From: Vulcanimicrobiota bacterium
Lineage (GTDB): Bacteria > Vulcanimicrobiota > Vulcanimicrobiia > Vulcanimicrobiales > Vulcanimicrobiaceae
Assembly: GCA_027459645.1 (NCBI GenBank)
Contig: DAIDHQ010000019.1
Coordinates: 62,001 to 126,000 of the forward strand
DNA: 64,000 nucleotides
Direction of reading: 5' to 3'
Shown: piece after piece, positions 1-64,000 of the stretch
How the letters are laid out: each line of letters begins with the position of its first letter
Position numbering within the stretch: the first letter of the stretch is position 1
The notes under the pieces: model-generated
The model's input: only the letters and a program-made list of their open reading frames with translations
What the model was told of the DNA's origin: nothing
Databases searched by the model: none
Made by a program: the position numbers and the translations under genes

Positions 1-9
1 ACGCAGAGG

Positions 10-1374
10 ATGGCGCTAGCGGTAGGCAATTCCGACATTTCGAACGAGCTATGGAATGCGGCACTCGAGGCGCTCGAGCGCAAATTTACCAAGCCGGTGT
101 TCGAAATGTGGGTCAAGCCGATCCGCCTCATCGCGATGGAAGGCGATGAGTTGTTGCTGTCGGTTCCCAACGGCTTTGCGCGCGAATGGGTGGAAAATCG
201 CCTAAAGGCGCAGATCACCGACACGCTGGCCGAGGTCTTCGGCGCGCGCTGCGAGCTGCGTTTTACGGTCGTGGAGGCCGAATCGCCGCGTCCGGGCGGG
301 CAGGCGGCCGCCGCGCCGGTCCCGGCCAAGCCCCCGGAAGAGCTGCGCTCGTCGACCCTCAACGCGCGCTACACCTTTAACGAATTCGTCGTCGGCAATT
401 CGAACCGGTTCGCTCACGCGGCCGCGCAAGCCGTCGCCTGCGCCCCCGCGCGCGCCTACAATCCGCTCTTTTTATACGGCGGTGTGGGACTGGGCAAGAC
501 GCACTTGATGCACGCGATCGGTCATCGCGTCTTGATCGACAATCCGAACGCTAACGTCGTGTACGTTACGTGCGAGAAGTTCACGAACGAATTCATCATC
601 GCGCTGCAGAACAACCGCACGCCCGAGTTCCGCAATCGTTACCGGCAAGTCGACGTGCTGCTGATCGACGACATTCAATTCTTGGCCGGCAAGGAAACGA
701 CGCAAGAAGAGTTCTTCCACACCTTCAACGCGCTTCACGAATCCGGCCGCCAGTTGATCATCAGCTCGGATCGTCCGCCCAAAGAGATCCAAACGCTCGA
801 GTCGCGCTTGCGCTCGCGGTTCGAATGGGGACTGCTCACCGACATTCAAGCGCCGGACATCGAAACGCGTGAAGCGATCCTTCGCAAGAAGGCCGAGAGC
901 GAGAAAATCCCCGTTCCCGACGAGGTGACGTCGTTTATCGCGAAGGTTATTCCGTCGAACATTCGCGAGCTCGAAGGCGCGCTGATTCGCGTCGTGGCGT
1001 TTGCGTCGTTGACGAAATCACCCATCACGCTCGATCTCGCCGCCGAGGTGCTCAAGAGCGCGGTCGCGCAAGCGCCGCTCCAGCGCATCACGATCGGCAA
1101 GATCAAAGAGACCGTCGCGAGCGCGCACGGGCTCACCGTTAAAGAGATGGACAACGGCCGGCGCGATCAGCGTCTGGCGATGCCGCGACAGATCGCGATG
1201 TTCATCGCAACGGAGCTGACGAACTATTCGCTTCCGCAGATCGCACGTGACTTCGGCAAGAAAGACCATACGACGGTCATGTACGCGCGAGACAAGATCA
1301 AAGATCAGATGCAGCGAGACGAGGCGTATCGCAACAAGATTCGGCAACTCATCGCGATGTGCCAGAATCCGTAG
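10..1374 (+). CDS. dnaA: Chromosomal replication initiator protein DnaA
   Basis: DnaA is the AAA+ ATPase that binds DnaA boxes at oriC and melts the origin. All four regions are visible in 454 residues: an N-terminal DnaB/DnaA interaction domain (about 1-85), a Pro/Ala linker (about 90-115), the AAA+ core with Walker A GGVGLGKT (157-164), Walker B LLIDD (217-221) and the arginine-rich box around 266-274, and the C-terminal DNA-binding domain with the signature helix DFGKKDHTTV (414-423). Usual length is about 450. The ATG at 10 gives a full N-domain; only nine upstream bases are in the window, so the promoter is unseen. It opens the dnaA-dnaN-recF-DUF721-gyrB order typical of an origin region. 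Confidence 0.98.
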   Translation: MALAVGNSDISNELWNAALEALERKFTKPVFEMWVKPIRLIAMEGDELLLSVPNGFAREWVENRLKAQITDTLAEVFGARCELRFTVVEAESPRPGGQAAAAPVPAKPPEELRSSTLNARYTFNEFVVGNSNRFAHAAAQAVACAPARAYNPLFLYGGVGLGKTHLMHAIGHRVLIDNPNANVVYVTCEKFTNEFIIALQNNRTPEFRNRYRQVDVLLIDDIQFLAGKETTQEEFFHTFNALHESGRQLIISSDRPPKEIQTLESRLRSRFEWGLLTDIQAPDIETREAILRKKAESEKIPVPDEVTSFIAKVIPSNIRELEGALIRVVAFASLTKSPITLDLAAEVLKSAVAQAPLQRITIGKIKETVASAHGLTVKEMDNGRRDQRLAMPRQIAMFIATELTNYSLPQIARDFGKKDHTTVMYARDKIKDQMQRDEAYRNKIRQLIAMCQNP

Positions 1375-1380
1375 TGGAAG

Positions 1381-1416
1381 GACCGCCCAGCATCAAACGC
1401 CGGGCGGTCTTTTTTT
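1381..1416 (+). terminator. Rho-independent terminator of dnaA
   Basis: The arms GACCGCCC (1381-1388) and GGGCGGTC (1402-1409) form a perfect 8-bp GC-rich stem, followed at once by seven T residues. It lies 6 bp after the dnaA stop codon. Confidence 0.9.
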
Positions 1417-1683
1417 CATAGGGCCGCCCTTTCGGCGTTCTCCCCATTCTGCACGCATCGGCGCACAAGGGCGTGCCTCCATTCGTGGATAACTGCACGA
1501 AGGCCAAAGACGGTGGTTATGTGTATCCTCCGCAGCGATGCGTCCACAGGTTGTTCTTCGAGAAAATTCCCGTCAGAACAAGCGAAAAGGGACTTATCCG
1601 CGGAATACACCGCCCTACTACTGTTACGACGGTATTTATAAATACTTACCCGGAAATGACGCGAGCGGAGAATCGGTGGAGTC
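1417..1683. other. Probable oriC in the dnaA-dnaN intergenic region
   Basis: This 267-bp gap has no credible gene. It contains a near-consensus DnaA box on the minus strand (TTATCCACG, 1484-1492, 8 of 9 matches to TTATCCACA), a weaker plus-strand box TTATCCGCG (1594-1602), and an AT-rich patch at about 1632-1647 that could act as an unwinding element. The position between dnaA and dnaN is a classical origin site. The number of good boxes is low, so the call rests partly on location. The 3' end holds the dnaN leader, with a Shine-Dalgarno-like GGTGGAG at about 1675-1682. Confidence 0.5.
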
Positions 1684-2799
1684 ATGAAGTTCACCTGTAA
1701 TACGAAGGATATCGCTTCGGCCGTCGGCGCGGCGAGCAAGGTCGTCAACGCGCACACGACGGTGCCGATTCTTTCCAACGTGCTGCTGCAAGCCGAGAAC
1801 GGCAAGATCGCCGTCCGCGCGACGGACCTGGAGCTGACGCTCGAACACGCCTTCCCGGCGGAGATCGGCGAACCGGGCTCGGTGACCGTTCCGGCCAAAC
1901 TCTTCTCGAGCTACCTCGGCAACTTGCCGGCCGGCTTGCTCGAGCTCAACGGCACGCCGACGCGCGCGTCGGTGAAGTGCGAACGCAGCAACTACGACTT
2001 CCACGCGCTGCCGGCCGACGAGTACCCGCCTCTGCCTGCCGCCACGAAGGGCTCGCATTTCACGATCGGCGCCAAGCGCTTCCGCGATGGCATCGACGCC
2101 ACGATCTTCGCCGCTTCCAGCGAGGAAGCGCGCGGCGCGGTGCTGATGGGCACGCTGCTCGAGATCGAGGGCAACAATATGACGATGGTCGCGACCGACG
2201 GCTATCGCCTGGCAAAGTACACCACGACGCTCGACGACGGGATCGGGGGCGCCGAGAAGTACATCGTGCCGTCCCGTGCCCTGGCCGAAGCGTCCCGCAA
2301 CCTCGGCGGCGCCGACCAAATAGCGGTCAGCGCGCTCGGAGCGCAGAGCAACCAGCTGCAGATGACGGCCGGCGACACGTCGATCACGGTCCGATTGGTG
2401 GACGGCCAGTACCCGAACTACAACCAGGTCATTCCGGCGAAGTTCGACCGCAGCCTAACGGTCAACACGCAAGCCTTCATCGGCAGCCTTCGGCGCGCCG
2501 AATTGGTAGCCGGCGACCGGGCGAGCATGGTGAAGCTCGCGGTGTCGAACCAGACGCTGATCGTGACCGCGAGCAGCGACGTCTCGGGCAACGCGTACGA
2601 AGAACTCGAAGTCGAACAGACGGGCGAAGACCTGACGATCGCGTTCAACGCGCGCTACCTGGTCGAGATTCTCAACCACATCAAGAGCGCGCAGACGGTC
2701 ATCGAATTTCTCGGGCCGCTCTCGCCCGCCGCAATCCGCCCGGTGGAACCGCTGGAAGGCGGCCAACAGCTCTACGTCTTGATGCCGCTGCGTCAGTAG
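1684..2799 (+). CDS. dnaN: DNA polymerase III beta subunit (sliding clamp)
   Basis: The ring-shaped homodimeric clamp tethers DNA polymerase III and repair polymerases to DNA. The 371-residue product has the usual length for three clamp domains and begins MKFTC. It carries family-typical segments such as VPILSNVLL near residue 27, ATDLEL near 46 and the C-terminal YVLMPLRQ that forms the protein-binding surface. The ATG follows a GGTGGAG ribosome-binding site. It lies directly downstream of the presumptive oriC and is followed by a palindromic repeat before recF. Confidence 0.98.
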   Translation: MKFTCNTKDIASAVGAASKVVNAHTTVPILSNVLLQAENGKIAVRATDLELTLEHAFPAEIGEPGSVTVPAKLFSSYLGNLPAGLLELNGTPTRASVKCERSNYDFHALPADEYPPLPAATKGSHFTIGAKRFRDGIDATIFAASSEEARGAVLMGTLLEIEGNNMTMVATDGYRLAKYTTTLDDGIGGAEKYIVPSRALAEASRNLGGADQIAVSALGAQSNQLQMTAGDTSITVRLVDGQYPNYNQVIPAKFDRSLTVNTQAFIGSLRRAELVAGDRASMVKLAVSNQTLIVTASSDVSGNAYEELEVEQTGEDLTIAFNARYLVEILNHIKSAQTVIEFLGPLSPAAIRPVEPLEGGQQLYVLMPLRQ

Positions 2800-2809
2800 C
2801 TTCGGATGT

Positions 2810-2894
2810 GTCATCCTGAGCGGAGCGCCGCGAAGCTCGCTGCGCTCAGGATGACAAAGGTGTGATGCGGTCCTTCGTCTGGGCTCAGGATGAC
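2810..2894. repeat. Dispersed palindromic repeat (GTCATCCTGAGC family), dnaN-recF gap
   Basis: The gap holds TGTCATCCTGAGCGGAGCG and its inverted partner CGCTCAGGATGACA, then a further CCTTCGTCTGGGCTCAGGATGAC unit. The same core recurs in the gaps around 37.8-38.1, 48.4 and 63.8 kb and inside coding regions. The last unit ends only 5 bp before the recF start codon, so it may influence recF translation. Confidence 0.85.
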
Positions 2895-2899
2895 GTGGC

Positions 2900-4017
2900 G
2901 TGCAACTGACGCGGGTACGGTTGTCCAACTTTCGCAATTACGCGGAGCTCAATTTGGATCCGGCGCCGGGTTTGAACGTGTTCGTCGGCGCCAACGCCCA
3001 AGGCAAATCGAATCTCCTCGAAGCGATCGCGATGTTGGGCACGGGCAAATCGTTTCGCACCTCGCGCGATAGCGATCTGGTTCGCGAAGGGCTCGAACTC
3101 GCGGTCGTGAGCGGTGAAGCGCGCATTCGCGCCGGCATCGTGCATCTGGGTTGCACCGTCGCCAAAACCGCGCGTACGACGCGCAAGCAATACACGATCA
3201 ACGGTCAGAACGTGCGCTACGCGCGTTTCCTCGGCAGCATTCGGGTCGTGACGTTCGTGCCGGCGGATCTGCAGCTGGTCGGCGGCCCGCCGGTGCTGCG
3301 GCGCGCTCTCGTGAATATCGCGCTCGCGCAAGAAGACCGCCAGTACTACCACGAACTCGCGCGGTATCAAAAAGCGCTGCAGCAAAAATCCGCGATGCTG
3401 CGCGGCAACGTCAGCTTTGATTCCGAGCTGCTCGCGATCTACGATAACACGCTCGTGCAGACCGGAACCTACCTGATGCTCGCGCGCAATCACTTCATTT
3501 CCGAACTCGCGCGCGAGGCCGAACGCACGCACGCGCAGTGGACGAACCATGCCGAAGCGCTGCGGGTCGCCTACGCGCCGAACGTGCCGTTCGAAATTCC
3601 GACGGCCGAAGCGGTCGCCGGCGCGCTCGAGCGGCGCCTCAAAGAGGTTGCCGATCAGGAGCGGATACGCAAGACGACGCTCGCCGGTCCCCATCGCGAC
3701 GACCTAGCGCTCGATCTCGACGGGCACTCGCTCTCGGCCTATGGCTCGCAAGGGCAGCAGCGGACGGCGGTGCTGGCCCTCAAAGTTGCCGAATACTCGG
3801 TCATGCGCGACCGGTCCAACGAGGCGCCGCTGCTGCTGCTCGACGACGTCCTCTCCGAACTCGATGAAGAACGCGCGACCGCCTTTCTGACGGGCGTCGG
3901 TGCCCTTCGGCAAGCGCAAGGCGACACGCAGCAAGCCTTCGTGACCGCGACGCACCTGCCGGCCGGCTTGCCCGACGGCGCCCGCGTCTATGCGATCGAG
4001 AATGCAGCGGTGCGGGC

Positions 4018-4024
<7 letters not shown>
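2900..4024 (+). CDS. recF: DNA replication and repair protein RecF
   Basis: RecF is an SMC-like ATPase that with RecO and RecR loads RecA onto gapped single-stranded DNA. The 374 residues show Walker A GANAQGKS (30-37), the ABC signature SQGQQR (283-288) and Walker B LLLLDDVLSELD (311-322). The GTG start at 2900 gives the family-typical opening MQLTRVRLSNFRNY; no strong ribosome-binding site is seen because a palindromic repeat abuts the start. Residues about 333-342 (GALRQAQGDT) resemble the translation of a divergent copy of the dispersed repeat, just after the Walker B region. The stop codon overlaps the next gene. Confidence 0.96.
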
Positions 4025-6767
<2,743 letters not shown>

Positions 6768-6815
6768 CACTCGCGCTGACAGGCGGCTCGCAGCAAACAT
6801 GGGTATTAAAGCCCT

Positions 6816-9800
6816 GTGCGCAAGCGGGCGGTCCTCGTCGGCGTCGTGGCTATCCTCATCCTCATTCTTGCCGGCGTGCTGGTCGCACGCCGGCATGCTG
6901 TCGTCGCGGCGCTGGTGCCGCGGCTGATCGGCAGCGCGACCGGCTACGACGTAGCGATCGGCAGCGAGCGGATCGGCGCCGATCATGCCGCCTTCCTGAA
7001 CGTTCACGTCAGCAAGAACGGCGTGCGCGTACTCGACGCACGCCGCGTCGACGTATGGTACTCGCTGCGCGATCTGTTGCCCGGCAGCCGCCACCGCTAC
7101 GGCGTGACGGCGGTCGCGATCGACCATCCGCTGCTGACGCTGGTTCGCGACAAAGACGGCAACTACAACGTCACCTTCCCGCGTAGCGGCGGCCCCGCGC
7201 CGCTCCAGCCGCCGCGATATCCCAATCACGTGCCGTTCGATCTGACCGTTCGCATTCGCAACGGCGTCGGCTCGCTGCGCGCGCCGTTCGCGCTGGATCC
7301 GCAGTCGCGCGCCATCGCGCTAACCGGCATCAAGCTCGACGCATCGATCGATAGCGCCGCGCGCACGCACTACACCTTGACCGGCGCGTTCGTCGAAAAG
7401 AAACTGCAGCCGTTTACCGCGATCGGCACGATCGACGAGACCCGCGGATTTGCGATGAACCATCTCTACGCGGCCGCCGTACCGATGCGCGCCATCGCGA
7501 ACTACTTCATCAATTCTCATGCCGCAAGCGTGCTCGCCGGCACCGCGACGAATCTCGACCTGCGCCTCTACGCGCTCGGCGTCACGCCGGACCGAGCGCC
7601 CGACTATAGCATCGGCGGCTCGCTCGACGTCACCAATGCGAGCATGCAGATCGTGGGGCTGGCGCAGCCGCTCGAACATATCGCGGGACGCTTGCAACTC
7701 GTCGACGGCGCGTTCTTCTGGAACCGTCTGAACGCGTCGATCGCGAATACGCCCGTCGTCGTGAGCGGCGGCATCTTCAACTTTCACGATCCGCAGTATC
7801 GTCTGGGCATAGCGGCGCAAGGCGATCTGGCGCAACTCAAGCACGTCTTTTGGTTCAGCCGCAACGAAGCGATCTCGGGACGTTCCAACGTGCGCGTGGT
7901 CGTGCAAGGCGCGCTCGATGCGCCGACGGTGCTCGTGCACGTGGATGCGGGGTCGGTCGTCTATCGCACGGTGCCCTTGCGGAGCGTGCATGCCGATATC
8001 GCCTACCAAAACTCGACGCTCTTTTTCGCGCCGCTGCACGCGCAGGTGCACGGTGCGGCCGTGAGCGCGCGCGGCGTGCTCGAAATCGGCAACACCGTTC
8101 ACTCGCGTCTCGCGCTGCACGTAGCCGGTCCCGCATCCTCGTTGCCGTACTTCGCGCCGCTGCTCGGCAGCGAACCGGTCGTTGCCGATATCATGCTGGA
8201 CGGCCGGGGACTGGCCTTCGACGGATATGGAGCGTTGCAGTCGGCGCGCGGCATCGACCGTCTTGCCGCGGTGCTGCACGTGGATCGCGCCGGCATCGTC
8301 GACGTCGCGCCGTTTTGGTCGTACACGCAACGCGGCAGCATCGCCGCCGAATATCACCTGAACCGCACGAACGACACGAGTGCGTTTTGGCTCGACGCGA
8401 CGCATCTCTCGCTTCACGCGCCGCTTTCGGCAGGTCCCTACGATAAAATTCTGCCGTCGCTGCCGCAGGTCGACGGAACCGTCGATCATCTAGCGCTGGA
8501 AGGCGGCGGACCGAGCGGCATCCATGCGCTCGCGGGTGGCGCGCTCGACGCGCACGCGCTCACGATCGCCGGCACGCGCATCGACGCGTTGCACGCGGTC
8601 TTCGCCGGAACGCTCGACGACGCGGCCGTCGATCCCGTCGACGCGCGCGGTCCGTGGGGAACGCTCGACGGCATGGGGGCGATGTCGTTGCACGCGCTCG
8701 CGCTACGCGGAACCTATCACGGTTCGCTGCAAGGATTGCGTTCGTATCTGAACGATCCGTCGGCGTCCGGACGCGTGGACGGTACCGCCGCCATCGCGTT
8801 CTCTCCCGGAAACGTGACGATTCAAGCGCAGGGGCTGACGCTGCACGACGCGCGCGTGCACGGGCTGCCGGTTCAAAGTGCGGCGGGAACGATCGCCGTC
8901 GAAAACGGCACGCTGCACGTCTATTCGGCAACCGCGCGCATCGCCGGCGGCAACGTCGTCACGGCGGGAAGCTACGATCGTGGCATTGCGCTCGTCGCCG
9001 ATCGCGTGAACGGCGCGCATCTGCTGGGATTACCGCTCGACGCGGGGACGGTGAGCGCGAGCGGAACGCTCGCTTCGGGTGCGCCGCTGCCGCGCTTCGA
9101 CGGCGGCGTCGCGATCGCAAACGGCCGCGTGCAGCAGTACCGCGTCGCCGGAACGGGCGACGTCGCGCTCGACGGCGACGCGGCGCGCGTCGATCACGTG
9201 GTCGGCGAACTCGACGGTACCTACGCCGTCGCGAACGGCGACATCTCGCAACTGACCTCCGGGTCGCCGGCATACGCCGTTAACGCCGACGTGCCGGCGG
9301 GCGACGTCACGCGCGCGCTGCATACGCTCGCGCTGCCGACGTACTACAGTGACGGCAGCTATGCGGCGAATCTCACGATCGACGGACGCGGTCTCTATCC
9401 GCGCGCGCGCGGCCCGCTCGATGTGGGAGCGGGCAGCGTCAACGGGCTCGATTTCACCAACGCGCACGCGCTCATCGATGCCAGCCGCGCGGGTGCGGTC
9501 GCGCGCAACGGCTCGGTCGACGTCGGCAAGACGCGTCTTGCGTTTGCGGCCGGCGAATATCCACGCATCAGCGGCGTGCGCGTCAGCTCGAACGACGCGC
9601 ATTTGGAAGACTTCGATAATTTCTTCGATACCGGCGATACGCTCGCGGGACGCGGGCCGCTGCGCTTCGACGTCGTCTCGCAGCGCTATCGCATCTCGAG
9701 CAACGGCGCCGTCGATATCAAAGGCTTGCGCTACCGCAATCTGCCGATCGGCGACACGCGCGCGAGCTGGTCGAGCGCGCATAACCGGCTTTCGGGCTCG

Positions 9801-11999
9801 CTCGTGGTCGGCGGAGATCAAGGGACGTTGCACGCGCACGGTGCGATAACGTTCGATCCGTCGAGCGATCCTCTGCGCGTCTTAGAGCAGTCGAATTACA
9901 ACCTGCAGATGAACGTGGACAATCTCGACACCTCGACGTGGGTCGCGGCGCTCGGGTTTCCGCAGATTCCATTGACGGGACGCGTCGACGCCGACGCGAC
10001 GATTCTGGGGCGCTACCCGCACTTCAACGTCAAAGGTTCCGCGACGCTGAACAACGGCACGATTTGGCGCTTGCCGATCGAATCGGCCGCTCTTGCGTTC
10101 AGTTCGACCGGCGGCAACCGCGTGCGCGTCGATTCGGGCAGCCTCGTTGCGCCGGGATTGATCGCAACGCTCAGCGGCGATGCGGGGCTTGCGATGAACG
10201 ACAAGCTGAACCTGGACATGTATCTGAATTCCACCGACGTGCCGCGTCTGGTAGCGCAGCTCTTCCACGTGACCGTTCCGGTCAGCGGTCAATTCGAATC
10301 GACGGTCAACGTGCGCGGCACGCTCGCGAAGCCCGCGTTCTCCGCCGCCTTTGATGCAAGCGACGCGACCGCGTGGGGCGTTTCGGTTCCGTCGATCTTC
10401 GGATCGCTCGTGTGGGACCGCGCGCACAAGGCGCTCGATCTGCGCAACGCCGGCGCGCAATTCGCGCACGGCGACATCGCGCTTGCGGGAACGCTGCCGC
10501 TGCAGTTGCAGCCCTTCGGCGTCGGCCCGGCGCGCGCACCGATCAGTTTCGACCTTGCGGTCAACGGTCTCGATCCGAGCACCTTCGACGTGCTGCTCGG
10601 CCACAACACGAAGACCGGCGGTACGATCGACGGCGCGGTCGCTATCGGCGGCGTCGTGAACGATCCTCGCATCTCCGGACACTTCACGCTCGCCAAAGGC
10701 TCCTACGTCAGCGATCTCGAGCAGACGCCGATCGCGAACGCGACGGCGTCGCTCACCTTCGATCGCACGCAAGCGCGCGTCGAACGGCTCTTCGCGAACT
10801 TCGGGCGCGGATCGCTCGACGCGTCGGGCAACATCACGTTTTCGAAGGGCGCGAGCTTCCACGTGGCGGCCAAAGCGCGCAACGCACAACTGACGATCCC
10901 GCAGCTGGGCACCGGCGAGCTCGACGGCACCGTCGCGCTCGACCGCACGGCCCCGCAGCTAGCCGCGCTCAGCGGCGATCTGACGCTGCACGACGCGACG
11001 GTTCCCTTCGCGGCGTTTCTTGCCGCCACGCAGAACGGCGGCGCGCCGTCGCTTCCGCTGAATATGACCCTCGATATGAAGCTCGCGGCGGGCAACAACG
11101 TGCGGGTTCGCGGCTCCGGCTACGGCGCCGGCTTAGATATCGGGGCCACCGGGGCGGTGAAACTGGCGGGCTCGCTGCAGGCGCCGACGCTCCAGGGCCG
11201 CTTCGTCTCGACGAACGGCACCCTGACGTACTTCGACCGCGTCTTCCGTGTGCAGGACGCTAACGTGGTCTTTCGGCCCTCGGCCGGGATCGTGCCGACC
11301 TTGGCGGCCCGCGGAACGACCCACGTCTCCAATCCGAACCCACGGGCGGGTTTTACCTCGGCGGACGTCACGATCAACGTCGACGGGCCGATCAATCAGC
11401 TACGGGTCTCGTTCACCTCGAATCCGCCCGGGTACACGAACGAACAGATTTTGGCGATGATTGCACCCTTCTCGAGCCTGATCGGCGGCGTCAGCCTCAT
11501 CCCGCAGACCAGCAATCAGGCGATCAACGGCATCACTCCGAGCGGCGCGCTGAACCCGGTACCCGGCGCGCAGCCGTTAGGGGCGCCCCAGACCGCCAGC
11601 GTCGGTCAGGAGGCGTTCAACGTGCTCAACGCCCAGTTTACGGCAGGCGTGCTCGCGCCGTTCGAGACGGCGCTCTCCAAAGGGCTGGGCTTCAGCGACA
11701 TCAACCTGAACGTGGACTACTACGGCAACGTCGGCTTCTCGGTCACGCGTCTGCTTGGCAAGACGGTCAACTTCATCTACTCGCAGAGCTTCGGGATCCC
11801 GTCCCGCTACGAAGCCGGCCTGCAGCTGGTGGGGCGGCGGAACACGAGCGCCCAGCTCTCATTTTTCTGGACCACCGGCCCCCAGCGGCTCTTCGAAACG
11901 CCCGGCAGCAGCTACAGCGCCAGCAACCGGGTCGTCGTCGGCGAGCCCCTCCAAGGGCAGAGTGGCTTTTCCTTCACCCTGCAGCGGCTGTATTGGTGA
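6816..11999 (+). CDS. Giant TamB/AsmA-like envelope protein (paralogue 1)
   Basis: This 1727-residue protein has an N-terminal membrane anchor (about residues 5-25, rich in V, L and I). A very long body of repeating amphipathic beta segments follows, typical of the TamB/YdbH/AsmA bridge proteins that span the periplasm and carry phospholipid or assist outer-membrane protein assembly. The C-terminal about 250 residues fit the TamB_C (DUF490) domain, including TNEQILAMIAPF near residue 1545 and a barrel-like end. The GTG at 6816 is the likely start. bamA follows 97 bp downstream, which matches the known TamB-BamA/TamA functional link. A second paralogue lies at 32404. Confidence 0.85.
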   Translation: MRKRAVLVGVVAILILILAGVLVARRHAVVAALVPRLIGSATGYDVAIGSERIGADHAAFLNVHVSKNGVRVLDARRVDVWYSLRDLLPGSRHRYGVTAVAIDHPLLTLVRDKDGNYNVTFPRSGGPAPLQPPRYPNHVPFDLTVRIRNGVGSLRAPFALDPQSRAIALTGIKLDASIDSAARTHYTLTGAFVEKKLQPFTAIGTIDETRGFAMNHLYAAAVPMRAIANYFINSHAASVLAGTATNLDLRLYALGVTPDRAPDYSIGGSLDVTNASMQIVGLAQPLEHIAGRLQLVDGAFFWNRLNASIANTPVVVSGGIFNFHDPQYRLGIAAQGDLAQLKHVFWFSRNEAISGRSNVRVVVQGALDAPTVLVHVDAGSVVYRTVPLRSVHADIAYQNSTLFFAPLHAQVHGAAVSARGVLEIGNTVHSRLALHVAGPASSLPYFAPLLGSEPVVADIMLDGRGLAFDGYGALQSARGIDRLAAVLHVDRAGIVDVAPFWSYTQRGSIAAEYHLNRTNDTSAFWLDATHLSLHAPLSAGPYDKILPSLPQVDGTVDHLALEGGGPSGIHALAGGALDAHALTIAGTRIDALHAVFAGTLDDAAVDPVDARGPWGTLDGMGAMSLHALALRGTYHGSLQGLRSYLNDPSASGRVDGTAAIAFSPGNVTIQAQGLTLHDARVHGLPVQSAAGTIAVENGTLHVYSATARIAGGNVVTAGSYDRGIALVADRVNGAHLLGLPLDAGTVSASGTLASGAPLPRFDGGVAIANGRVQQYRVAGTGDVALDGDAARVDHVVGELDGTYAVANGDISQLTSGSPAYAVNADVPAGDVTRALHTLALPTYYSDGSYAANLTIDGRGLYPRARGPLDVGAGSVNGLDFTNAHALIDASRAGAVARNGSVDVGKTRLAFAAGEYPRISGVRVSSNDAHLEDFDNFFDTGDTLAGRGPLRFDVVSQRYRISSNGAVDIKGLRYRNLPIGDTRASWSSAHNRLSGSLVVGGDQGTLHAHGAITFDPSSDPLRVLEQSNYNLQMNVDNLDTSTWVAALGFPQIPLTGRVDADATILGRYPHFNVKGSATLNNGTIWRLPIESAALAFSSTGGNRVRVDSGSLVAPGLIATLSGDAGLAMNDKLNLDMYLNSTDVPRLVAQLFHVTVPVSGQFESTVNVRGTLAKPAFSAAFDASDATAWGVSVPSIFGSLVWDRAHKALDLRNAGAQFAHGDIALAGTLPLQLQPFGVGPARAPISFDLAVNGLDPSTFDVLLGHNTKTGGTIDGAVAIGGVVNDPRISGHFTLAKGSYVSDLEQTPIANATASLTFDRTQARVERLFANFGRGSLDASGNITFSKGASFHVAAKARNAQLTIPQLGTGELDGTVALDRTAPQLAALSGDLTLHDATVPFAAFLAATQNGGAPSLPLNMTLDMKLAAGNNVRVRGSGYGAGLDIGATGAVKLAGSLQAPTLQGRFVSTNGTLTYFDRVFRVQDANVVFRPSAGIVPTLAARGTTHVSNPNPRAGFTSADVTINVDGPINQLRVSFTSNPPGYTNEQILAMIAPFSSLIGGVSLIPQTSNQAINGITPSGALNPVPGAQPLGAPQTASVGQEAFNVLNAQFTAGVLAPFETALSKGLGFSDINLNVDYYGNVGFSVTRLLGKTVNFIYSQSFGIPSRYEAGLQLVGRRNTSAQLSFFWTTGPQRLFETPGSSYSASNRVVVGEPLQGQSGFSFTLQRLYW

Positions 12000-12096
12000 A
12001 ATCCACAGGTTTTCTGATAGGCAAGGACCCCCGTTCGCTACCGCGAACCTCGGGCCGGAACTCTAGAGACCCCCAGGCAGAGGACAACTCATCCGC

Positions 12097-14349
12097 ATGA
12101 CCTTCGACTTCCGGCGCGCCTTGCTCGCCCTCTTTGTCGTGTTGACGCTCGTATCGCCGCTGGCAGCGTATTCACAAAACGCCGGCGCGGCTCCTAAGAT
12201 CGTCTCCGTCGACGTGACGGGCAACTTGCACGTGCCCACAGCTACGATCATGCAGGTGATCCAAGCTCGCCCCGGCATGCCCTACGATCCGAAGATCGTC
12301 AAAGAAGATCTGACCAACATCAACAATCTCGGGTACTTCGCCGACGTTGCGCCGCCGCTCGTGCGTGCGCGGCCGGGCGGCGTGGCGATCACCTATCGCG
12401 TGATCGAGAACCCGGTGATCACGAAGATCACGTTCACCGGCAACAAGAAGGTGCCGTCGGAAACGCTCTTGGCGTTGATGGATCTCGGCGTGGGCCAGGT
12501 CTTTAACACCAACACGTTCCGTCAGGACGTGTTGAAGATCAACAATTATTACGAGCGTATCGGCTTCGGCGGACAAGTGCCCTCGCACGTGACCGACATC
12601 AATCTCGATCCGAAGACGGGCGCGCTCGCCCTGACGATTCGCGAAGGCCTGACGATCAAATCGATCATCATCGGCGGCGATCCGGTCCTTCCGCAACAGC
12701 TCGTCCTCGCGCATCTCGTTTCTAAACCGGGCGATCAGTATTCGGAAGAACTGAAGCGTAAAGACTACGAAGCGCTGCGCAAGTACTACGAAGACAAGTT
12801 CAAGGTCGAGCTCGGCAACTTCGAAGGCGGCATCGACCCGTCGTCGGTCGACGAAAAAGCCGGCACCGCGAACGTGAAGTACAACGTCTATGTCGCGCGC
12901 GTCGCGGCCGTGCAGATTACCGGCAACACGCGCACGAAGGACCAAGTCATCCGGCGCCTGCTGCGCGTGCGTCCCGGCATGGTCGTAAATACCGACTGGA
13001 TCAAGGCCGACTACGAACGCCTAAATTCGACCGGCTTCTTCTCGAAGGTCAACCCCGACATCAAACAGGGTCCCGATCCGAAGAAACCGCAGGACGTCAC
13101 GCTGGTGTGGCAAGTTACCGAACAGCGCACGGCCAACGCGAACATCGGGTTCGGCTACTCGGGCGGCATCACGGGCCAGGGCCTCTACGGAACGCTCGGC
13201 TATGCCGACACGAACCTGCATGGTACCGGCAACTCCGCATCGGTGCAATTCCAGCGCGGTTCGCGTACGTATCTCGGGCAAATATCGCTGACGATACCGT
13301 ACGTGGGCAACACGCCTGCGTCGCAGAAATACTCGCTCGGCGTCAATCTTTTCGATAGCGGCCAAACCTACTATTACCCGGTCTATGCGGCGTCGAGTTC
13401 GATCATCGCGCCGACGCCGATCGGCACGTCTGCGCCGATTCCGGTCACGCTTTACCCCAGCGGCACCGCGTCGCTGATCGGCGGCGTCGTTTCGACCAGC
13501 TACTCGGCCTCGATCGGCGGATCGGTCTCGATCGGTCGCCGTCTGAGCGATTACGTGACCGCGTACGTCTCGCCGACGTTGCAGAAGGTCAAGTACTCGA
13601 CGACGGTCCCGTCGCCGTACTTCTTCCAAGGCTCGCAGCCCAACGTGCTCGCGGGGCCGACGCCCAATCCGCTCAGTTCGAATCTCTCGAATCCGAACGG
13701 AAGCTTCGGTATCGCCGCAACGTCGATCGCGAACGTGAACACGGGACTTCCGTACACCTTGAACCTGGTGCAGCTGCAGCTTGCAACCTCGCCGTTCACG
13801 ATGGACGACCCGTACAATCCACGTCGCGGATGGCGTGCATCGCTCTCCGAAACGATCTCGAACCCGGGATTGCTGCGCTCGAGCTTCAGCTACACGGCAA
13901 CGTCGCTCGACGTCGCACGCTACATACCGGTGCTCAAGAACGCGACGCTGGCGCTTCACTTCAATCCGGAATTTACGACCGGCGTCATTCCACCGAGCCA
14001 GCTCTACACGTTCTCCGATCAGCAGATGCGCGGTTATAACACCGTGTTCTACGGAACCGACGCGATCTTGGCCCAGGCCGAGTTCCGCCAGCCGCTGACC
14101 GCGGACCGGCGCTTGACGGCGGTCGCCTTCGCCGACGGCCTGGATTACCGCATCCGCGGTGCCTATCCGCTGCTGGATCCGTACACCAATCGCATCATCG
14201 GCTATCCGGGCGATTGGGCGCGCATCGGCGACGTCGGCATCGGCATCCGCTTCGACGTCCCACAATTGAATCTCCGCACCGTTCGACTCGACTTCGCGAA
14301 GGGCGCGAACGGAACGCACCTATCATTCGGCATAGGCCAAGCCTTTTAA
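12097..14349 (+). CDS. bamA: Outer-membrane protein assembly factor BamA (Omp85)
   Basis: BamA inserts beta-barrel proteins into the outer membrane. The 750-residue product has a signal peptide (about 1-27, ending in AYSQ). It then has POTRA repeats (about 33-340), recognisable by recurring VTGN, FTGNKKV and ITGNTRTK starts and NNLGYF/LNSTGFF turns. An Omp85 barrel follows and ends in a terminal phenylalanine (FGIGQAF), the usual outer-membrane beta-signal. It sits between a TamB-like gene and OmpH/Skp-like genes, the expected functional neighbourhood. The barrel contains serine/threonine/proline-rich stretches (about 430-560), probably extended loops. Confidence 0.95.
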   Translation: MTFDFRRALLALFVVLTLVSPLAAYSQNAGAAPKIVSVDVTGNLHVPTATIMQVIQARPGMPYDPKIVKEDLTNINNLGYFADVAPPLVRARPGGVAITYRVIENPVITKITFTGNKKVPSETLLALMDLGVGQVFNTNTFRQDVLKINNYYERIGFGGQVPSHVTDINLDPKTGALALTIREGLTIKSIIIGGDPVLPQQLVLAHLVSKPGDQYSEELKRKDYEALRKYYEDKFKVELGNFEGGIDPSSVDEKAGTANVKYNVYVARVAAVQITGNTRTKDQVIRRLLRVRPGMVVNTDWIKADYERLNSTGFFSKVNPDIKQGPDPKKPQDVTLVWQVTEQRTANANIGFGYSGGITGQGLYGTLGYADTNLHGTGNSASVQFQRGSRTYLGQISLTIPYVGNTPASQKYSLGVNLFDSGQTYYYPVYAASSSIIAPTPIGTSAPIPVTLYPSGTASLIGGVVSTSYSASIGGSVSIGRRLSDYVTAYVSPTLQKVKYSTTVPSPYFFQGSQPNVLAGPTPNPLSSNLSNPNGSFGIAATSIANVNTGLPYTLNLVQLQLATSPFTMDDPYNPRRGWRASLSETISNPGLLRSSFSYTATSLDVARYIPVLKNATLALHFNPEFTTGVIPPSQLYTFSDQQMRGYNTVFYGTDAILAQAEFRQPLTADRRLTAVAFADGLDYRIRGAYPLLDPYTNRIIGYPGDWARIGDVGIGIRFDVPQLNLRTVRLDFAKGANGTHLSFGIGQAF

Positions 14350-14380
14350 CGACCGTCATTCTGAAGTAAGTAACTACAAC

Positions 14381-15178
14381 ATGAAAAAGCTCGTTTCGTC
14401 ACTTCTCGTCCTCGGCGCGATATTCGCTCTGATCGCGCCGGGAGCCATAGCCGCGGATTTGAACGACGTCGGTTACGTCGACCAAACCGCGATCGGCAGC
14501 CTGCCCCCGTTCGTCGCCGCGAACAATCAGCTCGCGGCCTATAAGGCCAAGCTGGATTCGCAGTTCGCAGCTGCAATGAAGGCCGCGAAGAGCGACGCGC
14601 AGCGGCAGAGCGTTACGATGCAGTTCCAGCAGAAGTTTGCCGACAAGCAGCGAGAACTCGTCGGTCCCATCTTCACGCGCGCGCAACTCGCGCTGGCGAA
14701 CGTTGCCGACAAGCTGCACCTCTCGATCGTCGTCGACAAGCGCATCGTCGTCTACGGCGGACAGGACGTAACCAACGACGTCGTCAGCTTGATCAGGAGC
14801 AACCAGGCGATCGCACCGCCGTCGGCGTCGCCGCCGCCGTCGTCGATCGGCTTCGTCGATCAGTCCGCGCTCGACGGTTCGCAGAAGGTCAAAAACGCAA
14901 ACGACCAGCTTCAGAAGTACATCGACTCACAGAAGCCGATCTACGCGCAGCGCATCAAAGACGCGAAGACCGACGCCGAACGCGCGGACATCGGACAGCA
15001 GTTCGATAAGGCCGTCTCCGACCAGCGTGACAAATTGCTCAAGCCGCTGATCCAAGAGACGAAGAACGTCACGGCTCAGATCGCTCAACGCAAGCATCTC
15101 CTGCTCGTGATCGATCGTGGCGACGTGATTTTCGGGGGTACGGACATCACGCAAGATGTCCAGAATGCACTCAAGTGA
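14381..15178 (+). CDS. OmpH/Skp-like periplasmic chaperone with two tandem modules
   Basis: The 265 residues start with a signal peptide (cleavage near AIAADL, residue 25) and hold two similar OmpH-like modules. Module 1 (about 28-145) opens VGYVDQTA and ends LHLSIVVDKRIVVYGGQDVT. Module 2 (about 162-265) opens IGFVDQSA and ends KHLLLVIDRGDVIFGGTDIT. Each has a lysine/glutamine-rich helical middle, as in the Skp tentacles. Skp binds unfolded outer-membrane proteins for BamA, whose gene ends 31 bp upstream. The internal duplication is unusual, since Skp normally has one module and trimerises. Confidence 0.85.
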   Translation: MKKLVSSLLVLGAIFALIAPGAIAADLNDVGYVDQTAIGSLPPFVAANNQLAAYKAKLDSQFAAAMKAAKSDAQRQSVTMQFQQKFADKQRELVGPIFTRAQLALANVADKLHLSIVVDKRIVVYGGQDVTNDVVSLIRSNQAIAPPSASPPPSSIGFVDQSALDGSQKVKNANDQLQKYIDSQKPIYAQRIKDAKTDAERADIGQQFDKAVSDQRDKLLKPLIQETKNVTAQIAQRKHLLLVIDRGDVIFGGTDITQDVQNALK

Positions 15179-16508
15179 CTTTATCCGGGCAGAGCGCAAG
15201 CCTAGCCCGTTAAAGTCGCCGGCCTTACGGCCGCTGTCCATCGCGGCAACGCTCGCGCTGGCTTTACTGGCTAGCGCGTGTTCGCAGGTGAACGTCCACT
15301 CGAACACCGTGCGCGGCGTGGGGTACGTGCGGGTCGACGAGGTGATCAAGCATCACCCGCTCTATCCGCAATTGCAGCAATTGAACGATGCGATCGCCGC
15401 GATCAACCTCGAGGCGTCCGTACCGCGCGCGCCGCTGACTCCGCAAGAGATCGCGACGCAGACGGCCGCGCTCAACCAGCAATTGAAGGCGGCCCAAGAA
15501 CGAGCGAATTCGATCATCTCGCAGAAGCAAAACCAGTACTTGCAGCAGGAACGCGACGCCGATATCGCCGCGCTCAAAGCGGCCGGCATCGATCCGCGCG
15601 CCGCGGGCATCGGTGCGGCCATGAGCGCGACGTCGCAGGCGCAAGCGGCGCAAGCCGCTCGGGTAGCGCAGCAAGACTATATGTCTTACCAGCAGAGCGT
15701 GATGCAGCAGGATGCGGACGCCGCGCGTTCGATCGCGGAACAATTGAATAAAGAAGCCGCGCAAAAATTCCGCGCCCGTGCGAGCGAATATCAGCAAGAG
15801 GAAAGCGATCTTACGCTGCGCCTCGCGCAGCAGGACGCGACGGAGCGCCTTGCGCTGCAGACGAAGCTGAACAACATCGCGATGGATACGGCGCAACGCA
15901 AGGCCGTCACCGATCAGCTCGGCGCGATCAACAAGAAAGAATCCGATCAGGTCAACGCGATGCGGGCGCGCCATCAACGCGAGCTCGCTCAGTACCAAGC
16001 TCAGCTGCGCGCGCAGGCGCAGGACCAGATCAACAAACAGGTCGCCGCCATTCGAGCGCAGACCCAAGCGAAGCTGAGCGCGCACGGCGACCAGCTGCGC
16101 TCGCAACTGCAGGGGCTCGGCTCGGCACCCGTGCCGCAGGCCAATATTCCCCCCAACGTCCAGGCGAAGCTCAAGCAGATTCACGAAGACATGGCGAAGA
16201 AGTTCCAGACCGACGCGCAGGCCGCGGTGGCTGCGTATGAGTCGACCAAGAGCGATCTCGACGCCCAATTCGCCGCGCTCCACGGGGAAAACGTAGGCGC
16301 GACGGGCGCCGCTGCCAAACAACTTCGCGACTTGCAGAAGCGTCACGACGCGCTGCAAGCGCAAATTCAAGCCCAGATTCAAAGCGAAGCCGACAAGCTC
16401 GCGAAGAAGATGGGTTTCACCGTCGTCCTCGATAACGCGACCGCTTCCGGCGGCGCGTACGATCTGACGAACGATCTCATCCGCGACGTGGAAAGTCTAC
16501 ACGAGTGA
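15156..16508 (+). CDS. Long OmpH-like coiled-coil lipoprotein
   Basis: This 450-residue protein has a hydrophobic stretch ending in a possible lipobox (LLASAC, Cys42). A long, strongly helical region rich in Gln, Ala and Arg (about 80-410) follows, and then an OmpH-style end (MGFTVVLDNATASGGAYDLT). The opening VRGVGYVRVDEV near residue 52 also fits the OmpH start. The start at 15156 overlaps the previous gene by 23 bp; an ATG at 15165 is an alternative. Its predicted role is a periplasmic holdase anchored to a membrane. The extended coiled coil is much longer than in Skp. Confidence 0.75.
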   Translation: MSRMHSSDFIRAERKPSPLKSPALRPLSIAATLALALLASACSQVNVHSNTVRGVGYVRVDEVIKHHPLYPQLQQLNDAIAAINLEASVPRAPLTPQEIATQTAALNQQLKAAQERANSIISQKQNQYLQQERDADIAALKAAGIDPRAAGIGAAMSATSQAQAAQAARVAQQDYMSYQQSVMQQDADAARSIAEQLNKEAAQKFRARASEYQQEESDLTLRLAQQDATERLALQTKLNNIAMDTAQRKAVTDQLGAINKKESDQVNAMRARHQRELAQYQAQLRAQAQDQINKQVAAIRAQTQAKLSAHGDQLRSQLQGLGSAPVPQANIPPNVQAKLKQIHEDMAKKFQTDAQAAVAAYESTKSDLDAQFAALHGENVGATGAAAKQLRDLQKRHDALQAQIQAQIQSEADKLAKKMGFTVVLDNATASGGAYDLTNDLIRDVESLHE

Positions 16509-16906
16509 AAAATAAAGCCGTTCTTATCGCCCTCGCCGCCGCGCTTCTCGGCGGTTGCGCCAATTCGAGCCCCATCGGTCTGGTCGACGTCGGCCGGATC
16601 GTCGCGAACTGGAAAGAATACCAGCTCAATCAGCAGCAGCTGATGATCGACGAACAGCGCATCGTCCAGAGCAAAGTCTCGACCGCGCAGAAGCGTAAAG
16701 AGGCCGCCGCGCTGGAGAGAAAGTACGCCGGCATTACGGATTCGCTGACGAAGCAGATCCGCGACGCAGCGCAAAAGGTCGCCGATCAGAAGCATCTGAA
16801 GCTGGTCGTGACCAAACAGGGCGTCGGCTACGGTGGCGTCGATATCACGCCTGACGTCGAGAAGGCGCTCAACATCACCGAAGCGAGCCCCTCGCCCACG
16901 CCGTAA
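16505..16906 (+). CDS. Short OmpH-like lipoprotein
   Basis: The 133-residue product has a clear lipoprotein signal with lipobox LGGC (Cys19). A minimal OmpH-like module follows: IGLVDVGRIV at the start, a charged helix pair in the middle, then LKLVVTKQGVGYGGVDIT near the end. The GTG start overlaps the preceding stop by 4 bp (GTGA) and its own stop overlaps lpxD by one base, so it belongs to the same operon. It is the third consecutive OmpH-like gene. Confidence 0.8.
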   Translation: MKNKAVLIALAAALLGGCANSSPIGLVDVGRIVANWKEYQLNQQQLMIDEQRIVQSKVSTAQKRKEAAALERKYAGITDSLTKQIRDAAQKVADQKHLKLVVTKQGVGYGGVDITPDVEKALNITEASPSPTP

Positions 16907-17931
16907 TGCTCGGCACCCTCGCGCAACTGCACGAACGCGTCGGCGGCCGCCTGATCGGTGACGGAAGCACGAGCATTGCGCGCGTCAGCGCGATCGACGA
17001 TGCAACCGGCGACGCGCTGACCTTTGCGACCGACGAAAAGTACTTCGCGGCGGCGCTTGCATCGCAAGCGGCCGCCGTGCTCGTGGATGCGAGCGTGCCC
17101 ATCGGCGACGGACCGTTCTCAAAACCGCTGCTCGTTGTCGAAAACGCGCGCGCGGCGCTCGCGACGTTCTTGGCGACGCTCAAACGTCCGCGACCGCGCG
17201 GGCCGTTTCGCCATCCGAGCGCGATCGTGGAAGAGGGCGCGCACATCGGCGACGACGTATATTTGGGCGCGCACGTCTATGTGGGCGCGAAGGCGCGCAT
17301 CGGCCGCGGATCCACGCTCGGCCCCGGCTCCTACGTCGGCGAAGATGCGTCGATCGGCGACGAGAGCTGGCTGCATCCGCACGCCGTCGTGCACGACGGG
17401 TGCGTGGTCGGCAATCGCGTCGTCTTACATTCCGGCGCCGTCATCGGCAGCGAAGGCTTCGGCTGGGCGTTCATCGAGGGGCGTTTGGAGCGCATTCCAC
17501 AGATTGGTAACGTCGTGTTAGAAGACGACGTGGAGATCGGCGCAAACACGTGCGTCGATCGCGCGCAGACCGGCAGCACGCACATCGGCCGCGGCACCAA
17601 GCTCGACAACCTGGTGCAAGTCGGACACAACTGCCGCATCGGCATGCACTGCGCGATCGCGTCGCAGACCGGACTTGCCGGCTCAACCACGATCGGCGAT
17701 TTCGTGAAGATCGCGGGCCAAGTCGGCACGCGCGGGCACATGCGCATCGGTTCGCGCGCGACGGTTGCCGGTCAATCCGGCGTGTGGGGCGACGTGGACG
17801 AAGGCGCGATGGTTTCCGGCAATCCGGCGCGCGATCATCGCGAGTGGATGAAGGCCGAAGTGATGGTGCGCCGCCTGCCCAAACTTATCGCTCGCGTCGA
17901 CAAACTCGAACGCGAGCGCAACGCCGAGTGA
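16906..17931 (+). CDS. lpxD: UDP-3-O-acylglucosamine N-acyltransferase LpxD
   Basis: LpxD adds the second acyl chain to UDP-3-O-acyl-glucosamine, the third step of lipid A synthesis. The 341-residue product has the usual length, with an N-terminal uridine-binding domain (about 1-100) and a left-handed beta-helix of hexapeptide repeats (about 105-300). It carries the family segment VQVGHNCRIG with the catalytic-type histidine, and a C-terminal helix. The start codon overlaps the previous stop (TAATG). lpxC, fabZ and lpxA follow with overlaps. Confidence 0.95.
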   Translation: MLGTLAQLHERVGGRLIGDGSTSIARVSAIDDATGDALTFATDEKYFAAALASQAAAVLVDASVPIGDGPFSKPLLVVENARAALATFLATLKRPRPRGPFRHPSAIVEEGAHIGDDVYLGAHVYVGAKARIGRGSTLGPGSYVGEDASIGDESWLHPHAVVHDGCVVGNRVVLHSGAVIGSEGFGWAFIEGRLERIPQIGNVVLEDDVEIGANTCVDRAQTGSTHIGRGTKLDNLVQVGHNCRIGMHCAIASQTGLAGSTTIGDFVKIAGQVGTRGHMRIGSRATVAGQSGVWGDVDEGAMVSGNPARDHREWMKAEVMVRRLPKLIARVDKLERERNAE

Positions 17932-18734
17932 AGAGCGCCACGCTGCGCGCGCCCTTGCGCTTCGAGGGCGTGGGCTTGCATTCGGGATCGGCGGCGACGA
18001 TGGAGGTGCGTCCGGCGCAACCGGGCAGCGGCATCGCGTTTATCACCGGCGGCGTGCGCATTCCGGCGACGGCCGAGTACGCCAGCGAATCGCCGCTCGC
18101 GACCGTGATCGGGCGCGACGGCAGGCAGCTCTCGACGATCGAGCACATTCTTTCCGCGCTTACCGCCATGGGCGTGAGCGACGCCGAGATCGCAATCGAC
18201 GGCGGCGAGGCGCCGATCCTGGACGGCAGCGCCAAGATCTACGCCGACGCGCTTGCCGAAGGGGGCCTGGCGGAATCGGCCGCGCCGCGCGCGGTTTTTG
18301 CGCCGAGCGAGCCCTTCGAACTGCGCGACGGCGATAAGGCCGTCGTGGTGCTGCCGTCGAGGGAGTTTCGCGTGCGCTTCGTCGGCGACTACGCGCCACC
18401 CATCGGCACCCACTACTTCGACGGCGCGATCACGCCCGAGGTGTATCGCACCCAGATCGCGGGGGCGCGCACCTTTACGTTCCTGCGCGATGTCGAAGCG
18501 ATGCGCGCGCGGGGCCTGGCGCGCGGAGGCAGCTTGGACAACGCGCTCGTATACGACGAGCATGGTCCCATGCAGCCGCTGCAGTGGCCGAACGAGATCG
18601 TGCGGCACAAGGTCTTGGATTTGATCGGCGACCTGACGCTGCTTGGAGCCTATCCGCAGTGCGAGGTGATCGCCATCAAGAGCGGACATGCACTTCACAC
18701 GCGCGTGGCGCGCGAATTGAGGAAACGTGGCTGA
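17928..18734 (+). CDS. lpxC: UDP-3-O-acyl-N-acetylglucosamine deacetylase LpxC
   Basis: LpxC is the zinc amidase catalysing the first committed step of lipid A synthesis. The GTG at 17928 (GTGA overlap with the lpxD stop) gives 268 residues. Zinc ligands are visible as H73 (STIEHILSAL), H227 and D231 (RHKVLDLIGD); the SGHALH segment supplies the second catalytic histidine (H254). The open frame extends upstream to 17550, but that part only shadows lpxD. At 268 residues it is somewhat shorter than typical LpxC (about 300), and it is not fused to FabZ as it is in some phyla. Confidence 0.95.
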   Translation: MKSATLRAPLRFEGVGLHSGSAATMEVRPAQPGSGIAFITGGVRIPATAEYASESPLATVIGRDGRQLSTIEHILSALTAMGVSDAEIAIDGGEAPILDGSAKIYADALAEGGLAESAAPRAVFAPSEPFELRDGDKAVVVLPSREFRVRFVGDYAPPIGTHYFDGAITPEVYRTQIAGARTFTFLRDVEAMRARGLARGGSLDNALVYDEHGPMQPLQWPNEIVRHKVLDLIGDLTLLGAYPQCEVIAIKSGHALHTRVARELRKRG

Positions 18735-19203
18735 CATCATCGACATTCGGCAAATCATGGAGATCTTGCCGCACCGCTATCCGTTGCTGCTCGTGGATCG
18801 CATCGTCGAACTCGAGCCCGGCAAACGCGCGCTCGGCTATAAGAACATCACGTTCAACGAGCCGGTCTTCACGGGGCACTTTCCCGGCAACCCGCTCTTC
18901 CCGGGCGTCTATATGATCGAAGCGATGGCGCAGCTCGGCGGCGCGGTCGTGCTGGAACCGGGCGAATTTTCCCGCAAGGTTCCATATCTGGCCGGCATCG
19001 ACAAAGCGAAGTTCCGTCGCCCCGTCGTTCCCGGCGACCGGTTGATGATGGAAGTCCGTTTGGAAAAGCACAAGCGCAACATCGGATGGGTGACCGGTGA
19101 AGCGACCGTCGACGGACAACTCGCCTGTTCGGCAGAGTTGATGTTCTCGATCGCGTCGGATCCGCGTGCATTCTCGCTCGACGCCCCGGTGCTGCACGCC
19201 TAG
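18727..19203 (+). CDS. fabZ: (3R)-hydroxyacyl-ACP dehydratase FabZ
   Basis: FabZ dehydrates 3-hydroxyacyl-ACP in fatty-acid synthesis and competes with LpxA for the same substrate. The 158-residue hot-dog-fold protein has the catalytic histidine in GHFPGNPLFPGV (H51) and the glutamate in EAMAQ (E65). The GTG start overlaps lpxC by 8 bp, and the stop shares a base with the lpxA start. Confidence 0.96.
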   Translation: MADIIDIRQIMEILPHRYPLLLVDRIVELEPGKRALGYKNITFNEPVFTGHFPGNPLFPGVYMIEAMAQLGGAVVLEPGEFSRKVPYLAGIDKAKFRRPVVPGDRLMMEVRLEKHKRNIGWVTGEATVDGQLACSAELMFSIASDPRAFSLDAPVLHA

Positions 19204-19970
19204 TGATACACCAGACCGCTATCGTCCATCCGAACGCGAAGATCGCGCGCGGCGTCGACATCGGGCCGTACTGCATCGTCGGCGCGAACGTCTCGATCGG
19301 TGCGCGCACCGTGCTGCAGGCGCACGTCGTCATCAACGGTTGGACGGAGATCGGAGAAGATTGCCAGATCTATCCGTTCGCCACGATCGGCGCGGCGTCG
19401 CAAGACCGCAAGTACGAAGGGGAACGCGCGTTCACGAAGATCGGCAACGGTACCGTGCTGCGCGAATACGTTTCCGTGCATCGCGCGACCGGCGAAGATC
19501 AGGTGACGCAGATCGGCGAGAACTGCCTGCTGCTCGCGTACACGCACATCGCGCACAACTGCATTCTGGGCGATCACGTCACGATGTCGAACCTCGCGCA
19601 GCTTGCCGGACACGTGGAAGTGGACGACTATGCGACGATCGGCGGACAGGCGGGCGTGCATCAATTCACGCGCATCGGACGCTATGCGATGATCGGCGGC
19701 GCCAGCAAGATCAGCAAGGACGTGCCGCCGTTCTTCTTGGTCGAGGGAAATCCGGCCGAGCCGTACGGGTTGAACTCCGTCGGGTTGCGCCGCGCGGGAT
19801 TTTCGGTCGAAGAGCGCAATGAAATCAAGAAGTTCTATAAGATTCTCTACAATCCGAAACTGAACGTGTCGCAAGCGGTGGAGGCGATGAAATCCGAAGC
19901 GTCGAGCGAACCGGGGCGCCAGATCATCGCGTTCCTGGAAGCACCTTCGCAGCGCGGCATTCTGAAATAG
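19203..19970 (+). CDS. lpxA: UDP-N-acetylglucosamine acyltransferase LpxA
   Basis: LpxA transfers a 3-hydroxyacyl chain to UDP-GlcNAc, the first step of lipid A synthesis. The 255-residue product has left-handed beta-helix hexapeptide repeats over about 1-190 and a C-terminal helical domain. The catalytic histidine lies in HIAHNC (H118), and GNPAEPYGLNSVGLRR is a typical LpxA segment. The GTG start overlaps the fabZ stop by one base. Confidence 0.96.
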   Translation: MIHQTAIVHPNAKIARGVDIGPYCIVGANVSIGARTVLQAHVVINGWTEIGEDCQIYPFATIGAASQDRKYEGERAFTKIGNGTVLREYVSVHRATGEDQVTQIGENCLLLAYTHIAHNCILGDHVTMSNLAQLAGHVEVDDYATIGGQAGVHQFTRIGRYAMIGGASKISKDVPPFFLVEGNPAEPYGLNSVGLRRAGFSVEERNEIKKFYKILYNPKLNVSQAVEAMKSEASSEPGRQIIAFLEAPSQRGILK

Positions 19971-19976
19971 CGTGCC

Positions 19977-21095
19977 GTGCGGTACTTCCTTTCCACCGGA
20001 GAACCGTCTGGCGAACTGAACGCCGTGCTTCTGGCGCAGGCGATCTCGCGATACGATCCGCAAGCGCGTTTCGAAGGCATCGGCGCGCAAGGCATGCGCG
20101 ATGCGGGCTTTACGCTCTGGCGCGATCATAGCGGCTGGGCGAGCATGGGACCGCTCGCCGCCATTCCGCGCATTCCCGGATTATACGCGGCGATGTGGCA
20201 GACCGCGTTGCATATTTCGAAGACGAAACCCGATTTGGTCGTGCTGGTCGATTTCGGCGCGTTCAACGTGCGGTTGGCCAAGACGCTGCGGACGCAATTG
20301 CGGTATCAACCTCCTATCATGGATCTCTTTCCGCCGGCGACGTGGCTGGATAACGAAAAGATCGCGCGCTTGATGAGTTCGTGGACGGTTCCGGTGACCG
20401 CGTTCGAACGCCAGTACCGTTTTTACAAGCAGCATAAGTTGCCGATTATGTTCTTCGGTCATCCGCTCGCGTCGCGCTACGTGACGCGCGCGCCGCGTCC
20501 CGCGCCGCCCGCCGACGGCGGTACGATCGCGCTCTTGCCCGGCAGCCGCGGCGGCGAATTGAAATATCACGTGCCGGCGCTCGTCGGTGCGCTCGAGCGC
20601 TTGCGCGAACGGCGCCCTCACCTGCATGCAGTCTTCGGCGCGGCAAACGACGCGAGCGAACGACGGATCGCGCGGGCGCTTCGCGCGGCGAAGCTCGAGA
20701 ATGTGCGCATCGTGCGCGGCGTCGCCGCGGCGGTGGCGGATGCCGACGCCGCGTTTGTGGCCTCGGGAACGGCGGTGTTGGAAGTGACGCTGCTCGGCGT
20801 ACCGGCCGTAGCGCTGTACATTATCGCACCGGTGCTGGTGAAGCACGCGCGCAACGTATATTCGGGCAAATACATCACGCTTCCGAACCTGGTGTTGGAT
20901 CGCGAGTTGATTCCGGAGTTGTTGCAAGACGATGCGACGCCCGAGCGTCTTGCCGAAACGATGGAAGCCGTGCTGCGGCATCCGGAAACGCAGACGCAGG
21001 CGGTCGCGGAGGTGCGCGAGCGGCTCGGTCCGTCGAGCGCGCTCGAAGATTGCGCGAAGTTTGCGGTGGCGCTTGCGACGGCCGGCGCGACGTGA
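19977..21095 (+). CDS. lpxB: Lipid-A-disaccharide synthase LpxB
   Basis: LpxB joins UDP-diacyl-GlcN and lipid X into the lipid A disaccharide (GT19). The 372 residues begin with the family motif, here FLSTGEPSGELN (usually SAGEPSGD). They contain GHPLA, LLPGSRGGEL (near 180) and SGTAVLEVTLLG, the nucleotide-sugar-binding C-lobe. The start is GTG at 19977, 6 bp after lpxA. The substitutions in the N-terminal glycine loop are mild. The stop overlaps the next gene. Confidence 0.9.
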   Translation: MRYFLSTGEPSGELNAVLLAQAISRYDPQARFEGIGAQGMRDAGFTLWRDHSGWASMGPLAAIPRIPGLYAAMWQTALHISKTKPDLVVLVDFGAFNVRLAKTLRTQLRYQPPIMDLFPPATWLDNEKIARLMSSWTVPVTAFERQYRFYKQHKLPIMFFGHPLASRYVTRAPRPAPPADGGTIALLPGSRGGELKYHVPALVGALERLRERRPHLHAVFGAANDASERRIARALRAAKLENVRIVRGVAAAVADADAAFVASGTAVLEVTLLGVPAVALYIIAPVLVKHARNVYSGKYITLPNLVLDRELIPELLQDDATPERLAETMEAVLRHPETQTQAVAEVRERLGPSSALEDCAKFAVALATAGAT

Positions 21096-21823
21096 TCCGC
21101 TTCTATCACACCTCGGATCTGCACGATCACCGAGGGTTCGTTCCGCGTCTCGACGCGTTGCGCGAAGAGAAACCGGGACTCTACTTCGACTGCGGCGACT
21201 CGCTGCGCGGCAGTCAGACGGTCTATCACCGGCGCGAACCGGTCATCGACGAACTCGATGCCGGCGGCGTGACCGCACAGGCGATCGGTAATCGCGAATT
21301 CCATTACCTGTATTCGCTGTTGCTGGCCCGCGCGCGAAAGATGCACCATCCGCTGGTCTGCACGAACCTGCTCGATACTAAAGGGCGCCCGCTACCGTTC
21401 GTGCGCAGCCTGATTTTGAGCGATGCGGGGCGCCCGCGCATCCACGTGCTCGGGCTGCTGATCATGCAGTACCCGGTGGGGAGCCCGTACGAAAAACTCT
21501 TCGGGTGGCGCTTTTTGGATCCGTGGGATGCGATTGCGCCCTACGCCGAGCAGATGCCCGAAGGCGACATGTTGCTCGTGCTCTCGCACGTCGGGTTGTC
21601 GCTCGATCGCAAGCTCGCGCAGCGCGTGCCGCGCATCGACCTGATCCTCGGCGGCCATAGCCACGACACGCTCTTTGCACCCGAAGTGGTGAACGGCGTT
21701 CCGATTGTGCACGCCGGGCCCTACGGACAATACGTCTCCCGAACGGAACTCGCGTACGACGACGCCCATAGCCGGTTTCGCATCAACGATTTCAGCTTGC
21801 TGCCGCTGCTCGGCGCCCCATGA
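21092..21823 (+). CDS. Calcineurin-like metallophosphatase (5'-nucleotidase-like) in the lpx operon
   Basis: The GTG at 21092 (GTGA overlap with the lpxB stop) gives 243 residues. Two-metal phosphoesterase motifs are visible: TSDLHDH (D9, H11), FDCGDS (D36), LSHVG (164-168) and GGHSHD (187-192). The sequence is closest in feel to the UshA-type 5'-nucleotidase N-domain, but it lacks a signal peptide and the nucleotide-binding C-domain. The usual GNHE/GNHD motif reads GNREF (66-70), so the catalytic histidine position is arginine. No LpxH, LpxI or LpxG gene is recognisable nearby, so it may hydrolyse UDP-diacylglucosamine; that is inference. Confidence 0.75.
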   Translation: MIRFYHTSDLHDHRGFVPRLDALREEKPGLYFDCGDSLRGSQTVYHRREPVIDELDAGGVTAQAIGNREFHYLYSLLLARARKMHHPLVCTNLLDTKGRPLPFVRSLILSDAGRPRIHVLGLLIMQYPVGSPYEKLFGWRFLDPWDAIAPYAEQMPEGDMLLVLSHVGLSLDRKLAQRVPRIDLILGGHSHDTLFAPEVVNGVPIVHAGPYGQYVSRTELAYDDAHSRFRINDFSLLPLLGAP

Positions 21824-22974
21824 AGCTGCTCTTCGTTTCGAACGGTAATGGCGAAATTGCCATTGCCGACCGCATTGCGGAAGAAGTGCGACGGTTGGAT
21901 GCAGGCGTGCAGATCGATCATTTAGCGCTGGTTGGAGAAAGCCGCGCGCGATATATGAACGAGGCGGGTCCGCGCCGCGTCATGCCGAGCGGCGGATTGA
22001 TCGCGATGGGCAACGTCGCGAATATCGCGCGTGACGTACGCGGAGGGTTGCTCGGGCTAACGCTCGCTCAGCGCAGGTTTCTGGTGCGTGCGCGCGGCGC
22101 GTACGACCGTGTCGTGGCGATCGGTGACGTCTATGCATTGTTGATGGCGCTCGCGGCGCATGCGCCGGCGATCTACGTCGGCACCGCCAAGAGCGTACTT
22201 GTCGCCCCGTATGGCCCAATGGAGCGGCGCGTGCTGCGCCGTGCCAAGGCCGTCTTCGTGCGCGACGCGATGACGGCGCAGCGGCTGCAGCGCGAAGGCG
22301 TCGATGCCCGCGCGCCCGGAAACGTTATCGTCGATCTCTTCGCGGGGCAGGAGGATCCGCGCGCGAACGATGCCGCGCGCGATTTCGATCCCGCAATCGC
22401 GATCTTTCCGGGAAGCCGCGCGAGCGCATACGACGACGCGCGGTTTCTCTTCGCACTGTTGTGCGATGCCGCAGCGCGTTTGCCGCAATTGGGTGCGATG
22501 CTTTCGATTGCGCCGCTGCTCGATCCCGATCGCTTCGCCGATGCCGCGCGCGATGCGGGCTTGACGGTCGAATCGCAGGACGACGAATGCATTCCATTCA
22601 TCGCGCGTCTGGGCGCGCGGGTCGTGGCGCGCGCGTGGCGCGGAGCCGTCGGCGCGCTCTTGCCGCACGTCGCGCTGGTCATCGGTCAAGCCGGAACCGC
22701 GAACGAAGCCGCTGCATCGGCGGGCATACCGGTCGTGGCGTTCGAACTCGGGCGCGACCGTAAAACCGCTTGGTACCGCATGCGCCAGCACGGGCTGCTG
22801 GGCGATGCGCTTGCCGTGCTGCCCGGAGACGTCGAAAGTGCCGCAAAGGGCGTCGTGTCGATTTTGAACGACGAAGCGCGCCGCGCGCAGATGGGCGCCG
22901 CCGGACGCGAACGCATGGGACCGCCGGGCGGCGCGGCCGCCATCGCGCGCGCGATCGTGGGCGTAGCTTCGTGA
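21820..22974 (+). CDS. Lipid-A-disaccharide-synthase-related protein (TIGR03492-like)
   Basis: This 384-residue protein has the two-lobed GT-B look of LpxB: FVSNGNGE at the N-terminus, FPGSRAS near residue 200, and IGQAGTANEAAASAGIPVV near 292, a nucleotide-sugar-binding loop. It fits the LpxB-related family that I recall from cyanobacteria and Deinococcus-Thermus. The ATG overlaps the upstream stop by 4 bp. Its acceptor is unknown. Its place beside lpxB and before an O-antigen-ligase-like gene suggests a glycolipid or LPS-core role. Confidence 0.75.
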   Translation: MKLLFVSNGNGEIAIADRIAEEVRRLDAGVQIDHLALVGESRARYMNEAGPRRVMPSGGLIAMGNVANIARDVRGGLLGLTLAQRRFLVRARGAYDRVVAIGDVYALLMALAAHAPAIYVGTAKSVLVAPYGPMERRVLRRAKAVFVRDAMTAQRLQREGVDARAPGNVIVDLFAGQEDPRANDAARDFDPAIAIFPGSRASAYDDARFLFALLCDAAARLPQLGAMLSIAPLLDPDRFADAARDAGLTVESQDDECIPFIARLGARVVARAWRGAVGALLPHVALVIGQAGTANEAAASAGIPVVAFELGRDRKTAWYRMRQHGLLGDALAVLPGDVESAAKGVVSILNDEARRAQMGAAGRERMGPPGGAAAIARAIVGVAS

Positions 22975-24185
22975 CGCGCGCGTGGGTTCGCGTCGTCGGC
23001 GGAGTAGATGCGCTCATCTTTGCGTGCGTGCCGCTCTTCCCGGCATTTATCACGTTGACGAATGTTGCTTTTCCGGGCGTCTCGATCGTGCCGTTGCCGA
23101 TCGCGCTCGTCGTGCTTGCAACCGTTGCCGTATTGGCCGCGTGGTGCGCCTTCGAGCTCTTGACGACGCGCGGCGAAACGGCGCCGACGTTGCGCCCGAT
23201 TATCGCGTGGTGGATCTGCGGCGCCATCAGCACGATCTTCGGATTGAATCCGCGCGACGGCGGGATATTCATGTGCATCTTTGGCTTCGGCGTCGTCTGG
23301 CACTTCGGCATTCTGCGCTGGTACGCCGTCCCGGGATTCTTTCGCACCACGTTTTGGTCGATCGTCGTTTCGGGAACGCTCGCCTGCGCGGCCGCCATTG
23401 CGATGGTCGTCACGCGGATTCCAGCCTCGCAGTACGCGGTTGCCAACGGCCGTGCCGTCGGAACCTTCGTGCTGCCGGGCGAACTCGCGGGCTACTGCAT
23501 CGTCTTTATCCCGCTCGCATATGCCGTCGCAACCGTCGCGCGTTCGCGCGCGCTGCGCGCTTGGGCGTGGACCGGCGTCGCGCTCGGCGTCGTTGCGATG
23601 GCGCTTTCGTTCTCACGTACGGGCTGGGTGGGACTGGCGTGCGCCGTCGGCTTTCTCGTCGCCACGCAGGCGCGCCGGCGCACCCGCGGCGCGGCGATCG
23701 GCATCGCCGTCGTCGTGCTGGCGCTCGCGCTCGTGCTCTTGATGTTCAACGTGCGCCACAATCCCAGCGAAAATTACACGCGCATCTCGATTTGGCAGGC
23801 GGCGATCGGCGCGATCGATCGCATGCCTCTCACGGGTGCGGGACCATTCGGCTTCTCGCACCTCTATCCGATGGTGCGGCTGCCCGACGGAGACGCGACC
23901 GCCTTTCACGCACATTCCATGTATCTGACGATCCTCGCGGAACTCGGAATTCTGGGGTTCGGGGCGTTCGTTTGGACGGTATGGACCTTTTTTACGCAAC
24001 TCCGCCGCCGGATCGAGACCGCCGCGCCGCACGCCCGCATGCTGGCGCTCGCGGCTGCAGCGGGGATCGTGGGAAGCCTTGTGCAAGGGCTGATCGATAC
24101 CGTGAGCGTGATTATCTTCGGCTTGTTTCTTCCCATGCTGGCGCTGGCGCTTGCCGCCGCGCGGACCGGCGCGGGGGAGCTATGA
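22971..24185 (+). CDS. O-antigen ligase/polymerase-like integral membrane protein
   Basis: The GTG at 22971 (GTGA overlap) gives 404 residues with about ten hydrophobic segments. A large loop between the later helices contains NPSENYTRISIWQAA and GAGPFGFSHLYP, then HAHSMYLTILAELG. That histidine-bearing pattern is typical of the Wzy_C/WaaL O-antigen ligase superfamily, which joins a lipid-linked glycan to lipid A-core or polymerises glycans. Its position between lipid A synthesis and Lpt export genes supports an LPS role. Ligase and polymerase cannot be told apart from sequence alone. Confidence 0.8.
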   Translation: MTRAWVRVVGGVDALIFACVPLFPAFITLTNVAFPGVSIVPLPIALVVLATVAVLAAWCAFELLTTRGETAPTLRPIIAWWICGAISTIFGLNPRDGGIFMCIFGFGVVWHFGILRWYAVPGFFRTTFWSIVVSGTLACAAAIAMVVTRIPASQYAVANGRAVGTFVLPGELAGYCIVFIPLAYAVATVARSRALRAWAWTGVALGVVAMALSFSRTGWVGLACAVGFLVATQARRRTRGAAIGIAVVVLALALVLLMFNVRHNPSENYTRISIWQAAIGAIDRMPLTGAGPFGFSHLYPMVRLPDGDATAFHAHSMYLTILAELGILGFGAFVWTVWTFFTQLRRRIETAAPHARMLALAAAAGIVGSLVQGLIDTVSVIIFGLFLPMLALALAAARTGAGEL

Positions 24186-24727
24186 TGCGCCGCGCGCTCG
24201 CCGCGCTCGCGATTGCGTCGCTCGCCGCGTGCAATCCGCGTTCGCCCAACACCGGCGCATCGCCGTCGCCGTCGCCGCTGTCGACGTCGTCGAGCAGCAT
24301 GCCGCCGCTGCGCGTCGTCGGCAAAGGCACCAAGAACCAGCCGGTGCGTTTCATCGAATCGAAGGGCAATCGAGAACAGTTTCAGATCGTCACGACCTCG
24401 TTCGAAAGCCACGGCGGACCCGGAAAGGTCGTGCTGACGTACAATCACGTGCAGATCACCTTCATGGGAAAGGACGGCTCGAAACTCTTTGCGACCGCGC
24501 CGAAAGCTACGCTGAATCAGGGCACGAATACCGTGGTGCTCTCGGGCGGCGTGCACGCGCGTAACAACCAAGGCATGACGCTTTACTGCGATACGCTGGT
24601 CTACAACCGGCAAACCGAAATGGTGCACGGGGACGGGCACGTGCACATCACCAATCCCAACGGCTTCGACGGAACCGGTTCGCACTTTGATTCCGACATC
24701 TCGCTCACGCATACGAGAATGACGTAA
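24182..24727 (+). CDS. LptC/LptA-like LPS transport lipoprotein
   Basis: The 181-residue product starts at ATG 24182 (ATGA overlap with the ligase stop; a second ATG is at 24185). It has a lipoprotein signal with Cys17 (SLAAC), a Ser/Pro linker, then an OstA/LptC-type beta-jellyroll: KVVLTYNHVQITF, LFATAPKATLNQG, VVLSGGVHARNNQGMTLYCDTLVYN, MVHGDGHVHITN. Such jellyrolls carry LPS across the periplasm. lptB starts at the last base of this gene and the permease follows, so it is probably the LptC of the complex. A lipid anchor in place of a TM anchor is a variation on E. coli LptC. Confidence 0.85.
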   Translation: MMRRALAALAIASLAACNPRSPNTGASPSPSPLSTSSSSMPPLRVVGKGTKNQPVRFIESKGNREQFQIVTTSFESHGGPGKVVLTYNHVQITFMGKDGSKLFATAPKATLNQGTNTVVLSGGVHARNNQGMTLYCDTLVYNRQTEMVHGDGHVHITNPNGFDGTGSHFDSDISLTHTRMT

Positions 24728-25470
24728 TGGACGTACAACGCACGATCAAAATTCGCGGCCTCGTGAAGAACTACGGCGAACGCACCGTCGTCGCCGGCGT
24801 GACCGCCGAAGTCCATCAGGGCGAAGTCGTCGGGCTCCTCGGCCCCAACGGCGCCGGCAAGACGACGACGTTCTACATGATCGTCGGACTGGTAAAGCCC
24901 GACGGCGGCACGGTGCTGCTCGACAACGCGGATAGCGAAATCGAACTCTCCGGACGCCCGATGTACGAACGCGCGCGTAACGGCATCGGCTATTTAGCGC
25001 AAGAGAATTCGATCTTTCGCAAGCTTTCCGTGGAAGACAACATTCGCTTGATCTGGGAACAGAACGGCGTGCCGCGCCGCGAGCAGAACGAACGCCTGCC
25101 GGTACTTCTGGAAGAATTCGGTCTGCGGGCGCGCCTGCATTCGCGCGGCGACAGCCTTTCGGGCGGCGAGCGGCGCCGCGTCGAAATCGCGCGTGCGATT
25201 GCGATGGAGCCGTCGTTTCTGCTGCTCGACGAGCCGTTCACCGGCATCGATCCGATCGCCGTGTCCGACATTCAAGCCATGATCCGCCAGTTGCGCGACC
25301 GCGGCATCGGCATCCTGATCACCGATCACCAAGTTCGCGAAACGTTGGCGATCGTGGATCGCGCGTACATCATGAACAACGGCCGCATCGAAGTTTCCGG
25401 CACCGCCCAAGAAGTGCTCGACTCGCCGGTCGCGCGCAAGTTTTATCTGGGCGAAGGCTTCCGGCTCTAG
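24727..25470 (+). CDS. lptB: LPS export ABC transporter ATP-binding protein LptB
   Basis: This is the ATPase that powers LPS extraction from the inner membrane. The 247-residue product has Walker A GPNGAGKT (39-46), signature LSGGE (144-148), Walker B FLLLDEP (164-170) and the LptB-typical FTGIDPIAV and ITDHQVRETL (H-loop). The start and stop overlap its neighbours by one base each, placing it in the lptC-lptB-lptF order. Confidence 0.96.
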   Translation: MDVQRTIKIRGLVKNYGERTVVAGVTAEVHQGEVVGLLGPNGAGKTTTFYMIVGLVKPDGGTVLLDNADSEIELSGRPMYERARNGIGYLAQENSIFRKLSVEDNIRLIWEQNGVPRREQNERLPVLLEEFGLRARLHSRGDSLSGGERRRVEIARAIAMEPSFLLLDEPFTGIDPIAVSDIQAMIRQLRDRGIGILITDHQVRETLAIVDRAYIMNNGRIEVSGTAQEVLDSPVARKFYLGEGFRL

Positions 25471-26588
25471 TGGATTTTCGCATTCCCCGCTGGACGATTC
25501 TGGACCGCTACATGATCGCGGAGCTCGCGGGCCCGTTTTCGTTCGGCTTTGCCGCGTTCACGTTGATCTTCGCGGCGACGCAGCTGCTCGCGATCGGGCG
25601 CATGGTCTCGAGCGAGCACGCGCCGCTGCTGGCGGCAATCGAAGTCTTCCTGTGGGAGTTGCCCCAGTACATGTCCATCGTGCTGCCGATGGCGTTGCTG
25701 CTGGGCACCCTGCTTGCAATCCAGCGGCTCTCGGGCGAAAGTGAGATCGTCGCGATGAAGGCGGGCGGCATCAGCTTTCTGCGGATGGCGGCGCCGTTCT
25801 TAGTCGCTGGCCTCGCAATGTCGGTGGTGACGTTCTGGGTGCAAGAAGTGGTCGCGCCCTACGCCGCCGACCAAGTTGCCTACATCGAAAATACGGTCAT
25901 CCTGCACACGAATCTTTTCAACCGCGACCTGACCGTCTTTGCGCCGCTGCCGGGCGGCGGCCGCCAGGTGACGGTTGCGACGTCGTACGAGCCGCACTCG
26001 CAGGCGCTGATGCACGTGACGCTGATTCAGTACGACCGCAACAACCAGCCCACGCAGATCGTCTTTGCCGATCGCGCCGACTTCAACGCCCAGAAGTGGG
26101 TGCTCGAGAACGCCAGTTTCTATCGGTTCAACCCTGACGGCACGCTGCTGGCCGAGCCGCGCGTGGCGCAGCAGCAGGTCGAACTGGGCGAAAATCCAAC
26201 CGACATCGTCAAACGCATCAGCTTGAGCGATCCGGAGCAGATGAGCCGCTCGCAAATCGCGAGCATCGTCCGGTCGGGCCAGCTGACGCAGATGGAGCTG
26301 CGTAAGTACGTGACAACCTATCAGGAGAAACTGGCTCAGCCGTTCGCCTGCTTCGTGTTCGTTCTCATCGCGATTCCGTTCGGCGTTCGCGCCGCGCGCA
26401 GCGGGGGCGGCACCAGCGTCGGCTTCGGATTGGCCGTCGCGATCGTCTTTATCTATTACGTCGTGCTGACGTTCTTTTCGTATATCTCCGAAGCGTACGT
26501 CACGCTCGCCGCGCTCTGGGCTTGGATGCCGAACATTATGTTCACGATCTTCGGATTGATACGTCTGCGCCGGGCGGCGTCGGTCTAA
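25470..26588 (+). CDS. LPS export permease, LptF/LptG family
   Basis: The 372-residue product has the YjgP/YjgQ architecture: three N-terminal transmembrane helices (about 15-135), a periplasmic jellyroll (about 140-275) and three C-terminal helices (about 290-365). Conserved pieces include LDRYMIAELAGPF, LPMALLLGTLLAIQRLSGESEIVAMKAGG broken over the coupling helix, and AQPFACFVFVLIAIPFG. It pairs with LptB, whose stop shares a base with this GTG start. Only one permease gene is present here, so the pump is either a homodimer or its partner lies elsewhere. Confidence 0.93.
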   Translation: MDFRIPRWTILDRYMIAELAGPFSFGFAAFTLIFAATQLLAIGRMVSSEHAPLLAAIEVFLWELPQYMSIVLPMALLLGTLLAIQRLSGESEIVAMKAGGISFLRMAAPFLVAGLAMSVVTFWVQEVVAPYAADQVAYIENTVILHTNLFNRDLTVFAPLPGGGRQVTVATSYEPHSQALMHVTLIQYDRNNQPTQIVFADRADFNAQKWVLENASFYRFNPDGTLLAEPRVAQQQVELGENPTDIVKRISLSDPEQMSRSQIASIVRSGQLTQMELRKYVTTYQEKLAQPFACFVFVLIAIPFGVRAARSGGGTSVGFGLAVAIVFIYYVVLTFFSYISEAYVTLAALWAWMPNIMFTIFGLIRLRRAASV

Positions 26589-26591
26589 ACG

Positions 26592-27542
26592 ATGTTGGCC
26601 GACGTCGTTCGCGGTACGCTTACGATCCTGATCGTCATGATCGTTTCGGGCGTCGTCGCGTACGTCGGCGACCGCGTCGGCCATCAGGTCGGCCGAAAAC
26701 GTCTCTCGCTCTTCGGCATTCGCCCGCGCTATACGTCGACGATCGTCGCGGTCGGCACGGGCATGCTGATCGCCCTGCTCGCGATGCTGCTCGCCGTGCT
26801 CTTCTCGCAGCAAGTCAAGACCGCGCTCTTCCGCATGAACCAGATCAGTCTGGAGATTTCGCAGTTGGAGGCGCGCGAACAGAATCTGGAGCAGAAGGTC
26901 AGCCAGGGCGAGTTGATCGTGCCGGTCGACGCGCTGATGGTTCCGTACTTTATGCCGATTCCGAAGGGAACCCCGGTCGATAAGCGCTTGCAACTGATCC
27001 GTCGCTTCTACGATCAAGCCGTCGCGTCGATGAATCAAACCTACGGGCAGTTCGGTTTGAAGAAATTCGTGGCCCCGCCGGATCTGGATACGAAGCTCGA
27101 GCAAGAGTTTGGCCGCCCGCAAGTGACGGCGGCTTCGCTGCGCTCGCCGCTGTTGATCTACGTTACCGCCGACCAGAATCTCTATCGCGGCGACGAATTG
27201 CATTTCCAACTCGGGCTGATCAACGACGTCGAAAGTTTGCAGAAAGGGCAGCTGATCGTTTCGATCGATATCCCCGAAGGCAAAAACATCGACGTGAACC
27301 TGGCGATCGGGCAGATCGAACAACTCGTTACGAATATCGCGCGCTCTCAACAAGGCTTGAACCTGCCGCCGTTCCTCGCGAACAACGTGCGCGTTGTGGC
27401 CGGCACGCCGAGTCCGGCGCAAATGCAAGCGATGCTCAATACCAAAGGTAACGGGCACCTGCGGCTTTCCGCCTATGCAGCGCGCGACATCTATCCGCAC
27501 ATCGGCGGCATTCCGATCACCATCAGCTTGACGCGCGCGTAG
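26592..27542 (+). CDS. DUF3084 membrane protein
   Basis: The 316 residues contain two N-terminal transmembrane helices (about 5-25 and 50-75) separated by the hallmark GDRVGHQVGRKRLSLFGIRPRYTS. A coiled coil (about 80-115) and a soluble alpha/beta region follow. DUF3084 occurs mainly in cyanobacteria, Deinococcus-Thermus and allied phyla and has no defined function. The gene follows the LPS permease by 3 bp and overlaps the next start codon, so it may act in the envelope. Confidence 0.85.
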   Translation: MLADVVRGTLTILIVMIVSGVVAYVGDRVGHQVGRKRLSLFGIRPRYTSTIVAVGTGMLIALLAMLLAVLFSQQVKTALFRMNQISLEISQLEAREQNLEQKVSQGELIVPVDALMVPYFMPIPKGTPVDKRLQLIRRFYDQAVASMNQTYGQFGLKKFVAPPDLDTKLEQEFGRPQVTAASLRSPLLIYVTADQNLYRGDELHFQLGLINDVESLQKGQLIVSIDIPEGKNIDVNLAIGQIEQLVTNIARSQQGLNLPPFLANNVRVVAGTPSPAQMQAMLNTKGNGHLRLSAYAARDIYPHIGGIPITISLTRA

Positions 27543-27958
27543 TGCCGCAACGCATCCTGGGCATCGATCCCGGCACGCGCAAAGCCGGCTTCGCCATCGT
27601 GGAAGCCGATGGCGCGATCGTCGAACGCGGCATCGAACCCGTCGAGGAGCTGTTGAGCCGCGCGCGCGCACTGGCCTCGCGTCACGATATCGCGGCAATC
27701 GCCCTTGGAACGGGTACGAATGCAAACGTCCTTAAAGCGGAGCTGGCGCAGTTAGGCGTACCGGTGCGACTGGTCGACGAGCGCGAAACGACGCTTCGGG
27801 CACGAGGGCTCTACTTCGCCGATAATCCGCCGCGAGGGTGGCGACGCCTGATTCCCCTGGGAATGCAAGTGCCACCTAGACCAATCGACGATTACGCAGC
27901 AGTCCTTATCGCCCGTCGCTACCTGGCCGACGAAGGCAAGCGCCCCGATCTGCTATAA
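27542..27958 (+). CDS. RuvC/YqgF-like RNase H-fold protein
   Basis: This 138-residue protein begins with the RNase H-fold signature ILGIDPGTRKAGFAIV (catalytic-type Asp9). It has ALGTGTNA in the middle and VDERETT later, the pattern of YqgF/RuvX-like nucleases that process pre-16S rRNA, with some resemblance to RuvC. GTG starts on the DUF3084 stop. It could be a YqgF paralogue or a distinct resolvase-like enzyme. It is the last gene of the long envelope operon and has no obvious envelope role. Confidence 0.65.
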   Translation: MPQRILGIDPGTRKAGFAIVEADGAIVERGIEPVEELLSRARALASRHDIAAIALGTGTNANVLKAELAQLGVPVRLVDERETTLRARGLYFADNPPRGWRRLIPLGMQVPPRPIDDYAAVLIARRYLADEGKRPDLL

Positions 27959-28033
27959 CTGAAACTGCCCGCCGCCCCGGACGATATAAGAAATTGCCCC
28001 CCTCGGGTGGGCGGCGACAAAAGGGGAGGACTC

Positions 28034-29197
28034 ATGTTCCGCGCTGGGAGCGTACTTGCGGCGGGGGTGCTCGTGGGGGCACTGAACCTCGGTATTGCCT
28101 CGGCGAACGTGAGCCTGGACATCCACACCGATCCCATCTCACTCTCGCAGGCCGTCTACGCCGAATGCTTCGGCCTGGCGCCCCGCGCCGACGAATCGCC
28201 TTTCGGAGGCGCCGTCGCCTTTGACGTGGTGCCGCAGAGCCTGGCCTCGGTCACCCCCGCCTTGATCGATATCGACGACCTCCCCGTGGTGCGCCTGAGC
28301 GACGCCGCCTTCGATCCGCGCACGGTGATGCCGACCGCGGCGCCGCTGACGATTCCAGCCTACGACCCTGCCTATACCACGTCGATCCAAGGCGTCGATC
28401 CCGTGACCACGCTTGCGCCCGCGCCGTCGACCGCGCGGCTCGCCCCCTTCGACGGAATGGACCTTGCCGCGTCCCCGCGCCGGTACGTGGCGCCGGTCTA
28501 TCGCTTCGATCTTCCGAGCGCGAACGGCCGCAGCGCGTTTAGCATGGGGCCCGTGCTCAATCCCGCCGCCGGCTTTACCGCCGGAGCGATCGGCGCCGAC
28601 GCGAATAGGTCGCTGCCGCAGATGCAAGCGAGTTACTCGGTTCCGATGCGCGTCGGTCACGTGCACTTCCAAACGCACGCGACCGCGGGCCAAGCCGAAT
28701 CGAAATCGCTCGCGTTGCGCGATCAATCGGTCGGTGAAGGCGCGACGTTCAACGCCCGGCTGGGCAAGGGGCACCTGGGACTGGACGTCTCGAACCAAGT
28801 CGAGCACTTGCAGCTCAATCAGCCGAACTTTGTCGCATCGAGCTTCGATAGCACCGCGAACGTCGGCTTGAACGGCGACAACGTGCCGGTCTTCGTGCCG
28901 GCGTACGCCGACGTGACGAAGCATACGTTTTCCGCCGGCGTCGCCGTGCCGGTTTCTAAGCGCGTGACCGCGGCGCTGCAAGTCGATTCGCAGCATCTGC
29001 TGGGCGGCTACGGCGCGCCCGGATTGCAGAACCTCGACGCGAACAACACGATCTACGGCGCGCGCGTGACGTATCGGTTCAAAGGTAACGAGGCGCTCTC
29101 GCTTTCCGCGCGGCAATCGCTTTTCCAAAACAATCTGATTCCGTCGAACGCGTTCAAGCAGACCAGCGCTACGCTCAACCTGACGGTCAAGTTCTGA
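28034..29197 (+). CDS. Putative outer-membrane beta-barrel protein
   Basis: The ATG at 28034 has a strong GGGGAGGA ribosome-binding site and gives a signal peptide (MFRAGSVLAAGVLVGALN, cleavage near IASA). The open frame starts earlier at 28007 without such support. The N-terminal half is proline- and aspartate-rich with no family recognised. The C-terminal half (about 185-387) has alternating hydrophobic/polar strands and ends in a terminal Phe (LNLTVKF), as barrel proteins recognised by BamA do. Product 387 residues. A porin-like or surface protein is likely; the substrate is unknown. Confidence 0.65.
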   Translation: MFRAGSVLAAGVLVGALNLGIASANVSLDIHTDPISLSQAVYAECFGLAPRADESPFGGAVAFDVVPQSLASVTPALIDIDDLPVVRLSDAAFDPRTVMPTAAPLTIPAYDPAYTTSIQGVDPVTTLAPAPSTARLAPFDGMDLAASPRRYVAPVYRFDLPSANGRSAFSMGPVLNPAAGFTAGAIGADANRSLPQMQASYSVPMRVGHVHFQTHATAGQAESKSLALRDQSVGEGATFNARLGKGHLGLDVSNQVEHLQLNQPNFVASSFDSTANVGLNGDNVPVFVPAYADVTKHTFSAGVAVPVSKRVTAALQVDSQHLLGGYGAPGLQNLDANNTIYGARVTYRFKGNEALSLSARQSLFQNNLIPSNAFKQTSATLNLTVKF

Positions 29198-29997
29198 AAC
29201 CGATTCTCGCAGCCGTAATTGCCGCCGTGCTCGTCACGTTCGGAGTCATCCAGGCTGCTTCCGACGCCTTTATCCGCGCACCCGGCACCTTCTCGTCGCT
29301 CGTTCCGCGCGCGTTCGGCCTGCGCGTCTACGAATTTCTCGACCGCGTCGCGCCCGCGCCCTATGTGGACGAAACGCTGGCCGAAGACGCGCTTTCGCAC
29401 GGAGAGCTTTCGCGCGCGCAGCACTATGCCGTCCGCCTGAGCGCAAGCCCCCGGCGGGACGACCTGCTGGGACGAATCGCGCAGGCGCGCGGCGAAGCGC
29501 TGCTGGCGATGGAGTATTACTTCGCGGCGCCGGATATCGAGCGCATGCAGTCGACGCTCTACGGGCTGCTGCCGGTGGCGCCCGCGCAAGCGCTGGACAT
29601 GGAACGGCGCTTCGGCGCGCACCTGCAGACGCTGCGCACTCATCCCGACGCCGTCGCCGACTCGCATTGGTACGCCGGCATCTTCGCCGACGCGTTGCAT
29701 CGTCCGCAGGAAGCGCTGCGCGAATATCGCGCGGCCGCGCAACTCGCGCCGTTCAACGTGAAGTACCTGATCTACGGCGCCAACGAAGCGTGGAAAGTGC
29801 ATGCCGACGCCGAAGCGAGCGCGCTCTACCGGCGCGGCTTGGCGGTGAATCCGGCTTGCGGTGACTGCCTCGCTGGATTGGGCTTGATTGCGTTGCGCGG
29901 CGGCGATCGCGTGACGGCGCAAGCCGACGCGGCGCGTGCGCGAACGGTTCAACCCGGTTCGCAGATGCTGCGCGAACTCGACCGCGAGCTTCGCTAA
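29194..29997 (+). CDS. TPR-like exported or membrane-anchored protein
   Basis: A 256-residue product follows if translation starts at the GTG at 29227. Reading upstream in frame from a CTG at 29194, which overlaps the previous stop as CTGA, gives a better signal-anchor (KPILAAVIAAVLVTFGVIQA). This mirrors the ATGA/GTGA couplings around it, so 29194 is preferred here with caution. The body is helical with TPR-like units, including EALREYRAAAQLAPFN and AEASALYRRGLAVNPACGDCLAGLGLIAL. The stop overlaps the glycosyltransferase start. It is probably a scaffold for an envelope or glycan system. Confidence 0.6.
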   Translation: MKPILAAVIAAVLVTFGVIQAASDAFIRAPGTFSSLVPRAFGLRVYEFLDRVAPAPYVDETLAEDALSHGELSRAQHYAVRLSASPRRDDLLGRIAQARGEALLAMEYYFAAPDIERMQSTLYGLLPVAPAQALDMERRFGAHLQTLRTHPDAVADSHWYAGIFADALHRPQEALREYRAAAQLAPFNVKYLIYGANEAWKVHADAEASALYRRGLAVNPACGDCLAGLGLIALRGGDRVTAQADAARARTVQPGSQMLRELDRELR

Positions 29998-31016
29998 TGC
30001 GCATCGGCATTGACGCCCAACTGACCGTCGGCACCGCAACCGGCATCGGCGAATACGTCCGCGGCTTGGCGCAGGCGCTGCGCGACGACGGCGCGGAGAT
30101 CGTCGAGCTTTTCGAACCGAAACTCGATCCGTGGCGCTTCGACCGGCGTGTGGTATGGGATCAAGTCGTGCTGCCGCAACGCGCGCGTGCCGAGTCGGTC
30201 GACGTGCTGCATTGCGCGTCCGGCACGATGCCGCTGACGGCGCCGATGCCGATGGTCGCCACCGTGCACGACGTGGCATGGCTGCGAGTGCAATCGCACG
30301 TGCGTCCGTACGCGCGCTATTACTTCGGCAAGTTTTCGGTCGATCGCTATCGCCAGGCGGCGGCGATCGCCGTCGATTCGGCATTTTCGCGCGACGAATT
30401 GCTCGACGTCGTGCCGCAACTCGATCCGTCGCTGGTGCACGTGGTCTATCCCGGCGTCGCGGAAGATTTCATGCGCCTGCAGCGCCGGGGCGGCGACGGA
30501 CGCACGATTCTCGTGGTCGGCACGGTGGAACGCCGGAAGAACTTGCACTTGATCATCGATGCGCTTCCCTTTTTGGAAGGCGCGCGTATCGTCTCGGTCG
30601 GGCCGACGACGCCGTATCAGGAAGAATGTGAATTGCGTGCCGCCTCGCTGGGCGTCTTCGATCGCGTGGAATTTCGCGGCTACGTTTCGCGCGACGAATT
30701 GCTCGCGTTGTACGCGACCAGCGCCGTGGCGGCGGTACCTTCGGCGTACGAAGGCTTCGGCTACGGCGCCGCGCAGGCGTTGTGTGCGGGCATTCCCCTC
30801 GTTGCTTCCGAGCGCGCGTCGGTACCGGAGGTGGTAGCGGGCGACGCACCGGTCGTTTCCATCGACGATTTGACGGCGTGGGTGGATGCGTTGCGCGCTG
30901 CGTTGCACGGCGAATCGGATGCGCGCGCGGGCGAATCGCGCGATCACGCGCGCGAACGCTTTGCATGGCATGCAAGCGCTGCGGCAATGACGCGGGTCTA
31001 TCGGAGCGTAGTGTAA
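29997..31016 (+). CDS. GT4-family glycosyltransferase
   Basis: This 339-residue GT-B enzyme has MRIGIDAQ and the acceptor-side glycine loop GIGEYVRGL at the N-terminus, HDVAWLR in the middle and VVGTVERRKNLHLIIDAL as the donor-lobe start. The GT4 signature is PSAYEGFGYGAAQALCAGIPLVAS, with the E-x7-E type glutamate. It probably adds a sugar to LPS core or another surface glycan. It starts on the last base of the TPR gene. The insertion sequence begins 12 bp after its stop, so anything that originally followed may have been displaced. Confidence 0.85.
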   Translation: MRIGIDAQLTVGTATGIGEYVRGLAQALRDDGAEIVELFEPKLDPWRFDRRVVWDQVVLPQRARAESVDVLHCASGTMPLTAPMPMVATVHDVAWLRVQSHVRPYARYYFGKFSVDRYRQAAAIAVDSAFSRDELLDVVPQLDPSLVHVVYPGVAEDFMRLQRRGGDGRTILVVGTVERRKNLHLIIDALPFLEGARIVSVGPTTPYQEECELRAASLGVFDRVEFRGYVSRDELLALYATSAVAAVPSAYEGFGYGAAQALCAGIPLVASERASVPEVVAGDAPVVSIDDLTAWVDALRAALHGESDARAGESRDHARERFAWHASAAAMTRVYRSVV

Positions 31017-31027
31017 GCTTCCGCGCG

Positions 31028-32383
31028 GTTGACATACTCCCAGCCTTAAAGGCCGAGGATTCTCCGACTTACGCGGCATAGCCGCGGCGGGTTTCCTGTT
31101 TCACCGGACTCTTGGAGCCCTCCACAGGCACACCGGGCATCGTCCTGCCCTGAATAAGTGCTAATCCGCGTTCGCGGATATTGATTGCGGCGTTGATGTC
31201 GGCATTTGCCGCATGGCCGCATTCCACACAGAAAAATCTCGGCTGTGTGAGACGGTTCTCCGCCGCCACATGCAAGCAAGCCGGACACGTTCGCGACGTG
31301 TTGCGCGCATCGACTCGTACAAGCAGGCCACCTGCCCAAGCAAGCTTGTAGTCGAGCATCCTTGCGAACGCACCCCAACCCTGATCCAGGATGCGGCGGT
31401 TAAGTCCGGACTTCTGCGCGACATTCTTGCCCGGTGCTTCGATTATACCCTTCGCGCTCTTGGTCATGTTGGTGATGCGCAAGTCCTCGATGATGACGAC
31501 CGCGTGGTTCTTGCTGATCGTCGTCGAAATTTTATGGAGCGCATCCTTGCGCACGTTCGCGATACGAAAATGCAGGCGTGCGATGCGTGCCTTGGTCTTC
31601 CTCCAATTTCGTGAGAACTTCACGCGACGCGACAACTCGCGCTGCACGTGAGCGAGCTTGCGGGAAAGTCCTGTGAGGGCATTTGGTCCGGCGATCTTTT
31701 CGCCGTTGGACAGCGCGGCGAATATTTTGACGCCAAGATCGATTCCAGACACCGACGCTGATGGGTGCTTCGGCGTCCCAACCTCGCGCTCTGTGAGGAC
31801 CGAGACAAACCAGCGACCAGCCTTTTCGTATACCGTGACCGATTTTGGTGCCCCTTCGGGATGGCGCGAGGCGCGGTAGCCGATCCAGCCGATCTTCGGG
31901 AGATACACCGCATTGTTCCTGATGCGAAATCCCTGCGGAAACCGCACGCCGATATGGTGACCTTTCTTCTTGTAGTTTGGCATACGCGCGCGAAGCTTCG
32001 GATTGAAGAAGTTCGCATACGCGCGGGAGAGGTCTTTAAGCGTCTGCTGCAAGGGCTGCGAGTGGACCTCGCCAAGCCACGGATACTCACCCTTGATCGA
32101 TGCCAGATAACCGCATGCTGCCGAATAGCCTAGGCGATTCTCGCCGCGCTCGTGGCGCAACTCATTCATCGCCAGCAATTCGTTCCAGACGAATCGGCAG
32201 CACCCGGCGAACCGGCTCAGCATCGTCGCTTCCCGATTGTTAGGCTTCAACTCAAAAACGTAGCCTTGACGGCGAATCACGACGCCAGTATCGCGGGCAA
32301 GAGTGCCATATGGTTGGCATTTCTCTCGGTCCTTGCAGGCGTGCCCCTAATATCAACCGCCCTGAAGGACGTGGCTTTATGGC
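31028..32383 (-). mobile_element. Solo-TnpB insertion sequence (IS605/IS1341 type)
   Basis: The element carries only tnpB; no tnpA is seen. The right end, at the 3' side of tnpB, reads on the minus strand as a short hairpin (GCCTTTAAGGC, 31043-31053) ending ...GTATGTCAAC at 31028, the usual end of these elements. The left end near 32355-32383 has the matching CAACCGCCCTGAAGGACGTGG hairpin type (reading plus). The right-end segment should encode the TnpB guide RNA scaffold, with the guide being the 20 nt beyond 31028. The left boundary is approximate. Confidence 0.7.
31069..32280 (-). CDS. tnpB: RNA-guided endonuclease TnpB
   Basis: The 403-residue product belongs to the TnpB/OrfB family, ancestors of Cas12. 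The RuvC triad is intact: D181 (GIDLGVK), E265 (VIIEDL) and D361 (NADINAA). The zinc finger is present with C332/C335 and C351/C354. A GTG start at 32280 gives an N-terminus (IRRQGYVFELKPN) resembling the family. With all catalytic residues present it may still be active as a guide-directed nuclease that retains the element. Confidence 0.92.
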   Translation of the reverse strand: MIRRQGYVFELKPNNREATMLSRFAGCCRFVWNELLAMNELRHERGENRLGYSAACGYLASIKGEYPWLGEVHSQPLQQTLKDLSRAYANFFNPKLRARMPNYKKKGHHIGVRFPQGFRIRNNAVYLPKIGWIGYRASRHPEGAPKSVTVYEKAGRWFVSVLTEREVGTPKHPSASVSGIDLGVKIFAALSNGEKIAGPNALTGLSRKLAHVQRELSRRVKFSRNWRKTKARIARLHFRIANVRKDALHKISTTISKNHAVVIIEDLRITNMTKSAKGIIEAPGKNVAQKSGLNRRILDQGWGAFARMLDYKLAWAGGLLVRVDARNTSRTCPACLHVAAENRLTQPRFFCVECGHAANADINAAINIRERGLALIQGRTMPGVPVEGSKSPVKQETRRGYAA

Positions 32384-32403
32384 GCTTCGGGTAAGACCGT
32401 GAC

Positions 32404-35400
32404 ATGGCTGCCCGCATCGCGATCGTCATAGCCGCACTGCTCCTCCTCGCGGCGCTCGCGTTCACCAAGTATGGCATCGCGACGATCGCGGGCAGCGTGA
32501 CGGGCACGAACGTGTCGATCGGCAGCGAGCATTTCGGCGTGCACGGCGTCACGTTCCGCGATGTAGCCGTCCGCTCGCAGAGTGGGGAGCCGCTTGCCAC
32601 GATCGCGAGCGCAAAGGTCGGGTACCACCTCAACAACTTCACGCTGCAACGTCCCGACGTCACGCTGATCCGGCACAAGGACGGCACCTGGAACTTTGCG
32701 CTGCCGAAATCCAACCCCAACGCGCCCGCACGCGCGATGAACGACGACGTCGCCATTCACGACGGCGCCGTAACGGTGATCGACGAGAGTCAAGGTACGC
32801 CGGGAGCGCGTAAGCTCTACGCGCGCAACATCGATGTGACGCTCCATCTGCACACGGCCGCGCGCACGCAATACGCGGGCTCGCTTGCGTACGTGGAGGG
32901 TGGCGTCACGTATCCGATTCGCGGTGCGGGCGATATCGACGCCTCGCGCGGCTATGCGGTGCAACGCTGGAAGTTGCCGCCGATGCCGATCGCGCGCCTC
33001 GTCGATTTCGCGGTGAATTCGCCGAGCTTACATTTGGCGAGCGGCAGCATCACCGGCGGCAACGTGCAGGTACTCGGGCTGAGCGACGGTCACGGCGGTA
33101 TCCAGACGCACGTCGTTGCAACGACGACGCTGCAGCACGTGCGCCTGGCGGTCGGCGGATTGGTGAAGCCCGTGCGCGACTTACACGGGCGTATCGACGT
33201 CTTCAATAACGGACTGACCTTTGACGGCGCGAGCGGCACGATTGCCGGCGTGCCGCTCACCCTGCTCGGCGGAATCTACGACCTGCGCGCGCCGAGCCTG
33301 CGCATCGCGATGCACGTGAACGGCGACGTTGCCAAGCTGCGCGGCGTGATCGCGCAGGCCGCGCATCTGCCCGTGCACGGCAACGTGCGGCTGGCGATTC
33401 TGCTGGAAGGGCGCGCGTCTTCGCCCGTCGCGATGATCGCGCTCGACGGAAAGCGGCTCGACTACGCGGGTACGCCGATCGACGCTCCGCATGGTTTGGT
33501 CGCATTTTCCAAGGCGGAATTCGATCTGCTCGACGTGCACGGCATCTATCACGGCATTGACGCCGGGGCGCAGGGCCGCGTTGCGCTGACGAAACGTCCT
33601 AACGGCATCGAAGTTATCGCGGGCGCGCAGATGGCGCCCGGCGCGGCGCCGTTCGTGGGATCGACGTTGCCGGGGATGCCGCTGCGCGCGATGATGCTGG
33701 CGCTCGGAAACGACGCGAGCCGCATTCAGACGATGGGCGTCATCGACGGGACGAGCCGCTCGCAGCGTCTGGCGGGGCGCTTCGCCGTGGACAGCCGCGG
33801 CGTTGGATCGGTAGGGCCTGTGATCGTGAGCGGATCGCGCGGATCGCTGTACGCGCAGATCGCGCTCGATCATCCGCGCGGCATCGAACGCGGCTACGTG
33901 CGCGCGCAAGACTTTCGCGTGGCGTTCGACACGCCGCAGGGCAGCGTGAGCGGCACGCTCAACGGCTCCGCGACCGGATCGCTCGTGCACAACGCGCCGG
34001 CCGGCGATGCGGCGCTCGTGCTGACCAACGCGCACTACCAACGCTATGCGATCGGCGCGATGGCGCTCGTGCATTACGCGCAAGGCGCGCTCGACGTGCG
34101 CGATACGGCGGTGCGCGCGGGTCCGGCGCTGGTGGCGCTCGACGGCACGGTGCACAACGCCGCGAGCAGCGCGCGAACCTACGATCTCAACGCGCGCGCC
34201 CACGCGGTCGACGTGGCCTATAACGTGGTGCACGCGAGCGTCAATGCGAAGCTGCACGTGGGCGGCAGCGGAACGTCGCCCACGATCGCGGGCACGCTCG
34301 ACGTGCCGGTCGGCGACGTAAACGGCCAAGCGTTTCGCGATCTGCGTGCGACGCTGAACGGAACGCCGGCGGCGATGGCGTTCAACGACGGCGGCGTGAA
34401 GGTCGACGAAACCGCCGTCGCCTTCAACGGTATCGCGGGCATGCACGGCGGGACCGTCTCGCTGAACGCACCGCACGCGGAACTCGACGACTTCAACGAT
34501 CTCTTCAACACCGGCGAAACGCTCGGCGGCAACGGCAGCATCGCGCTCACGGCTTCGTACGCGCCCGGCGCGCCGATTGTCACGAGCGGCCACGTGAACG
34601 TGCGCGGCTTCCGTTATCGCCGCTTCGACATCGGCAACACGGTCGCGGATTGGCATATGTCGGGCGGCGACGTGCAGTTCGTCGCGTCGGCCGGCGGAGC
34701 GAACGGATCGATTCGCGCGTACGGGCGCGTGAATCCGGCGACGTATGCGGTTGCCGCCAATGCGTCGGTGCGGCGCGTGGCGCTTGCGACGTGGCTGCCG
34801 CTTTTCGGCATCAACGAACCGCTGCTCGGCAATGTCGATGCGAATGCGATCGTGAGCGGGCGTTTCCCCGACGTCGATTCGCAGGTTACCGCGCGCTTGG
34901 TGCAGGGCAACGCGTTCGGCATTCCCGTGCAACAGGCGCAAGTGGCGCTGCGAACCTCGGGCGGCGAAGGGCGCATCGATCGCGCGATCGTCCGCATCCC
35001 GGGCGCAGCGGCCAACGTGCGCGGCAGCTTCGGCTTGCATGCGCGCGATCCGCTGAACGTGACCGCGCACATCACGTCGCCCGATATCGGCGCCGTCGCG
35101 CGCGAAGCGGGCATTAAAGCGGCGTCCTCGCTTGCCGGAGCGCTCGATACGACGGCCACGCTACGCGGCACGCGCCTGCATCCGCAGTTCGCCGATGCGC
35201 TCACGTTGACCGGCCTGCGCTATAACAAGGTGGTCGTGCCGCGGGTGAGCGCGAATGCGGTTGCGACGATGAAACGTGCGACGCTGCAGCGCGGGGAGAT
35301 CGATCTCGCGCCCGGACGCGTGCTGCTAACGGGAAGCGTTCCGCTGCCGCTACGCGACGCGCCGTTTAGCGCGTCGATGGTGGCCGACGACGTCGAGCTT

Positions 35401-36732
35401 GCGCAATTTGCGCCGCTGCTTCCGGCGAACACCGCGCTCGGCGGGCGTATCGACGGACGGGTGAGCGCGCGCGGGCGCACCGACAATCCGAAATTCGCCG
35501 GCACGCTTTCGCTTGCGAACGGATCGTATTCCAGCGACGCGGAGACCGTACCGATTGGCGCAAAGGCGCAGCTGGCGTTCCACGGCGATCGCGTGCGCCT
35601 GCGCAATGCGAGTGTCGATGTCGGCGGCGGCGCACTCGCCCTTGCCGGCGTTGCGTCGGTGCCTTCGGTGCGCGACATGCGCGCACTCGCGTTTACGTTC
35701 GATGCCAAGGCGAACAACGCACGCATCGATGCGCCCGCGTATTACAAAGGCATCGTGGACGGCGAAGTGACCGCCTCGCGCGTTCCCGCCGGCGTCATCA
35801 CGCTTGGCGGAGGCGTTGCACTTTCGTCGGGACGCGTGCCGCTGACCGCGCTTTTCAATCCGAGCTCGGGGCAGAAGCCGACGGGGCCGCCGTTACCGAT
35901 CGCGTTCAACTACCTCAACGTAAGCGTCGGCAACGACGTGCGCGTGCAGAGCCCGAACGTCGACATCGGCGCGCAAGGCGGCGTGACTCTTGCGGGAACG
36001 CTCGCGGCGCCGTCGCTGACGGGAAGCTTCGTGTCGACCGGCGGCACCGTGAGTTTTTATCGCACGTTCACCGTGGAAGACGGAACGGTATCGTTCGATC
36101 CGAACGGCGGCATCATTCCCTACGTGGATGCGACGGCGCTGACGACGGTCGATAATCCGTACACCAACGTACGCTTGCACGTGACCGGCCCGGCCGACAG
36201 CATGCAGCTTGCGCTCGCGTCGTCGCCGGCATATTCGCGTTCGCAGATCTTGGGCTTGCTGGCCGGCGTAGGCTCGCAGAGCACCGTGGCGATGTCGCCG
36301 ACGGGCGGCTTTACGTCGCTTGCGGAAGGCCAGCTCAATACCGTCTTTACGCGCAATCTGCTGGAGCCGCTCGGCAACGCGCTCGGCGGTGCGTTCGGAT
36401 TGAACGACGTGAACATTACCGACTCGCTGCTGGGCGCAGGCGGCACCGGCTTCGGCGCGAGCTTCGTGAAGCATCTGGGCAAGTCGTTGAGCGTGGCGTT
36501 CGCGCAGAGCTTCTCGTCACCGCGCCGGCAGAGCATCACGGTGACGTCGAAGCCGAATCCGAAGGCCATATCGCTCTCGGCAGTCTTTTACACGCAAGAT
36601 CAACCGCAAATCTTCGGCACCGTGTCGGGAACCACGACGCACGACGGTTTGTTCTCGCCCAACGTGCTTTCGATTCAACCGATGAGCGGCACCAACGGCG
36701 TCGACTTTAAACTGGAGCGCACGTTCCCATGA
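32404..36732 (+). CDS. TamB/AsmA-like envelope protein (paralogue 2)
   Basis: The 1442-residue product has an N-terminal membrane anchor (about 4-22). Its opening layout matches the 6816 gene: TGTNVSIGSEHFGVHGVTF here against TGYDVAIGSERIGADHAAF there, then LIRHKDGTWNF against LVRDKDGNYNV. A long beta-rich body follows, and a TamB_C end (YSRSQILGLLAGVGS near 1280; barrel-like tail). It starts just beyond the insertion sequence, whose left end may have replaced part of its promoter. It overlaps the following OmpH-like gene by 4 bp (ATGA), so the two form an operon. Confidence 0.85.
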   Translation: MAARIAIVIAALLLLAALAFTKYGIATIAGSVTGTNVSIGSEHFGVHGVTFRDVAVRSQSGEPLATIASAKVGYHLNNFTLQRPDVTLIRHKDGTWNFALPKSNPNAPARAMNDDVAIHDGAVTVIDESQGTPGARKLYARNIDVTLHLHTAARTQYAGSLAYVEGGVTYPIRGAGDIDASRGYAVQRWKLPPMPIARLVDFAVNSPSLHLASGSITGGNVQVLGLSDGHGGIQTHVVATTTLQHVRLAVGGLVKPVRDLHGRIDVFNNGLTFDGASGTIAGVPLTLLGGIYDLRAPSLRIAMHVNGDVAKLRGVIAQAAHLPVHGNVRLAILLEGRASSPVAMIALDGKRLDYAGTPIDAPHGLVAFSKAEFDLLDVHGIYHGIDAGAQGRVALTKRPNGIEVIAGAQMAPGAAPFVGSTLPGMPLRAMMLALGNDASRIQTMGVIDGTSRSQRLAGRFAVDSRGVGSVGPVIVSGSRGSLYAQIALDHPRGIERGYVRAQDFRVAFDTPQGSVSGTLNGSATGSLVHNAPAGDAALVLTNAHYQRYAIGAMALVHYAQGALDVRDTAVRAGPALVALDGTVHNAASSARTYDLNARAHAVDVAYNVVHASVNAKLHVGGSGTSPTIAGTLDVPVGDVNGQAFRDLRATLNGTPAAMAFNDGGVKVDETAVAFNGIAGMHGGTVSLNAPHAELDDFNDLFNTGETLGGNGSIALTASYAPGAPIVTSGHVNVRGFRYRRFDIGNTVADWHMSGGDVQFVASAGGANGSIRAYGRVNPATYAVAANASVRRVALATWLPLFGINEPLLGNVDANAIVSGRFPDVDSQVTARLVQGNAFGIPVQQAQVALRTSGGEGRIDRAIVRIPGAAANVRGSFGLHARDPLNVTAHITSPDIGAVAREAGIKAASSLAGALDTTATLRGTRLHPQFADALTLTGLRYNKVVVPRVSANAVATMKRATLQRGEIDLAPGRVLLTGSVPLPLRDAPFSASMVADDVELAQFAPLLPANTALGGRIDGRVSARGRTDNPKFAGTLSLANGSYSSDAETVPIGAKAQLAFHGDRVRLRNASVDVGGGALALAGVASVPSVRDMRALAFTFDAKANNARIDAPAYYKGIVDGEVTASRVPAGVITLGGGVALSSGRVPLTALFNPSSGQKPTGPPLPIAFNYLNVSVGNDVRVQSPNVDIGAQGGVTLAGTLAAPSLTGSFVSTGGTVSFYRTFTVEDGTVSFDPNGGIIPYVDATALTTVDNPYTNVRLHVTGPADSMQLALASSPAYSRSQILGLLAGVGSQSTVAMSPTGGFTSLAEGQLNTVFTRNLLEPLGNALGGAFGLNDVNITDSLLGAGGTGFGASFVKHLGKSLSVAFAQSFSSPRRQSITVTSKPNPKAISLSAVFYTQDQPQIFGTVSGTTTHDGLFSPNVLSIQPMSGTNGVDFKLERTFP

Positions 36733-37772
36733 AGAGCGTAATCGCCGCATTCGCCGCTGTTGTGGCCGTACTTATGGGCGTCACCCTGAGCTTGTCGAAG
36801 GGCGACACCGGCAAGTACGCCTACGTCGACGTCGCCCGCATCGTCGCAAGCGCGAATCTGCAAACGCAAATGCGTGCGTACGATCGCGAAATTGCGGCGC
36901 TAAAGGCAACGCAGTCGGTGCCGCAGCTTGCCGACACGCGCGGCGTGGTACGGCGGCAAGCGCAGGTGGTTCGCGCGGGCGCAAACGAAGCGCGCGATAC
37001 GCTGGCAGCGTTGCGTACGCGGCCTCCGCAGCCGGCCGCAGGCGCGTATCGCCACGCGCTGGCGAACGAGGCGTCGTCGTCGCTCGCCGGCTTCCGCGCC
37101 GGCTTGCAAGCACGTACCGCGACCGCCTACGCCGCGCGCAGCCAGCAATTCGCCGAGCACGAAGCCACGCTCGAGATTCGCCTGGAACGCGCCGTGGCCG
37201 ACCGGCGCTTGCAGTTGCAATTGCGCTTGCAGAATCTGAAACCGCCATTTGCCGACCGCGCGAAGCTGCGCTCGCAGATTGCCGCAATCGACGGGGCGAT
37301 CGCGCAAAAAGTCGATGCGCTGCGCGCGAGCGATGCCGCCAAACTTGCCGCGTACAAATCGAAACTCGACGCGCAGGCCGCATCGGATTATGCCTCGGCG
37401 GTCGCTTCGATGAAGCGCAAGGCGCAAGCCAACCTTGCGCTGCACGCCCGCGTCGCAAGGGCTGAAATCCAGAGCTCGACGGCGCCGAAGCAGTGGCAGG
37501 CCGCGCAGTTCGACGCCGCCGGCGCCGATATCGCGCGCCGCTTCACGGCGGTCGCCGATGCCGACGACGCCGCCCGCGGCGACGCCGCGAATCAAATCAT
37601 CGCGTTACAGCGCGCCAAAGCGGCGCTAGTTTCGGAGTACCGCGACACCGTCATCGCCCTTGCAAGCGCAATCGCGAAATCCCGCGGCCTCACCCTGGTC
37701 GACCACCCAACCCCCGGCGCCGTAGATTTAACCCGCGCCGTCCGCGCAACGCTCCACCCCGTGTCATCCTGA
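36729..37772 (+). CDS. OmpH/Skp-like periplasmic protein partnered with TamB paralogue 2
   Basis: This 347-residue protein has a signal peptide (MKSVIAAFAAVVAVLMG), then an OmpH-like start (GKYAYVDVARIVA), a long Ala/Arg/Gln helical region and an OmpH-like end (SRGLTLVDHPTPGAVDLT). Residues 18-26 (VTLSLSKGD) are the in-frame translation of the dispersed repeat GTCACCCTGAGCTTGTCGAAGG (36780-36801), placed exactly at the signal-peptide/mature junction. The stop lies at the edge of the large repeat block. It is probably a holdase linked to outer-membrane assembly. Confidence 0.75.
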   Translation: MKSVIAAFAAVVAVLMGVTLSLSKGDTGKYAYVDVARIVASANLQTQMRAYDREIAALKATQSVPQLADTRGVVRRQAQVVRAGANEARDTLAALRTRPPQPAAGAYRHALANEASSSLAGFRAGLQARTATAYAARSQQFAEHEATLEIRLERAVADRRLQLQLRLQNLKPPFADRAKLRSQIAAIDGAIAQKVDALRASDAAKLAAYKSKLDAQAASDYASAVASMKRKAQANLALHARVARAEIQSSTAPKQWQAAQFDAAGADIARRFTAVADADDAARGDAANQIIALQRAKAALVSEYRDTVIALASAIAKSRGLTLVDHPTPGAVDLTRAVRATLHPVSS

Positions 37773-38137
37773 GCTTGTCGAAGGACCGCTACGCTCGCTC
37801 AGGATAAACTCCGACGAAGGACCGGCTTGTGCGTTTCGTTCGTGGCGATCCTTCGTCTACGCTGCGCTCCGCTCAGGATGACAGAGGAGCGTCGCTCCAA
37901 CTGAGAGATCGCGCTTCGCCACGCTGTGTCATCCTGAGCGGAGCGGTTTCCCGAAGCGAAACCAGCGCAGACGAAGGACCGTAACGCACGCTGGCTAGTG
38001 GCGATCCTTCGTCTACGCTGCGCTCCGCTCAGGATGACACAGAAGAGCGTCGCTCCAGTCTGAGAGATCGCGCTTCGCCACGCTTTGTCATCCTGAGCGG
38101 AGCGGTTTCGCGAAGCGAAACCAGCGCAGTCGAAGGA
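37759..38137. repeat. Dense palindromic-repeat block with an internal tandem duplication
   Basis: The gap of about 370 bp has no gene. It is built of many copies of GTCATCCTGAGC and its complement, with CCTTCGTCTACGCTGCGCTCCGC linkers and the palindrome GGTTTCGCGAAGCGAAACC. A unit of about 157 bp is tandemly duplicated: GTGGCGATCCTTCGTCTAC begins at 37842 and again at 37998, and GAGAGATCGCGCTTCGCCACGC at 37903 and 38062. The last unit runs into the ribosome-binding site (AAGGAG) of the next gene. Confidence 0.9.
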
Positions 38138-38141
38138 GCGC

Positions 38142-40199
38142 ATGTCACCGCAAGCGCGCGACCCGGGCACTCCACTCCGCGTGCGGGATTCCGAGCGCGG
38201 CTTCACGTTAATTGAAGTTGCCGTGACGATTGCCATTGTGGCGATCGTTGCGTGCGCGAGCGTGTGGATGCTCGGGATGCGGCCGGGCGCACTGCGTCAC
38301 GCCGTCGACGAATACGATTCGGCGTTGTCGGTCGCGCATGCGCTCGCGGCGACGTCGGGAAACGGCGCGACGATGGTGTTTGCGCCGCACGGCAACGCCG
38401 GCTTCACGATTCGCGTCTATCGCGGACGTCCGACCTCGGCAAACGCGGTCACGCCGACGAACACGTTCGTCGCCACAAGCGATACGGCGATCTCTGAGCG
38501 CACATTGGGATCGCCCCCATTCGCGATCTTCTTCGACAGCGCGGGCTATGCGACGGGCAAAGCCTCGTATCCGCAGCTCGACGCATTGGGCAACGCTACG
38601 TTCGCAACGATCGCCGCGCAGCCGCCGTGTCCCGGCAGTGGTATTCTGCTCACGTTCACTAGCCCGCAAGGCGTAACCGACACGCGCCAACTCCCCTGTG
38701 CCGGCGTCGCGCTATCGGGAACGGGCGCGCCGAATCCGACGCCGACGCCCAACGCGCCGCGCATTTCGCCGACCGCCATGGTCGCGCATTGGACGAACGA
38801 TCGGAACGGCGCGTTGAAGTTCCGCGTGGCGGAATACGGTTACGCGCACTGGTTCGCAAAGGGCGATGCCGCATGCGACGCCATCTCGACATACGCGGCG
38901 CCCAACACGCCCTACAATCCGCCGACGGATCCAAACGAGGCTTCACTTCCGCCTGCGCCGCCCGCGAGCACGCCCTACAGCTATCCCGATACAACGTCGA
39001 ACCCCGACGAACCGATCGCACCGTTCGAATTGTGGCCGCTTTCGGCGCAGCCGGGGACGTGCACGTTGACGGTCGTCGATGACTACGGCCAGCAGGTGCA
39101 CGCATCGGTGCAAGTGATGGGCGATCTTACGCCGGATCAACCGTCGCTCACGTTCGATTCACCGGCGGCGCCGCCGCAGACTGTAACGCTCACGAAAACG
39201 TGGGATAGCGAGCCGCTACAGCTCAACATCGGCGGGAATTGCCTGACGGTTGTAACGTGGAGCGCGCGCACGACAAGCACACCGTCATCGCCCGGTGCGG
39301 TTCCGGCGTCGGCGCAAATCACGGTGTCGCCGCAGAGCGTGCATGCGTGCACGATGCTCGTCGGCGATCAGTATGGCGAGCCGCTCGTTTCGATTCCGAT
39401 CGACGTAAAAGCAGCCGCGCTAGCAACGTGGCCCGAATCGGTCGTAATGGGCGTCGGCGGCGCAGCGATGCCGAACGGCTGTTACGGCGCGGCGAAAAAT
39501 ACCGGCGGTGGTGCGGACCCGCTCGCTTCCTTGCCGGGTTGGGTAGTGTCGCAAGTCGGCCAATACATCATGACCGACGGCAACGGCTGCTATACCGATT
39601 CGAACGGTACGCCGGTTTCGCCAAATAGTCCGGCGTGTGCCGTCATCGGCGGATCGTGTACGACGCCGCCGAAGCGCGTGAGCTCCACGCAGAATTGCCA
39701 CGACGGCGCGACAGAGATCGACCAAACGACCTCGTATAGTTTCCTGGGCTCGGGTGGAGGGCCGCCGCCTGGCACGATCGTCACGAATCCCGACGGGTCG
39801 CAAACGATCACGCGCACGGCAACCGGCTACATTTACGAGTGGGAGCGTATCACCACGGTCACGCGGCAACCCACAACGTGCAGAACGTCGTCGAAAATGC
39901 AAAACATTCTTGCCGCAACGATTTCATCGCTTGCCACGACCGACCCGGTGGGCGGCGTCGTGTACGAACCGGATCAAAGCACAAAGACGTTTATCGTCCA
40001 GGCGAATTGGGATACGTGCAACGGTACGAGCGCCACAGAAACCGGGTGGTTGCCGACGATTCCACAAGGCGTTTCAGCCGCAGTTCGAACCGTAAAGCCG
40101 GGCTCGAGCGCGGGCTCGTGTACGATGGCGTTGACGGATGGCACGACGTCGACGCTTGCGATCGACCATGGGCTCATCGATATATCGGTCTTGCCTTAG
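38142..40199 (+). CDS. Very large type IV prepilin-like protein
   Basis: The 685-residue product has a class-III prepilin signal: the leader ends RG (G20), followed by FTLIEVAVTIAIVAIVACASVWM, with Glu at mature position +5. Prepilin peptidase should cleave after G20. The body is far larger than a normal pilin (about 150). It has a pilin-like N-domain to about 190, then Pro/Thr-rich and Ig-like stretches with many cysteines (for example CTLTVVDDYGQQVHASVQV and CTMLVGDQYGEPLVSIPIDV, two related repeats). It may be a tip or minor pilin or an adhesin. No other pilus gene is adjacent. Confidence 0.7.
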   Translation: MSPQARDPGTPLRVRDSERGFTLIEVAVTIAIVAIVACASVWMLGMRPGALRHAVDEYDSALSVAHALAATSGNGATMVFAPHGNAGFTIRVYRGRPTSANAVTPTNTFVATSDTAISERTLGSPPFAIFFDSAGYATGKASYPQLDALGNATFATIAAQPPCPGSGILLTFTSPQGVTDTRQLPCAGVALSGTGAPNPTPTPNAPRISPTAMVAHWTNDRNGALKFRVAEYGYAHWFAKGDAACDAISTYAAPNTPYNPPTDPNEASLPPAPPASTPYSYPDTTSNPDEPIAPFELWPLSAQPGTCTLTVVDDYGQQVHASVQVMGDLTPDQPSLTFDSPAAPPQTVTLTKTWDSEPLQLNIGGNCLTVVTWSARTTSTPSSPGAVPASAQITVSPQSVHACTMLVGDQYGEPLVSIPIDVKAAALATWPESVVMGVGGAAMPNGCYGAAKNTGGGADPLASLPGWVVSQVGQYIMTDGNGCYTDSNGTPVSPNSPACAVIGGSCTTPPKRVSSTQNCHDGATEIDQTTSYSFLGSGGGPPPGTIVTNPDGSQTITRTATGYIYEWERITTVTRQPTTCRTSSKMQNILAATISSLATTDPVGGVVYEPDQSTKTFIVQANWDTCNGTSATETGWLPTIPQGVSAAVRTVKPGSSAGSCTMALTDGTTSTLAIDHGLIDISVLP

Positions 40200-40216
40200 A
40201 GGGAAGGCGGCGAATT

Positions 40217-40546
40217 CTACGAGACTATTTCTTCGGCGTCGATCGCGCCAAACTGCGTGATGCGGTAGTCTCCATCGGGAAGATGCGCAACGAGATCGAG
40301 TGTCCCGCCCATCGCTTCGATGTAACTGCGGACCGTGCTAATGTAGGCGTCGGTGCGGTGTTCGATTTTGGAGACTTCGCCTTGTGTCGTCCCCATTAGC
40401 TCAGCGATGCGCTGCTGCGACAGACGGCGCGCCTGCCGCACCTGTTGCAGCGGCATGGCTGCAATGATGGCTCTGGCCCGAGCGGCATTTGCTTCACGTC
40501 GTTTGGGTCCCATTTTTTTCCGAAGGGTATTGAAGCTCGTCGCCAC
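40217..40546 (-). CDS. XRE-family antitoxin (HigA-like)
   Basis: The 109-residue product (GTG at 40546) has a helix-turn-helix at about 38-62 (QVRQARRLSQQRIAELMGT, then TTQGEVSKIE), followed by a small beta-rich tail with RSYIEAMGGTLDLVAHLPDG. That arrangement is usual for antitoxins paired with RelE/HigB toxins of the PF05973 type. It starts 2 bp after the reconstructed stop of the upstream toxin gene, giving a toxin-first operon. The antitoxin looks intact while the toxin is frameshifted. Confidence 0.8.
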   Translation of the reverse strand: MATSFNTLRKKMGPKRREANAARARAIIAAMPLQQVRQARRLSQQRIAELMGTTQGEVSKIEHRTDAYISTVRSYIEAMGGTLDLVAHLPDGDYRITQFGAIDAEEIVS

Positions 40547-40548
40547 GA

Positions 40549-40901
40549 TTAGGTCTCCTCTAAGTCGGACAAATGTTGGGTAAAGAGCCGGTCGGCCTGG
40601 GCGACGAGCGCCTTGTAAAAGCGCCGCTCGTTTTCACCCTCTTTGTTGCCGCCGATTAACAGTAAGGCTTCCCGCATGGGATCAAAAGCGAACGCAATCG
40701 CAGTGGCCGCCCGTTGCTTTGAACGCGAAGCTCTTTCATGTTTGGGAACCGTGAGCCGTTGAGCGTGTCCACGAAAGGCCGTCCGAGTGCCGGACCCTTC
40801 TCCTCGAGAAGATGGACTGCTACGTCGATGTCGTCTTGTGCTGCAGCGTCTTGGTCAAACCAGGCGGCAAACTCGGCGGTAACGTTCGCGACCCATGGCA
40901 C
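40549..40901 (-). pseudogene. HigB/RelE-type toxin with a single frameshift
   Basis: From GTG 40901 the frame reads PWVANVTAEFAAWF..., then GRPFVDTLNGSRFPNMKELRV, the typical first half of a PF05973 toxin. It then runs into unrelated residues and a stop at 40656. Adding one base at about 40698/40699 (between CTGCG and ATTGCG) restores the expected second half (IAFAFDPMREALLLIGGNKEG, then RFYKALVAQADRLF). That frame continues to a TAA at 40549, touching the antitoxin. It is either a true inactivating mutation or a sequencing error. Confidence 0.75.
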
Positions 40902-40907
40902 CTCTAA

Positions 40908-40936
40908 AGTATAGGCTAGAGGGAATATGCTGTCAA
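40908..40936 (-). promoter_or_regulatory. Consensus sigma-70-type promoter of the higBA-like operon, leaderless spacing
   Basis: On the minus strand a perfect TTGACA -35 (40936-40931) is separated by 17 bp from TATACT (40913-40908), and the GTG start follows exactly 6 bp later. Transcription would start at or next to the start codon. Confidence 0.75.
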
Positions 40937-40956
40937 AGGCATGGCTTGGAAAAGGG

Positions 40957-40987
40957 CGAGGGGCCGCCCGTATAGGCGACCCCCTCG
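40957..40987. terminator. Probable bidirectional terminator
   Basis: CGAGGGG (40957-40963) pairs with CCCCTCG (40981-40987), with further GC pairing inside. It lies between the minus-strand lipoprotein gene and the toxin operon promoter, with CCCTTTTCC on the minus side of the stem. No long T-run is present. Confidence 0.5.
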
Positions 40988-41011
40988 TTTCGGTTTCCCC
41001 AATGGGTTTGC

Positions 41012-42067
41012 TTATGGGTAGACGGTGCCCGAGAGCCACGTCGGAATGTTCGGATCAACGAAGCTGCGCGGGTCGATCGGGAACTCTGCAAGTCCTACGG
41101 GGCTCACGGTTTGATTGCCGTTATAGTCGGCGTAGAGATATTGCCCGCCAAACCATAGCGTTCGAAGATCCATCGCGTAGCTGTTATTCGTGAATGCGTA
41201 CGTGTCAATCAGTGAAGCGTCACAGGCCGTGCCACCCGAACTTTGCGTTCCACCGGTAGTCAGGCCTTTGATTCCGCCGCCTTGGCCCTGTTGATACGCC
41301 CCATTGATCGCGCGCGTTTGCTCCGTAACCCATTCATCGACGGTGCCCAACGGCAGCGCGTCTAAGCCACGCCGATATTGCCACGCAACGTAACACGGCA
41401 TTTCCGTCTTCGCGTCGAGCGTTGCAATCCGGTAGTCGCCGTTCGTTTCCCACGGCTTCGGCGTGTAGGTCGGAATCGGCGGAAGCGTCGGCGCGACGAG
41501 CGTAACGTTGCCGCCATTGAAGGTCACGTTGTCGTGGACTGTTGCTTGCACCGTGAATGGCACCGGCGACGGCGACGCGCAGAGTTGCTGGCCGATGTTC
41601 CCGCAGGGCGTGGGGTTCGGTTGCGGCGTCGAGGGCGAATAGCCCGCGGGTGGTGTCGCAACGATGTCGCTGCCGACGATCAACACGTAATGCCCGTTGG
41701 GAATGCCGTTGAGCGCGAAGGTGCCGTTCGCGGCGCTGGTCGCTTGGGGCGAAGGCAGGGGCGTCGGACAGCCGTCGCTCTCGGGCGTGATCGCGCTCGG
41801 CGCGGGCGTCGGACCGCACGGCCCCCACGGCATGACCTTGACGCTCACGCCAGCGAGCGGGTTGCCGGTGCCATCATCGACGACGACGCCCGAAGCGTTG
41901 GTGGTGCCCGCTGCAGCCGTAGCTGTGGGCGAGGGATTGACGGTGGGCGTGCTCGAGGGTCCGGGGCCGGACGGCACGGGGTTGCCACCGCCTCCACCAC
42001 CGCCACCGCCACCGCAGGCCGATAGCACGGCCGCGAGTGCCAAGAACAATAGCGCAGGTTTCTTCAA
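41012..42067 (-). CDS. Secreted lipoprotein with a polyglycine linker and carboxypeptidase-regulatory-like domain
   Basis: The best start is TTG at 42067, 4 bp after a strong GGGAGGTGGG ribosome-binding site; it gives MKKPALLFLALAAVLSAC, a clean lipoprotein signal. The frame is open further upstream but without such support. After the lipid-anchored Cys come ten glycines and a Pro/Ser/Thr-rich stretch. An Ig-like region follows (GVVVDDGTGNPLAGVSVKV, FALNGIPNGHYVLIVG) that fits carboxypeptidase-regulatory-like domains. The C-terminal 130 residues (with WQYRRGLDALPLG) are not assigned. Length 351. Confidence 0.6.
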   Translation of the reverse strand: MKKPALLFLALAAVLSACGGGGGGGGGGNPVPSGPGPSSTPTVNPSPTATAAAGTTNASGVVVDDGTGNPLAGVSVKVMPWGPCGPTPAPSAITPESDGCPTPLPSPQATSAANGTFALNGIPNGHYVLIVGSDIVATPPAGYSPSTPQPNPTPCGNIGQQLCASPSPVPFTVQATVHDNVTFNGGNVTLVAPTLPPIPTYTPKPWETNGDYRIATLDAKTEMPCYVAWQYRRGLDALPLGTVDEWVTEQTRAINGAYQQGQGGGIKGLTTGGTQSSGGTACDASLIDTYAFTNNSYAMDLRTLWFGGQYLYADYNGNQTVSPVGLAEFPIDPRSFVDPNIPTWLSGTVYP

Positions 42068-42096
42068 AAGCCCACCTCCCGGTGCGGCCTCGCTTG

Positions 42097-42560
42097 CTAT
42101 CCGGCGGTTGCCGAATCCTCTCCCGCGTTCTGCAAGCCCTCGAAGTACGCTCGGCCTTCGGATAGAGCAGGTGATCTTCGGCATCCATGCGGGCCGCGAG
42201 GGCCGCGCTGAAGGGTGCCCACTCCGCTAAAAACTGCGCCGGCCGCTCCGCGATCGCATCGCTCGGCCACGCCGCGTACAAAGACTCAAATTGACGCACC
42301 AGATTGCCCATGCGCAACCGAAACTCGCGCGCGGCACCCCGTACCTCACCGTCGGGCGATTCGGAAAGCACGGGATACACGTGATTGTCTTCGAGTTTAA
42401 AATGACGTGCGAGGAGCTGCTGGAGGCGTGACATCGACGCACGCACTTCGAGAGCGGCAAAGGGCTCGGTTGTCGGAAACGCGTCGAGCAAAAACCGTAT
42501 GACGACGTGCTGCTGGCGGCACGTGTGCAGGTCGATGCGGCGGTTCAGCGCTTCCCCCAC
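42097..42560 (-). pseudogene. Hemerythrin (HHE) domain protein, probably frameshifted near its end
   Basis: From GTG 42560 the product has the helical bundle of HHE cation-binding proteins, with metal-ligand-type residues in LHTCRQQHVV, LARHFKLEDNHVYP and DAEDHLLYP. After YPKAE the frame becomes Arg/Trp-rich and runs on to 41874 through the next gene's signal region. A one-base addition at about 42147/42148 instead gives YFEGLQNAGEDSATAG and a TAG at 42097, right before the next gene's ribosome-binding site. The second reading looks natural. Such proteins bind di-iron and sense oxygen or NO, or act in iron homeostasis. Confidence 0.6.
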
Positions 42561-42611
42561 ACCTGATAGTTCCGCTCGTTAGCCCGCTATAACCTACTGA
42601 GGTCCCCGCAG

Positions 42612-44276
42612 TTAGTAAATTGGCGACCCCGGCGCCCCCGGAGCAACCGAGCCGTCGTCGGGTGCGAAGATCAATCGCAAGGGGTAACTCGAACCGGCCT
42701 CGGGCATCGTCACGATCGTGACGCGCACGAATCCCCGCGCCGGTACCACGTATTGCCGTATTTTGTAGCGGGAGAACGCCGGCACCTGATGCGATTGAAT
42801 CAGCGTCCCGTCGATGATATACGTTCCCGTCGCGCTGCCGCCGCGCGGATTTTCGTAGATCGCAATGTGCTGCGGCGTCGACATCGGGTTCTCGACGTTC
42901 ACGACGAACGATTCCAACACGCCGTAATCGCCGGAGAGCGCTTCGCCCGCGAGCATATTCGGCAGCGGAATCTGCCCGACGGGCAGTTCGAGATAGGGTC
43001 CGTCGACGCTCCACTGCGTGGCGAAGTGAAATTCCGGAATGCGATAGATGCCGCGCGCGTGACGCACGGTGCTGGTCAGCAATTTGCCGGTGATCAAGGC
43101 GTCGTCGGGATTGTCGGTGGCGTTTTGGGCGACGAGCGTGAGATGCACGTTCGGGCCGTCGAGCAAGCGCAGTTGCAGCAAGTTCGTGACGATCGATCCT
43201 GCGGGCAGATCCTGCATCGTAATCGTCTCGGTGCGATTTGCCGGCACTTCGAGCAGGCGCCCCTGATTCTGCAGCGTGTTGACCAAAAACGTTTTGGTCG
43301 CAGTGTGACCGACTTCGAGTTCGTTTGCGGTCGGGCCGCCGCGCCCGTCGATGAATTGCAGCGTGGCCGGTTCGGTGCCGTGATTTTCCGCCACGAGCAC
43401 GATGCGCCGATCGGGCGAACCCGGGGGATTATAGTGGAAATATAAGAAGCGCGACGGCACGCCACGGCGCAGATCGGCGGTGAAGAGAATGCCGTTTTCC
43501 GTAAGCTTCTCCGGGAAATCGCTCACCATCAGCTGATCGGGCGAAATGCGCGGCAGCGCGACGTTTTCGACCGTCACGCGCGTCGTGCCGCTGACGCTGA
43601 AATACTGCTCGCCTTGCAGCAAGATCGGCACGTCGACGGTGCGCACGTCGTCCTGGCCGATGTCGCGATGGATCGGCACGTCGTCGCTGGATACGACCAC
43701 CTGCGCGCCGGGCAGCACGTGCGTGTACCGCACGATCGCGCGTTGCACCACATCGCGAACGTACTGCGCGGTTGCGGGATCGCCCGTTACTTTCAGATGA
43801 AGATTCGTCAGCAGCGCGCCGGCGTTAAAGGCGACGCGCACGCCGACCGTTGCGACGGTGTTGTGCTGATCGGTAATCGTGATCGTGGTCGCACCGGGCT
43901 TTTTGCCGGCGACCGTCACCGTTTCGTTATCTTGACTCGCGCCGACATCGGCGATCGTGGGGTCGGCGACGACCGCGGTAAATTGCCCGAATACGCCCGA
44001 GAGCTGCACGGTTTGCGTGCTGCCAACCGGCACTTCGACGTTTTGCGGATTCGCGGTAATCGGTACGGGCGTGGGCGTTGCAGTCGGCGTGGGGCTCGCC
44101 GCCGGCGAGGCCGAGGGCGACACGCTCGGCACCGGTGAGGGCGTCAGCGGCGCAAGCGGCGTCGGCGAAATCATATCGGCGGGCGGCGGGGGCGGCGATT
44201 GCTGCGCGCGCACGGAGGCCGCCGTAGAAACGGCGAGCGCGATGAGTGCAATTGTGGGGACGAACGAACGCGTCAA
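42612..44276 (-). CDS. Secreted protein with pilus-formation (CpaC N-terminal) domain
   Basis: The 554-residue product has a signal peptide (about 1-24, ending VRAQ) and a Pro/Ser/Thr-rich linker (about 27-72). A domain at about 74-150 matches the T2SS/T3SS/pilus-formation N-domain: NVEVPVGSTQTVQLSG, VADPTIADV, VTVAGKKPGATTITI. A BON-like segment follows (about 158-215). The remaining 340 residues are beta-rich and unassigned; no secretin domain is present. It may bind peptidoglycan or a pilus apparatus; with the giant prepilin at 38142 it hints at a surface-appendage role. Confidence 0.6.
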   Translation of the reverse strand: MTRSFVPTIALIALAVSTAASVRAQQSPPPPPADMISPTPLAPLTPSPVPSVSPSASPAASPTPTATPTPVPITANPQNVEVPVGSTQTVQLSGVFGQFTAVVADPTIADVGASQDNETVTVAGKKPGATTITITDQHNTVATVGVRVAFNAGALLTNLHLKVTGDPATAQYVRDVVQRAIVRYTHVLPGAQVVVSSDDVPIHRDIGQDDVRTVDVPILLQGEQYFSVSGTTRVTVENVALPRISPDQLMVSDFPEKLTENGILFTADLRRGVPSRFLYFHYNPPGSPDRRIVLVAENHGTEPATLQFIDGRGGPTANELEVGHTATKTFLVNTLQNQGRLLEVPANRTETITMQDLPAGSIVTNLLQLRLLDGPNVHLTLVAQNATDNPDDALITGKLLTSTVRHARGIYRIPEFHFATQWSVDGPYLELPVGQIPLPNMLAGEALSGDYGVLESFVVNVENPMSTPQHIAIYENPRGGSATGTYIIDGTLIQSHQVPAFSRYKIRQYVVPARGFVRVTIVTMPEAGSSYPLRLIFAPDDGSVAPGAPGSPIY

Positions 44277-44306
44277 CGGTGCCCATTCCTATGGCGCGGG
44301 GGTCAC

Positions 44307-45995
44307 TTACGCTATCTTCGCGGCTTCCGTCAGGGTCACTGCTCGTGCAAGTAGCGTTTTATAGCCGACGTTCGGAAAGAGCACGGTGACGAGATCCTTT
44401 TCGGTGCGTTCGATGGTGCCGCTGCCGAATTTCGGATGCGCGACCACGTCGCCGATGCGGAAGCCGCTGGTGGAATGTGCCACCGGCGGTGCAACGGGCG
44501 GCCCGCCCGGGAGAGCCGCCATTGCCGCGGCAGCGACCTTGCGCACGGCCGCGCGCAGGCAGTTATCGCACGCGCCGCAGTTTTCTCGTTCGAAATCCTC
44601 TCCGAAGTAATTCAGAATGAATCTGCGCCGGCACGAGCCGTTCTCGGCGTACTGCAGCATCATCGCAAGCTTCGATTGATCGTAGGATTTCTTCGTTTCG
44701 TAATTAGCGAGGCTCAGGACGAGTTCGCGATTCTTGCGCACCGCTTCGGTCAGCTTGTACGTGCTCTTGCCGCCGGCTTCGATGTAACCCGACTTCTTGA
44801 GCAGCGCCAGAATGACTTTCAGCTTCGTGAGCGGCAGTTGCAGAATCTTGCGCAGATCGGTCATCGAAACGCCGTCGGCTTGATCGCCGAAGACCTCGAT
44901 CGTGCCGAACACGCGCTGCACTTCTTCGATATCGGGATATTTGCCGGTCAGGAAGTAGTTCTGCACGCGCGTATCGCTCATGCGATAGATCAGCACGCAG
45001 CGTGATGGCAAGCCGTCACGGCCCGCGCGGCCCGCTTCTTGCGTGTAGGCTTCGAGCGACCCCGGCAGATCGTAGTGCACGACGAAGCGAATGTTCGGCT
45101 TGTCGATGCCAAGGCCGAAGGCGTTTGTTGCAACGACGGCGCGAATCGTTTCATTCATGAAACACTCGTGCACCATCGTGCGATCTTCTTTGTGCAGCTT
45201 CGAATGATACACCGCTGACGGAACGCCGAGCGTTTCGGTGAGATACTTCTGCACTTCGAGCGCGTTTTTGATGGTGGCGGTGTAGATGATGCCCGTGCCT
45301 TGGAGCGCGTCTTTATCGGTGAAGAGCTGCTGCACGATCTTCAGCTTGTCGGCCTCTTTATCGGCCTTGCGCGCTTCGTAGACCAGGTTCGGGCGATCGA
45401 ACCCTTTGACGATCGGCTTGACGTGTTCGATGCCGAGCTGATGCAGAATGTCTTCGCGCACCGCGGGCGTGGCGGTGGCGGTCAACGCGAGTACCGTTGG
45501 ATGGCCGAGCTTTTTAATGACCGATCCGAGCGCGAGATAGGCGGGGCGGAAATCGTGCCCCCACTGGGAGATGCAGTGCGCTTCGTCGACGACGAAGAGC
45601 GGCGTCTTGATCGACTGTAGGAGTTCGAGGAAGCTTTGATCTTCCAATTTTTCCGGCGTGGTATACGCAATCTTTACACCGCCGCGCGCAATGCGCTCGC
45701 GCACCGCGATTTCTTGATCTTCCGAGAGCGTCGAATTGAGCGCGACGACGTCGGTGACGCCCAAATCTTTGAGCATGTCGAGCTGATCTTTCATCAGCGC
45801 GATGAGCGGCGATACGACGACGGTCGTACCGTCCAGCAGCAGGGCCGGCAGTTGATAGGTCAAGCTCTTACCGGCACCCGTGGCCAGGATCGCAAGCGTA
45901 TCCTGTCCCGCGAGCACGCGGTTGACGACTTCTTCTTGGCCCGGATAAAAACGTTCGAATCCGAACTGTTCCTTCAGGGCAGTACGCAAATCCAC
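44307..45995 (-). CDS. recQ: ATP-dependent DNA helicase RecQ with a C-terminal KOW/UvrD_C-like domain
   Basis: RecQ is a 3'-5' helicase in recombination repair. The 562-residue product has motif I ATGAGKS (38-44), motif II DEAH (137-140) with the RecQ-specific aromatic loop [24 protein letters not shown] (motif VI) and the zinc-binding cysteines ([12 protein letters not shown]...CGACDNC). In place of the usual HRDC domain, the C-terminus (after about 505) carries [29 protein letters not shown], similar to the Tudor/KOW-like end of UvrD/PcrA that contacts RNA polymerase. It is divergent from dnaX. Confidence 0.92.
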
Positions 45996-46123
45996 GACGA
46001 GTTCTTACAGCCTCCCCACCGATGAGCATAACCCACCGGTGGCCGAAGAAGCATTACAATTAGCATAAGAAAGGTACCCTGGAGCAAGCGGACCCAAACC
46101 GCCCGGCCGCCAAATCCCCCGGC

Positions 46124-47908
46124 GTGTCCCTCTACCGTACCTGGCGCCCCAAGTCGTTCGCGGACTTGGTCGGGCAAGATGCCGTCGTTCGAACCCTGAC
46201 CCACGCGATCGAGAGCGGAAAGCTCGCGCACGCCTATCTGTTCTCGGGCCCGCGCGGTTCGGGCAAGACCTCGGCCGCGAAGATTCTGGCCCGCTGCATC
46301 GACTGCGCTCAGGGACCGACCGCGCACCCCGACAACACGTGTGAAAATTGCGTCGCGATGCTCAACGGCACCGCGCTCGACGTGCTGGAGATCGACGCGG
46401 CGAGCAATCGCGGCATCGATGAAATCCGCGCGCTGCGCGAATCGGTGAAGTTCGCACCGAGCGTGATGCGCATGAAAGTCTACATCATCGATGAAGCGCA
46501 CATGCTCACCAAAGAAGGCGCGAATGCGTTTCTGAAGACGCTGGAAGAGCCGCCTCCGCATGCGGTGTTCATCCTGGCGACGACCGAGCCGGAAAAGCTG
46601 CCGGTAACGATTCTTTCGCGCTGCCAGCGCTACGCATTCCGCCGCATTTCGATTCCGGTGATGATCGAACGCATGCGCGAAATTGCGACGTACGAAGGCA
46701 TTACGATCGACGACAACGCCCTCGCGACGATCGCCTATCGCGCCGACGGCGGCTTGCGCGACGCGCTCACCATGCTGGAACAAGCGGCGGCGTTTGCCGA
46801 CGGCGCAGTAACGGCCGGCACGATTGAGCTTGCGTTCGGCGCTACGGGACGCGGCTTTGCCAACGAGCTGATCGACGCGGTGCTTGCGCGCAATGCGAGC
46901 AAAGCGCTACGCATCGTGGAAGAGGCGAGCGACGCCGGTACCGACATGCTGGTGCTGGTGCGCAGCCTGATCGCGCAATTCCGCAACCTGCTGGTCGCCA
47001 AGGTCGACCCCGAATTGCTGGCGCGCGATCTCGCCCCAGAAGACGCCGCCCGCGCGACCGAACGCTCCGCCGACGTGGGGCAACCGGCGCTTATCGCGGC
47101 GCTACGCGTGCTCTCCGACGCGGCATCGCTCACCCGAATGGGCGGCAACCCCCGCCTCGAGCTCGAGACGGCGCTGCTGAAGTATGTACTGAGCGAGGAC
47201 TCCGCTGGTGTCACCCTGAGCCCGTCGAAGGGCGCGGACACTGTCATCCTGAGCGGAGTGGGTTCGCGAAGCGAACCTGCGCAGACGAAGGACCGCAACG
47301 CACCCCCGGCCGACCTCGGTAGCCGTGCGCCCTCCGGTCGCCCGGCTCCGGTTGAAAAGGCGCCTCCGGCGCCAGTGGTGAGCGCGGCGCCTCCGGAAAA
47401 AGGTAGCGCTGCTCCCGCAGACCCTGTCATCCTGAGCGAAGCGGCCAAAGAAGCTGTCATCCTGAGCGGAGCGGCCAACGGCCGCGAAGACGAAGGACCG
47501 CCCGAACCCCCCGCGCCCGTCGCGCCTACGCCCCGGAAGCCCGCTGCCGCGAACGTGGGCCCGGTGACGGTGCAAAAAGTCCGGGCGGCGTGGACGAACA
47601 TTCGCGGCAAGGCCGAGCACGAACGCGCCAGCCTGCGCGCGCCGCTCTCCGGCGCGATGGTCCACTCCGTCGAGGATTCGACGCTCTTGCTGAAGATGCG
47701 AAACAAGCTCGAGCTGGACATTCTGAAGCCGCACATCGCGACGCTGGAAGCGGCCATTACCGAGGTGCTCGGCGCGAAGATCAAAGTGCGACTCGAGACT
47801 GGCAGCGGAGGCGCTGCTGCGCCGACATCCGCTTCCGAAGCGGCCGGCAACGAGGCCGCCGAAAGCGTAGATGAACTTTTTGGTTACGCCAATGAGCGGA
47901 TAAAATGA
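46124..47908 (+). CDS. dnaX: DNA polymerase III subunits gamma and tau
   Basis: DnaX is the clamp-loader ATPase. The 594-residue product (GTG start) has Walker A GPRGSGKT (42-49), four zinc cysteines (C58, C61, C73, C76), DEAH (123-126) and the sensor SRC motif (165-167). Clamp-loader domain III runs to about 355. The linker from about 362 to 470 contains in-frame dispersed-repeat translations (VTLSPSKG, DTVILSGVGSRSEPAQTKDR, DPVILSEAAKE, AVILSGAANGREDEGP). A tau-like C-domain (about 480-594) follows and looks natural (VQKVRAAWTNIRGKAEHERA). The gene order dnaX-ybaB-recR is conserved. Confidence 0.95.
   Translation: MSLYRTWRPKSFADLVGQDAVVRTLTHAIESGKLAHAYLFSGPRGSGKTSAAKILARCIDCAQGPTAHPDNTCENCVAMLNGTALDVLEIDAASNRGIDEIRALRESVKFAPSVMRMKVYIIDEAHMLTKEGANAFLKTLEEPPPHAVFILATTEPEKLPVTILSRCQRYAFRRISIPVMIERMREIATYEGITIDDNALATIAYRADGGLRDALTMLEQAAAFADGAVTAGTIELAFGATGRGFANELIDAVLARNASKALRIVEEASDAGTDMLVLVRSLIAQFRNLLVAKVDPELLARDLAPEDAARATERSADVGQPALIAALRVLSDAASLTRMGGNPRLELETALLKYVLSEDSAGVTLSPSKGADTVILSGVGSRSEPAQTKDRNAPPADLGSRAPSGRPAPVEKAPPAPVVSAAPPEKGSAAPADPVILSEAAKEAVILSGAANGREDEGPPEPPAPVAPTPRKPAAANVGPVTVQKVRAAWTNIRGKAEHERASLRAPLSGAMVHSVEDSTLLLKMRNKLELDILKPHIATLEAAITEVLGAKIKVRLETGSGGAAAPTSASEAAGNEAAESVDELFGYANERIK
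47209..47293. repeat. Dispersed palindromic repeats read in frame inside dnaX (first pair)
   Basis: GTGTCACCCTGAGCCCGTCGAAGGG (47209-47233, a variant of the CACCCTGAGC...CGAAGGG unit) is followed by GTCATCCTGAGCGGAGTG with the palindrome GGTTCGCGAAGCGAACC and a GACGAAGGACC tail (to 47293). A second pair lies at 47425-47498. All are in frame and encode linker residues. Confidence 0.85.
47425..47498. repeat. Dispersed palindromic repeats read in frame inside dnaX (second pair)
   Basis: Two consecutive GTCATCCTGAGCG(A/G)AGCGGCCAA units, the second ending GACGAAGGACC, encode VILSEAAKEAVILSGAANG and the following acidic residues of the linker. Confidence 0.85.
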
Positions 47909-48046
47909 CGAGGCGCCGCATTGCTGCGACGCCCCGTGCGCTCGATGTGTTCCGGCGAGCTGATACCTTCCTCGGACCTTAGCACACATCGCTTTCGCTC
48001 GGCAACAATCCCGGAACTTGAGTACCTTTCGTCGAATGAGGAACGT

Positions 48047-48355
48047 ATGAATCAAGCGCAATTGATGGCGCAAGTCAAGAAGATGCAGCAAGAGATGGTG
48101 AAGGCGCAAGAAGAGCTTGCGAACACCACCGTCACCGGCAGCGCGGCCAACGGCCTCGTGACCGTTGAAATGACCTGCGATCAGCAGATGAAATCGATCA
48201 AGATCGGCAAAGACGCCGTCGATCCCGAAGACATCGAGACGCTCGAAGATCTTGTGACGATTGCGGTGAACGACGCGCTCACCAAAGCCGGCGAAAAATC
48301 GCAGCAACGCATGTCCGGCCTGACCGGCGGCATGCGCATCCCGGGACTCATGTAA
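48047..48355 (+). CDS. Nucleoid-associated protein YbaB/EbfC
   Basis: YbaB is a small dimeric DNA-binding protein usually encoded between dnaX and recR. The ATG at 48047 follows GAGGAAC and gives 102 residues beginning MNQAQLMAQVKKMQQEM, with the typical helical N-terminus, the strand pair VTGSAANGLVTVEMTCDQ and the C-terminal tail GGMRIPGLM. The open frame starts earlier (47921) but the extra residues are unrelated. The 138-bp gap before it contains an inverted repeat (GATGTGT/ACACATC at about 47944 and 47983) and no recognisable RNA gene. Confidence 0.93.
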   Translation: MNQAQLMAQVKKMQQEMVKAQEELANTTVTGSAANGLVTVEMTCDQQMKSIKIGKDAVDPEDIETLEDLVTIAVNDALTKAGEKSQQRMSGLTGGMRIPGLM

Positions 48356-48419
48356 AGGATGCGCGACTGCGTCGCGCTGCCGTTCGAAGGGCAACGTGAA
48401 AGGGTATCGACGCAACGTG

Positions 48420-48493
48420 TCACCCTGAGCCTGTCGAAGGGTGTCCGCCGTGTCATCCTGAGCGAAGCGCCGTAGGCGCGTAGACGAAGGACC
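48420..48493. repeat. Dispersed palindromic repeats, ybaB-recR gap
   Basis: GTCACCCTGAGCCTGTCGAAGGGTG is followed by GTCATCCTGAGCGAAGCGCCG and a GACGAAGGACC tail. Both orientations of the repeat family flank the short leader of recR. Confidence 0.85.
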
Positions 48494-48505
48494 GCCTCAA
48501 CCGTC

Positions 48506-49114
48506 ATGCCATCAACCGGATCGATCGCCGGGCCCGTCCAAGCCCTCATCAACGAGTTTTCCAAACTACCGACCGTCGGCCCTAAAACGGCTGCACGGTT
48601 GGTGTTTTATTTGTTGAATCGCCCGCGTAACGAAGCGCAATCGCTCGCTGAAGCAATACTCGCGGTCAAAGACAAGGTTCGCTTCTGTTCGATTTGTTTT
48701 TCGCTTACCGAGCATGAACCGTGCGATATCTGCAGCGACGAGCGCCGCGACGCATCGATTATTTGCGTCGTCGCTGAAGCGAAGGACATTTACGCGATTG
48801 AGCGCACTGGAGTCTTCAAGGGACATTATCATGTTCTTGGTGGCCTCATCTCTCCGATGGATGGCATTGGTGCAGCTCAGCTGCGTGTCAAGGAGCTCGT
48901 CGAGCGCATCAGAGTCGCAGAGCCGACTGAAATTATTCTCGCAACGAACCCGAACGCGGAAGGAGAAGCAACCGCGCTATATTTGTCTCGGTTGCTGCAG
49001 CCCCTCGAAACTTCCGTGAGCCGTTTGGCCTACGGTTTACCAATTGGGGCCGACCTTGACTATGCGGATGAATTAACATTAGCGAAAGCTGTTGAGGGTC
49101 GACGTAGCTTTTAA
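48506..49114 (+). CDS. recR: Recombination mediator protein RecR
   Basis: RecR works with RecF and RecO to load RecA at gaps. The 202-residue product has the N-terminal helix-hairpin-helix (LPTVGPKTAARLVFYLL), the C4 zinc finger (CSICFSLTEHEPCDIC), the Toprim segment (CVVAEAKDIYAIERTG and YHVLGGLISPMDGIG) and the C-terminal ATNPNAEGEATALYL. The recF partner lies at 2900. Base composition drops in the second half, at the edge of the low-GC island that follows. Confidence 0.95.
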   Translation: MPSTGSIAGPVQALINEFSKLPTVGPKTAARLVFYLLNRPRNEAQSLAEAILAVKDKVRFCSICFSLTEHEPCDICSDERRDASIICVVAEAKDIYAIERTGVFKGHYHVLGGLISPMDGIGAAQLRVKELVERIRVAEPTEIILATNPNAEGEATALYLSRLLQPLETSVSRLAYGLPIGADLDYADELTLAKAVEGRRSF

Positions 49115-49152
49115 CGCAGGTTCTCCTTACGGCTTGGCAAATCCAGTAATCT

Positions 49153-49737
49153 GTGGCGAGATCGCGAGAAGAAGTCCTGAATATTGCGCTCGCGCGCGCG
49201 ATCAATTCGTACGCGCTCGAGGCGTCGCCCGAATCCATCATATCTGCACCGAAGAGCCGCCAGCTTCCCGACGTGTTGTTGGATGTTAACGGCCTTCGAA
49301 CGATTATTGAGGGTAAGGTGGATGATGTACCTAATGCGCGGAAGAGTGTCGAAGCGGATGTTCAAGATCGCCTAGATACTGGTGCCGCGATCATCGCAAT
49401 TGGCGTCATTTACCCGAGAGCGCTCAGGGAGCTCGGAATTCAGGAGCTTGATGAAATTCTTCCGAAGGCAGGGCTTCAGTATACAGTGCGAACCGACTCA
49501 TACGGATCGGGTTGGATGGAGGGATCAGCGGATTCCATCGTCGAGGCCCTTCACCGAGCTTACTCAGTCGCGGTGGAAGACGACGTAGTGACCGCTTCGG
49601 TTCACGCTATTTCCATTGGCATGAATCAGTTGGTTCAAATTATTCAACAAAATGCGGTTGCGGCAGAAAACCTCGCGGTCTTCCTAGGAGTCTACGAGGC
49701 TGAAAAGGCTCAGGACGGTGAGAATGCCGATGAGTAA
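49153..49737 (+). CDS. Predicted PD-(D/E)XK nuclease paired with a DNA methylase
   Basis: No family is recognised with certainty. The 194-residue product contains PDVLLDVNGLRTIIEGK (D40, then E53-G54-K55), the spacing and context of a PD-(D/E)XK nuclease active site. A helix with charged and polar residues follows (SVEADVQDRLDTG), then an alternating strand AIIAIGVIYP. The GTG start has no good ribosome-binding site. Its last codons overlap the start of the downstream methylase, so the two are translated together. Codon use and GC are visibly lower than in the flanking genes. A restriction subunit is the favoured role. Confidence 0.55.
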   Translation: MARSREEVLNIALARAINSYALEASPESIISAPKSRQLPDVLLDVNGLRTIIEGKVDDVPNARKSVEADVQDRLDTGAAIIAIGVIYPRALRELGIQELDEILPKAGLQYTVRTDSYGSGWMEGSADSIVEALHRAYSVAVEDDVVTASVHAISIGMNQLVQIIQQNAVAAENLAVFLGVYEAEKAQDGENADE

Positions 49738-52057
49738 AAGGGACGACCGTAAACGTCATAAGATCGCTGGCCAATTAGCCAGCTTAACATTAGCGAACGC
49801 CCTAATCTTTCACAATGAATTATCGGAACGGGTCTCGGGCGTGCGGAGACCGGCTAGTATTTTGTCGTCGTCCGACCCGATCACGGATCTAGGCGCAGAG
49901 TGGCTCGAAATCAGCACGACTATAGACTACAAACCGATTTTTGACGTTGCCCGACAGGTTCTTAGCTTGCTCCCGCTGCGGGTTGAGACACACGACGCTA
50001 TTAGAGAATTAGATAACGCGGCAAGGAGAATTATTTCTAATCGCGCTGCGTTGAAACATGATCTAATGGGCCGGATTTATCACACGCTGCTTTTGGATGC
50101 AAAGTTCCTCGGAACGTTCTATACATCGGTTCCTGCTGCAACGCTACTAATGAAGTTTGCGCTAAATCCAAAAAGTTGGGCCGTCAATTGGAGCGACCTA
50201 ACTGCCGTAGCCGATTTGCGAGTCGCTGATTTAGCGTGCGGAACCGGTACGCTACTAATGGCAGCAGAGCAGGCGTTGGTCGATAACCACGTAAGGGCGC
50301 GCGTCCGTGAGGGTAAGCCGATCGGCGCAGAAGATCTGCGCAACATCCATCGCGCTCTAATTGAGGAAGCAATCTACGGTTACGACGTCCTTTCGTCAGC
50401 GATCCATTTAACAGCATCGACACTTGCGCTGCTCTCTATCGAGTCATCCTTCAGCAAAATGCATTTGTGGTCGATGGCTTTAGGCGTTGAGGGGATTGGC
50501 GGAGACGTGCATCTTGGAAGTATTGACTTCCTGGGTGCAATGTCAGTGCAGCCACAAATGAGCCTGATGGACACAACAGGTGCATGGGGTGCGGCAAGGC
50601 GTGTTGCCGACAAGGGCGACGAAGTGTCAACGGCTCCCTTACCAATGCTCGACCTGTGCGTGATGAATCCGCCATTCACCCGAAGTGTCGGTGGAAATCT
50701 ACTTTTCGGATCTTTGCCAGCTAAGCAACGAGCATTGATGCAAAAGCGGCTCTCGGCGTTGCTGAAGGAATACAGTAAAAGGAGCCGGACTGCCGTCGCG
50801 TCTGCGACTGCTGGGCTGGCGAGTGTCTTTATAAGTGTTGCGCACGCGCGAATCAAGGAAGGCGGCAGGCTGGCCCTGGTTATACCCGCCGCAGTGTGTA
50901 CGGGGATCGCCTGGGAAAAGACTAGGGACCTTTTTAGGCAGAGCTACGTTCTTGAGTTGTTAGTGACGTCCCATGATCCGCGACGGTGGTCCTTTTCTGA
51001 AAACACCGAGTTAAGTGAAGTTTTGCTGGTTCTCCGAAAGCGACGCTCGAGCGAGAAAAATTCTGCAAAGACAACGGTACTTAACCTTATCCGTAATCCG
51101 AAAAACCCTATCGAAGCGCTGGCTGTAGCAAACCAGGTGCTTAATTTGCAGCGACTTCCAGAAATGTCGAATTGTAACGACCATGCAACGGGCAGCGTTT
51201 TCGTCTCGAATATTAAGTATGGCGAAGCAACGTCGATCTCGTGGACGGAGCTCCGGCGAGCGCCTTGGAAGGCTGGTGCTTTTTCGAAAACAGAGCTTAA
51301 CAAGACTGCGTATTTCCTCGACGCGGGAAAGTTGTACATTCCGGGAAAGCCTCTGTTTGACGTGCCGATAACGACGTTTGGAAAAATTGGAACTGTTGGG
51401 CCAGACCGAAGGGACGTTTACGACGCCTTTAATTTGGTGACGTCGCGCACCCCGTACAGCGCGTGGTGGAGCCATGACTCGAATCGAGTGACCGCAATGT
51501 CAGCCGAGCCGAACGCATTTTTAGAGCCACTGGCAGTAGCTAGGAAAAATCGACCACTTCGTAAGTTGAGCGACGTATGGTCAGGTGCATCTGATGCAAT
51601 GTTGGCAGAGCGAATGTGGATGCCGACCCAAAGAGTGACGAGCGTGTTGCTGCCCGTGCCCGCTGTGTCGAACGTTTGGTGGCCGATCACGTTGAACAGT
51701 GCGGGATCCATGGAGCGGAAACTTTTGGTATTATGGTGGAACTCAACGCTCGGGCTAATATCCTTACTAGCAGCAAGAGTTCCAACACGCGGTCCTTGGT
51801 TGCAATTTAAAAAGCCAACTGTCCATGCACTTCCGGTTCTAAACTTTACGAAATTAGAACCAGATCTGTTGCCAGAGGATCGAGACGTCGATGAGCTACT
51901 CCACAAAGAGATGCAGCCATTTCCTGATATGCATTCTGACCCAGTGAGGAAACAGATTGACGCGCTTTTTTGCCAATTGTTGCGTATCCCCGATATTCGG
52001 GTCCTCAGGGACCTCTTGAGCATCGAACCAGTTGTAACGGACCAAACGGCTCAGTAG
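49730..52057 (+). CDS. N6-adenine DNA methyltransferase (type I/IIG-like)
   Basis: The ATG at 49730 lies 7 bp after GGTGAGA and overlaps the nuclease stop; GTG 49718 and ATG 49724 are alternatives. The roughly 775-residue protein has SAM motif I (VADLACGTGTLL) near residue 167, catalytic motif IV NPPF near 315, and a helical N-terminal domain as in HsdM/Eco57I-like enzymes. The region after about 430 would hold target recognition. No nuclease motif is seen in it, so the small upstream gene may supply cleavage. GC and codon use mark it as horizontally acquired. Confidence 0.8.
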   Translation: MSKRDDRKRHKIAGQLASLTLANALIFHNELSERVSGVRRPASILSSSDPITDLGAEWLEISTTIDYKPIFDVARQVLSLLPLRVETHDAIRELDNAARRIISNRAALKHDLMGRIYHTLLLDAKFLGTFYTSVPAATLLMKFALNPKSWAVNWSDLTAVADLRVADLACGTGTLLMAAEQALVDNHVRARVREGKPIGAEDLRNIHRALIEEAIYGYDVLSSAIHLTASTLALLSIESSFSKMHLWSMALGVEGIGGDVHLGSIDFLGAMSVQPQMSLMDTTGAWGAARRVADKGDEVSTAPLPMLDLCVMNPPFTRSVGGNLLFGSLPAKQRALMQKRLSALLKEYSKRSRTAVASATAGLASVFISVAHARIKEGGRLALVIPAAVCTGIAWEKTRDLFRQSYVLELLVTSHDPRRWSFSENTELSEVLLVLRKRRSSEKNSAKTTVLNLIRNPKNPIEALAVANQVLNLQRLPEMSNCNDHATGSVFVSNIKYGEATSISWTELRRAPWKAGAFSKTELNKTAYFLDAGKLYIPGKPLFDVPITTFGKIGTVGPDRRDVYDAFNLVTSRTPYSAWWSHDSNRVTAMSAEPNAFLEPLAVARKNRPLRKLSDVWSGASDAMLAERMWMPTQRVTSVLLPVPAVSNVWWPITLNSAGSMERKLLVLWWNSTLGLISLLAARVPTRGPWLQFKKPTVHALPVLNFTKLEPDLLPEDRDVDELLHKEMQPFPDMHSDPVRKQIDALFCQLLRIPDIRVLRDLLSIEPVVTDQTAQ

Positions 52058-52073
52058 TCTCGGATGGGCTGTT

Positions 52074-52120
52074 TTGTCGGCGCCTTTGTAGCAAGCGCGC
52101 CACCGACAAGCCTTCTTTTT
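52074..52120 (+). terminator. Possible terminator after the methylase
   Basis: TTGTCGGCGC (52074-52083) can pair, with a small bulge, with GCGCCACCGACAA (52097-52109), followed by CTTCTTTTT. It lies 17 bp after the stop codon. The stem is imperfect. Confidence 0.4.
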
Positions 52121-52252
52121 GTCAGTGCGGGCCAGCTCCAGTGGGGGCATGGTTTTTAGCGGCGCGGCGCGCGCGGAAGCACATGATCGTCAAGAGCAGG
52201 CCGAATTCGCCCAGTAGCGACGGCAAAGGGTCTATGCAGCTGGCCTTCGTGC

Positions 52253-52291
52253 TCTCATCTCACTCTCATCTAGTTCACCAGCCGTCCTCAA
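52253..52291 (+). promoter_or_regulatory. 11-bp-spaced direct repeat and putative promoter of the efflux adaptor
   Basis: TCTCATCT occurs at 52253-52260 and again at 52264-52271, one helical turn apart, the arrangement bound by OmpR/PhoB-type regulators. The segment CGTCCTCAAG, 12 bp downstream, aligns at the same distance with the MacB upstream region (60580-60618). Confidence 0.55.
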
Positions 52292-52324
52292 GGGGTAGCG
52301 CGAGAATGATGTCGGAGGAATCTG

Positions 52325-53887
52325 ATGTCTACTCAAACCCTTGCGGCCCCTCGGGGCGCGTCTGATGTGGGCCGATCGCTCGGCCGGCTCTTCAACAATA
52401 TCCCCCGCTGGGTGCTCGTTGCGCTGGCGCTACTCGTCATCGCGGCGTTGGTCGTCGCCACGGTCCTGACCCGCGCGAGCAGCACGCCGCAGGTCGTTAC
52501 GACGCCGGTCGCCCGCCAGACGCTCTCCCAGTCCGTCACGGCCTCGGGAACGGTCAACGCGCAGAATAGCGTGACCGTCGGCAGCCAAGTCTCGGGCACG
52601 ATCTCGGACCTCTACGTCGATTTCAATTCGAAGGTCCACCAGGGGCAAATCCTCGCGAGGCTCGATCCCAGCTCGCTGCAGGCGCAGCTCGCTCGCGATC
52701 AGGCGCAACTCGCGCAAGCGCAAGCACAAGCCAATGAAGCCGCCGCAAATGCAAGCGGTGCCGGCTCGGGCGTAAGCGTCGCGCAGGCCAACGCCAATGC
52801 GCAAGCCGCCGCCGCAAATGCCGCCAAGACGAATATCGCCAAGGCGCAATCGGCGCTCGCGCTCGCGCAGCAGCAATACAACCGCGATAACACGCTGCTC
52901 TCGCAAGGCTATATCGCGCGGGCAACGGTGCAGTCCGACGCGGCAACCGTCTCGCAAGATGAAGCCGCGGTAGCACAGGCGCAAGCGGCGTATGCACAAG
53001 CCTTAGCGCAAGCGCAGGCAAGCCAGGCGACGATCGGGCAGAACGGCTCGACCGCGCAAGCGCAAGCCGCCAGTGCCGATGCAGCGCAAGCTGCGGTGCA
53101 AGCTGCCGCCGCAACCGTGCAGCAGGATCGACTGAATCTGCAGCATTCGATCATCACCTCGCCGGTCAACGGCACCGTCGTCTCGCGCGCGGTGAGCGTC
53201 GGGCAAACGGTTGCGGCATCGCTGCAAGCGCCGACCCTCTTCACGATCGCGCAAGATCTTGCGAAAATGCAGGTCGATATCAACGTCGGCGAACCGGATA
53301 TCGGCGGCGTGAAGAAGGGTGACACGGTCGATTTCACGGTGCTCGCCTACCCGAACACCACCTTCCACGGCGTGGTCGATCAAGTGCGCATCAACCCGCA
53401 AACCGTCAATAACGTCGTGACCTACGACGTGGTCGTAAACGCGGACAACGCCGACGGCAAACTGCTGCCGGGCATGACCGCCAACGCTACGATCAACGTC
53501 GCGAGCGCACCGAACGCCCTCGTGGTTCCGCTGACGGCGCTGCACGCCCGAGGAGGCGCTTCTTCGACTACGCTTCGCTCCGCTCAGAATAACAAAGCGC
53601 CGCAGAGCCGCAGCCCGTGGGGCGGCACGACCAGCGTCAGCAGCGGCAGCATCGCGACCGGTCAGCACGCCGTGCTGCTGGTGCGGCGCAACGGCAAACT
53701 GCAACCGGTGCGCGTGCAAGTCGGGCTCATCACCGCCACGCAAGCCGCCGTCACGCCGGTCAACGGCTCGACGCTGAGCGAAGGTGACAACGTCGTCACG
53801 GCGTTCACCAGCGGTGCGAAATATAGCGGCGGCAATGCCTCGCGCAGCCCGCTGCAAGCGCGCGGTCCGCACGCCCGCGTCCCGTAA
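52325..53887 (+). CDS. MacA/HlyD-type efflux periplasmic adaptor
   Basis: The 520-residue product starts after GGAGGAATCTG. It has a cytoplasmic N-tail, one transmembrane helix (about 29-50), a lipoyl-like domain (VTASGTVNAQNSVTVGSQVSG), a long Ala/Gln coiled-coil hairpin (about 115-265), the second lipoyl half (SPVNGTVVSRAVSVGQTVAA) and a beta-barrel (LAKMQVDINVGEPDIGGVKKG). It should link an inner-membrane ABC transporter to an outer-membrane channel; the MacB-like transporter lies at 60651. Residues about 412-424 (SSTTLRSAQNNKA) are the translation of an inserted dispersed repeat. Its last about 153 codons are duplicated at 54842. Confidence 0.9.
   Translation: MSTQTLAAPRGASDVGRSLGRLFNNIPRWVLVALALLVIAALVVATVLTRASSTPQVVTTPVARQTLSQSVTASGTVNAQNSVTVGSQVSGTISDLYVDFNSKVHQGQILARLDPSSLQAQLARDQAQLAQAQAQANEAAANASGAGSGVSVAQANANAQAAAANAAKTNIAKAQSALALAQQQYNRDNTLLSQGYIARATVQSDAATVSQDEAAVAQAQAAYAQALAQAQASQATIGQNGSTAQAQAASADAAQAAVQAAAATVQQDRLNLQHSIITSPVNGTVVSRAVSVGQTVAASLQAPTLFTIAQDLAKMQVDINVGEPDIGGVKKGDTVDFTVLAYPNTTFHGVVDQVRINPQTVNNVVTYDVVVNADNADGKLLPGMTANATINVASAPNALVVPLTALHARGGASSTTLRSAQNNKAPQSRSPWGGTTSVSSGSIATGQHAVLLVRRNGKLQPVRVQVGLITATQAAVTPVNGSTLSEGDNVVTAFTSGAKYSGGNASRSPLQARGPHARVP
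53560..53594. repeat. Dispersed repeat read in frame inside the efflux adaptor
   Basis: TCTTCGACTACGCTTCGCTCCGCTCAGAATAACA matches the reverse-oriented repeat CTTCGTCTACGCTGCGCTCCGCTCAGGATGACA seen at 37.85 kb. The duplicate copy at about 54974-55008 keeps the consensus GAATGACA. Confidence 0.8.
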
Positions 53888-53916
53888 GCGGCGAACCTTC
53901 ACGACACGGGTTCCTC

Positions 53917-53942
53917 AGGGGCGGCGCTACGGCGTCGCCCCT
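53917..53942 (+). terminator. Possible terminator after the efflux adaptor
   Basis: AGGGGCG (53917-53923) pairs with CGCCCCT (53936-53942), with extra inner pairing, 30 bp after the stop. Only a weak pyrimidine run follows. Confidence 0.45.
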
Positions 53943-53971
53943 CTTCGTAGGCGCGGCGGACGATGGAGACT

Positions 53972-54001
53972 GTTGCAACGTGTAACGGTACATGTTACAA
54001 T
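53972..54001 (+). promoter_or_regulatory. higBA promoter with overlapping operator
   Basis: TTGCAA (53972-53977), an 18-bp spacer and TACAAT (53996-54001) form a promoter. The perfect inverted repeat TGTAAC (53981-53986) / GTTACA (53994-53999) overlaps the -10 and is a likely HigA binding site. The higB ATG is 9 bp after the -10, so the leader is very short or absent. Confidence 0.7.
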
Positions 54002-54010
54002 ATCCGACGC

Positions 54011-54301
54011 ATGGAGCGGTTCTTTGACTCGGCTACCGCGGACATCTACGAGGGACACGTCTCGGCCGCGGCCCGCAGATCGTTGCCACCGCATCTCCAT
54101 TCCACAGCACAACGCAAATTAGCCATGGTGCTGGCAGCCGCGCAACTTGCCGACCTGCGTTTTCCGCCGGGCAATGAGCTCGAAACGCTCAGCGGTAATC
54201 ATGACGGCCAACACAGTATTCGAATCAACCGCCAATATCGCGTCTGCTTCGTCTGGACCGATCAAGGAGCAACGCGAATCGAAGTGGCCGACTATCATTA
54301 A
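54011..54301 (+). CDS. higB: HigB-type toxin (RelE superfamily)
   Basis: The 96-residue product (ATG 54011) matches plasmid-maintenance killer proteins. The C-terminal half has FPPGNELETLSGNHDGQHSIRI, NRQYRVCFVW and VADYH, the RelE-fold mRNA-interferase end that cleaves mRNA on the ribosome. The longer frame from 53963 would run through the promoter and is not credible. The antitoxin higA follows 56 bp later. The pair lies between two copies of the efflux adaptor 3' end. Confidence 0.9.
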   Translation: MERFFDSATADIYEGHVSAAARRSLPPHLHSTAQRKLAMVLAAAQLADLRFPPGNELETLSGNHDGQHSIRINRQYRVCFVWTDQGATRIEVADYH

Positions 54302-54357
54302 TTCAGTCCACCTCCGTTATTGCAGATGCAATCAGACGGGAAAGGACTTCAAATCTT

Positions 54358-54675
54358 ATGAGTCTGAGTATCCCTATTCCGAAGAATCGACGCCCAACCA
54401 GCCCGGGCGAGATTATTACCGAAGAGTTTTTGAAGCCGCTAGACATTACGCAGCAGCAACTGGCCGATGCGATGAAGATTTCTCGCGTTCGTCTGAACGA
54501 AATTTTGAATGGCCGTCGTGGCATAAGCCCCGACACGGCGCTGCGCCTCGAGCGCGTGCTGGGGCCGTCAGCGCAATTCTGGCTGAACCTTCAAATGGTC
54601 GTTGACCTTTACGAAACGGAGCATGCGTCGAACCAGCGCGAACTTGCGTCGTTAAAGCGCTTAGTTTCCGCTTAA
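54358..54675 (+). CDS. higA: HigA-type antitoxin (XRE family)
   Basis: The 105-residue product begins with the HigA-typical PTSPGEIITEEFLKPL and has a helix-turn-helix (QQQLADAMKISRVRLNEILNG), then RGISPDTALRLERVLG and SAQFWLNLQ. It neutralises HigB and represses its own promoter. An ATG follows the short AT-rich gap after higB. Confidence 0.93.
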   Translation: MSLSIPIPKNRRPTSPGEIITEEFLKPLDITQQQLADAMKISRVRLNEILNGRRGISPDTALRLERVLGPSAQFWLNLQMVVDLYETEHASNQRELASLKRLVSA

Positions 54676-54705
54676 AGCGTCACTTCAGCGTGCAGAAGGG
54701 TCAAG

Positions 54706-54787
54706 ATTCCCGGCGCGGCCTGGCGCATCGCCCAAGCCGGCGGCGGCCGGCGTTCCCGCGGCGCGTTTTGCTAAGAAGCTGGCGTAA
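54706..54787. repeat. 82-bp repeat, copy A
   Basis: From ATTCCCGGCGCGGCCTGGCG through GCTAAGAAGCTGGCGTAA this closely matches 56620-56701, differing at only a few positions. It directly joins a fragment (54790-54814) identical to part of the Uma2 gene at 56776-56800, so copy A looks like an internally deleted version of the right-hand locus. Confidence 0.85.
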
Positions 54788-54807
54788 CCACGCAGCGTGG
54801 TTACGCC
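54781..54807. other. Perfect 11-bp hairpin at the duplication boundary
   Basis: GGCGTAACCAC (54781-54791) and GTGGTTACGCC (54797-54807) are perfectly complementary around a 5-nt loop. The hairpin is created by the junction of the 82-bp repeat and the Uma2-derived fragment and sits just before the adaptor-gene duplicate. It has no T-run. Confidence 0.6.
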
Positions 54808-54834
54808 GTCCCGCGCGGCGCCTTCCGCTCTTCC

Positions 54835-55301
54835 CCTACGACCGCGTCGTAAACGCGGACAACGCCGACGGCAAACTGCTGCCGGGCATGACCGCCAACG
54901 CTACGATCAACGTCGCGAGCGCGCCGAACGCTCTCGTGGTTCCGCTGACGGCGCTGCACGCCCGAGGAGGCGCTTCTTCGACTACGCTTCGCTCCGCTCA
55001 GAATGACAAAGCGCCGCAGAGCCACAGCCCGTGGGGCGGCACGATCAGCGTCAGCAGTGGCAGTATCGCGAGCGGCCAGCACGCCGTGTTGCTGGTGCAA
55101 CGCAACGGCAAACTGCAGCCGGTGCGCGTGCAAGTCGGCCTCATCACCGCCACGCAAGCCGCCGTCACGCCGGTCAACGGCTCGACGCTAAGCGAAGGTG
55201 ACAACGTCGTCACGGCCTTCACCAGCGGTGCGAAATACAGCGGCGGCAACGCCTCGCGCAGCCCGCTGCAAGCGCGCGGGCCGCACGCCCGCGTCCCGTA
55301 A
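54835..55301 (+). pseudogene. Duplicated 3' end of the efflux adaptor gene
   Basis: The sequence from about 54842 to 55301 repeats 53428-53887 with few differences. It encodes the same C-terminal barrel end (NADNADGKLLPGMTANATINV through GPHARVP), in frame but without a start or the upstream domains. The offset is 1414 bp. Together with the intact gene it forms a direct repeat of about 460 bp that brackets higBA. A strong terminator follows at 55335. Confidence 0.92.
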
Positions 55302-55334
55302 ACTAGAAGCACACCCGGACATCAGAGCAACGAT

Positions 55335-55370
55335 GAGGAGCCTCGCGTAAGACGAGGCTCCTCCTTGCAT
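55335..55370. terminator. Rho-independent terminator
   Basis: GAGGAGCCTCG (55335-55345) pairs perfectly with CGAGGCTCCTC (55353-55363), then CTTGCATTT. The 11-bp stem is placed to end transcripts from the efflux side, and possibly those from the convergent minus-strand gene. Confidence 0.75.
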
Positions 55371-55381
55371 TTAGCGGCGGT

Positions 55382-55906
55382 TCACCTGAGCTCGTTGCGA
55401 ACGAGCGAACTCCCTTCGTGAAGTCGCGGCGCCACGTCGGCGGGCGCATACGTGGCAAGCGATTCGAGAAATGCGCTCAGTAGCTCGGGAAGCGGTCGGA
55501 TGGGGCCGCGCGTGTAGCGGTTCGGATCGGTCGGGGCGCTACCGCTTTTTGCATACGCTTCGAACTCGGTAGCGAAACCAGGATCGAGGGCCATGCTGAT
55601 GAGCTCAGCCGCGAGCGGCGTGCATCGTCCAACCACGTTTCCGTGGGGAATTTCGATGCCTTGCTTCGCGAGTGCACTTGACGCCGCCTCAAAATGCGAG
55701 GAAACCGAAGCTGAAAGCTCTTTACCCGATCGAGATGCCTGTTCGGACTGCGCACAAAGATGAATCAGATCATCCGCCTTTAGCTGCGCGCGTTCTAGAA
55801 GGTCATCGAAGTTGGTATGCTCTCGTACGTCATTGATGCAGTCCACGGCGCTGATTGCATCGCGCGTGCGTACGTCTTTCAGGAAAGTCGTCGTATCGTA
55901 GGGCAT
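55382..55906 (-). CDS. Protein of unknown function
   Basis: ATG 55906 gives 174 residues (MPYDTTTFLKDVRTRD...); the frame continues upstream to 56002 but that overlaps the preceding gene. The product is soluble, acidic and mostly helical, with no signal or membrane segment and no motif I recognise. It starts 6 bp after the stop of the lipoprotein gene, so the two are co-transcribed. Confidence 0.6.
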   Translation of the reverse strand: MPYDTTTFLKDVRTRDAISAVDCINDVREHTNFDDLLERAQLKADDLIHLCAQSEQASRSGKELSASVSSHFEAASSALAKQGIEIPHGNVVGRCTPLAAELISMALDPGFATEFEAYAKSGSAPTDPNRYTRGPIRPLPELLSAFLESLATYAPADVAPRLHEGSSLVRNELR

Positions 55907-55911
55907 GGCTC

Positions 55912-56490
55912 TCAATTCTGACTGATCAGCTGGCAAGCAGCGAGACAAGCAAGGACGAATGGGCCTTCGATTTCTACGCCGCCGACGCATACTGCCCAGC
56001 ACAGCGCTAGCGGAAGTTCGGGTCGCTTCGACGCGGCTTCCTGCTGATGATTGCGTACAACCTGCGCGAGTGCCGAGGAGATTTGCCCGTCGCCGAGTTC
56101 GGTAACGCGCTGCGGAATTGTTGTGTGAAAATACGGCTTTCCGTTAAGTAAAATGTTGACGTCGGTTGTCGAAGCGTGCGCGTTGAAATCGGCAGTCATA
56201 ACGCCGGCAGCCGTACGAGCCTCGATGTGATCGAGATTTGGATTCGACCCTGAGACTGTCTCCGTAAGCGTCATCGGTGTCGTTTTGCCGTTCTCGCTGA
56301 CTAGGAGCCGGACGATGCGATGGCTTCCGGAAGCATCGCTTGTGTGCTGGATCGACTGCACCGTCATAGAAAAAGGCTCATTTTGCGGTATAAGGGCCGC
56401 TTGCGGTGTCGCGCTGCCACCGTTTGCTCCGCAAGCCGCGAGAGACACGATCGCGATCACGCTCGCAAAGCGAAGAGAGAACGTTTTCAT
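55912..56490 (-). CDS. Lipoprotein of unknown function with a cysteine-rich hydrophobic tail
   Basis: ATG 56490 follows a GGAGG site and gives 192 residues with a lipoprotein signal (lipobox LAAC, Cys20). The middle (VRLLVSENGKTTPMTLTETV) is beta-rich. The last 30 residues form two short hydrophobic helices, each with a CxxxC pair (ALCWAVCVGG and VLACLAACQL), before the stop. That tail is unusual for a lipoprotein and could form a disulfide-linked hairpin. Its downstream neighbour is a soluble unknown. A secreted effector/partner pair is one possibility, unproven. Confidence 0.55.
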   Translation of the reverse strand: MKTFSLRFASVIAIVSLAACGANGGSATPQAALIPQNEPFSMTVQSIQHTSDASGSHRIVRLLVSENGKTTPMTLTETVSGSNPNLDHIEARTAAGVMTADFNAHASTTDVNILLNGKPYFHTTIPQRVTELGDGQISSALAQVVRNHQQEAASKRPELPLALCWAVCVGGVEIEGPFVLACLAACQLISQN

Positions 56491-56619
56491 TAAACCTCCA
56501 AGCAAGAATCGAATTCAGCTTGGGTCGGCGTCCACAACCCGATGCGGCGATTCTCGAAGCTAGCATGCGCCGCCCTGCCGGCTATTCTGGTAGAATTACT
56601 ACCACCGCGGGAGTTCAAC

Positions 56620-56701
56620 ATTCCCGACGCGGCCTGGCGCATCGCGCAAGCCGGCGGCGGTCGGCGTTCCCGCGTCGCGTTTTGCTAAGAAGCTGGCGTA
56701 A
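56620..56701. repeat. 82-bp repeat, copy B
   Basis: Partner of 54706-54787. It lies between the lipoprotein promoter region and the end of the Uma2 gene. One frame reads IPDAAWRIAQAGGG then a stop, so it may be the remnant of a coding end; nothing else in the window explains it. Confidence 0.85.
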
Positions 56702-56704
56702 GCA

Positions 56705-57217
56705 CTAACAGATTCCGACAAACACCTCGGCGACGTCGAACGTCAGCCACGGCAACTCGCGCGAGCGGAAGCGCTCGCCGTGACGCAGCGTGGTTACGCC
56801 GTCCCGCGTGAAAACGCGGACTTCGCGGCCCGCCGGAATCACGTCGAACCCAACTTTGCAGCCGGCCAGCAAGTACGCTTGCATCTTCCATTCGATATTC
56901 TTCACGCGATCGTCAGGTGAACGGATCTCGACGGCGATGTCGGGCGCCAGCGGCGGCGACTCGCGCTCTTCCGGCGTTAGCGCAGCCAAGCGCTCATGCG
57001 AGATGTATGCAACGTCGGGCAGTAGGGACGTCATGGGCTCTCCTGGGGCAACCCAGAAGCGCCATTCCGTGCCCACGTCGCCGCGGCTGCCGGCTAGATT
57101 CAAGAGCAGTACGTACATGCGGCCCTGAAGCAGCGCGTGCGTTCGCTGCGGGCTCACCTTTTCGATCGGCTCGCCGGCCCACAGTTCGATGTATGGCTTT
57201 TCGTCAAGTGACCGCAT
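56705..57217 (-). CDS. Uma2-family putative restriction endonuclease (DUF820)
   Basis: ATG 57217 after GGTGGTG gives 170 residues; the frame extends upstream to 57334, but that part crosses the divergent vapB start. The core LLPDVAYISHERL, then DIAVEIRSPDDRVKNIEWKMQAYLLAG, is the PD-(D/E)XK-like pattern of Uma2 proteins (Asp, Glu...Lys). HGERFRSRELPWLTFDVAEVF forms the family-typical end. The biological role of Uma2 proteins is not settled. It is slightly short. A fragment of this gene is copied at 54790-54814. Confidence 0.85.
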   Translation of the reverse strand: MRSLDEKPYIELWAGEPIEKVSPQRTHALLQGRMYVLLLNLAGSRGDVGTEWRFWVAPGEPMTSLLPDVAYISHERLAALTPEERESPPLAPDIAVEIRSPDDRVKNIEWKMQAYLLAGCKVGFDVIPAGREVRVFTRDGVTTLRHGERFRSRELPWLTFDVAEVFVGIC

Positions 57218-57276
57218 TTCACACCACCCTATCACGCGCGGACAGAATCGCGGCAAGACTTGCGCTCTGCCCGCGG

Positions 57277-57298
57277 AGTGGACTAAGCTTAGTCCACT
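57277..57298. promoter_or_regulatory. Perfect 22-bp palindrome abutting the vapB start codon
   Basis: AGTGGACTAAG (57277-57287) and CTTAGTCCACT (57288-57298) are exact inverted halves, ending one base before the ATG. It is the likely VapB/VapBC operator. There is no room for a ribosome-binding site, which suggests a leaderless or near-leaderless mRNA. Confidence 0.75.
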
Positions 57299-57535
57299 AT
57301 GGAGACCGTGAACGTTCACGAGGCCAAGACCCATTTTTCGAAGCTTTTGGACAAGGTCGAGGGGGGCGAGGAAATCATCGTTGCCCGAGCCGGGAAGCCG
57401 GTTGCAAAGCTCGTCCCGATCCGCAAGCGGGGCGGAGTGAAACTCGGACTGCTTGAGGGCCAGTACACGGTGCCGGAAGATTTCGATACGGCTTTCGAAG
57501 AGGAGATCATCGCGTTATTTGAAGGCACAGGATGA
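57299..57535 (+). CDS. vapB: Phd/YefM-type antitoxin (VapB)
   Basis: The 78-residue product begins METVNVHEAKTHFSKLLDKV, the Phd/YefM DNA-binding fold, then GGEEIIVARAGKPVAKLVPI, and has an acidic C-terminus (FDTAFEEEIIALFEG) that should bind and neutralise the toxin. It overlaps the toxin start by 4 bp (ATGA). Confidence 0.93.
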   Translation: METVNVHEAKTHFSKLLDKVEGGEEIIVARAGKPVAKLVPIRKRGGVKLGLLEGQYTVPEDFDTAFEEEIIALFEGTG

Positions 57536-57918
57536 GGATTTTGCTTGATACTCATGTGCTGCTGTGGTCGCAGCTCGACACTGCAAAGCTCTCGGATCGC
57601 GCGGCGCGGTTGTTGCGGTCGCCGAGAAACCAGATTTTCTTCAGCGCGGTCAGCATCTGGGAGATCGCGATCAAGGCGCAACTGAAGCGCACGGACTTTA
57701 TTGCCGATCCGACCCGCGTACTTTCGGCTGCCGTGGAAGCGGGCATGGAAGAATTGTCGCTTGCGGCAAGCGTTGCGAGCCTCGTAAGCCGCCTGCCGTT
57801 GCATCATCGAGATCCCTTTGACCGCCTGCTTGTCGCTCAGGCCATTGCCGAGCCGATGCATCTTCTCACGGCCGACACGCGGCTGGCCGCGCATTCCCCA
57901 CTCGTGATGCTCGTCTAG
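57532..57918 (+). CDS. vapC: PIN-domain toxin (VapC)
   Basis: The 128-residue RNase has the PIN acidic motifs: D6 in LLDTHVLLW, the central glutamate in SAVSIWEIAIK, and DPFDRLLVAQA followed by TADTRLA. VapC toxins cleave specific tRNA or rRNA. It forms an operon with vapB. Confidence 0.94.
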   Translation: MRILLDTHVLLWSQLDTAKLSDRAARLLRSPRNQIFFSAVSIWEIAIKAQLKRTDFIADPTRVLSAAVEAGMEELSLAASVASLVSRLPLHHRDPFDRLLVAQAIAEPMHLLTADTRLAAHSPLVMLV

Positions 57919-58131
57919 AGCCTCGAACGGAGGGGTATAAGCTTGAAGAGCGAAAGGTATCCTACACGATGCCGCTCGCGTTGGATCATTCCGGATTTCA
58001 ACCGGTAGATCGTCGCGAGGTAGCTCATGGGATAGTTCAAAGCAAGGCGCGCTACAGAGTCGGGGGTAGGGGTTCCCGGACACGCCAGACGCCATTAAGC
58101 AACAGCAGCCTCGGGTAAAATGGGTCCAAGC
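57919..58131. other. Intergenic stretch with no recognised gene
   Basis: No credible open frame, RNA gene or repeat-family copy is seen between vapC and the XRE gene promoter. The composition is mixed. It may be the remnant of an eroded gene. Confidence 0.4.
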
Positions 58132-58152
58132 TAGCATAAATTATGCTATCAT
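58132..58152 (+). promoter_or_regulatory. Operator and -10 box of the XRE gene, leaderless spacing
   Basis: TAGCATAA (58132-58139) and TTATGCTA (58141-58148) form a perfect inverted repeat around one base. It overlaps a TATCAT -10 (58147-58152), and the GTG start follows exactly 6 bp later. No good -35 is seen, so the promoter may need an activator or be weak. Confidence 0.6.
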
Positions 58153-58158
58153 CGCCTC

Positions 58159-58376
58159 GTGAGCCACCTTCAGGAACGGCTGCGCGAGCGAATCATTGTG
58201 GCCCGCGAAAGCATCGGCGTCTCGCAGGCCGACCTCGCGCAGCAGCTTGGGATCGATAACACAGCCGTTTCGAGCATCGAACTAGCACCTCGGATACAGA
58301 CGCGAGCCGTCGTGATCTCCGATGGCTTGCGGAATTCGCTGACGCACATGAATTCCTGATCGAAGAACTACGCTAG
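58159..58376 (+). pseudogene. XRE-family regulator, probably frameshifted
   Basis: The GTG frame gives a clear helix-turn-helix (RIIVARESIGVSQADLAQQLGIDNTAVSSIE), then unrelated residues and a stop at 58359. Adding one base near 58280 (GA^ACTAGC) switches to RRDLRWLAEFADAHEFLIEELR and a TAG at 58376, a natural XRE ending. The gene is probably the antitoxin or solo regulator of a lost pair. Confidence 0.6.
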
Positions 58377-58414
58377 AGCCTTCGAAGCGCGTGCGGTTCG
58401 TCTGAATTGTTTTA

Positions 58415-59479
58415 GTGCAATCCGTAGAAATTTCTCTCCGGGATCGTCGGATATTTTTACAGCTCGCGCGCGGTTACTCGCAAATGCGTGTGTGCCGTTC
58501 AGTGAAGATGTCGTCGGCGAGACTCAGCGTTCGGCTCAGCGAGATCCGAAAAGCGTGGGGGGCTGCCGATCGAGTCGAGCTGCTGCAGCTCGCCAAGCAG
58601 AAGGGCTATCTGCCGGCGCACGTCTCGATCGTGGTTCGGGATCCGCTTCCACACGGCTTACGCCCGAGCTATCTTCGAGTACTGCGGTTGGTCAACGCCG
58701 GACGATCGTACGCTCGGATCGCTGCAGCATTGGGTGTGTCGATCGAGACGCTCCGAACGTACGTGTGCGAACTCTATGCGCACTTTGGCGTTTCAACATT
58801 GCCCGAACTCGTTCGCGCCGCTCGCGCAGCCGGCGTGGTAGAAGACTTGAGCCTGCGACGCGCGGGGAATGACCGTGCTCTGCAGCCGAAGCTGTCGAAA
58901 CGTCAGCTTGAAGCGCTCGAGCACGCCAGGCTCGATCGCGGTCCGACGGTGTCGGCGGCGATTCGGCTGGAACTGCTCGATGCCTTACCGAGCTCGACGC
59001 GTGCGCCGTTTAGTGCGAGACAACTCGAAATTCTTAGCCTTTTCGCACGGGGCTACTCTCGCCGGGAAATAGGGGAAGAACTGGGCATCACGCGTTTGCT
59101 TGCAGGCAATTACATCGCCGAGATGCGTGCAAAAGTTCGCGCGCGTGACGACGACGAGTTGCTATCGATAGCGGCCAGGTTGCGGCTCGTGAAGCCCAAT
59201 AGACGCGCCGTGGCGAGAGCGCAGATGGCCGAAGTAGCGCGCCGCCGGGCGATCCTGCTAACGCCGCGGCAATACGAAGTCGCCGAAGCTATTGCACGCT
59301 GGAAGCGAGCACCATACCACGAGATCGCAAACCGCCTCGGTATTTCGTTTAGCACCATGAGCGCTCATGTACGTGTCCTCAAATACCGTTTGAATCAAGC
59401 TCGGACATCGCGCGACGAGTTTGCGCGTGCCTGGCGCGATCTGAAAAAAGCCGCGCCACGAGACCTGCGGAGGAAATAA
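58415..59479 (+). CDS. Protein built of about four tandem LuxR/GerE-type HTH units
   Basis: The 354-residue product (GTG start) contains repeated LuxR-like helix-turn-helix units at about 6-65, 82-142, 198-258 and 281-330. Each opens with an LxxRxxxxLxLxxxGxSxxxIxxxLGxS-like pattern, for example LRVLRLVNAGRSYARIAAALGV and LEILSLFARGYSRREIGEELGI. A weaker match lies at about 159-190. No receiver, sensor or ATPase domain is seen. Such a chain could bind an extended or repeated operator. No family with this layout comes to mind. Confidence 0.65.
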   Translation: MQSVEISLRDRRIFLQLARGYSQMRVCRSVKMSSARLSVRLSEIRKAWGAADRVELLQLAKQKGYLPAHVSIVVRDPLPHGLRPSYLRVLRLVNAGRSYARIAAALGVSIETLRTYVCELYAHFGVSTLPELVRAARAAGVVEDLSLRRAGNDRALQPKLSKRQLEALEHARLDRGPTVSAAIRLELLDALPSSTRAPFSARQLEILSLFARGYSRREIGEELGITRLLAGNYIAEMRAKVRARDDDELLSIAARLRLVKPNRRAVARAQMAEVARRRAILLTPRQYEVAEAIARWKRAPYHEIANRLGISFSTMSAHVRVLKYRLNQARTSRDEFARAWRDLKKAAPRDLRRK

Positions 59480-59530
59480 GCCCTTCGCGCTCCGGGGGTA
59501 TTTGCAAAACGCGGCGTAAAAGACTGATTC

Positions 59531-60544
59531 ATGACCTCAATCGAGAAGCGCGTCTTTCACCTGCGCGTGAAATCCGAAGACGGAAAAGCGTGGCGTCTCA
59601 TCGCGGCTAGCGCGGATTGCACGCTCGCCGAGCTGCATCGCACGATTCAGGGCGCTTTCGGTACCTTCGAAGCGAGTGCATATGCGTTCACCTTCGGTGA
59701 AGCGGTGTACGGGGCTCCAAAGGGCTCGCGGACGCCGTTGCGGCGTTTACTGACAAAGGGCGAGTCCTTCCACTATCAAGGTGACCGCACCGGCAAGCGG
59801 AGCTACGATGTAGACGTTGTCGAAAGCGAACTGGTCGCATCGCGCCGGCACTATCCCAAGGTGCTCGACGGGGCCGGTCGAGTACCAGACGGGCGCAGTT
59901 TTGATTCCAAACTATCGCAGTGGGACGCGCAGTCGATGAAGCGCGAGCAAATTCCGCTGGATGTCGACGTGCACACGTATACACTGGGGCTGCTGCTCGA
60001 GGCCGTGAACCCTAACGGTCCGCTCACCGGAAGCGAGGCACGGCTTCATGGATTCATGTGCGGTTTAGTCGCCGGTCCGATGGTTATGCCGTCCCAATGG
60101 ATTCGCCAGATATTCGGAGAGCCCGAGTGGCCGTCGATGGAAATTGCAAGCAGCGCGATGCAATTGCTCATGAACACGTACAACGGCGTCGTACGCGAGT
60201 TGCAAGAAGGAACGATCCGCGGCGACGTTCTGGGCGCTGATTGGTGCGAGGGTTTCATATTCAGCGTCGTCTTCTCGCAGGGCGCGTGGAACCAGGCGAT
60301 AGCGCGCGATGCGTGGCTGCACGCTACGCTGCGCCCGATCGTCGAAGGCGCACAAGGTGCAAAAGTTTCCGATCGGATACTAGTCGAAACGGTCTTTCAA
60401 CTGCGTGACTGGTGGCGCGAGCAAGCCTTTGAACCATCGGCACCCTATCGCCGCACCGAAGCAAAAATATCGCCAAACGATCCTTGCCCCTGCGGAAGCG
60501 GCCGCAAATATAAAAAATGCTGCTCCCCGTTACGCGCCGTCTGA
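59531..60544 (+). CDS. pRiA4b ORF-3-like / UPF0149 / SEC-C fusion protein
   Basis: Three parts are visible in 337 residues. Residues 1 to about 125 resemble the plasmid pRiA4b ORF-3-like domain (VFHLRVKSEDGKAWRLI, LHRTIQGAFG, FGEAVYGAPKGSRTPL). Residues about 140-300 resemble UPF0149/YecA-type helices (LTGSEARLHGFMCGLVAGP, ADWCEGFIFSVVF). The C-terminus is a SEC-C zinc motif (PNDPCPCGSGRKYKKCC), as in SecA. The function is unknown; SEC-C proteins often bind ribosomes, SecB or zinc. Confidence 0.75.
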   Translation: MTSIEKRVFHLRVKSEDGKAWRLIAASADCTLAELHRTIQGAFGTFEASAYAFTFGEAVYGAPKGSRTPLRRLLTKGESFHYQGDRTGKRSYDVDVVESELVASRRHYPKVLDGAGRVPDGRSFDSKLSQWDAQSMKREQIPLDVDVHTYTLGLLLEAVNPNGPLTGSEARLHGFMCGLVAGPMVMPSQWIRQIFGEPEWPSMEIASSAMQLLMNTYNGVVRELQEGTIRGDVLGADWCEGFIFSVVFSQGAWNQAIARDAWLHATLRPIVEGAQGAKVSDRILVETVFQLRDWWREQAFEPSAPYRRTEAKISPNDPCPCGSGRKYKKCCSPLRAV

Positions 60545-60579
60545 TGTCCGGGCAGCAAGACCCACCCTTCGAAGCTCCT

Positions 60580-60618
60580 TCTCATCCAGTTCTCATCCTA
60601 ATCGCCGGGCGCTATCAA
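60580..60618 (+). promoter_or_regulatory. 11-bp-spaced direct repeat and putative promoter of macB
   Basis: TCTCATCC occurs at 60580-60587 and 60591-60598, one helical turn apart, followed 12 bp later by CGCTATCAAG. The same layout with the same spacing lies upstream of the efflux adaptor at 52253-52291, which suggests shared control. Confidence 0.55.
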
Positions 60619-60650
60619 GCCCCGGCGCTATGTTTTGCGTGGAGGAATCT

Positions 60651-61430
60651 ATGCAGAATCGAGGAGACGACCTAGTCGTCAAAGTGCGCGATCTTCGCAA
60701 GGTCTACGACCTGGGCGACTCGCAAGTGGTCGCGCTCGCCGGCATCGATCTCGATATCCACCACGGCGAATTTCTCGCCGTGATGGGGCCGTCGGGATCG
60801 GGCAAATCGACGTTCATGCAAATCACCGGACTGCTCGATAACCCGACGTCCGGCAGCTACTGGTTCGAAGGAACCGACGTGTCGCATCTGGATCGCGACG
60901 CGCGCGCCGATATTCGCAGCCGCCGTCTCGGCTTCGTCTTTCAGGCGTACAACCTGCTTCCGCGCACGTCCGCGCTCGAGAACGTCGAGTTACCAATGGT
61001 CTATGCGGGCATTCCCGCCGAAGAGCGGCGCCGCATTGCGATCGAAAAGATGAAACTCGTCGGCGTCGATCAGCTTGCCGATCATGCGCCGAATCAAATG
61101 TCGGGTGGTCAGCAGCAGCGCGTCGCGATCGCGCGGTCGCTGGTCAATAATCCCGGCCTCATTCTCGCCGACGAACCGACGGGCGCGCTCGACACCAAAA
61201 CGTCCGAAGACGTGATGCGCATCTTCACCGAACTCAACGAAGAGCAATGCATCACGATCATGCTCGTCACTCACGAACCCGACATCGCCGCGCACGCCAA
61301 ACGCATCGTGACGTTTAGGGACGGGCACGTGGTGTCGGACACCCTTCGTCTACGGCGCTTCGCGCCTCCGCTCAGGATGACACGCGTGGGGCGCTTCGCG
61401 CCTCCGCTCAGGATGACAAAGTGGCGGTAG
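60651..61430 (+). CDS. MacB-type ABC transporter ATP-binding protein
   Basis: ATG 60651 follows GGAGGAATCT and gives 259 residues; the frame is open upstream but overlaps the previous gene. Walker A GPSGSGKS (46-53), the Q-loop FVFQAYNLLPR, signature MSGGQQQRVAIARS, Walker B LILADEPTGALD and the H-loop THEP are present, typical of MacB/LolD/FtsE ATPases. Residues 230-259 are unlike the family: they translate two repeat copies (61342-61418), giving RRFAPPLRMTRVGRFAPPLR. The permease starts 1 bp after the stop. Confidence 0.93.
   Translation: MQNRGDDLVVKVRDLRKVYDLGDSQVVALAGIDLDIHHGEFLAVMGPSGSGKSTFMQITGLLDNPTSGSYWFEGTDVSHLDRDARADIRSRRLGFVFQAYNLLPRTSALENVELPMVYAGIPAEERRRIAIEKMKLVGVDQLADHAPNQMSGGQQQRVAIARSLVNNPGLILADEPTGALDTKTSEDVMRIFTELNEEQCITIMLVTHEPDIAAHAKRIVTFRDGHVVSDTLRLRRFAPPLRMTRVGRFAPPLRMTKWR
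61342..61418. repeat. Two dispersed repeats forming the 3' end of the MacB ATPase gene
   Basis: Two GCGCTTCGCGCCTCCGCTCAGGATGACA units, the first preceded by CCTTCGTCTACG, lie head to tail in the coding sequence and supply its last codons before the stop. Confidence 0.88.
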
Positions 61431-61431
61431 C

Positions 61432-62652
61432 ATGAGCGACTTCAAAGGAATCCTGCGTTTAGCGCTGCAGGCACTGGTGCGCAACAAAGCGCGTTCGCTG
61501 CTCACGATGCTCGGCATCGTCATCGGCGTCGCTGCGGTGATTGTGACCGTCGCGATCGGCTCGGGCGCGCGGCAATCCGTCCAGAATTCGATCAACGCGC
61601 TCGGTTCGAACATGATCGTCGTGCAGCCGGGATCGCTCAATTCCGGCGGTGCGCGCGGCGGCTTCGGATCGGCATCGACGCTTACGCCCGACGACGGCAT
61701 GGCGCTCGCGCATCTCCCCGGCGTCGCAGCCGTAACGCCGACGGTCACGGTTCGAGCGCAAGTCGTCGCCAACGACAACAACTGGCAGACGCAAATCAAC
61801 GGCGTCGCGCCGACGTACACGCAGATTCGTTCCTGGCCGATGGCCAGCGGTACGATGTTTGGTCAAAGTGACATTGCGTCGTCCGCAAAAGTTGCCGTGC
61901 TCGGACAAACGGTCGTCGGTCAGCTCTTCCCCGGCGGACAAAATCCGATCGGGCAGACGATCTTGATTCGCAACGTGCCGTTCACGGTGATTGGAACGCT
62001 CGCGCCGCTCGGACAGAGCGGCATCGGGCAAGATCAAGATGACACCGTGCTCATTCCATACAGCTCCGCGATGCAGCGCCTCACCGGCCTCTCGACGGTA
62101 AATTCCATCATGGTCTCGGCGCTTACGGCCGATCAGGTGAGCGCGGTGCAATCCGAAGTGACGTCGATCTTGGAACAACGCCATCACATTCCGGCCGGCC
62201 AAACCGACGATTTTCAGGTGCGTAATCTGCAATCGATCGCCGCGGCCGCGTCATCGACCGGCGCCGTGATGGAATTCTTGCTCGCCGGCGTCGCGGCGGT
62301 TTCGCTGATCGTCGGCGGCATCGGCATCATGAACATCATGATGGTGTCGGTAACGGAACGCACGCGCGAAATCGGCCTGCGCATGTCGGTCGGCGCGCGC
62401 GCCGCAACGATCCTCAATCAATTCCTCACCGAATCGGTCGTGCTCTCGTCGATCGGCGGCGTCATCGGCATCGTGTTCGGCTTTATCGGAACGATGCTCG
62501 TCGCCGCACTCGCGAAATGGCCGACGCAGATTCCGTTCGGCTGGGTGATCGCCTCGGTGCTCTTCTCCGGCCTCGTCGGCGTCTTCTTCGGATACTATCC
62601 GGCCAAAAAGGCGTCGAATCTGAATCCTATCGAAGCGCTGCGCTTCGAATAG
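61432..62652 (+). CDS. MacB-type ABC transporter permease
   Basis: The 406-residue product has the MacB/FtsX layout: one N-terminal helix (SLLTMLGIVIGVAAVIVTVAIG), a periplasmic domain (about 45-275), and three C-terminal helices beginning MEFLLAGVAAVSLIVGGIGIMNIMMVSVTERTREIG split by the coupling helix, ending NPIEALRFE. With the ATPase it would export a substrate through the MacA-like adaptor at 52325, probably to an outer-membrane channel not in the window. Confidence 0.93.
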   Translation: MSDFKGILRLALQALVRNKARSLLTMLGIVIGVAAVIVTVAIGSGARQSVQNSINALGSNMIVVQPGSLNSGGARGGFGSASTLTPDDGMALAHLPGVAAVTPTVTVRAQVVANDNNWQTQINGVAPTYTQIRSWPMASGTMFGQSDIASSAKVAVLGQTVVGQLFPGGQNPIGQTILIRNVPFTVIGTLAPLGQSGIGQDQDDTVLIPYSSAMQRLTGLSTVNSIMVSALTADQVSAVQSEVTSILEQRHHIPAGQTDDFQVRNLQSIAAAASSTGAVMEFLLAGVAAVSLIVGGIGIMNIMMVSVTERTREIGLRMSVGARAATILNQFLTESVVLSSIGGVIGIVFGFIGTMLVAALAKWPTQIPFGWVIASVLFSGLVGVFFGYYPAKKASNLNPIEALRFE

Positions 62653-62657
62653 GCCGA

Positions 62658-62698
62658 AGGGCCCCGGCATTGATTCCTCCTCGCCGGGGCCCTTTCAT
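62658..62698 (+). terminator. Rho-independent terminator of macB
   Basis: AGGGCCCCGGC (62658-62668) pairs perfectly with GCCGGGGCCCT (62683-62693), followed by TTCATT. It is a very stable 11-bp stem. Confidence 0.85.
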
Positions 62699-62737
62699 TG
62701 CCGAGAAATTGGCATTTAATCGGCAATAAGCTATCAT
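62698..62737 (+). promoter_or_regulatory. Promoter and operator of the RelBE-like pair, leaderless spacing
   Basis: TTGGCA (62709-62714), a 17-bp spacer and TATCAT (62732-62737) form a good promoter; the ATG is exactly 6 bp after the -10. The inverted repeat TTGCCGA (62698-62704) / TCGGCAA (62720-62726) brackets the -35 and is a likely antitoxin operator. Confidence 0.7.
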
Positions 62738-62743
62738 CTGGAT

Positions 62744-63073
62744 ATGGCTCGCCATTTTGCCCTAGACGCGGACATCACGGTCAGTGAACTGCGTCATGAA
62801 GAGATTCTCGACGAGCGTCTGCGCAAGCACGGCGCGCTGCGCGTGCGACGCCGAAACGATGTCTTGGGCGTCTTACTCGGTGCGGAGGAGTGGCGAGGGA
62901 TGATTAAGCGTATTGAAGAGCTCGAAGCTGAAGTCGAGGCACTCGAGGATGCGGCATGTCGACAGATCGTCGCCGAGCGCCTGAGTCCGGACGTTGAATT
63001 CTTACCGGGATCGCCGGAGGGTGTGGCCGAGATTCAACGCCTCTACAAAGAAATGACCGGTGAAGAACTCTGA
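62744..63073 (+). CDS. Antitoxin of a RelBE-like pair
   Basis: The 109-residue product has a small N-terminal beta/helix part (ITVSELRHEEILDERLRKHGALRVRR), similar to Phd/YefM-type DNA-binding antitoxins. A charged coiled-coil (about 50-75) and an acidic end (EIQRLYKEMTGEEL) follow. It overlaps the toxin gene by 14 bp and has its own operator. The family is not certain. Confidence 0.65.
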   Translation: MARHFALDADITVSELRHEEILDERLRKHGALRVRRRNDVLGVLLGAEEWRGMIKRIEELEAEVEALEDAACRQIVAERLSPDVEFLPGSPEGVAEIQRLYKEMTGEEL

Positions 63074-63443
63074 CGTCCCGAGTGAGGCCGTACGACTCCT
63101 GAGCGCCGTCCTTGCACTGGACGGCGTTTTCTCGGTGCGGGCATTTGTCGCGGCCGATATTGCGCGCCTTCGTCGTGCGTTTAGGGCCGACGCTATGTAT
63201 GCGCGAGCGCTCTGTGCCGTGGCACGCGAAATCGTAACAGCGTTGCGTGGCGCGGAACGTGCCGGCGTACCTCTCGCCCACGAACTGCAGGGCCTTCGAC
63301 GTGTACGCTTCTCATCGCAAGGTGCCGCGTCCGCGGATCTGCGATTAATCTTCCGCGTTCACACGAAAGGTATCGACATAGTCGCTTTCGGGCATCGGCA
63401 CTTTCCCGAATCGGTTTACCGCATTGCGACGCAAAGGCGCTAA
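63060..63443 (+). CDS. RelE/ParE-like toxin
   Basis: The 127-residue product (GTG 63060) ends with the RelE-fold hallmark: LRRVRFSSQGAASADLRLIFRVHTKGIDIVAFGHRHFPESVYRIA, cut here into the strands RVRFSS, DLRLIFRVH and IDIVAFGHR. That fits ribosome-dependent mRNases or ParE gyrase inhibitors. The N-terminal about 55 residues are helical and longer than usual. It is co-translated with the antitoxin. Confidence 0.65.
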   Translation: MKNSDVPSEAVRLLSAVLALDGVFSVRAFVAADIARLRRAFRADAMYARALCAVAREIVTALRGAERAGVPLAHELQGLRRVRFSSQGAASADLRLIFRVHTKGIDIVAFGHRHFPESVYRIATQRR

Positions 63444-63446
63444 ACG

Positions 63447-63713
63447 CTAGCCGAAACGTTTGACGGCGCGGGCTTTTGCACGTGCGGCCCATTCGGCACG
63501 GTCGCGCGGCGGTGCGGCCGTTACGAGCGATTGCATCAACCGCGTTGCGACGGCCTGCACTTCATCCACGGCGCGATTGAACGCCGCTTCGTTCGCGTGC
63601 GACGGGTGCGTGAAGCCCGAGAGCTTTCGCACGAACTGAATCGACGCCGCACGGAGTTCGTCATCCGTCGCCGGCGGCTGAAAGTTATACAGCGTTCGAA
63701 TGTTGCGGCACAT
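63447..63713 (-). CDS. DUF2277 protein
   Basis: ATG 63713 after AGGAG gives 88 residues beginning MCRNIRTLYNFQPPATDDELRA, the highly recognisable DUF2277 start, and ending RARAKARAVKRFG-like. The function is unknown; the family is short, helical and widespread in soil bacteria. It is convergent with the toxin gene, with only a 3-bp gap. Confidence 0.9.
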   Translation of the reverse strand: MCRNIRTLYNFQPPATDDELRAASIQFVRKLSGFTHPSHANEAAFNRAVDEVQAVATRLMQSLVTAAPPRDRAEWAARAKARAVKRFG

Positions 63714-63733
63714 AAGGCGCTCCTTTTTGCCCG

Positions 63734-63863
63734 TCACCCTTCGACAAGCTCAGGGTGACATGCCCTCTAGGCGCGGCTTGCGTTGCGATCCTTCGTCTGC
63801 GCCGGTTCGCTTCGCGAACCTGCTCCGCTCAGGATGACACAAGGCGAAGGGCTCAGGATGACA
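63734..63863. repeat. Dispersed palindromic repeats upstream of the DUF2277 gene
   Basis: CCCTTCGACAAGCTCAGGGTGACA, then GATCCTTCGTCTGCGCCGGTTCGCTTCGCGAACC and CGCTCAGGATGACACA, and a short GAAGGGCTCAGGATGACACA unit fill the divergent gap. Confidence 0.85.
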
Positions 63864-63888
63864 CAACTCGGGTGGCGAAGCGGGTGGC

Positions 63889-64000
63889 ATGCTGAAGATC
63901 TTATCGCGCCGCAATCTTCTTACCGCGGCGGCGTCGTTCGGCGTTGCTGCCGCCACCGCGAGCATCGCAGATGCGGCCGCATCGCCGGTGCTTGGAGCCT
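63889..64000 (+). CDS. Tat-exported protein, N-terminus only (cut by the window edge)
   Basis: ATG 63889 opens MLKILSRRNLLTAAASFGVAAATA, a twin-arginine signal peptide (SRRNLL), then SIADAAASPVLGA at the window end. The mature part is not in the window, so no function can be given. Confidence 0.6.
   Translation, partial: MLKILSRRNLLTAAASFGVAAATASIADAAASPVLGA

Follow-up and report, generated by a model that had tools for sequence, protein, structure and literature searches.

A two-gene restriction-modification candidate resembling a split type IIG enzyme, in a Vulcanimicrobiota genome and in other phyla

Type IIG restriction enzymes are described as single polypeptides that hold both the cleavage and the methylation domain (PMC4081073). 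The layouts listed in Table 4 of PMC3874165 are R~M~S or R~M + S only; R + M~S, in which a free nuclease subunit would stand beside a methylase that has its own specificity part, is not listed. The one precedent that the literature search turned up for such a division is a hypothesis on Haloferax volcanii, in which a nuclease fragment and a methylase, HVO_A0006 and HVO_A0237, were proposed to be a split type IIG (PMC4389544, PMC5867850); a triple deletion revealed no role in adenine methylation (PMC5867850). The overlapping genes described here probably encode a two-subunit R + gamma-M~S restriction-modification enzyme that works like type IIG.

The pair lies in a window of 64,000 nt (the whole stretch of DNA that was analysed: contig DAIDHQ010000019.1, positions 62,001-126,000 of the forward strand, from the Vulcanimicrobiota bacterium assembly GCA_027459645.1). 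The features discussed below are these, each with its basis in brackets:

49115-52324, + strand: segment from recR to the efflux adaptor, best read as horizontally inserted (empty site in the relative G057, GC content)
49153-49737, + strand: nuclease (R) subunit, PD-(D/E)XK type (open reading frame, GTG start, 194 aa)
49267-49317, + strand: catalytic motif PD39-40 ... E53-G54-K55 (conservation in 65 homologues)
49528-49686, + strand: long C-terminal helices, residues 126-178, a putative docking or connector element (secondary structure of the model)
49688-49737, + strand: junction with both frames open (linker position shared with 21 other split loci)
49730-52057, + strand: methylase and specificity subunit, a gamma-class N6-adenine methyltransferase (open reading frame, PF02384, fold matches)
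50228-50257, + strand: SAM-binding motif DLACGTGTLL (unchanged in 52 of 65 homologues; the others differ slightly)
50666-50677, + strand: catalytic motif NPPF of the gamma class of m6A enzymes (identical in 65 of 65 homologues)
51050-52054, + strand: C-terminal region with a predicted target-recognition domain, residues ~445-779 (model, fold matches)

Both open reading frames occupy 49153-52057, where an earlier note on this DNA had placed them, and they are flanked, as it had said, by recR on one side and an efflux adaptor gene, of the HlyD type, on the other. The low-GC island that it had described is real: the pair has 52.1% GC vs 62.8% for the remaining window and is the lowest among 245 windows of equal size. 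A full-length methylase match occurs in one of 149 genomes of the phylum, the window's own, and the pair was not found in the other 148 that were searched. In the family relative G057, the adaptor gene comes immediately after dnaX, ybaB and recR, leaving an empty site; the pair thus sits inside an otherwise contiguous gene order. From its base composition, its absence in the phylum genomes and the empty site in G057, the pair is best read as a horizontal insertion. No repeats of at least 9 bases common to both edges of the insert were found, and promoter and terminator scans gave results at chance level only.

The surroundings offer further observations. After the end of the adaptor gene lies a HigB/HigA-type toxin-antitoxin pair (53963-54301 and 54358-54675; Pfam), flanked by a 467-bp copy of that gene end (53421-53887 versus 54835-55301, 445 of 467 positions identical); the arrangement (53421-55301) looks as if it had been inserted with a long target duplication. 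The assembly holds a second recR at the start of contig C7 (G000:C7:174-752), 76% identical to that of the window, which may be a paralogue or a sign that a foreign contig was binned with this genome. Two more N6_Mtase-family genes are present in the same genome (G000:C6:114078-115013 and G000:C28:35347-36384, in open frames of 506 and 759 aa).

The small protein is laid out as an N-terminal core and a C-terminal pair of long helices: its AlphaFold2 model (pLDDT 85) runs helix-strand-strand-helix-strand and then continues into the two helices, with D40 and E53-x-K55 on neighbouring strands. Rows from plasmid records were excluded from the input for structure prediction. The PD...E-G-K site pointed out in the earlier note is present, and P39, D40 and E53 are invariant in 65/65 homologues; position 55, K in the window, is K in 51, E in 13 and R in 1. 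The motif and the alpha-beta-beta-alpha-beta model support a PD-(D/E)XK fold for this protein, but a PDB fold search with the model returned no match at E <= 0.001; pyrophosphatases came out best, and Hjc resolvases, a Cas4-like protein and bunyavirus endonucleases appeared weakly, lower down. No convincing match came from searching the PDB by sequence (AF1548 is among the weak ones), and Pfam, NCBIfam and PADLOC contained no family that scored above cut-off for this protein. Because the fold search is inconclusive, three things carry the assignment as a nuclease: the motif, the invariance of this motif and the place that it has in the fused homologues; the protein is 32-33% identical to the N-terminal ~185 aa of the fused plasmid proteins. 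Comparison with the fused forms also suggests that the C-terminal helices may act as a docking or connector element.

The homologues with E-G-E at the nuclease site (L028, L029, L031, L032, L036, L037, L039, L040, L041, L042, L044, L053 and L083) include both fused and split forms, and the site of L045 reads E-G-R. Some known restriction enzymes, e.g., BamHI, likewise lack the lysine.

The large open reading frame yields 775 aa from ATG 49730 and 779 aa from GTG 49718; ATG 49724 is a further alternative, and ATG 49730 fits the family alignment best. The protein scores above the PF02384 gathering threshold and contains both DLACGTGTLL and NPPF, the motifs from which a methylase had originally been recognised. 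Its model (pLDDT 87, pTM 0.85) matches the folds of CamA (E 9e-16) and BpuSI (3s1s, E 2e-15) and also those of BrxX and M.BseCI, in alignments of 680-970 columns that are nearly full length. Matches of this extent to M~TRD structures indicate that a single chain carries the methylase together with a C-terminal recognition part. The earlier note saw no specificity subunit, and no S gene is adjacent; this lack is not a gap, since the methylase itself has a C-terminal specificity region, as the CamA, BpuSI and BrxX matches indicate.

The nearest named homologues are single fused proteins of ~950-970 aa with the nuclease at the N-terminus. Two of them, WP_108610813 (Aminobacter MSH1 pUSP4, 947 aa) and WP_126447967 (Sulfuricystis pSTJ1, 971 aa), contain both parts in one frame and are homologous over their full length, at 39% identity in the methylase and 32% in the nuclease. 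More distant one-chain relatives are found on a Methanothermobacter plasmid, in Halorubrum viruses (annotated as type IIG) and on a Nitrosospira plasmid. A scan of genome contigs with the single methylase sequence returned no match; a scan with a three-sequence profile recovered 79 genome loci and 3 viral-contig loci, and removal of fragments and broken copies left 65 clean loci, the window included. The fused form accounts for 43 of these and the split form for 22, again counting the window. The cut of every split locus falls in one shared linker, where the two domain models lie 37-79 nt apart, and the split form occurs in at least eight phyla besides the window's: by record titles, its hosts include members of Chloroflexota, Thermodesulfobacteriota, Myxococcota, Calditrichota, Acidobacteriota, Pseudomonadota, Bacteroidota, Cryosericota and Caldifarciminota.

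The two genes also travel together. Twenty whole genomes with split loci contain 22 nuclease and 22 methylase copies, every pair adjacent, and among the split loci nuclease and methylase distances correlate with r = 0.90, a value reached in 0 of 999 permutations. All close-family loci with enough upstream sequence have the nuclease, and no conserved third gene was found in the homologous loci. Absence of the pair elsewhere was one of two outcomes that the earlier note had named as refuting its proposal, and the loci show the opposite. Of the readings that the note offered, a split type IIG-like system is the one supported: the nearest named homologues are fused single chains, and the two-gene version recurs, always paired. 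Judged by sequence comparison, the two-gene form is a recurring natural arrangement, not a local accident.

The family also includes decayed or doubtful members. About ten copies carry obvious stops or frameshifts, scattered over places other than the usual split point, so decay does happen among homologues of the pair; such copies (L020, L071, L075, L076, L077, L080, L085, L088 and L093) reflect either decayed genes or sequencing errors in draft genomes. One Chloroflexi contig (JACAEN010000040.1) carries two split pairs, L025 and L026, in opposite orientation and ~11 kb apart; their match scores are equal, and the arrangement may be a genuine inverted duplication or may have arisen during assembly. 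Identity between the window methylase and those of the other split loci does not exceed 48-49%, which leaves no relative close enough for a test of purifying selection.

At the window junction, the nuclease stop TAA (49735-49737) overlaps the methylase start at ATG 49730 by 8 nt, and the methylase frame is +1 relative to that of the nuclease. The overlap varies across the 21 other split loci: ten have 4 nt, three have 1 nt and six have 8-20 nt; of the remaining two, one has a TTG 3 nt past the stop and the other is ambiguous. Such stop/start overlaps are usual for coupled genes in an operon. Across the split loci the frame offset is +1 in 8, +2 in 13 and 0 in 1, a variation that makes a shared programmed frameshift unlikely and fits separate translation. 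Two other devices were considered and rejected: phase variation, with no homopolymer longer than 4 at the window junction and none longer than 7 in the other split loci, and transposon splitting as in Haloferax, which does not apply because the genes are adjacent in the window.

The family tree requires at least 7 changes between the fused and split states, at least 5 of them forced by well-supported branches. Under a site-heterogeneous model with distant one-chain outgroups, the window joins three split loci, those of Mesorhizobium, KSB1 and Calditrichota, with support 89; under a simpler model the node that joins the window to split loci is unresolved. The one-chain state of the outgroups may mean that fusion is the older state, although they sit on long branches. 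On balance, we lean towards seeing in R + gamma-M~S an architecture that has gone unrecognised and is stably maintained, present in at least eight phyla besides the window's, with repeated natural fission and fusion of the nuclease.

Several other histories would leave a similar locus. The one that deserves most weight, though unlikely, is that a fused type IIG gene was recently broken by a one-base frameshift, in which case the methylase may work and restriction would be lost. In both frames homology extends as far as the junction, the pattern that addition of a single base would give, several homologous copies elsewhere are clearly broken, and the window's genome alone has the pair within its phylum. 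Yet 21 other loci are split in the very linker that is interrupted here, and chance would put a break within these ~20 codons of a ~970-codon gene in ~2% of cases; start codons are in place with the 8-nt overlap, both frames are otherwise intact, the catalytic residues are kept, and the tree puts the window with split relatives. It is quite improbable that the real gene is fused and the break is a sequencing or assembly error: the genome is a draft in 47 contigs and runs of A4 and G3 adjoin the junction, but the longest homopolymer within 60 nt is 4, loss of an A from the run beside TAA leaves the stop intact, and independent loci from unrelated assemblies share the linker position. Programmed +1 frameshifting, which would yield some fused protein besides the separate nuclease, is very improbable. 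An offset that varies among split loci and includes the 0 frame cannot be a general device, and no recognised slippery site is seen at the window junction, even though the methylase frame is indeed +1 and stays open both for 42 nt before ATG 49730 and past the nuclease stop.

The remaining rivals concern the kind of enzyme. Among type II systems the layout met most often has R and M in separate genes, and the pair could in principle be an orthodox one in which the small nuclease recognises its site by itself; this is highly improbable, as its 194 aa correspond wholly to the cleavage domain at the N-terminus of the fused homologues, with nothing left over for a recognition domain, and the nuclease never occurs apart from the methylase in the 20 genomes. 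The least probable reading of all is the modification-dependent or otherwise different defence system that the earlier note had suggested as its other option. A weak, sub-cutoff match to the MADS methylase Mad2 (25 bits vs a cut-off of 720) points that way; the homologous loci share no third gene and no MADS, BREX or DISARM partner adjoins the pair, and the suggestion is left without support.

The preferred reading, a two-subunit enzyme that works like type IIG, predicts a division of labour between the chains. The large subunit would bind SAM, methylate an adenine and use its own C-terminal region to recognise a specific DNA site. The small PD-(D/E)XK subunit, having no recognition domain of its own, would attach to the methylase at the helical domain of the latter's N-terminus, most likely through the C-terminal helices of the nuclease, and would cut unmodified DNA at some distance from the site; in the fused homologues this domain would act likewise. 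Both genes may be translated in coupling through their 8-nt overlap. Such an enzyme would be expected to serve in defence, with phages as its likely targets.

If this is true, a separate R subunit would allow cutting to be controlled, for example by its level or by assembly, independently of methylation, an option not open to a fused type IIG enzyme. When the nuclease domain of a type I enzyme was joined to its methylase in the laboratory, restriction was lost (PMC6158711). The repeated natural changes between fused and two-gene forms provide matched pairs for questions on how the nuclease docks and how it is held off during methylation, and allow asking whether a free nuclease subunit alters self-protection or spread. 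The nuclease is also an added marker: with no Pfam or PADLOC model that scores above cut-off, it would go unnamed beside its methylase. In the open literature no report of the recurring two-gene form was found; REBASE and subscription papers lay outside this scope, and a REBASE entry is possible.

Set against described systems, the pair differs from type I restriction-modification: its R subunit of 194 aa has no helicase motor, and no HsdS gene is adjacent. With BREX (PglX/BrxX) the methylase shares a fold resemblance only; the BREX-6 model scores far below its cut-off and conserved partners are absent. The MADS comparison ends at the Mad2 score given above. CamA and M.BseCI share the M~TRD fold and are among the top structural matches to the window methylase, but the matched entries are methylases only, whereas the window encodes a nuclease subunit alongside. 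RM + S enzymes likewise consist of two proteins with a gamma-class methylase; they divide differently, the window being split as R + M~S. In the type IIB (BcgI-like) layout, an RM fusion is combined with an S subunit that has two TRDs, whereas here R is separate and S lies in the methylase. The Haloferax genes HVO_A0006 and HVO_A0237 also comprise a separate nuclease fragment and a methylase of the type IIG kind, but they lie ~230 genes apart, flanked by transposition genes, whereas the window genes overlap and their arrangement recurs in many genomes. The Aminobacter and Sulfuricystis homologues are alike over their full length and differ in being one polypeptide where the window has two. Closest in content is type IIG itself (BpuSI, Eco57I, MmeI; PMC3874165, PMC4081073): the window has the gamma-class m6A methylase with its SAM motif and NPPF, the ~200-aa PD...EGK module upstream and the specificity module at the C-terminus, in the same domain order. 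The difference is that R and M~S are two proteins, encoded by overlapping genes in different frames with a stop between them, in place of the single chain.
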